IMG/VR virus record: IMGVR_UViG_3300035698_013002
Coordinates: 1-20,786 of that record
DNA length: 20,786 nt
Reading direction: 5' to 3' (one strand)
Source: a virus
The translations under genes were made by a program, and so were the position numbers. Shown in pieces: positions 1-20,786 of the stretch. Under the pieces are notes generated by a model, which searched no databases, was not told the origin of the DNA, and saw only the letters and a program-made list of their open reading frames with translations. Within the stretch, counting starts at the first letter, position 1. The number at the start of each line of letters is the position of its first letter.

Positions 1-102
1 CAAGTGTGGAGGGAAAAGATTCCCACACCAACGATGGATGAAATGCATGATAGATGGAAAGATAATATAGATGGTATAAACTTTGAAGATATATACTCAT
101 GA
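1..102 (+). CDS. C-terminal fragment of an unknown protein
   Basis: Frame 1 is open from the first base to a TGA at 100-102 and encodes a 33-residue acidic tail ending DIYS. The stop overlaps the ATG of the next gene (ATGA at 99-102), which is the usual coupling in this phage and supports a real gene end. The start lies outside the window. No family can be recognised from this fragment. Confidence 0.6.
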   Translation, partial: QVWREKIPTPTMDEMHDRWKDNIDGINFEDIYS

Positions 103-329
103 AAGACATTATAGGAAATATTGCCCTCTGTGGGCATAATAAATTAGGAGTGATAACTGGTTATGACCATCAACACAAGATTTGGACGGGATATCAGATA
201 GAAAAAAACCCTGGAAGTCGATGGGAGAGTAAAGATCCAAGGATAATTATTAGATTAGAGAAGCTGAAGGAATTGCCTAACTTAAACTATATTAAGGACT
301 TAAGTCAGCTTTCACTAGATTTTGAGTGA
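99..329 (+). CDS. Small hypothetical phage protein (76 aa)
   Basis: A 76-residue soluble protein whose ATG overlaps the stop of the upstream frame. It has the pattern G-x-I-T-G followed by W-x-G and a later W-x-S-x-x-P (residues about 17-50). I have seen this pattern in short uncharacterised phage proteins with a small beta-barrel look, but I cannot name a family or function. It is the last gene before a promoter and a non-coding stretch, so it closes the upstream transcription unit. No terminator hairpin is evident directly behind it. Confidence 0.6.
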   Translation: MKDIIGNIALCGHNKLGVITGYDHQHKIWTGYQIEKNPGSRWESKDPRIIIRLEKLKELPNLNYIKDLSQLSLDFE

Positions 330-357
330 AACCTTATAAATGTTCTAAGAAAGTTTA

Positions 358-389
358 TTTGGAAATGCTTGACAGATGTTGTATATTTG
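358..389 (+). promoter_or_regulatory. Bacteroidota-type promoter P1
   Basis: TTTG at 358-361, a 20-nt spacer, then TATATTTG at 382-389. This matches the Bacteroidota primary sigma consensus (TTTG near -33, TAnnTTTG near -7). Transcription should start at about 394-396, at the head of the structured non-coding region rather than next to a start codon. Confidence 0.75.
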
Positions 390-394
390 CAAAA

Positions 395-677
395 GTATTA
401 ATCATAAGTGAGAAAAACCCTGAAGAGGGGCCTGTGGGAAGCAGACAGTACGTGTACTGAAACTGTTGAGTTTAGGATATAACTGATGAGTGAGTATATT
501 GGAGGGGCCATAAGATCTGACAAAGAAGGTATACGAGGTTAAGGAGCGCACTGCTTATCATATAAAAAGAACATCCTAAGTCTGTTCCTGAGATTCTAAA
601 TCTCATAACGTCAGCAATTTACGCTGAAACGTAGGGGCTCCTCATCTCAAACAAGTTGAGATATAGGTAGAGAATAT
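395..677 (+). ncRNA. Structured leader or non-coding RNA, unidentified
   Basis: About 283 nt between promoter P1 and the ATG at 678 has no convincing reading frame. It is dense in local hairpins: CCC/GGG at 418-430, AGTA/TACT at 448-459, AAAC/GTTT at 460-473, GAGAT/ATCTC at 590-604, ACGT-CAGC/GCTG-ACGT at 608-632, and a perfect 7-bp ATCTCAA/TTGAGAT hairpin at 644-662. Two longer-range pairings are possible, 471-478 with 573-580 and 542-547 with 636-641; together they would form a pseudoknot. Pairings of 6-8 bp can arise by chance in this length, so the fold is inference. I found no RNase P, tmRNA, tRNA or group I/II intron signatures. The last hairpin lacks a U-tract, so this could be a long regulatory 5' leader of the 678 gene or a processed ncRNA. 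Confidence 0.5.
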
Positions 678-878
678 ATGAATACTAATACTAGTGTAAT
701 AGTCTTTAGAAAGAGTAACATTAAATGTACTCTAGAAATAAGACTTGGTTTAGTAAATAGGATTGAGGGAGCCACACCTAAAAGATTCCTAGGTAAGGAA
801 TTAAAAGAAGTAGGAGATATTCTTTTAAGACGTGGTTATAAATTAAATAAAATTTTATATAATGAAAGATTGGATTAA
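678..878 (+). CDS. Hypothetical protein (66 aa)
   Basis: A short basic protein (many Lys/Arg) of 66 residues, first gene behind the structured leader. It overlaps the next gene by 17 nt. I recognise no domain. It is soluble, with no signal peptide or membrane segment. If the leader is cis-regulatory, this gene and the membrane protein behind it would be its targets. The start codon has no Shine-Dalgarno sequence but an A/T-rich upstream stretch, as elsewhere in the window. Confidence 0.5.
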   Translation: MNTNTSVIVFRKSNIKCTLEIRLGLVNRIEGATPKRFLGKELKEVGDILLRRGYKLNKILYNERLD

Positions 879-1047
879 GAGGCTAGTTAACAATGCATGG
901 TTTATGCTTGTTACTTGGAATGTTTTATTTTTTGGTGGAGTAATAGTAGGCTCCGCAGATGAAGGAGGAATGTTGATTGGTGGTATATGGTTAGGGCTCT
1001 TTGCCCTTTGGATTGTTGCTAAGTATAATGAACTTTTTACACCGTAA
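862..1047 (+). CDS. Small two-helix membrane protein (61 aa)
   Basis: A 61-residue protein with a short charged N-terminus (Lys, Asp, Lys, Arg) and two hydrophobic stretches at about residues 12-31 and 36-53, separated by a short acidic loop (ADEGG). This looks like a two-helix hairpin inner-membrane protein. Small phage membrane proteins of this shape include holins and superinfection-exclusion proteins, but there is no lysin gene beside it and no specific motif, so the function is open. It ends about 20 nt before a strong terminator, closing the P1 transcription unit. Confidence 0.55.
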   Translation: MKDWIKRLVNNAWFMLVTWNVLFFGGVIVGSADEGGMLIGGIWLGLFALWIVAKYNELFTP

Positions 1048-1067
1048 TATCTCTCCTTTCTTTCAGT

Positions 1068-1103
1068 AGCTCCCTTCGACATTCGTTGTTGGGAGCTTTC
1101 TTC
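1068..1103 (+). terminator. Rho-independent terminator T1
   Basis: A 7-bp outer stem AGCTCCC (1068-1074) / GGGAGCT (1091-1097), a TT/TT internal loop, and an inner stem CGAC/GTTG capped by ATTC, followed by a pyrimidine-rich run TTCTTC. It separates the P1 unit from promoter P2. Confidence 0.75.
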
Positions 1104-1132
1104 ACTCTTAGAGAAAAATAATTACCTTTTTA

Positions 1133-1164
1133 CTTGACTTTACTGTTTTAATGTCGTATCTTTG
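1133..1164 (+). promoter_or_regulatory. Bacteroidota-type promoter P2
   Basis: CTTG at 1133-1136, a 20-nt spacer, then TATCTTTG at 1157-1164 (full match to TAnnTTTG). Only four bases separate this element from the ATG at 1169, so the expected transcription start falls on or next to the start codon, giving a leaderless or nearly leaderless mRNA. It drives the operon of small genes leading to the terminase. Confidence 0.7.
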
Positions 1165-1168
1165 TATA

Positions 1169-1327
1169 ATGGTAGTTGAATACGACAGTGGGAGTTTAGT
1201 GATTCGTTTTACTTCTAAAATAGAGAAGGAATATTTCAAGGACATCAATATTACAAGATGTGAGAAGGAATTTGACAAGAGTGGTTTTTACGGATATAAG
1301 TTAATATTTGAAAGTGATGGGATGTGA
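1169..1327 (+). CDS. Hypothetical protein (52 aa), leaderless start
   Basis: Reading from the ATG at 1169 gives an uninterrupted 52-residue frame (starts MVVEYD, ends ESDGM) stopping at TGA 1325-1327. Support comes from placement: the ATG lies four bases after the -10-like element of P2, and the stop overlaps the GTG start of the next gene. The protein is charged (many Lys/Glu/Asp), soluble and of unknown function. Without this gene P2 would be followed by about 160 nt of leader. Confidence 0.6.
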   Translation: MVVEYDSGSLVIRFTSKIEKEYFKDINITRCEKEFDKSGFYGYKLIFESDGM

Positions 1328-1575
1328 TATATACCATTTTCTCTGAAGATTCAGAGGTAGGATGTTTATGTACTTTTCCCCATAATAATGCAGGTAAATT
1401 AGATGCAGACAGTTTAAGAAGTCTTGCTTATTTGGGAGCTGCTATAGCTCTGATAAAAGACAAAGCTTTAGTAGAAGAGGAAAATTACTTTTGTATTCCT
1501 AGAGATATTCCAGATTGGGTAGTCGAAGGAATTGAAACACAAATCAAAGAACATGGAAAGAATAAAGAAAATTGA
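1324..1575 (+). CDS. Hypothetical protein (83 aa), GTG start
   Basis: An 83-residue frame that begins with GTG at 1324, overlapping the TGA of the 52-aa gene, which suggests coupled translation. It is acidic and contains a hydrophobic helical stretch (about residues 30-48, Ser-Leu-Ala-Tyr then Ala-Ala-Ile-Ala-Leu). No family is recognised. Its end overlaps the co-chaperonin-like gene by 23 nt. Confidence 0.55.
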   Translation: MIYTIFSEDSEVGCLCTFPHNNAGKLDADSLRSLAYLGAAIALIKDKALVEEENYFCIPRDIPDWVVEGIETQIKEHGKNKEN

Positions 1576-1873
1576 TGATATTATAATTGGTGAAGGTGAG
1601 GTCTTAGTAGATCTTATTAATAAGGAGCGAAAGAGTGGTATCGTAGTTAAAGAGAAGCTCACTGATAAGCAGACTAATCACTACGGAGTTATAGTAGCTA
1701 AGGGAAGTGCTGTAAAAGATCTAGATATAGGAGATATAGTCGTGAGGACTCGTGTGGATAGTGCTCCATCCTATAAATATAAGGAAAGAGAGCTTTTACT
1801 CTTTTCAAGATATAACATTGCAATTGCAGTGAAAGCTGTTAATTTTGACACCACTGACCAACTTACTGCATGA
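1553..1873 (+). CDS. GroES-like co-chaperonin (Cpn10 fold)
   Basis: A 106-residue protein that follows the Cpn10 order of elements: an N-terminal strand GEVLVDL (residues 15-21), SGIVV (28-32), a gap at the place of the mobile loop (33-44), GVIVAKGS (45-52), then GDIVV (60-64) and a C-terminal E-LLLF-R-NI-IAV segment (80-93). Cpn10 rings cap GroEL; phage versions such as T4 gp31 help fold the capsid protein. The same role is plausible here because the gene lies upstream of a head-assembly module. I chose ATG 1553 over the upstream TTG at 1532 because it starts directly before the conserved strand. The assignment rests on pattern and length, not on a search; the loop that contacts GroEL is not obvious. 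Confidence 0.6.
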   Translation: MERIKKIDDIIIGEGEVLVDLINKERKSGIVVKEKLTDKQTNHYGVIVAKGSAVKDLDIGDIVVRTRVDSAPSYKYKERELLLFSRYNIAIAVKAVNFDTTDQLTA

Positions 1874-2073
1874 ACAGAAAGCAACGTAGGCAGGTAAAGA
1901 TGAATACAGGTCCAGAACCGCAAGTTCGACGAATGTTCCAGAAGATAAATAGAAACGATTTGTGTCCTTGTGGTTCAGGCCTTAAGTTTAAGAATTGCGA
2001 ATGTTACAGTCATGATAAATCTTATTATGATCTCAATAAACAATTAGGAAATGATACAGGAAATAATGGATAA
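1870..2073 (+). CDS. SEC-C motif zinc-binding small protein (67 aa)
   Basis: The ATG overlaps the stop of the co-chaperonin-like gene. After a basic N-terminus (MNRKQRRQ) residues 27-46 form a SEC-C motif: N-R-N-D-L-C-P-C-G-S-G followed by K-F-K-N-C-x-C, with Cys32, Cys34, Cys43 and Cys45 as likely zinc ligands. In cellular proteins this motif is a C-terminal zinc module (as in SecA) that mediates protein contacts. Here it is nearly the whole protein, so it is probably an adaptor of some kind. Partner unknown. Confidence 0.65.
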   Translation: MNRKQRRQVKMNTGPEPQVRRMFQKINRNDLCPCGSGLKFKNCECYSHDKSYYDLNKQLGNDTGNNG

Positions 2074-2338
2074 GAGTAGGGCATATAAATTTGAGAGTGA
2101 TCCTTTAGAGATTGCATTAAGCCCTGAGATAGGGGATTTAATTTATACGTCCGTAGGGGACTGTTTTAGTTGCGTAGATGATTATGCTGGGCAGTTACAG
2201 TTTGAACTAGTTCATCCTACTGTAATAAGTGATAGTAGCATGTTAGCTGATCTTAGTCAAACACAATTAGAGCTTTTCTGGGCTCTTAGTAGGACAGAGT
2301 TAAAAAGGTGCGAATATGGAATTAAAAATACCAATTAA
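2066..2338 (+). CDS. Hypothetical protein (90 aa)
   Basis: An acidic protein of 90 residues from ATG 2066, which overlaps the upstream stop (ATGGATAA). An alternative ATG at 2051 would add five residues. The first half has P-E-I-G-D-L-I-Y and two cysteines spaced CFSC; the C-terminus is helical. No known family recognised. It overlaps the next gene by 23 nt and shares the operon. Confidence 0.55.
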   Translation: MDKSRAYKFESDPLEIALSPEIGDLIYTSVGDCFSCVDDYAGQLQFELVHPTVISDSSMLADLSQTQLELFWALSRTELKRCEYGIKNTN

Positions 2339-2666
2339 AGGTGCTGACAGGTTTTACATTATGTTGAACCTGTTTTCTACTTTTAAGCCCTGGAATTTAT
2401 TAAACAACAGGGAAAAACAAGTTTTAGCGGAGTTGCTTTATGTTGATTACGAACTACGGCAACTAGAGGAACGTAGACGGAATAAACTTATATTTGACTA
2501 TGATACCCGCAAGGATATAGGTCATAAGTTATCTATAAGTTCAAATTCCATATATAATATTATGTCTTCATTAAAGAAAAAGGGGTTCATCGGCGAAAGA
2601 ACTTTAGAGCGAAAGCTAGAGTATGCAGATGAAATTAAAATTAAATTTTTAGATGGAGGATCTTAG
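2316..2666 (+). CDS. Winged-helix-type DNA-binding protein (116 aa)
   Basis: Residues about 28-100 look like a winged helix-turn-helix: a helix with N-N-R-E-K-Q-V-L-A-E-L-L, a basic stretch (EERRRNK), then R-K-D-I-G-H-K-L-S-I-S-S-N-S-I-Y-N-I-M-S-S-L-K-K-K-G-F, where the recognition helix (S-N-S-I-Y-N-I) and a following L-K-K-K-G-F strand are typical of wHTH proteins. It could be a transcriptional regulator or a packaging or replication factor. The position in an early small-gene operon does not decide between them. Confidence 0.5.
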   Translation: MELKIPIKGADRFYIMLNLFSTFKPWNLLNNREKQVLAELLYVDYELRQLEERRRNKLIFDYDTRKDIGHKLSISSNSIYNIMSSLKKKGFIGERTLERKLEYADEIKIKFLDGGS

Positions 2667-2895
2667 GAGAGCAGTAACGATAGATTTTGATGAATTAAAA
2701 GCACAAGGTAAGATAGTACAGAAGTTTTCATTTGATGATGAGGGAGAGGCATTGAGTGCGTATAAGGATATGCATGAGTCTTTGTATTCATCCCAGAATG
2801 TAATCTTCGGTGACGGAGGAGAGTCATTCAATTTCACATTAGATATTACAATTACCCAACCTTATACAATCACAATGCAAATATATTTAGTATGA
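2653..2895 (+). CDS. Hypothetical protein (80 aa)
   Basis: An 80-residue protein starting 14 nt before the upstream stop. The N-terminal half is charged and helical (DELKAQGK, then DDEGEALSAYKDMHES). The C-terminal half is beta-rich with alternating Thr/Ile (DITITQPYTITMQIYL). No family recognised. Its stop (TGA 2893-2895) overlaps the ATG of the phosphoesterase gene, so the two are probably translated together. Confidence 0.5.
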   Translation: MEDLRRAVTIDFDELKAQGKIVQKFSFDDEGEALSAYKDMHESLYSSQNVIFGDGGESFNFTLDITITQPYTITMQIYLV

Positions 2896-4157
2896 AGAAA
2901 ATATATCAATACGATAGAGAAGGAGATCTCAAAAAGGCATGGAAAAGTACAGTAGCTGCGGCTAAAGAATTTGGTGTAGACGAGTCTTCAATAAGGAAAG
3001 CAGTGAGCCGTAATGGTACATCTGTTGGTTATTTTTGGAGTAGGGAAAAGTTAGGAAATTTCTTTGAAACAGATCTTAGTCCAGACCTAGATGAAGTGAT
3101 AGAATCTAACGACAAGTTAGAATACTCTTTACAGAAGGTACGGGACAAGCAAAGGATAGGAAAAGCTAAAAATAGGAGTAGTTATAGGTTCTACAATATG
3201 ATAGAAACCATGAGTACTGCTCTTGAGGATCAATTGGAGTCTATTGCTTTCAATGAACCTGTAGCAGTACCAACGGTAACTAAACATGGTAAGACTTTGT
3301 TAGTTCAGCTTTCGGATGCACATTTCAATGAAGAGATAGACTTGCCACATAATCAATATGACTTCTATGTAGCCTCTAGTAGGATGCAGAAACTGGCTAC
3401 AAAGATTAAAGGCTACGCTGGTGATACTTCTAAAATTATAGTTGCTATGACTGGTGATATGATTAATAGTGATCGCCGCCTGGATGAAATGCTTAATATG
3501 GCGACCAATAGAATGAAAGCCAGCTTACTAGCAACTTCATTGATTTCTTACTTTTTAAAAGACCTAGCAACAGTTGCTCCACTAGAAGTATTAGCTGTAA
3601 CTGGTAATGAAAGTCGTATCCACGACGAGTGGGGACTGACAGATGTAATGTTAACAGATAATTACGATTATCTAATTTTCAATATGCTGAAGGCAGTTTT
3701 AAAGGATCACCCTTATATTACCTTTATAGATAGTAATCCACAGGAAGCTGTGGTAGAGATTAATGGTTTAAAAATATTAGTAACTCATGGAACAATGTAC
3801 AAACAAGCTACTCAAGAGCGTATACAAAAGACCTTTGGTCGTTACGCTGCTTGTGGCATTACTCTGGATTATATTATCTTTGGTCATATTCACTTTGCTA
3901 ATATCGGTGATATTTTTGCTAGAAGTGGTTCCATTTCTGGGGGTAATACTTATTCTGAGTATGGCCTTGATCTTGTTACTAAGGCTTCTCAGAATTTGCA
4001 CATTATAGACGAGAATGGAGAGATGGACAATATTCGAATGGATCTTCATAATGTTGATGGTTATCCCGGTTATCCTATTAATGATGACATTGATGCGTAT
4101 AATGCATTGGGGAATAAGAAAGTTTACAAAAAATACACAGTAATAGTAGTGAAATAA
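2892..4157 (+). CDS. NUMOD1-like / calcineurin-like metallophosphoesterase fusion
   Basis: A 421-residue protein with two parts. Residues 3-52 read as a NUMOD1/IENR1-type DNA-binding repeat (I-Y-Q-Y-D-R-E-G, then S-T-V-A-A-A-K-E-F-G-V and S-S-I-R-K-A-V, ending G-Y-F-W). A charged linker (about 65-115) leads to a calcineurin-like phosphoesterase with metal-site motifs in order: D142-A-H144, G188-D189, G238-N239, T298-H299-G300 and G331-H-I-H334. The usual GNH-D/E motif is GNES here, so the catalytic His is replaced while the metal-binding Asn is kept. Family members cleave phosphodiesters or phosphomonoesters (SbcD/Mre11 nucleases, phosphatases). The DNA-binding domain suggests a nucleic-acid substrate, but this is inference. 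It overlaps both neighbours by 1-4 nt. Confidence 0.75.
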   Translation: MKKIYQYDREGDLKKAWKSTVAAAKEFGVDESSIRKAVSRNGTSVGYFWSREKLGNFFETDLSPDLDEVIESNDKLEYSLQKVRDKQRIGKAKNRSSYRFYNMIETMSTALEDQLESIAFNEPVAVPTVTKHGKTLLVQLSDAHFNEEIDLPHNQYDFYVASSRMQKLATKIKGYAGDTSKIIVAMTGDMINSDRRLDEMLNMATNRMKASLLATSLISYFLKDLATVAPLEVLAVTGNESRIHDEWGLTDVMLTDNYDYLIFNMLKAVLKDHPYITFIDSNPQEAVVEINGLKILVTHGTMYKQATQERIQKTFGRYAACGITLDYIIFGHIHFANIGDIFARSGSISGGNTYSEYGLDLVTKASQNLHIIDENGEMDNIRMDLHNVDGYPGYPINDDIDAYNALGNKKVYKKYTVIVVK

Positions 4158-4720
4158 TGGCTGAGTACTATGAGAAATATGGAGTGTTGTTAGAACCTTC
4201 TAAGGATTGGGAGAAGCCAGTGTATGGTTTTGAACCAGAAGGTATGGGTGATTGCATTTCTAATACTATGCGTTACTCTATAGATAACAAGATTACTAAA
4301 TTTTTTCTTACTTGTAAACTTTTGCTAATTGGCAGACGACGTTGGCCATCTAAATTAGATAACCACTTCCTTGCTAAGACTAGGCTGGGAAATAAAGTAA
4401 CCTGGTTTCTTCTTAAAAGAGGATTACGAAAGTCTGCTAAGTATAGGCCTAGGCAGGATATGACTAGAGATCCATACATATATTATTGGGCTGCATGTGT
4501 AATTTTAAAATCTAGGTTCTATAAGGAGTATTTAGCCTTGACAACAGCACCTTGGTATTTGTATAGTCCTACAGTATGGTCGTGGAGGAAATATCTTATT
4601 AATGGTAAGGGGGGCTTTTTATACAAGCTAAGTATTGGATTTAATTTTCAAAAAAGAGATTATGTTGAACGTATGGCTGATTATATGAAATTAGCCTTTG
4701 ATAAAGTGCGAGATGAATAA
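4157..4720 (+). CDS. Hypothetical basic, aromatic-rich protein (187 aa)
   Basis: A 187-residue protein starting on the last base of the phosphoesterase stop codon (TAATG). It is rich in Arg/Lys and in Trp/Tyr/Phe, with a patch GRRRWPSKLD (about residues 59-68) and M-T-R-D-P-Y-I-Y-Y-W (about 102-111). The hydrophobic segments are short and mixed with aromatics, so it is probably soluble rather than a membrane protein. I do not recognise the family. The conserved-looking R-x-R-x-D-M-T-R-D-P stretch suggests an active or binding site. It lies in the operon leading to the terminase. Confidence 0.55.
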   Translation: MAEYYEKYGVLLEPSKDWEKPVYGFEPEGMGDCISNTMRYSIDNKITKFFLTCKLLLIGRRRWPSKLDNHFLAKTRLGNKVTWFLLKRGLRKSAKYRPRQDMTRDPYIYYWAACVILKSRFYKEYLALTTAPWYLYSPTVWSWRKYLINGKGGFLYKLSIGFNFQKRDYVERMADYMKLAFDKVRDE

Positions 4721-4928
4721 AGTGAAGTTTACGAGGGCACATGGGGATGAGAATTGCCATCATTGCGAATTGGTTGGGGTAACAAAGAAAGCAAACGTGA
4801 TTATGCACGATAATGGTAGTTCTTTCCCCCTATGTAATATGTGCAAAACTATTTACGAAATATTCTTAGAAGAAAATGGAACTGAGGAAAGATTATCGAA
4901 GGATGCTGACAGTAGAGTTGATGGCTGA
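4713..4928 (+). CDS. Small zinc-ribbon-like protein (71 aa)
   Basis: From ATG 4713, which overlaps the upstream TAA, the frame gives 71 residues. Two knuckles, C15-H-H-C18 and C41-N-M-C44, are spaced 22 residues apart as in a four-cysteine zinc ribbon. A TTG five codons upstream is possible but less likely. Small zinc ribbons in phages bind nucleic acid or host proteins; nothing here is more specific. Confidence 0.6.
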   Translation: MNKVKFTRAHGDENCHHCELVGVTKKANVIMHDNGSSFPLCNMCKTIYEIFLEENGTEERLSKDADSRVDG

Positions 4929-5118
4929 TGATCAAAAGGATTATGATGAAATCAAGCCATTCTTAACTGCTATGAAGAAGATCCATGAGGATTCTGCTAC
5001 TATAGGATTTCTGAGAAGATTTTCAAAGGATGAACAAACAGTTTTAAATGGTCTTTGGGATAAAATAAAAGGAGATGAACAGTTCATTGTCGAAAAAGTT
5101 AATAAAGGATCTAGCTAA
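4921..5118 (+). CDS. Hypothetical protein (65 aa)
   Basis: A 65-residue charged, mostly helical protein. I chose ATG 4921, which overlaps the upstream stop by 8 nt as is usual in this operon. ATG 4876 or 4903 would extend it by 15 or 6 residues. It contains the pattern F-L-R-R-F-S-K-D-E-Q-x-V-L. No family recognised. Confidence 0.5.
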   Translation: MADDQKDYDEIKPFLTAMKKIHEDSATIGFLRRFSKDEQTVLNGLWDKIKGDEQFIVEKVNKGSS

Positions 5119-5281
5119 GGAGTTTGATTTGCCAGAGTATAAGATTAAGGATGTCTTAGATAGTCATTTTCACTTGATAGCATTTGTTATTAGGAATGAA
5201 GCTAATCATGATACTGAAAAGGCTCCAACTATTGGTATACCTAATTTTGGTAAGTTTTACCATCCAATAAAGAAGAAATGA
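5075..5281 (+). CDS. Small HU/IHF-like candidate (68 aa)
   Basis: A 68-residue protein with an N-terminal helical part (KKLIKDLAKEF, K-I-K-D-V-L-D-S-H-F) and a C-terminal I-P-N-F-G-K-F motif (about residues 57-63). The order I-x-x-L-A, K-x-x-V-L, then I-x-x-F-G-K-F recalls the start of HU/IHF proteins, but the DNA-binding arms are absent, so it would be a shortened relative. Similar short proteins occur near terminase genes in large phages as I remember them. It overlaps the gene before it by 44 nt and the next ATG by 4 nt. A role in DNA packaging or architecture is inferred only. Confidence 0.5.
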   Translation: MNSSLSKKLIKDLAKEFDLPEYKIKDVLDSHFHLIAFVIRNEANHDTEKAPTIGIPNFGKFYHPIKKK

Positions 5282-5826
5282 AGTTATTTGAAATAGAAAA
5301 CAATGTAATCACCTATGCGCCACAAGCCTTGTTATTAAAGCCTTTCAAGGAGCTGTGGGATAGGGATAAGAGTAAAGACAAGGCTCGTGCGAAAGACGAG
5401 CTTGCTTTCATTTGGTATATGGAGGATGTTCGGTCAGACTTCTACGATATTATAGACGAGGACGAGAGGCGATTAGAAGTACTTAAATTTCTGACTGAGC
5501 TCCCCTCCACATACAAACCTGATGAAAAAGTTAAGGCTGCTATCATATTTTATACATCTTTTGAAGGAATCTCAGTTAAGATTCTTAGAGATACGATGAC
5601 AATGGTAAATAATCTAAGAGTGGCTATGGTTGAGATGGATTTTAAAGAAAGAGATAAGTCTGGGAAGCCTATACATGATCACACTAAGGCTATGATCTCT
5701 GCTGGTAGAGTTCCAGAACTTTTAAGGAACTTAAGAGATGTATACAGAGAGATAGAGAGGGAAGCAGCAGAAGAACATTTAATGCGTGGGGATAGAAAAA
5801 AAGCGGTTTTTGAGGATGGATTGTAA
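5278..5826 (+). CDS. Terminase small-subunit candidate (182 aa)
   Basis: A 182-residue soluble, strongly charged and helical protein that ends 16 nt before the large terminase start. The N-terminal half contains F-K-E-L-W-D-R-D-K-S-K-D-K-A and an F-I-W-Y-M-E-D-V-R-S-D-F-Y segment; a later E-D-E-R-R motif and a C-terminal helix (E-I-E-R-E-A-A-E-E-H) follow. Small terminase subunits are poorly conserved and are usually encoded directly upstream of terL, so position is the main argument. It could instead be another head-assembly factor. Confidence 0.45.
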   Translation: MKLFEIENNVITYAPQALLLKPFKELWDRDKSKDKARAKDELAFIWYMEDVRSDFYDIIDEDERRLEVLKFLTELPSTYKPDEKVKAAIIFYTSFEGISVKILRDTMTMVNNLRVAMVEMDFKERDKSGKPIHDHTKAMISAGRVPELLRNLRDVYREIEREAAEEHLMRGDRKKAVFEDGL

Positions 5827-5842
5827 TGTGTTAAAATAGAGT

Positions 5843-8800
5843 ATGATAGAAGTTAATAAATACCAAACTCCACTTTCAGAGGAGATGCTAAAGCCACTTA
5901 ATAAAGAAGATAGGGCTGAGTTCTTTAATGCTTTAGATAATATTGCCTTTGTGTGGAATCTAATCTCCCCTAATAGAGGTTACGCTAAGGATCTAAAAAG
6001 AGATGAATATGGTAGAATTCTAGTAGAGATAACGAATCCCCATATTCTTGAGGATACTGACTACTTCAGAGAGGCTGCTATTCATTTTGAAACACACGGT
6101 CTCTATACAAATCTAACTCCTAATGCACATCCAATGTCTGAATATTTCAGGTTTTGGAAAGAGGAAGCACGGCGTTGCAGAGAGGGTCATATACGAGCAG
6201 CAGACGGAGAATGGATTCCAGGTGATTATTATTACTACTTGAATTACTCTCCTATTTTACTATCTAAAGAGAGTGGCAAGCACCACATTGTAACTAGAGT
6301 AGAAGGATTCCCTAAGTTTTGGGATGGGAGTTATCTCTACTATCATTACATGGAACAAGCCCGTCAAAAGGGTCAACATACTAATTGTTTGAAGTGTAGG
6401 GGGCGTGGATATTCTTTTGAGGGAGCATCCTTACTTGGAAAGGTTTTTATACTCGGTGATCGTGATGAAGATTCAAGGGATAAACAAAGTGCCTTTGCTA
6501 TTGCAAATGAGAAAGAATTTCTTATTAAAGATGGTATTCTAAATAAATTTACTGATAATATCAACTGGTGTGCTCAACATACTCCATTTCCTAGAAACCG
6601 ATTAAAGGATTCTTTAGATAATATGGTGTGGACAATGGGTTATAAGGATAAGGCTACCCAGAGAGTAAGTGGTACTGAGAATGAAGTTGCTGGAGTATCA
6701 TTAAAAAATGATCCTCAAAAAGCTCGTGGCAAGCGCGCTTGTAGGATACAATGGGAGGAATTTGGTAAGTTTCCTCATGTACTTACGGCCTGGCAAGTAG
6801 CTAGGCCATCTGTAGAAGATGGTGAAGTTGCTTTTGGTCAAATGAATGGTTACGGGACAGGAGGAACCTTAGGTGCAGATTTCATTGCTGCAGAGGAAAT
6901 GTTCTATAATCCAGTAGGATATAACATTATGGAGCTTCCTAATGTCTATGATTTTGGAACAGATGGTACTTCTAAGTGTAGTTTCTTTCATGGAGAATAT
7001 CTTAATAGAAATAAGTGTTATGATAAGGAAGGAAATTCTGATGTTATTAAAGCACTCATTGAGGTCTTTCTAAAACGTTCTAAGATTAAAGGAGGAACCT
7101 CTGATCCAAATGCTATCGTACAGGAGAAGGCTGAGGCTCCTATAGTACCACAGGAAGCTGTAATGAGGCGTGAGGGTTCTATCTTTCCAGTAATGGATCT
7201 TAAAGAACATCTTGCCGAGATATCTTCAGATATAGGCAAATTTACTGCCCCTCACTATGTAGGTGATCTTTACTTTACTGGTGATGGTGAAATTAAGTGG
7301 AGAATTAATCATGACAGAGTTCCCATTAGAGATTATCCAATTAAGGACAAAGAACGTCTTAATAAGTATGGTGCTATTGAAATCTTCCAACAGCCCATAC
7401 GAAGTGTAGAAGGTAAGATACCGTGGTTGAGATATATAATTGGAGTTGACCCTATTGACGATGATTATTCTACTACTGACTCTTTAGGAAGTGCATTTGT
7501 ATTTGATAGATTCAACGATCAAATAGTAGCAGAATATACTGGTAGGCCAACTACAGCAAATGAATTTTATGACATAGTGTATAGATTAGCACGTTTCTAC
7601 AATGCTATTATCAACTATGAGAATGACAAAAAAGGACTCTTTACCTATTTCACACATCGTCATGCTCTCCATTATCTAGCAGATACTCCACAGATACTAA
7701 GGGATATGGATTATATTAAAGATCCTAGGATGTATGGAAATAAGGCTCACCCATATTCTCAAAAGGTGTATACCACAAAAGGCATAAAACAGTGGGGAGA
7801 TGTAAAGATAGGAGATTATCTTTTTGATACTTTTGGTGGGAAAACAAAAATAATAGATATCCCTTTTAATAGTGAATCAGACATCTATGAAATAACCTTA
7901 AGAGATGGCAGAAAAATAAAGGCCACTAACAATCATTTATGGATGGTAATTGATGGAATGTCACATGGACGTAAAAAAGTTCGTACACTGTCTACAGTTA
8001 AAATGTTAAGCCACTATTATAGAGACAAAGGAAAATACAAAGAATATCGTTACTATTTGCCTAAGAATAATGGAGTTAGTTATAGAAAAAAGAAAGTCCC
8101 CATTAACCCATATTTTTTGGGATTAATGTTGGGAGATGGGAGTTTTACAAACTCAAAACATCACAATGCTAGTTTTTCCTCTTCCCTAGAAGATATGAAT
8201 TTTTATATGGAATATCTTGGTTATTCTTATATTACTTATGATGATAGGCACCACAATATCCGATTTAAAACTTTTGGGGAAAAAGCAGCTAATTTAAAAT
8301 TAAGCGATGTTAAATCTAGAACTAAATTTATACCAGATCTTTACAAATACAATCATAAAAATGTTCGCTTAGAAGTATTAAGAGGTTTACTAGATACTGA
8401 TGGATCTGTGGGATATGGAGGTAATCCTGAATATTGTTCAGTATCAAAAGTCCTTGCAGAGGATGTTGTAGAGTTGGCTAGAAGTTTAGGCATTAATTGT
8501 AATCTTAATGAGTTTACTAATTCTTTTGGAAAAGTCTACCAAGTAAGATTTTATACGAAAGAGAGAATTTTTAATTTACCTAGAAAAGCTAAGAAACAAA
8601 AAATAACTAAGAATAGGGCTTTTAAGACGGCTATTACTAAAATAGAAAAAGTAGGGAGAGAGAAAGCTAAATGTGTTACTGTAGATTCTAAAGACAGTTG
8701 TTATCTTATAGGAGACTTTGTAACAACTCATAATTCTAAAGGAACCAACTCAAGTAAAAACATTAATGCGTGGGGACGTAGAATGCAAGCAGACTGGATG

Positions 8801-9130
8801 CGGGAGATTGCAACCGGTGAGAAAGAGAGTTATCTAGATGAGAAAACAGGAGAGGAAATCGAAAGAGTGCCTTTACTGAATTGTCAGAAGGTTCGGTCAG
8901 TAGCTTACATAAAAGAGGCAGTAGCGTGGAATCCTGATGCCAACTTTGACCGCATTGCGGCTATGGGTATGTGTATGATACTCAGAGAGGAACTGGCTAA
9001 ATTTGAGGCCGCAGAAACAGTCAGAATTACTAAAACTAAGTCTAGGGATGATTTCTTTCTTAGGAAAGACAGAGAAGGGGAACGCTATGGTCGAGGAAAA
9101 TATCAAGCTCAAATTATTGGAAGAATCTAA
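5843..9130 (+). CDS. terL: Terminase large subunit, precursor with intein
   Basis: A 1095-residue precursor; removing the 330-residue intein (635-964) leaves 765 residues, normal for a large terminase. It pumps DNA into the procapsid with an ATPase and cuts concatemers with an RNase H-fold nuclease. ATPase: KCRGRGYS at 184-191 is a deviant Walker A with the lysine first and Tyr at the usual Lys position, like lambda gpA (KSARVGYS). Walker B is a strand ending W304-E305-E306. Nuclease: I-G-V-D536, Y-E593-N-D near 592-595, and D1036 (N-F-D-R-I-A-A) in the C-terminal extein are the likely metal ligands. The intein interrupts G-N-K / S-K-G-T inside the nuclease domain, so the nuclease should be active only after splicing. 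No Shine-Dalgarno is seen at ATG 5843; the context is A/T-rich. Confidence 0.93.
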   Translation: MIEVNKYQTPLSEEMLKPLNKEDRAEFFNALDNIAFVWNLISPNRGYAKDLKRDEYGRILVEITNPHILEDTDYFREAAIHFETHGLYTNLTPNAHPMSEYFRFWKEEARRCREGHIRAADGEWIPGDYYYYLNYSPILLSKESGKHHIVTRVEGFPKFWDGSYLYYHYMEQARQKGQHTNCLKCRGRGYSFEGASLLGKVFILGDRDEDSRDKQSAFAIANEKEFLIKDGILNKFTDNINWCAQHTPFPRNRLKDSLDNMVWTMGYKDKATQRVSGTENEVAGVSLKNDPQKARGKRACRIQWEEFGKFPHVLTAWQVARPSVEDGEVAFGQMNGYGTGGTLGADFIAAEEMFYNPVGYNIMELPNVYDFGTDGTSKCSFFHGEYLNRNKCYDKEGNSDVIKALIEVFLKRSKIKGGTSDPNAIVQEKAEAPIVPQEAVMRREGSIFPVMDLKEHLAEISSDIGKFTAPHYVGDLYFTGDGEIKWRINHDRVPIRDYPIKDKERLNKYGAIEIFQQPIRSVEGKIPWLRYIIGVDPIDDDYSTTDSLGSAFVFDRFNDQIVAEYTGRPTTANEFYDIVYRLARFYNAIINYENDKKGLFTYFTHRHALHYLADTPQILRDMDYIKDPRMYGNKAHPYSQKVYTTKGIKQWGDVKIGDYLFDTFGGKTKIIDIPFNSESDIYEITLRDGRKIKATNNHLWMVIDGMSHGRKKVRTLSTVKMLSHYYRDKGKYKEYRYYLPKNNGVSYRKKKVPINPYFLGLMLGDGSFTNSKHHNASFSSSLEDMNFYMEYLGYSYITYDDRHHNIRFKTFGEKAANLKLSDVKSRTKFIPDLYKYNHKNVRLEVLRGLLDTDGSVGYGGNPEYCSVSKVLAEDVVELARSLGINCNLNEFTNSFGKVYQVRFYTKERIFNLPRKAKKQKITKNRAFKTAITKIEKVGREKAKCVTVDSKDSCYLIGDFVTTHNSKGTNSSKNINAWGRRMQADWMREIATGEKESYLDEKTGEEIERVPLLNCQKVRSVAYIKEAVAWNPDANFDRIAAMGMCMILREELAKFEAAETVRITKTKSRDDFFLRKDREGERYGRGKYQAQIIGRI
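7745..8734 (+). other. Class 3 intein with LAGLIDADG homing endonuclease
   Basis: Codons 635-964 of terL encode a 330-residue intein. Ala1 stands where Cys/Ser is usual (the AHPYSQKVYT start aligns with the CLSYETEILT start of DnaE inteins), and the G-D at about 21-22 closes block A. Block B is T61-x-x-H64 with Trp66; block F has Cys310; the C-terminus is T328-H329-N330, followed by Ser+1. Trp at B:12, Cys at F:4 and Thr at G:5 form the WCT triplet that defines class 3 inteins, in which the block F Cys is the first nucleophile. Two LAGLIDADG motifs are present, LGLMLGDG (intein 125-132) and LRGLLDTDG (212-220), so the homing endonuclease looks intact. Splicing would join G-N-K to S-K-G-T-N. 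The N-terminal boundary is inferred; Ser5 is the alternative. Confidence 0.88.
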
Positions 9131-9155
9131 TATTTTATTATTAAGTTTATGAATA

Positions 9156-9176
9156 CCCCTAAGTTCTGCTTCGGGG
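9156..9176 (+). repeat. Left-end hairpin of the IS element
   Basis: Stem CCCC-T-AAG pairs with CTT-C-GGGG around a TTCTG loop, with one T/C mismatch in the stem. In this family the transposase recognises such a hairpin as single-stranded DNA. Confidence 0.7.
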
Positions 9177-9190
9177 ATGAATTAAACATA

Positions 9191-9222
9191 TTTGTTGGTT
9201 TCTGTAAATATACGTATATTTG
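9191..9222 (+). promoter_or_regulatory. Bacteroidota-type promoter P3 for tnpB
   Basis: TTTG at 9191-9194, 20 nt, TATATTTG at 9215-9222. The tnpB ATG (9227) follows after four bases, so the message is predicted to be leaderless, with the same geometry as P2. The promoter lies inside the IS element, so the element brings its own expression and may also feed the portal gene downstream. Confidence 0.7.
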
Positions 9223-9226
9223 TAAT

Positions 9227-10393
9227 ATGTTAAAAGGATTCAAATACAGATTATATCCTACTAAACTGCAATCTGAATTGCTTAATAAGCATATTGGGAG
9301 TAACCGTTTTATATACAACCTGGCTTTAGAAACTAAGCAAACAGCGTATGCCGGGAATAAAGTCAATCTATCATGCTTTGATCTTAACAAACAATTACCA
9401 GACTTAAAAAAGGAACTTCCATGGTTAAAAGAGATTAACAGCCAATCACTGCAAGCCCCTATAAGAAATCTCGACAATGCTTTTACTAACTTCTTCAAGG
9501 GCCATGCTGATTTTCCTAAGTTTAAATCTAAGCATAGAGGATCACAATCTTTCAATATTCCCCAAAGTATTCTAATCAAAAATGATATATTGATCATACC
9601 TAAATTTCGTGAAGGAATAAAGATCACATTACATCGTCCTACAAAGGGACTAATCAAACAGGCTACTATTAGCCGAACACCTACCGGAAAATACTTTATT
9701 TCTATCCTTTGTGATACTGGTGATTCAGTGTTAGATAAATTACCTGTTAAAGAGAAATCTTCAGTCGGTATTGATTTGGGGATAAAATTATTCTTAGTTA
9801 CTTCAGAAGGAGAGGTATTTGATAATCCTAAATATCTGCGTAAAGCAGAGTCAAGATTAAAATATACCCAATCTAAATATTCAAAATACAAGGGTAATAG
9901 AACCAAGCACAGGTTGACAATCCTACATGAAAATGTAACCAACCAACGTAAAGACTTTTTACACAAAGCTTCATACAAATTGATCAGTGAGAACCAAACG
10001 ATCTGTATTGAAGATTTAAATATCTCTGGTATGTTAAAAAACCATTGTCTGGCACAATCAATAACTGATGCAAGCTGGTCAACGTTTGTAACGATGCTGG
10101 AATATAAAGCAGAATGGTATGGTAAGAACATCTTGAAGATAGGTCGGTTTGATCCATCCTCAAAGACATGCTCTGAGTGCGGATATATCAATAAAGAACT
10201 TACACTTAAAGACAGAGAATGGACCTGCCCTAAGTGTAGTTCATTTCTTAATCGTGATATAAACGCTGCTGTCAACATAAAGTCATTTGCTTTAAAAAAT
10301 TATGTGTCTGGGACGGACACTCAAATTCAGAACGAACTACCGACATTAGTCGGAGTGCTGACTTCTGATGCCCCTCAGCTTGCTGCGGGGTAG
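9227..10393 (+). CDS. tnpB: TnpB RNA-guided nuclease
   Basis: A 388-residue TnpB. I start it at ATG 9227 (MLKGFKYRLYPT), the conserved beginning of the family; the open frame from 9149 runs through the left-end hairpin and the promoter, so its first 26 codons are not believed. RuvC residues are complete: D183 (G-I-D-L-G), E262 (I-E-D-L) and D344 (N-R-D-I-N-A-A). The zinc finger is C315-S-E-C318 and C334-P-K-C337. TnpB proteins use an RNA from the 3' end of their element to cut DNA next to a short target-adjacent motif; they favour persistence of the element by cutting empty donor sites. The last codons overlap the right-end hairpin and the presumed guide RNA scaffold. All catalytic residues are present, so the enzyme is probably active. 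Confidence 0.92.
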   Translation: MLKGFKYRLYPTKLQSELLNKHIGSNRFIYNLALETKQTAYAGNKVNLSCFDLNKQLPDLKKELPWLKEINSQSLQAPIRNLDNAFTNFFKGHADFPKFKSKHRGSQSFNIPQSILIKNDILIIPKFREGIKITLHRPTKGLIKQATISRTPTGKYFISILCDTGDSVLDKLPVKEKSSVGIDLGIKLFLVTSEGEVFDNPKYLRKAESRLKYTQSKYSKYKGNRTKHRLTILHENVTNQRKDFLHKASYKLISENQTICIEDLNISGMLKNHCLAQSITDASWSTFVTMLEYKAEWYGKNILKIGRFDPSSKTCSECGYINKELTLKDREWTCPKCSSFLNRDINAAVNIKSFALKNYVSGTDTQIQNELPTLVGVLTSDAPQLAAG

Positions 10394-10398
10394 TTCAC
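10290..10398 (+). ncRNA. Putative omega RNA (TnpB guide scaffold)
   Basis: In this family the guide RNA is made from the 3' end of tnpB plus the right end, with the guide reading into flanking DNA. Here that region holds a perfect CCGAC-ATTA-GTCGG hairpin (10340-10353) followed by the right-end hairpin (10371-10390). The guide would begin at about 10399, in the portal leader. The 5' limit is a guess. Confidence 0.5.
10371..10390 (+). repeat. Right-end hairpin of the IS element
   Basis: CCCC-T-CAG and CTG-C-GGGG pair around a CTTG loop with one T/C mismatch, mirroring the left end. It overlaps the last codons of tnpB. Confidence 0.7.
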
Positions 10399-10425
10399 TA
10401 AATTACGAGATTAAACTTATCAGCA

Positions 10426-12795
10426 ATGGCAAAATTTTTACAGAACGATAACTCATTCAAACCATTCCCCCATCAGAAGAGGTCAGATGCCAAGAAAACT
10501 AAGAAGTTTTTTGAGGAATGTGTGGATGCTGGGATAAGTGTGATTAACAGTGATGTTAGTCAAGGCATACGAAACACAAAGAAGAATATGCTTATTAACT
10601 ATGATCTTATTTCTGATAAGATACATGATTCAGAAGTACAGAGAGTAGTTAATCCTTTTGGAATTGAATATGGTAAACTTCCAGATAACTATCGAAACTG
10701 TCCATTACTGAATTCTAATCTCATGTTGCTGTGGGGAGAGGAGCGAAAGAGGTTTTTTAATCCCATTGTCACTATGGTTAATAGTGATGCCACTAATGAT
10801 AAGTTAGAAACACTAAATAAGCAAGAAGATTCCTTTATAATGGAGCAAGCTCAGAATCCTACTATGTCTGAGGAGGAAATGATAGAAAGATTCCGTGAGT
10901 TAGAGCAATGGAAGAATTTCCAATATAGAGATCGTAGGGAGAGAATGGCTCAAGAGGTTATTAACTATGGGTTCAATATCCTTAAATTAAAAGAGGTATT
11001 TAGTAGGGACTTCGAAGATCTCACTATTTCCGGCGATGAACTGAATATTACTGATATTGTTAATGGTGAGCCCATTCTTAGGCGTGGAGATCCTATTACT
11101 GTAACTACAGTAAGATCAGGACAATCTCCATATATTGAAGATGCTGATATTATTATAGAAGACCGTTACTTACCAATAGGTAAAGTAATTGATGAGTTCT
11201 ACGAAGATTTAAGTGATACTCAAATTAAGAAGATTGAAGACGGTGGCAACGCTAATAGAAGTGCTAAATCTGGCCTTATGGGAAATCAACTGTTGCATGG
11301 TAAGTCGGATCTTTCTAGTTATGTAGAGGCTGTAGGAATTGGCGATATCGTAGTTGGGGCCAATAAAGAAGGTCAAAGGGCTTTTGGAGGTGCATATGAT
11401 TCAGAAGGCAACGTACGTGTAACACGAGTGCTATGGAAAGGAATGAGGAAATTAGGTGTTGTAACCTATCAGGATGAACTGGGAGAAACACAAAAGACAT
11501 TTGTACCTGAAGGATATGAACCAGAAGAAGAATTAGGAGAAAAGGTTAAATGGTTATGGATATCAGAATGGTTAGAAGGTACTAACATTGCTGATGACAT
11601 TAAAGTCAAGTTGGGGCCTAGAGAAGTGCAATTCAGAAGTATGGATAATATCTCGAAATGCCATCCAGGGATTGTCGGCACCTCTGCAAATGTGGGCAAT
11701 ATGGAATCTAGGTCCCTAGTTGATTTAGCAAAACCTTACCAACACTTATATAATGCAGTTCTTCAAAAGATGGAATTGGCAATTGCTAAGGACTTTGGAG
11801 TGCTCGGTAGATTAGATTTATCTATGGTTCCTGATGAATGGAGTATGGATAAATGGTTGTATTATGCTTATATGATGGGTTGGATGGTAGAAGATCCCTT
11901 CAATGAGAGTAAGAAAGGTACCTCTATTGGTAAACTTGCTGGTACAATGAATCAGAACTCCAAGCAAATTGATCTATCTCAAGGGCAGCATATCAAAGGA
12001 CAGCTTGAATTACTGGCATTTCTGGAGAATCGTGTAGATGCTATTACTGGTATAACTCCTCAGAGAAAGGGCGCAGTAGAGAATAGAGAAACTGTTGGTG
12101 GAGTTGAGAGAGCAGTAACACAGTCGAGTCACATCACTGAAAAGTGGTTCTCAATACATGACGGCGTTAAGGTACGATCTTTGGAGGCTTTCATAGAAAC
12201 AGCCAAGGTTGCTTGGCACGGTAAGTCTTTTAAACGCAGCTATGTGTTAGATGACTCTAGTATGGGTATTTTAGATTTTGATTCTGAAATATTCAATGAA
12301 GCCGAGTATGGAATATATGTTACTACTAGTTCAAGTGACATGGAAATGATTCAACAGCTTAAGGCGCTCACGCAGCCCTTCCTACAAAATGGAGGCTCTA
12401 TGTCAGTGATTATGGACATCTTTAGAACTAAAGATCCTGCATCTCTGCAACGTAAGATCGAACGTTATGAAAGGCAGTTGCAAGAACAGCAGGCACAAGC
12501 TGCTCAGGCAGAACAAGAGGCTGCTCAGGCTCTCGTCGAGAGACAAGCTGAACTTGAGAAATATAAAATAGATATGGACTACAAAAAGGCCATAGATGTT
12601 GAGAATATTAAACAGAGTAATCAGGAAGTAGAAACTGAAGACACCTCTTTGGACGAAGCTAAACTAGATCAAAACGCTGACCAGCATGGGGATAAGATCA
12701 ATTTGGATAAAGCAAAATTGACGGAAACTATCCGTTCGAATAAAGCAAAGGAAAGTATCCAACGAAGTAAACCCAAAGCTGTGGCCTCTAAGTAA
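10426..12795 (+). CDS. Portal protein
   Basis: A 789-residue protein that starts 32 nt after the tnpB stop. Portals form the ring at one capsid vertex through which the terminase drives DNA and to which the neck attaches. Support: length in the range of large Bacteroidota phage portals, place between terminase and scaffold/capsid genes, and the overall pattern of an N-terminal N-R-x-N-C-P-L-L-N-S-N part, a beta-rich middle, and an F-L-E-N-R-V-D-A-I-T-G-I-T-P-Q-R-K-G helix-turn region (about residues 535-552), where portals carry their tunnel helix. From about residue 670 the tail is a Gln/Ala/Glu-rich coiled coil with a highly charged end, probably inside the capsid. No signal peptide or membrane segment. 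Confidence 0.8.
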   Translation: MAKFLQNDNSFKPFPHQKRSDAKKTKKFFEECVDAGISVINSDVSQGIRNTKKNMLINYDLISDKIHDSEVQRVVNPFGIEYGKLPDNYRNCPLLNSNLMLLWGEERKRFFNPIVTMVNSDATNDKLETLNKQEDSFIMEQAQNPTMSEEEMIERFRELEQWKNFQYRDRRERMAQEVINYGFNILKLKEVFSRDFEDLTISGDELNITDIVNGEPILRRGDPITVTTVRSGQSPYIEDADIIIEDRYLPIGKVIDEFYEDLSDTQIKKIEDGGNANRSAKSGLMGNQLLHGKSDLSSYVEAVGIGDIVVGANKEGQRAFGGAYDSEGNVRVTRVLWKGMRKLGVVTYQDELGETQKTFVPEGYEPEEELGEKVKWLWISEWLEGTNIADDIKVKLGPREVQFRSMDNISKCHPGIVGTSANVGNMESRSLVDLAKPYQHLYNAVLQKMELAIAKDFGVLGRLDLSMVPDEWSMDKWLYYAYMMGWMVEDPFNESKKGTSIGKLAGTMNQNSKQIDLSQGQHIKGQLELLAFLENRVDAITGITPQRKGAVENRETVGGVERAVTQSSHITEKWFSIHDGVKVRSLEAFIETAKVAWHGKSFKRSYVLDDSSMGILDFDSEIFNEAEYGIYVTTSSSDMEMIQQLKALTQPFLQNGGSMSVIMDIFRTKDPASLQRKIERYERQLQEQQAQAAQAEQEAAQALVERQAELEKYKIDMDYKKAIDVENIKQSNQEVETEDTSLDEAKLDQNADQHGDKINLDKAKLTETIRSNKAKESIQRSKPKAVASK

Positions 12796-12827
12796 AGCTA
12801 TAGTCGAAATAGAATTACCTTATAAAT

Positions 12828-12860
12828 TTTGGTAGAGTACTATAATAAGTATTATATTTG
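12828..12860 (+). promoter_or_regulatory. Bacteroidota-type promoter P4
   Basis: TTTG at 12828-12831, 21 nt, TATATTTG at 12853-12860. It lies in the only sizeable gap between portal and scaffold-like gene and would start transcription at about 12865, giving a 5' leader of roughly 17 nt. It should raise expression of the scaffold-like and capsid proteins relative to the portal. Confidence 0.75.
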
Positions 12861-12881
12861 TAACAATTAAATTAGCGGACA

Positions 12882-14060
12882 ATGGTAGACAAGAGTAATG
12901 ATGGACTATCCATATTAGACATGGATTTTGGTACTTTCGTGACCACAGGTGACGATTTTACTAATCCTCCAATTCCAGAAAAGGAAAAGGAGATAGAGGC
13001 TGAGAAGCCTGAAAAAGAAGAAGAAGAAGAGGTTATTGATGTTAATCAAGCCTTAGCTGATAAAGAAGATACTGAGGAAAAAGAAATTGTTGTAGAGGTA
13101 CCCCCTGTTTCGAAAGATGATTCGGTGGAAACCGATGAACCTCTTACTCTTGTCCTCGCACGCTACCAATTGGAACAGGGGGTCCTTTCATCTTTAGATG
13201 AAGATAAACTTCAAGAAGTAATTAACGAAAAGGGTGAAGCAGCTGCTTTGAGTTATCTTATACAGAATGAGGTAGAACACAATTCAAAAGCTGTTACTGA
13301 GGCGTTAGATGGTTATTCACAGGAATATGCTGAACTTAGAAAGGCTGGATTTACAGCGGACGATGCTGGAAATACTGTTCTCACTTTAGAAGCTCTGGAT
13401 GGGATTACAGAAGAGGATATTCAAGATGAAAGTAAAGAAGATCTTCGGAGATCTCTCTTAAAAGAAAATTATAAAGTAACTACTAGTTTCTCTGAATCAA
13501 AGATAGACAGACTAGTAAAAAGAGCTTTTGATATAAATGCTGATGTTGAAGATTCTTTAGAGGCTTTGGATACTCTTAAGGAAGCTAAGAAGAATGAGAT
13601 TAAACAAGCTAAGGTTCATCAAAAGCAACAGCAAGAAGAAGCTCAAGCTTCATACAATGAACAACTCCAGAGTCTTAATAAGCATATAGAAGACCTAGAC
13701 GAGATTGTACCAGGAAAGAAAATTAACAAACAGACGAAAACTAAAATTTCGGAAGTTATTACTAAGCCAGTAAAGCAACACCAAGATGGTTCTTCAATGA
13801 ATGCTATCTGGGCGAAAAGGTCAGAAAACCCTATCGAGTTTGATACTACAATGGCTTATCTCTTTTTATCAGGAATTTTTGATGGAAAATGGGATCAGAT
13901 AACAAAAACTATTAATACCAAATTAACAAGTAAACTAGAAACTAAGCTGAAGACTGGAGGATCAAATCTTCTCGGCGGAAAAACTACAGTTAATAGAACT
14001 GCAGCAGAGGAAACCAGAGATAATATGATTGGGCCGATGAAGCATTTGCTAGGGAATTAA
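12882..14060 (+). CDS. Scaffold-like head assembly protein (392 aa)
   Basis: A 392-residue very acidic protein between portal and major capsid genes, the usual place of the scaffold or prohead-core gene. Residues about 32-70 are almost all Glu/Lys/Pro/Asp (E-K-P-E-K-E-E-E-E-E), then the protein is predicted helical with a coiled-coil stretch at about 235-265 (K-V-H-Q-K-Q-Q-Q-E-E-A-Q-A). A Thr/Lys/Gly-rich C-terminus follows. Scaffold proteins guide capsid assembly and then leave or are digested. No protease active-site motif is apparent, so cleavage would need another enzyme. An own promoter (P4) suggests high expression. A minor capsid or internal head protein is the alternative. Confidence 0.6.
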   Translation: MVDKSNDGLSILDMDFGTFVTTGDDFTNPPIPEKEKEIEAEKPEKEEEEEVIDVNQALADKEDTEEKEIVVEVPPVSKDDSVETDEPLTLVLARYQLEQGVLSSLDEDKLQEVINEKGEAAALSYLIQNEVEHNSKAVTEALDGYSQEYAELRKAGFTADDAGNTVLTLEALDGITEEDIQDESKEDLRRSLLKENYKVTTSFSESKIDRLVKRAFDINADVEDSLEALDTLKEAKKNEIKQAKVHQKQQQEEAQASYNEQLQSLNKHIEDLDEIVPGKKINKQTKTKISEVITKPVKQHQDGSSMNAIWAKRSENPIEFDTTMAYLFLSGIFDGKWDQITKTINTKLTSKLETKLKTGGSNLLGGKTTVNRTAAEETRDNMIGPMKHLLGN

Positions 14061-14080
14061 TATTGCTAAATTAATATAAT

Positions 14081-15589
14081 ATGGAAAAAATCAGTAAACT
14101 TCAAATTGTAGAACCCAAGTATTGGTCGGGCCTGACCAGGGAATCTCATCTAGGCTGGCTGGGGTTGCTGGAACCTGAGTTTATTTCCAAGAACATAGAC
14201 ATGCTCTACGAAGTAAATTACGGTGCCGACAACTTCGTTAGTTTCGTAGACAAGTTTCCTACGCACTACTTGGACACTGAAGGACCTTACCGTTGGTGGT
14301 TACAAGGAGCTGATGAGAGGAATATTCCTCTTGTTAAGGCTGCTCTCGTGCCTGCAGGTACTGCCCTTACATCGGCAGACAGTCCTGGTGTAGCTCGTAC
14401 CCCCTTTTATATGTGGTTCCCCGAAAGGTATTTCGAGATCACATCTGTAATTGTTGGTGAGCACCCTGATGATTATGCACTCCGTATCACTGAAGATCCC
14501 GCTGCTGATGGGACTCAATGGAGGTATAAAGTCGAACTTATCACTGGAGATGATAATCTCTATGTACCCTATAGCGACCTCGCTGGTGGGACTAGGTGGT
14601 CAGAAGAGTACGGTCTGGTAGAACAAGAACTCTCCAAAAGAGGTTCAGGTGTTCACCATACTGCTCCTTACATGATGGAAAACATCACTTCTTACATACG
14701 TAAGAACTATGATGTTCCTGGAAATATGATCCTTGCCGGACAGAACAAACCTATGGCTTATGCTTTTAGGGACCAAGATGGTAATGTTCAGACCCGTTGG
14801 ATTGACAAATTGGGTTGGGATTTCCAGACACAATTCCGTAGGGATAAAGCTCGTCTGCTTCTTCATGGAAAATCTAATAAATTAGGTGATGGCTCCTTTG
14901 GTAACAAAGGTGAAAGTGGAAACACAATTCGCTCAGGCTTCGGTCTTTATGAGCAGATGGAAGGTGGAAACACATTATACTATAATGATTTCAGCGCTGA
15001 CTTGATTGGTGACTTTGCTCTTGATCTTTCAATTGGAAAATTACCTGAAGACAAGCGTGAATTTATTATGTCTACTGGGGAACGTGGATTGTATAAGTTC
15101 CATCAATCTATGGCTGACAAAGCTGCTAACATTAGTTGGCTGCAGTCTAGTCAAAATATGCAAATTAATAGTGATGGTACTGCTAAACTTATCGAAGGCC
15201 AATTTACAGAGTACACCTTTGTAAATGGTATTAAGTTTAAGGTGATGGTTGATCCAATGAAGGATGACCCCATCCGTAATAAACTGCCTCACCCTGATGG
15301 TGGACTTGCAAGCTCTTATATCTATGATATCTGGGATGCTGGTACAACTGGAGGTGAAGCCAATATCATGAAGGTTTCGGTTAAGAATAATGAGGAGTTC
15401 TTCCGTTACATTCCCGGAATGCGCGATCCTTTCACCCCTGGTGGATTAGGAAAGAGCACTGAACCGGTTATTACTGCTTCTCCTGTTGATGGATATTCTG
15501 TTTACAAAATGTTCGTTGGTGGGATGATGTTAAAGAATCCTCTTAAGACTGGTAGGATAATTCCTTCCTTGCTTAGGACTATTCAGTAA
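14081..15589 (+). CDS. Major capsid protein
   Basis: A 502-residue protein with no membrane segment, in the expected place after the scaffold-like gene. The terminator that follows it (T2) marks the end of the block fed by P4. The sequence resembles capsid proteins of large Bacteroidota phages as I remember them: R-W-W-L-Q-G-A-D-E-R-N-I-P-L-V-K-A (about residues 71-87), L-R-I-T-E-D-P-A-A-D-G-T (about 130-141), and R-Y-K-V-E-L-I-T-G-D-D (about 144-154), which would belong to an HK97-type fold. The C-terminal half is Gly/Asp/Asn-rich and ends with a helix of the L-L-R-T-I-Q type. The codon choice is richer in C-ending codons than in neighbouring genes (for example GAC, TAC and TTC), which fits a highly expressed gene. 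No propeptide is evident. Confidence 0.75.
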   Translation: MEKISKLQIVEPKYWSGLTRESHLGWLGLLEPEFISKNIDMLYEVNYGADNFVSFVDKFPTHYLDTEGPYRWWLQGADERNIPLVKAALVPAGTALTSADSPGVARTPFYMWFPERYFEITSVIVGEHPDDYALRITEDPAADGTQWRYKVELITGDDNLYVPYSDLAGGTRWSEEYGLVEQELSKRGSGVHHTAPYMMENITSYIRKNYDVPGNMILAGQNKPMAYAFRDQDGNVQTRWIDKLGWDFQTQFRRDKARLLLHGKSNKLGDGSFGNKGESGNTIRSGFGLYEQMEGGNTLYYNDFSADLIGDFALDLSIGKLPEDKREFIMSTGERGLYKFHQSMADKAANISWLQSSQNMQINSDGTAKLIEGQFTEYTFVNGIKFKVMVDPMKDDPIRNKLPHPDGGLASSYIYDIWDAGTTGGEANIMKVSVKNNEEFFRYIPGMRDPFTPGGLGKSTEPVITASPVDGYSVYKMFVGGMMLKNPLKTGRIIPSLLRTIQ

Positions 15590-15603
15590 TAGTAAACATA
15601 AAT

Positions 15604-15634
15604 AGGGAGGTGTATAAGGCATCTCCCTTATTTT
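15604..15634 (+). terminator. Rho-independent terminator T2
   Basis: Hairpin AGGGAG-G-TG (15604-15612) / CA-T-CTCCCT (15620-15628) with a 7-nt loop, followed by TATTTT. It ends the capsid transcription unit 15 nt after the capsid stop codon. Confidence 0.75.
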
Positions 15635-15654
15635 AACTTTAAAGAGTAAGAAAA

Positions 15655-16554
15655 ATGGAAAATTTGGTAGTTAGTCATGAGGAGGCTATAAAAAAAGGAT
15701 ATCTTGAAAATAAGACAGTATTCCTTAAGCCATCCCCAAGAGCAGGGAAAATGATCAAAGACCCTTCACATGTAGGATATTTCATGCATGAAGGTGCGTC
15801 AACAAGATTTGTTTTACCTAAGAATAAAAGAGGAGAACTTGTACAAATCTTTAAGAATAAAGAGGAACAAGCTTTCTTTGAGAGTGAATTAGGAGTAGAT
15901 TTAAGTCTACATAAGAAAAAAGATAATTTTTGGAATTCATTTAGTGTCTTATTTCAGAAGAGTCCTATTACAATGTTTGAAGGCTCTAAGTTTGATTTAA
16001 GCAATCCGACAGATAATCTTAGGGTAAGGATTCTTAAAAATTGTTTAGAAGTAGCCCCTAATTGGGAAAAGAGATTTTCATATCCTACTTATAAGTATGC
16101 ACTTGTACAGGAAGATTATGAAGAGAACAAAGCTGAAGAGGCTGCTTTACAACAACAAAAGATTTGGGAATTCTTTGGTTCTATTAATAATAGTACCACT
16201 AAGATGCGCGAATTTCTTGGAGTATATCTAGCTAGTAATAAGAAGACACAAACTGTTGGGTCTGATGTTACCAAAGCTTGGTTGATGAAAGAAATTAGTG
16301 AGGTAATTAAAGACAAGCCAGAGGAATACTTAGCCGTAGTTAATGACCCACATTTCCCAATAAAAGCTTTTATACTAGAGGCTGTATCAGTTGGGGCAAT
16401 AGAAAAAGAGGGAGTAAACAAATATTCTTTACCTGGGGACGCTACTAGTTGGCAGTTAATTGAGTTAGTTGAATACCTAGAAGAACTTAAAGATAATTCT
16501 GATGATCTATATTTAAAAATTAAAGCTCAGATCACTATGAAGAGGAAAAAATAA
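15655..16554 (+). CDS. Putative head-associated structural protein (299 aa)
   Basis: A 299-residue, helical and charged protein starting 20 nt after terminator T2. Conserved-looking stretches include L-K-P-S-P-R-A-G-K (about 24-32), F-D-L-S-N-P-x-D-N-L-R-V-R-I-L-K-N (about 112-128) and P-H-F-P-I-K-A-F-I-L-E-A-V (about 233-245). No enzyme motif is seen. Position between the major capsid and the neck-type gene suggests a head protein, but I do not recognise the family. It has no matching promoter, so either an unrecognised phage-specific promoter or read-through of T2 supplies it. Its stop overlaps the next start (TAATG). Confidence 0.55.
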   Translation: MENLVVSHEEAIKKGYLENKTVFLKPSPRAGKMIKDPSHVGYFMHEGASTRFVLPKNKRGELVQIFKNKEEQAFFESELGVDLSLHKKKDNFWNSFSVLFQKSPITMFEGSKFDLSNPTDNLRVRILKNCLEVAPNWEKRFSYPTYKYALVQEDYEENKAEEAALQQQKIWEFFGSINNSTTKMREFLGVYLASNKKTQTVGSDVTKAWLMKEISEVIKDKPEEYLAVVNDPHFPIKAFILEAVSVGAIEKEGVNKYSLPGDATSWQLIELVEYLEELKDNSDDLYLKIKAQITMKRKK

Positions 16555-17252
16555 TGACTGCTGCACAAATGTATAATGAGTTTGAGATTGCTTATGAGGC
16601 AATTGCTAGTGCAGATGCACCGGGATACGAACCTTATGAAGTTTCTATTTTACTATCTCAATCTCAGGATAAAGTTGTAAAAACATTAATAGGTACAGGA
16701 ATTGAATATGATGATACTAAGTCATTAGTATTAGGGCCGTTTATAGAAACAGTTACTTACAATGCCTTTGGAGCATCAGCTATGTATCCTGATACAATAA
16801 CTATTACTGTTGATGTTTCTCCTTTTTGGAGTGTAGTTAATGAAAGGTTAAAGACAACTACTTCAGGAGCAACTGTAGAGGTAAAACCAATAGACCATTC
16901 CTATTTTGAAGCTAATAAGAATAATCCTTACAAGAAACCAGATAGTACTAAGTACTATTGGCGATTTATAGAAAAGGGAGCTACGAATGCGGATTGGTAT
17001 ATATATAATCCCTCAGCAATTGATACCTATTATATAAATTATTTAGAGAAGCCTGATCCAATTATAGTACCAGAAGTTACTCTTAACACTATAATTGATG
17101 GAACAACGGTAGATGCTGCAATTGTAGCTGATGGACAAGACTGCGCATTTAATACTATTATTCATAGAGATATAGTAGAATTAGCTGCCAAACTTGGGAA
17201 AGCTTATATAGGAGACCCACAAGGAGTCCAGCTTCTCTCAGAAAAAAATTAA
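16554..17252 (+). CDS. Head-tail connector/adaptor-type protein (232 aa)
   Basis: A 232-residue acidic protein translationally coupled to the gene upstream. It opens with M-x-x-A-Q-M-Y-N-E-F-E-I-A-Y-E-A-I and a Y-E-P-Y-E-V-S-I-L-L-S-Q-S-Q-D-K-V-V helix; N-N-P-Y-K-K-P (about residues 122-128) and W-R-F-I-E-K-G follow. Small head-completion or neck proteins with this opening pattern are frequent behind capsid genes in Bacteroidota phages as I remember them. It probably helps join the portal to the tail. Family placement needs a profile search. Confidence 0.55.
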   Translation: MTAAQMYNEFEIAYEAIASADAPGYEPYEVSILLSQSQDKVVKTLIGTGIEYDDTKSLVLGPFIETVTYNAFGASAMYPDTITITVDVSPFWSVVNERLKTTTSGATVEVKPIDHSYFEANKNNPYKKPDSTKYYWRFIEKGATNADWYIYNPSAIDTYYINYLEKPDPIIVPEVTLNTIIDGTTVDAAIVADGQDCAFNTIIHRDIVELAAKLGKAYIGDPQGVQLLSEKN

Positions 17253-17281
17253 AATTATTGTTTAACTAAATACGTAATATT

Positions 17282-18550
17282 ATGTTTGAAGATGGTGTAA
17301 CTTACCAATATATTGGTAACGTAACTAACGCAGCTACTGATGATACAACTCTGGGGCAAAACATTGCCGCAGGTTCGGTTGCCTTGGTAGAGATTGATAC
17401 CAATAAAGTACAAGAATCAGCTATGACAGCGGAAGCTGGAATGTTTAGGATAGTCCAAAAGACTGCCGCAGGACAATTGATTTATTCTCCAGAGTTTGAC
17501 ATTGTAAATGCAACTACTATTGGATCAAAAATATATACTGCTCCAACTGAGCAAGTAGATTATTTTGGTTATATGGGAACTGCTTTGGACTTAGGAACTG
17601 TAGTTTCCGGTCAAACCTATGTACTGCATTATGATATTTTAAACTTTGCTCCTGGAATAGGACATTCTCCATTAACAAAGACTGTTCCTCATGTAGCTAA
17701 GAGTGCATTGCAGTCTGATTTAGCAATGGGACTTGCTCAATCTTTCGAGAGGGTATTTGCTCGTGAGCCTTATAAACTCATTCAGAAGGATGTGATTTGT
17801 AATGCCGCTGTAACTGATACTAATTGCTTTAAAGATACTCAAGATGTAATTGTGGTTAATGGCTCTAGGGGCATTACCTGTGATACTGATGTAACTTATG
17901 AAGCTGCGGGTGGAGCAACTCTTGTTGTTGGTGATTACATACGTATTGGAGATGTAGCAGGAGGAACTGCTCTTACTGATCCTGTATATGAAGTAACTGC
18001 TATTAGTACTTTCTATGTAACTCTTGATAGGCCTGTAACAAAGGCTTCAGGTACTTATACTGCTTGTGATGGAACTGATGATATTGAAGTCATTCCTGCA
18101 GCTACTGGTGATGCTGCTGATTTTGGATTTTTACTTACTGGACTTGACAGGTTTGCAGATACAGCTTTCAATCCACAGAATGATTTCTATAGTAAAGTAA
18201 GATTCGAAGTTGCTTCTGACGATTTTGATTCTGATGTAGTTGTTACTGCAAGTGCTGTAGCCACTGAAGGAAGTGGAACTGCTTATGAAGTAGCTCAATA
18301 TGAATCTAAGTTGGCTATGAATGATGGTAAAGGAAAGTATTCAAGTGCTTATCCTGCAACCTCTTATCGTGGAGAAGTTGATTTAGCCACTCCAGGAACT
18401 TATGATACTATAATTCTTGACTGCACTAGCAGTAATTATACTTCGGCAACGACTGGAATTAATCCAGTGTCGAAATTTAGAATCCTTATCCGACAGAAGG
18501 TCGCGCTCAATGGTGATGACGTGGATACTGCTCTCGGTGTAGCCGTTTAA
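17282..18550 (+). CDS. Structural virion protein, beta-rich (422 aa)
   Basis: A 422-residue protein rich in Thr, Ala, Asp, Val and Gly, beta-type throughout. Residues about 200-260 look like a compact inserted beta domain (G-D-Y-I-R-I-G, then Y-E-V-T-A-I and V-T-L-D-R-P). It starts 29 nt after its neighbour and is followed by a strong terminator. A single dedicated gene closed by a terminator and placed after the neck protein fits an abundant virion component: tail tube, tail sheath, or capsid decoration protein. Motifs do not decide among these. There are no enzyme motifs or signal peptide. Confidence 0.55.
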   Translation: MFEDGVTYQYIGNVTNAATDDTTLGQNIAAGSVALVEIDTNKVQESAMTAEAGMFRIVQKTAAGQLIYSPEFDIVNATTIGSKIYTAPTEQVDYFGYMGTALDLGTVVSGQTYVLHYDILNFAPGIGHSPLTKTVPHVAKSALQSDLAMGLAQSFERVFAREPYKLIQKDVICNAAVTDTNCFKDTQDVIVVNGSRGITCDTDVTYEAAGGATLVVGDYIRIGDVAGGTALTDPVYEVTAISTFYVTLDRPVTKASGTYTACDGTDDIEVIPAATGDAADFGFLLTGLDRFADTAFNPQNDFYSKVRFEVASDDFDSDVVVTASAVATEGSGTAYEVAQYESKLAMNDGKGKYSSAYPATSYRGEVDLATPGTYDTIILDCTSSNYTSATTGINPVSKFRILIRQKVALNGDDVDTALGVAV

Positions 18551-18575
18551 TACCCAATCACTATATATATCTCAA

Positions 18576-18606
18576 GGGGGAGTTGGCATTCGCCTTCTCC
18601 CCTTTT
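18576..18606 (+). terminator. Rho-independent terminator T3
   Basis: GGGGAG (18577-18582) pairs with CTCCCC (18597-18602), with a TT/TT internal loop and an inner GGC/GCC stem capped by ATTC, then TTTT. It separates the 422-aa gene from promoter P5. The design matches terminator T1. Confidence 0.8.
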
Positions 18607-18646
18607 ATCTTATAAGGCTATCTAATAACACTTGTTAGAAAGTTTT

Positions 18647-18678
18647 TTTGCATTTCTAATATTAATGTTGTATATTTA
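18647..18678 (+). promoter_or_regulatory. Bacteroidota-type promoter P5
   Basis: TTTG at 18647-18650, 20 nt, TATATTTA at 18671-18678 (last base differs from TAnnTTTG). It lies right behind terminator T3 and 20 nt before the ATG at 18698, so it opens the fibre-type gene block. Confidence 0.65.
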
Positions 18679-18697
18679 TAGATTAAATTTCAATTCA

Positions 18698-18973
18698 ATG
18701 AATTTAGATAAATTAGCAGGGATCATTAGATCATTCTTCCACAGGCTCTTAGGCGCAGGTGGAACAGAAGTATGTGAAGCTAGTACCACAACGGGAAAGT
18801 TTCATACTCTCTACGTCGCTGAAAAAGCCACGTTCACTGCTGTAGTAGGAGGAGGCCCAAGTTCTCCAACCTGGGTAACAGAAATTCCAGCAGGAAGTAC
18901 TTTAGCCGCAGCCAGCGGCAAATTCGTTACATCATTTACTACCAGTAGCGGAATAGTTTTAGCATATTCTTAA
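18698..18973 (+). CDS. Small Gly/Ala/Thr-rich structural protein (91 aa)
   Basis: A 91-residue protein from ATG 18698. A frame open from TTG 18632 exists, but its first 22 codons overlap promoter P5, so they are not taken. The N-terminus is a short amphipathic helix with basic residues (I-I-R-S-F-F-H-R-L-L-G), then Gly/Thr/Ser/Ala-rich beta-type sequence. This resembles small phage decoration or fibre-base proteins by composition only. The stop is 8 nt before the next gene. Confidence 0.55.
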   Translation: MNLDKLAGIIRSFFHRLLGAGGTEVCEASTTTGKFHTLYVAEKATFTAVVGGGPSSPTWVTEIPAGSTLAAASGKFVTSFTTSSGIVLAYS

Positions 18974-18983
18974 GTAGAATTAT

Positions 18984-19181
18984 ATGACTTGGAACATTTG
19001 GGGTGTAGGAGGAGTATCACCTATTTTCCTTAACAAGAGTTTAGGAGGAGCAGACGAAGCTGTTATTTCTCCTGGTATATCTATGATGGACGAAGTCAAG
19101 GTATATTTACTAATGAAGACTGGTCAGATAAGTTATTCTAATGCTACTTCTATTGGTTTAATCATGAATTTAGAACTTTAA
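18984..19181 (+). CDS. Small hypothetical structural protein (65 aa)
   Basis: A 65-residue protein of beta/turn character with a Gly-rich start (I-W-G-V-G-G-V-S-P) and a hydrophobic C-terminus. Its location between two structural-type genes, each separated by about 10 nt, suggests a small virion component. No family recognised. Confidence 0.5.
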   Translation: MTWNIWGVGGVSPIFLNKSLGGADEAVISPGISMMDEVKVYLLMKTGQISYSNATSIGLIMNLEL

Positions 19182-19193
19182 AGTTAAAATACT

Positions 19194-20402
19194 ATGTACT
19201 ATAATACAAAAATCGTTATAGGCTCAGATGAAGGTGCGTATGCTCCCGGAGCAGGTGCTAGAACTATAGCATTATCAGAGATTTCCTTTATCCCTAAAAT
19301 TGAACAACTAGCCTACCTTTATAATAAAACACAAGATGTCTTATACTATGCTCCAGCTGAGGGTTTGGCTGAGTGTACTATTGCTGGACTTGTTATTACT
19401 ATTGATACTTTTTTTGCAGTTTTAGGAGGAGGAGACGAACTTCATATTCAGTTCTGGAAAGAACCTTCTCCAGCAAGAGGTATAGGCAATTATTCAACCG
19501 CTAGGGGAGATTTTACTGCAGTAATGACTGCTGCTACTAAAAATGTTACTATAACAGGTTTACCATTTACTCTTGCAAATAAACATGTAGTATCTGTTGA
19601 AAGAACAGATGCTTCTGATAATACTGTATACTTACCATTAACAAAGATGTCTGTAGCTGGTGATGTTATCACTCTTAGTGATGCAGCTGATTTTACTGCA
19701 GGAGACGTTGTTGAGGTAGAACTTATTGGACCTGACAAGGCTTATGATCCAGCATTGGATAGTGGATTAAATACAGTTCTTAATCCTGAATATAATCATT
19801 ATACTAGTGTTGAGCACTTAATTTCTGAATCAGATTTAGGTATTACTGACTCAGCAACTGGTACAGATGCTGATACTTTAACAGATACTAACCATACTGC
19901 AACTGCTCTAGACTTTGATGCAGAACAAGTTGCTGTTGGGTTTGAAGCATACAGTGAAACTACTGATGAAACTGGTACTGTTAACACTATTACTGATGGA
20001 GATAATATAGAAACAGGTGCTATTACAAACTGGACAAGTGATGTATATTGGTTGCCTGAATGTAAACGTTTTGTAATACCTGCAGAAGGGTATAACTTCA
20101 TGACTATTCATGCTAGACTATCCACAGATGATGCTACTAATGTTGCTTATATGAAGTTATATAGTACTTTAGATGAAAATGCTGACGACACAGATGATAC
20201 CTATTGGGTTGATATCTCTACAGATGTATTTGGCGCTGCCACTATATCTGCAACAAATGGTAGTACTGAAGGTATTTATTTTATAGATACTCCTACTGTA
20301 GTATTAAAGTATTGTATTAAAATAGTTGCTGAAATAATAAGTGGAACTGGTTCTGCTGCTGCTTCAAATGACTATGATATATATATCAAGAAAAGTTCTT
20401 AA
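19194..20402 (+). CDS. Beta-rich fibre/decoration-type structural protein (402 aa)
   Basis: A 402-residue protein extremely rich in Thr, Asp, Ala and Ser with very little Lys/Arg. Residues about 120-180 form a beta module (V-T-I-T-G-L-P-F-T-L, then V-I-T-L-S-D-A-A-D-F-T-A-G-D-V-V-E-V); about 220-275 is a low-complexity Thr/Asp stretch; the last third (about 285-402) is a carbohydrate-binding-like beta domain by composition. This fits an extracellular fibre or head-surface protein. No signal peptide, as expected for a virion protein. Confidence 0.55.
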   Translation: MYYNTKIVIGSDEGAYAPGAGARTIALSEISFIPKIEQLAYLYNKTQDVLYYAPAEGLAECTIAGLVITIDTFFAVLGGGDELHIQFWKEPSPARGIGNYSTARGDFTAVMTAATKNVTITGLPFTLANKHVVSVERTDASDNTVYLPLTKMSVAGDVITLSDAADFTAGDVVEVELIGPDKAYDPALDSGLNTVLNPEYNHYTSVEHLISESDLGITDSATGTDADTLTDTNHTATALDFDAEQVAVGFEAYSETTDETGTVNTITDGDNIETGAITNWTSDVYWLPECKRFVIPAEGYNFMTIHARLSTDDATNVAYMKLYSTLDENADDTDDTYWVDISTDVFGAATISATNGSTEGIYFIDTPTVVLKYCIKIVAEIISGTGSAAASNDYDIYIKKSS

Positions 20403-20412
20403 GTAATTAATA

Positions 20413-20786
20413 ATGGAAATTAGGACTAGTCGTCAAAAGCCATCAGTAGATGAATTTCACCGAACTTCATATTCTGAACATAGACAAGGTTTTTATTATA
20501 GGAAAAGTAGTTCTGCTATTGGGCCTGTTAATCTTGATATTGCATATGTAGCAACTCAATTTGTCTTCAAGTGGAAAGCTCCAGCAACATCAACGTTAAT
20601 ATTTCATTGGGGCGATGGTCAGGTAACGAGAGTAGCAGGTAATGATGCAGCACTTGTAACTTCTACTTCTACCTATGCAGAGGCTGGTAATTACTTCTTT
20701 TACATCACAGGCGATGATGCGGCCTTGACTTATATAGATATAAGTGGACAGTCTTTTGTGAGTGGTGATGTAAGTGGATGGAGCGC
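20413..20786 (+). CDS. PKD-like surface protein, N-terminal part (truncated by window end)
   Basis: ATG 20413 follows the previous stop by 10 nt, and the frame is open to the window end (124 codons visible). Residues about 55-100 read like a PKD-type domain: F-x-W-K-A-P, then F-H-W-G-D-G-Q, and T-Y-A-E-A-G-N-Y-F-F-Y-I-T-G-D. Directly after come I-D-I-S-G-Q-S-F-V-S-G-D-V-S-G-W, the start of leucine-rich-type repeats as found in BspA-like and Bacteroidota phage fibre proteins. A receptor-binding or surface role is inferred; the repeat part lies outside the window. Confidence 0.6.
   Translation, partial: MEIRTSRQKPSVDEFHRTSYSEHRQGFYYRKSSSAIGPVNLDIAYVATQFVFKWKAPATSTLIFHWGDGQVTRVAGNDAALVTSTSTYAEAGNYFFYITGDDAALTYIDISGQSFVSGDVSGWS

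Follow-up and report, generated by a model that had tools for sequence, protein, structure and literature searches.

The window analysed here, a virus record of 20.8 kb taken at its full length, carries a large terminase gene (5843-9130) nearest to those of Steigviridae crAss-like phages and a portal gene that matches a phage portal family. About 5 kb upstream of these two genes lies the region under study, a promoter followed by a long stretch that appears to encode a structured RNA (Table 1). A LAGLIDADG domain lies in an intein-like insertion of the large terminase (positions 7742-8740; residues about 634-966 of the protein), and a related insertion is found at another site of the terminase protein in cr111_1 and DAC15. 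Between the terminase and portal genes, a TnpB-like protein with OrfB_IS605 and Cas12f1-like TNB domains is encoded (9149-10393), with a CCCC..GGGG stem at the 3' end of its gene (10370-10391). This gene is considered to be an insertion because it is missing from L012, a second crAss-like contig. The latter was reached through the exonuclease-like gene of the window (2892-4157; 79% protein identity). Among phage records, the product of this gene best matches cyanophage and Pseudomonas phage proteins rather than those of other crAss-like phages.

Table 1. Features of the RNA locus in the window (RNA letters are given for hairpins of the RNA; double change, both partners of a pair differ between the window and L012).
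Feature	Position	Strand	Remarks
Bacteroidota-type promoter	359..389	+	TTG 359-361, 20-nt spacer, TATATTTG 382-389; assigned from sequence, like the promoter type in L012
Putative structured non-coding RNA	395..667	+	about 270 nt; ends inferred; supported structure 418-662
Hairpin H1 (CCCU/AGGG)	418..429	+	identical in the window and L012, hence uninformative for covariation
Hairpin H2	441..466	+	inner stem 446-450 x 455-459; 4 double changes
Possible long-range helix X	470..581	+	470-477 x 574-581, reaching the H4 loop; 1 double change, 2 single changes; one pair does not form in L012
Helix Q	484..560	+	484-490 x 554-560, directly 3' of the CACUG motif (549-553); counterpart in the marine family
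Hairpin H3	494..534	+	494-499 x 529-534; conserved CCAUAAGAU in the loop; 3 double changes
Long-range helix Plong	542..642	+	542-547 x 637-642; pseudoknot with Q; 2 double changes
Hairpins H4, H5, H6	569..627	+	569-587, 589-605, 611-627; one double change in H5, two in H6
3' hairpin H7	644..662	+	AUCUCAA/UUGAGAU (L012 AUCAGAA/UUCUGAU); 2 double changes
ORF, 66 aa	678..878	+	follows the RNA directly; L012 has an unrelated ORF at this place
Small hydrophobic protein, 61 aa	862..1047	+	41% identical counterpart in L012, farther downstream
Stem AGCTCCC/GGGAGCT	1068..1097	+	T tract weak; transcription unit probably ends here; new promoter at 1134

Bacteroidota promoters follow the consensus TTG-N(about 20)-TAnnTTTG. 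The element in front of the region, described in a sequence-only reading of this DNA as a full-match promoter, indeed fits this consensus in full, and the homologous RNA of L012 is likewise preceded by a promoter of the Bacteroidota type. A second promoter of this kind is present in the window at 1134; the surrounding segment (1114-1175) is 79% identical to positions 2869-2930 of L012, which lie at a different place in that contig, as if promoter segments move. Behind the first promoter, no credible open reading frame extends across 388-677: all three forward frames contain stops in the window and L012 alike, and no ORF of at least 40 aa covers 461-677. Thus, the earlier statement that the region lacks a credible gene stands after comparison of the two sequences, neither of which has a conserved reading frame there. 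Zero matches at gathering scores were obtained for the entire window against Rfam 15, the search that had been proposed along with the claim that no known class of RNA is visible, and the RNA region alone gave only chance-level matches at E values up to 10, with no riboswitch family matched. ARAGORN predicted neither tRNA nor tmRNA. The repeated motifs listed previously are partly where they had been placed: AGGGGCC at 426-432 and CTGAAAC at 457-463 are correct, while their second copies are shifted by one position, to 503-509 and 624-630, respectively; the motif GTAGGGGC is located at 631-638. The CTGAAAC repeat was dropped as a feature of the RNA for lack of conservation in L012, where GAGGGGCC (425-432) is kept.

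BLAST comparison of the RNA region with L012 yields a match of 306 columns with 69% identity (E about 4e-15). The homologous stretch is intergenic and is found at the same genomic place, between genes collinear with those of the window, and a covariance model built from the window sequence alone retrieves it at 128 bits. All 49 nested pairs form in both sequences and 14 of them are changed on both sides, versus 0-2 when the partners are slid and 7.1 on average when the 3' letters are shuffled; the structure was picked with both sequences in view, these being the only two known of the window type, and the pair counts are supportive rather than an independent test. Compensatory changes are exemplified by AUCUCAA/UUGAGAU versus AUCAGAA/UUCUGAU and by CAGUA/UACUG versus AGUUA/UAACU in the window and L012, respectively. 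The consensus fold of the hand-adjusted alignment is better than that of each of 300 column shuffles (300/300; z -6.6). The folding energy of the single sequence is unremarkable (z -1.08), and for this reason one sequence alone would make a weak case for a fold. The window and L012 show a real RNA fold, in which the pseudoknotted long-range helices are also kept.

The homologue with its compensatory changes, for which a search had been recommended, allows the earlier structural proposals to be judged. The local hairpins are real by this comparison, despite the ordinary energy, and the interlocking long-range stems are supported in the form of Plong, Q and X, the last being partly broken in L012. 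Helix Q consists of seven pairs in the window and six pairs with different bases in L012; it comes nearer to an independent test than the other helices because it was searched for after the marine family introduced below had shown Q directly 3' of CACUG. A further long-range pairing, Y (433-437 x 508-512), is compatible with the structure of both sequences. Pairing of GAGGGGCC with 636-643 is possible in the window and less supported than Plong. In the gut crAss-like phages inspected, the same type of promoter stands shortly upstream of a tRNA array; in phi14:2, it precedes a small ORF. The comparable place of these arrays, together with the ordinary single-sequence folding, is what could be said for reading the region as intergenic DNA without structure, or as a tRNA remnant, whose hairpins are due to chance. 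Conservation and covariation, and notably the compensatory changes, already disfavour this explanation, no tRNA signal is present in the region, and we regard it as the least probable of all. Scarcely more probable is a ribozyme, for example one of the group I kind. The strands of the RNA, which run in the order Q 5', H3, Plong 5', Q 3', hairpins and Plong 3', do resemble P3-P4/6-P7-P3-P8-P7, but the RNA region has no match to the group I intron model RF00028 at E values up to 10, the RNA lies outside any gene behind a promoter of its own, and the P7 counterpart varies freely in sequence.

Eighty related crAss-like loci were retrieved by terminase, and a scan for promoters with a long gap behind them revealed RNA candidates in L032, L036 and L043-L045. 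The L044-type RNA, carried by a marine clade, is present in 16 of the 80 loci and is similar to the window RNA in length and genomic position. In an alignment of eleven distinct L044-type sequences (A8), 33 consensus pairs are changed on both sides, 96% of cells are paired versus 38-50% when slid, and the covariation score is 0.465 versus 0.209 in shuffles. The covariance model of the marine family (R3) also matches L024 and L118, both contigs from a phage with a portal only 26% identical (E 4e-6); in L024 this RNA stands behind a promoter. A core-motif pattern run over all viral contigs returned 17 stretches, all of them in the present set or in two extra contigs confirmed by R3. By contrast, crAss001, phi14:2, cr85_1, cr126_1, cr111_1, DAC15 and gut Steigviridae have no R3 match, and neither the marine RNAs nor the other candidates match Rfam. 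In L036 (3014-3440), a promoter is followed by about 300 nt of non-coding sequence, a terminator-like stem and then tRNA genes, without similarity to the window RNA, and in L032 (489-851), about 320 non-coding nt lie behind a promoter. Although these two candidates occupy comparable places, no common fold could be demonstrated.

The window, L012 and marine RNAs have the same layout: CACUG is directly followed by the 3' strand of Q, H3 begins within 4 nt of the 5' strand of Q, and the 5' strand of Plong is located between H3 and CACUG, with its 3' strand near the 3' end. The window and L012 both show the full layout, which is reproduced by 0 of 3000 column-shuffled alignments keeping CACUG, and Q plus H3 by 2 of 3000. 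The descriptor used was written after the structures had been seen, and when its limits are set loosely it lacks selectivity in 3 Mb of phage DNA. Besides this core, with H3 within Q and the Plong pseudoknot, the window RNA has in common with the A8 sequences a Bacteroidota-type promoter directly in front, its non-coding nature, a similar length and a position a few kb ahead of the terminase. The marine RNA differs in its 5' domain and its GAAUUAA hairpin, and is usually closed directly behind by an intrinsic terminator, which the window RNA lacks and from which L044, L051 and L095 deviate too. In an R3 search with filters off, neither the window RNA nor that of L012 scored above noise. Judging from the layout, a common origin of the window-type and marine RNAs is likely, a grade kept at that level because R3 fails to link the two types.

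Models R1 and R2, applied to the roughly 80 crAss-like loci and to whole records, detected no convincing homologue beyond L012. Weak matches in L025, L038 and cr111_1 fall within coding sequence, and those in L031 and L081 were judged to be due to chance. A 15-nt exact motif occurs in ten viral contigs without further similarity, and longer motifs shared by the window and L012 were found across viral contigs in L012 only. When the RNA was compared with phages by BLAST, chance matches or none at all were obtained, and a core motif had no match in plasmids. Two crAss-like contigs in MAGs were identified in a scan of genome contigs, with the RNA detected in neither. L112 and L113 are crAss-like terminase contigs in MAGs labelled Saccharibacteria and Endomicrobium, possibly owing to binning errors.

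What follows the RNA bears on how it might act. The terminator scan reported no strong intrinsic terminator between the RNA and the ORFs at 678 and 862, and both ORFs belong to the unit of the RNA, which probably ends at the stem near 1097, an element absent from the output of the scan. The RNA could therefore be a cis-acting 5' leader, attenuator- or riboswitch-like, that controls the 862-1047 protein and its neighbour within this one unit. It is unlikely that a leader would serve ORF 678 specifically, given the unrelated ORF at its place in L012; a leader for the 862-1047 protein is possible because that protein has a counterpart behind the RNA in L012, and L044, L051 and L095 also have a hydrophobic ORF of about 70 aa directly behind the RNA, ahead of the terminator. 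However, three other ORFs separate the L012 counterpart from the RNA, no riboswitch family is matched, and most marine RNAs are followed by a terminator and a promoter-like site ahead of the next gene. Taken together, we give a leader roughly one chance in four, which makes it the strongest of the rivals.

Among the marine loci, an intrinsic terminator lies about 40-70 nt behind the RNA in L038, L048, L049, L050, L078 and L117, similar stems 3' of the RNA were recognized by eye in L081 and L094, and a promoter-like site usually comes next. This succession of terminator and new promoter-like site in most members looks like the anatomy of a free-standing RNA gene. A terminator placed immediately next to an RNA that itself directly follows a promoter, as in many counterparts, would also suit a cis-acting RNA that makes RNA polymerase read through terminators in the genes ahead of the terminase, as in put- or EAR-like antitermination. 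Yet, the new promoter-like site past the terminator would make read-through unneeded in most counterparts, and no known antitermination RNA is matched in Rfam; this mechanism is improbable, ranking after a leader and before a ribozyme among the rivals that remain.

The reading we prefer, with a probability of about 0.55, is that positions 395-667 or so of the window encode a phage RNA with a pseudoknotted core whose most likely mode of action in infection is in trans, probably through protein binding. Two observations favour trans action: the window and L012 have different ORFs right behind the RNA, and most of the similarly built marine RNAs are closed by a terminator of their own. From the host-type promoter, an RNA of about 270 nt would be made during infection; it would fold into several hairpins around the core formed by Q, H3, Plong and CACUG, and the folded RNA would then act in trans, probably on a phage or host protein. 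Among the options offered by the sequence-only reading, a regulatory RNA, a ribozyme-like element or a long leader, the structured non-coding RNA is thus retained and a trans-acting one favoured, a leader for the 862-1047 protein is possible, and nothing shows a ribozyme. The locus is best read as encoding a structured RNA that had not been described before in crAss-like phages and is probably trans-acting. More tentatively, and with rather less than even odds, deeply diverged members of the Crassvirales (window/L012, marine and L024 types) may have a class of pseudoknotted RNA genes that has not been described before and whose product acts in trans during infection, as either a ribonucleoprotein or a ribozyme of a kind unknown from other phages. 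CrAss-like phages rank among the most abundant Bacteroidota viruses. A promoter-driven RNA kept in divergent members at a similar place ahead of the packaging genes offers a concrete target for studying the use of RNA in infection, and the models could serve the annotation of many environmental phages.

In openly accessible literature, we found no structured non-coding RNA besides tRNAs in crAss-like phages, and no described relative of the present family was found there or in Rfam. RNAs of this general kind are already known: GOLLD and ROOL are phage-associated structured non-coding RNAs whose role is largely unknown. The window RNA resembles them in being structured, non-coding and associated with a phage, but GOLLD and ROOL, the structures of which have been described (PMC12286853), are much larger and have other folds. 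The packaging RNA (pRNA) of phi29-like phages is likewise structured and lies in the broader vicinity of packaging genes; it differs in size and fold, and the window RNA, which lacks an Rfam match to either system, is several genes away from the terminase. With group I introns, the window RNA has a similar long-range order of strands in common, whereas its own promoter, its location outside genes and the missing model match set it apart from them.

Follow-up and report, generated by a model that had tools for sequence, protein, structure and literature searches.

An in-frame insert in a crAss-like terminase gene

The stretch analysed here, referred to as the window, is a 20,786-base IMG/VR viral record, a metagenomic contig. 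A single open reading frame on its plus strand (5843–9130) encodes a 1,095-residue terL precursor with an intein in frame. The precursor matches the PHROG terminase family phrog_6681 (E 2.7e-105), and its best matches are Crassvirales large terminases, mainly of Steigviridae (DAC15, cr111_1, cr108_1 and crAss001). We also examined the fold of an intein-free relative, the 743-residue TerL of L038 (L numbers designate loci in viral contigs). Its model (pLDDT 87.8) resembled the ATPase domain of T4 gp17 (Z 21.9) and the nuclease domain of RB49 gp17 (Z 18.7, 2.4 Å over 184 residues). By sequence and fold, the ORF encodes the large terminase, TerL, of a crAss-like phage.

The N-extein (5843–7744, 634 residues) comprises the ATPase domain and the first part of the nuclease domain and ends in YGNK; the C-extein (8735–9130, 131 residues) begins at Ser+1 with SKGTNSS. 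The P-loop of this TerL (about 6394–6420) reads KCRGRGYSFEG, with no lysine before the serine, and that of most close relatives reads RGxG[YF]SFK. It resembles the displaced-lysine Walker A motif of lambda gpA.

Between the exteins, positions 7745–8734 of the plus strand translate to 330 residues that begin AHPYS and end VTTHN (precursor residues 635–964). When the insert is removed, the joined sequence (...YIKDPRMYGNK-SKGTNSSKNIN...) aligns to intein-free TerLs without a gap at the joint. The nearest empty alleles are joined at the same point, reading GNK/SKGT in L037 (84% identical) and GNK/AKGT in L038 (73%), where the slash marks the insertion point. In a pairwise alignment, residue 10 of the insert falls on chain residue 10 of 6bs8, a solved class 3 intein. 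Position 1 is fixed by this alignment, by a full-length structural alignment and by the intein-free homologues that join there. The boundaries given in the original prediction are thus exact to the base, its claim that an alanine stands in place of an N-terminal Cys or Ser is upheld, and the junction that it had proposed to compare, G-N-K/S-K-G-T, is read straight through by intein-free homologues.

The sequence motifs of the insert could be read directly. Block B contains His64 (B:10), Leu65 and Trp66 (B:12) at 7934–7942, with the tryptophan at 7940–7942. Cys310 (F:4), the predicted first nucleophile, lies at 8672–8674. The intein closes with Thr328 (G:5; 8726–8728), His329 and Asn330 (8726–8734 together), followed by Ser+1 (8735–8737). 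A homing endonuclease domain with approximate limits 8099–8596 contains both LAGLIDADG motifs, FLGLMLGDG (8114–8140) with catalytic Asp131 and LRGLLDTDG (8378–8404) with catalytic Asp219. The His-Asn end, the Ser+1 and the two motifs had all been foreseen from the letters alone. Domain searches matched LAGLIDADG_3 (E 1.5e-9, residues 207–273) and Intein_splicing (E 6e-6), and comparison with PHROG intein-bearing terminases gave E 4e-30. Because of these values, and because 62% identical inteins occupy the identical site in unrelated contigs, the insert is not a chance resemblance.

The insert has the hallmarks of a class 3 intein

Tori and Perler are said to have extended the class 3 definition in 2011. 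Class 3 inteins are defined by Trp at B:12, Cys at F:4 and Thr at G:5, usually with Ser or Thr at +1 (PMC5222942). Trp66, Cys310, Thr328 and Ser+1 conform to this description, and the triplet is in register with that of 6bs8. Neither the window intein nor its tabulated crAss-TerL relatives have Cys, Ser or Thr at position 1, where all carry alanine. Ala1, Cys F:4 and Thr G:5 were common to every crAss-TerL intein checked, and Trp B:12 to all except L031, which has Phe; the WCT triplet, Ala1 and a THN end recur together in nearly all relatives.

We considered whether the insert could be a class 1 or class 2 intein in which a different residue serves as nucleophile, such as Ser5, or Ser+1 by direct attack. 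Class 2 inteins likewise lack Cys1, and a block F cysteine by itself is not unique to class 3. However, class 1 calls for Cys or Ser at position 1, where the window has Ala1, and class 2 lacks the WCT triplet, which is complete here and conserved throughout the clade. The alignment to 6bs8 also runs without gaps from residue 10, and taking Ser5 as residue 1 would leave AHPY in the spliced protein, in conflict with every intein-free homologue. We regard a class 1 or class 2 mechanism as extremely unlikely.

The modelled structure points the same way. An AlphaFold model of the intein (mean pLDDT 93.3) matched the class 3 splicing domains 6bs8 (Z 19.9), 6rix (19.4) and 6riy (19.3) over 123–128 residues at 1.6–2.0 Å, and other mini-inteins scored lower (Prp8, Z 18.1; the class 1 intein gp41-1, 17.5; the rest less). 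Judged by structural Z, the predicted splicing domain is thus closer to class 3 than to class 1. The whole chain aligned with PI-SceI (Z 26), and the two motifs with their acidic residues, Asp131 and Asp219, sit in a PI-SceI-like fold. The class 3 assignment of the original prediction therefore stands on Ala1, the WCT triplet, the 6bs8 register and a class 3-like fold, but its description of the type as rare does not. Of 50,697 phage records, 765 contain related inteins, and of the ones that were read, many belong to class 3.

The intein interrupts a conserved nuclease motif

Three acidic residues, D532, E589 and D702 in L038 numbering, are invariant in 48 intein-free TerLs. They correspond in the window to Asp536 (motif I, 7448–7450), Glu593 (motif II, 7619–7621) and Asp1036 (motif III, 8948–8950; Asp706 after splicing) of an RNase H-like nuclease fold. 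As originally proposed, the insertion lies between E593 and D1036. G628, N629 and G633 of L038, which surround the insertion point as a GN-x3-G motif, are invariant in the same 48 proteins. Lying between the nuclease's second and third catalytic acids, the intein therefore splits a motif that is strictly conserved. Since the precursor breaks an invariant motif in an RNase H fold, an active nuclease would need splicing, and unspliced TerL presumably could not cut DNA.

Among published class 3 inteins there is one pseudogene (PMC3196547), and by that precedent the insert could be a decayed relic that no longer splices, leaving TerL inactive in this phage. The open frame and complete motifs argue against this. 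Moreover, selection acts on both domains: between the window and L006, pN and pS were 0.19 and 0.71 in the splicing part and 0.30 and 0.66 in the endonuclease part, with pS near saturation for this pair. A relic is most improbable given pN so far below pS in both parts, and the same values together with the intact motifs make it likely that the window intein both splices and cuts DNA. Overall, we assign a probability of about 0.92 to the reading of the insert as a full-length class 3 intein, its LAGLIDADG homing endonuclease intact, located in the nuclease domain of a crAss-like TerL.

Related inteins occupy four sites in crAss-like TerL

A scan of viral contigs with the window intein alone gave no matches, while one with an alignment of three inteins gave 31 loci; in pattern scans, about half of the matches were chance ones in other genes or frames. 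The inteins of crAss-like TerLs fall at four sites: the P-loop at GK/S, the P-loop at RG/C-x-K-S, YE/CNKKG immediately following the nuclease's catalytic Glu, and GNK/SKG, the window's site (site C). This last site is occupied in at least six other contigs, all metagenomic (L006, L007, L013, L015, L130 and L132), with a junction reading GNT/SKG in L015. Cys+1 is found in the P-loop RG/C group (L008–L012, L014 and L017) and in the YE/C group (L016, L018, L019, L021, L022, L134, L138 and L145). Together, these two groups supply no fewer than twelve contigs in which the WCT triplet and Ala1 are combined with Cys+1; a single class 3 intein with Cys+1 was known in 2016 (PMC5222942). Among eight named phages with an intein in TerL or a TerL/helicase-like protein, none has it in the nuclease domain. 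Related inteins in bacterial genomes lie mostly in P-loops at GK/T.

L130 (IMGVR_UViG_3300010413_001333) carries two class 3 inteins in one TerL, at the P-loop and at the window's nuclease site. This contig is TGA-recoded, and TGA is also the codon for the conserved WCT tryptophan. At L030 (4001–5005), TerL and intein have only TAG stops in frame, and the phage seems to read TAG as sense. In L132 the TerL frame is interrupted some 270 residues ahead of the intein, upstream of 2040, by a frameshift, an intron or an assembly error.

In phylogenies, the crAss-TerL inteins of all four sites separated as one clade from other phage class 3 inteins (99/97; 97/98). Site labels clustered strongly on the intein tree, with 6 changes compared with 18–20 in shuffles. 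The window intein grouped with those of L006, L007, L130 and L132 (99/99), and site C inteins were split between this group and L013/L015; a single origin of the site C inteins was not rejected (p-AU 0.39 and 0.32 in two trees).

Horizontal spread and change of target site

The closest TerLs, L037 (84% identical), L071 (76%) and L038 (73%), have no insert, and among the 80 TerL loci nearest the window an insertion of this length is present only in the L006 contig (there as L113). Some inteins at this site are far more alike than their hosts: intein and extein identities are 63% and 36% for L006–L007, 62% and 45% for L013–L015, and 57% and 40% for window–L007. This disparity marks the element as a horizontally spreading homing intein, and the pattern is that of site-specific homing alleles moving between phages. 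At the empty site, most intein-free relatives read GGNAAYAAR, then a Ser or Ala codon, then AARGG.

Old target switching within the four-site clade is real. The intein might have moved within the gene, from K/S in the P-loop to K/S in the nuclease domain, helped by similarity of the targets or by loss of the P-loop lysine. Both sites do read K/S, the inteins at the four sites are one clade, and the TerLs of the window, L006, L013 and L015 have P-loops lacking GK-S. However, the nuclease-site DNA resembles the P-loop target no better than other parts of the gene do, L007 has an RGKGKTT P-loop free of any intein, and each of the two inteins of L130 is closest to those at its own kind of site, although branch support is not strong. 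We consider such a jump unlikely. A jump by alike DNA targets fails because 18%–97% of other gene positions match the P-loop target as well as the nuclease site does, and a restriction of site C inteins to TerLs whose P-loop lacks GK-S is ruled out by L007 and L130.

Proposed splicing and homing, and the question of regulation

By analogy with its family, Cys310 would attack the Lys634–Ala1 peptide bond to give the block F branched thioester. The N-extein would then pass to Ser+1, Asn330 would cyclise, and the exteins would be joined as ...YGNK-SKGT.... The endonuclease is predicted to cut intein-free terL at GGNAAYAAR/NNNAARGG, a target deduced from the junctions with cleavage presumed from the family, and repair of the cut gene would copy the intein in.

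The original prediction had gone further and suggested a timing switch, in which delayed or conditional splicing would let TerL cut DNA only late in infection. Interruption of an invariant nuclease motif fits this idea, since cutting by the precursor is not expected. In class 3 inteins splicing also relies on an oxidisable cysteine, and a stress response of splicing is reported for mycobacterial DnaB inteins (PMC6195587). Yet the closest relatives live without the intein, efficient splicing has been described for TerL inteins of mycobacteriophages (PMC5050341), and sporadic presence with horizontal spread fits a selfish element. We found no evidence for a switch and think one highly improbable. 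A broader proposal, that this class 3 clade is specialised on the crAss-like terminase with a separate site lineage for each catalytic centre, the nuclease-domain forms putting packaging under splicing control, is in our view very unlikely; if true, DNA cutting, perhaps not ATP hydrolysis, would be conditional on splicing.

Relation to known inteins

Class 3 TerL inteins are known in mycobacteriophages (PMC5050341). TerL1-c, -d and -e of that study resemble the window intein in their host protein, WCT triplet and lack of a residue-1 nucleophile, but all seven terminase sites there lie in the N-terminal ATPase domain, whereas ours is in the nuclease domain. The TerL intein of mycobacteriophage LittleE is about 30% identical to the window intein. 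TerL inteins are also known in crAss-like phages, the same gene and phage order as here: passages of Yutin et al. (2021; PMC7886860) describe them, including one TerL with two inteins, and do not give their class or site. Those of DAC15 and cr111_1 are 41–46% identical to the window intein but sit in the P-loop. The M. smegmatis DnaBi1 (6bs8) and M. chimaera DnaB1 (6rix/6riy) inteins share the class 3 residues and splicing fold (Z 19–20) but are mini-inteins without an endonuclease. Conversely, PI-SceI and other LAGLIDADG inteins share the splicing domain, the two-motif endonuclease and the full-length fold, but PI-SceI has class 1 chemistry from Cys1, in contrast to Ala1 here, and is only about 18% identical.

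Among the papers searched, none linked crAss-like phages with class 3 inteins, the sole match being the mycobacteriophage paper, and those on terminase inteins and nuclease domains yielded no site in that domain. As far as could be checked, the nuclease-domain sites and the Cys+1 members are new, the type of insert itself being known. They extend class 3 inteins from the ATPase half to the nuclease half of terminases, at two conserved sites and in an abundant phage group from the gut and the environment, and expose how one phage gene has been invaded at four sites in two domains. The four-site clade, the empty alleles and the two-intein TerL make target-site change by a homing intein testable, and the Cys+1 members test the Ser/Thr +1 rule, to which PMC5222942 knew a single exception. 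An intein-split TerL also misleads phage annotation. The DAC15 TerL (L002, 1992–5324) and NCBI intein-bearing TerLs of other phages are annotated as 'DarB-like antirestriction'.

Other features of the window

Scanning the window for Rfam families and tRNAs yielded no matches. An IS200/IS605-type TnpB (9149–10393, likely start 9227; NCBIfam NF038281, E 4e-123) stands between terL and the portal gene, which are adjacent in L037, L038 and L071. It is flanked by CCCC...GGGG hairpins near 9156–9176 and 10371–10390 that resemble IS605-type ends, without a TnpA. Upstream of terL, positions 2892–4157 encode a calcineurin-like phosphoesterase with a weak N-terminal match (E 5e-4) to NUMOD1, a domain usual in homing endonucleases.
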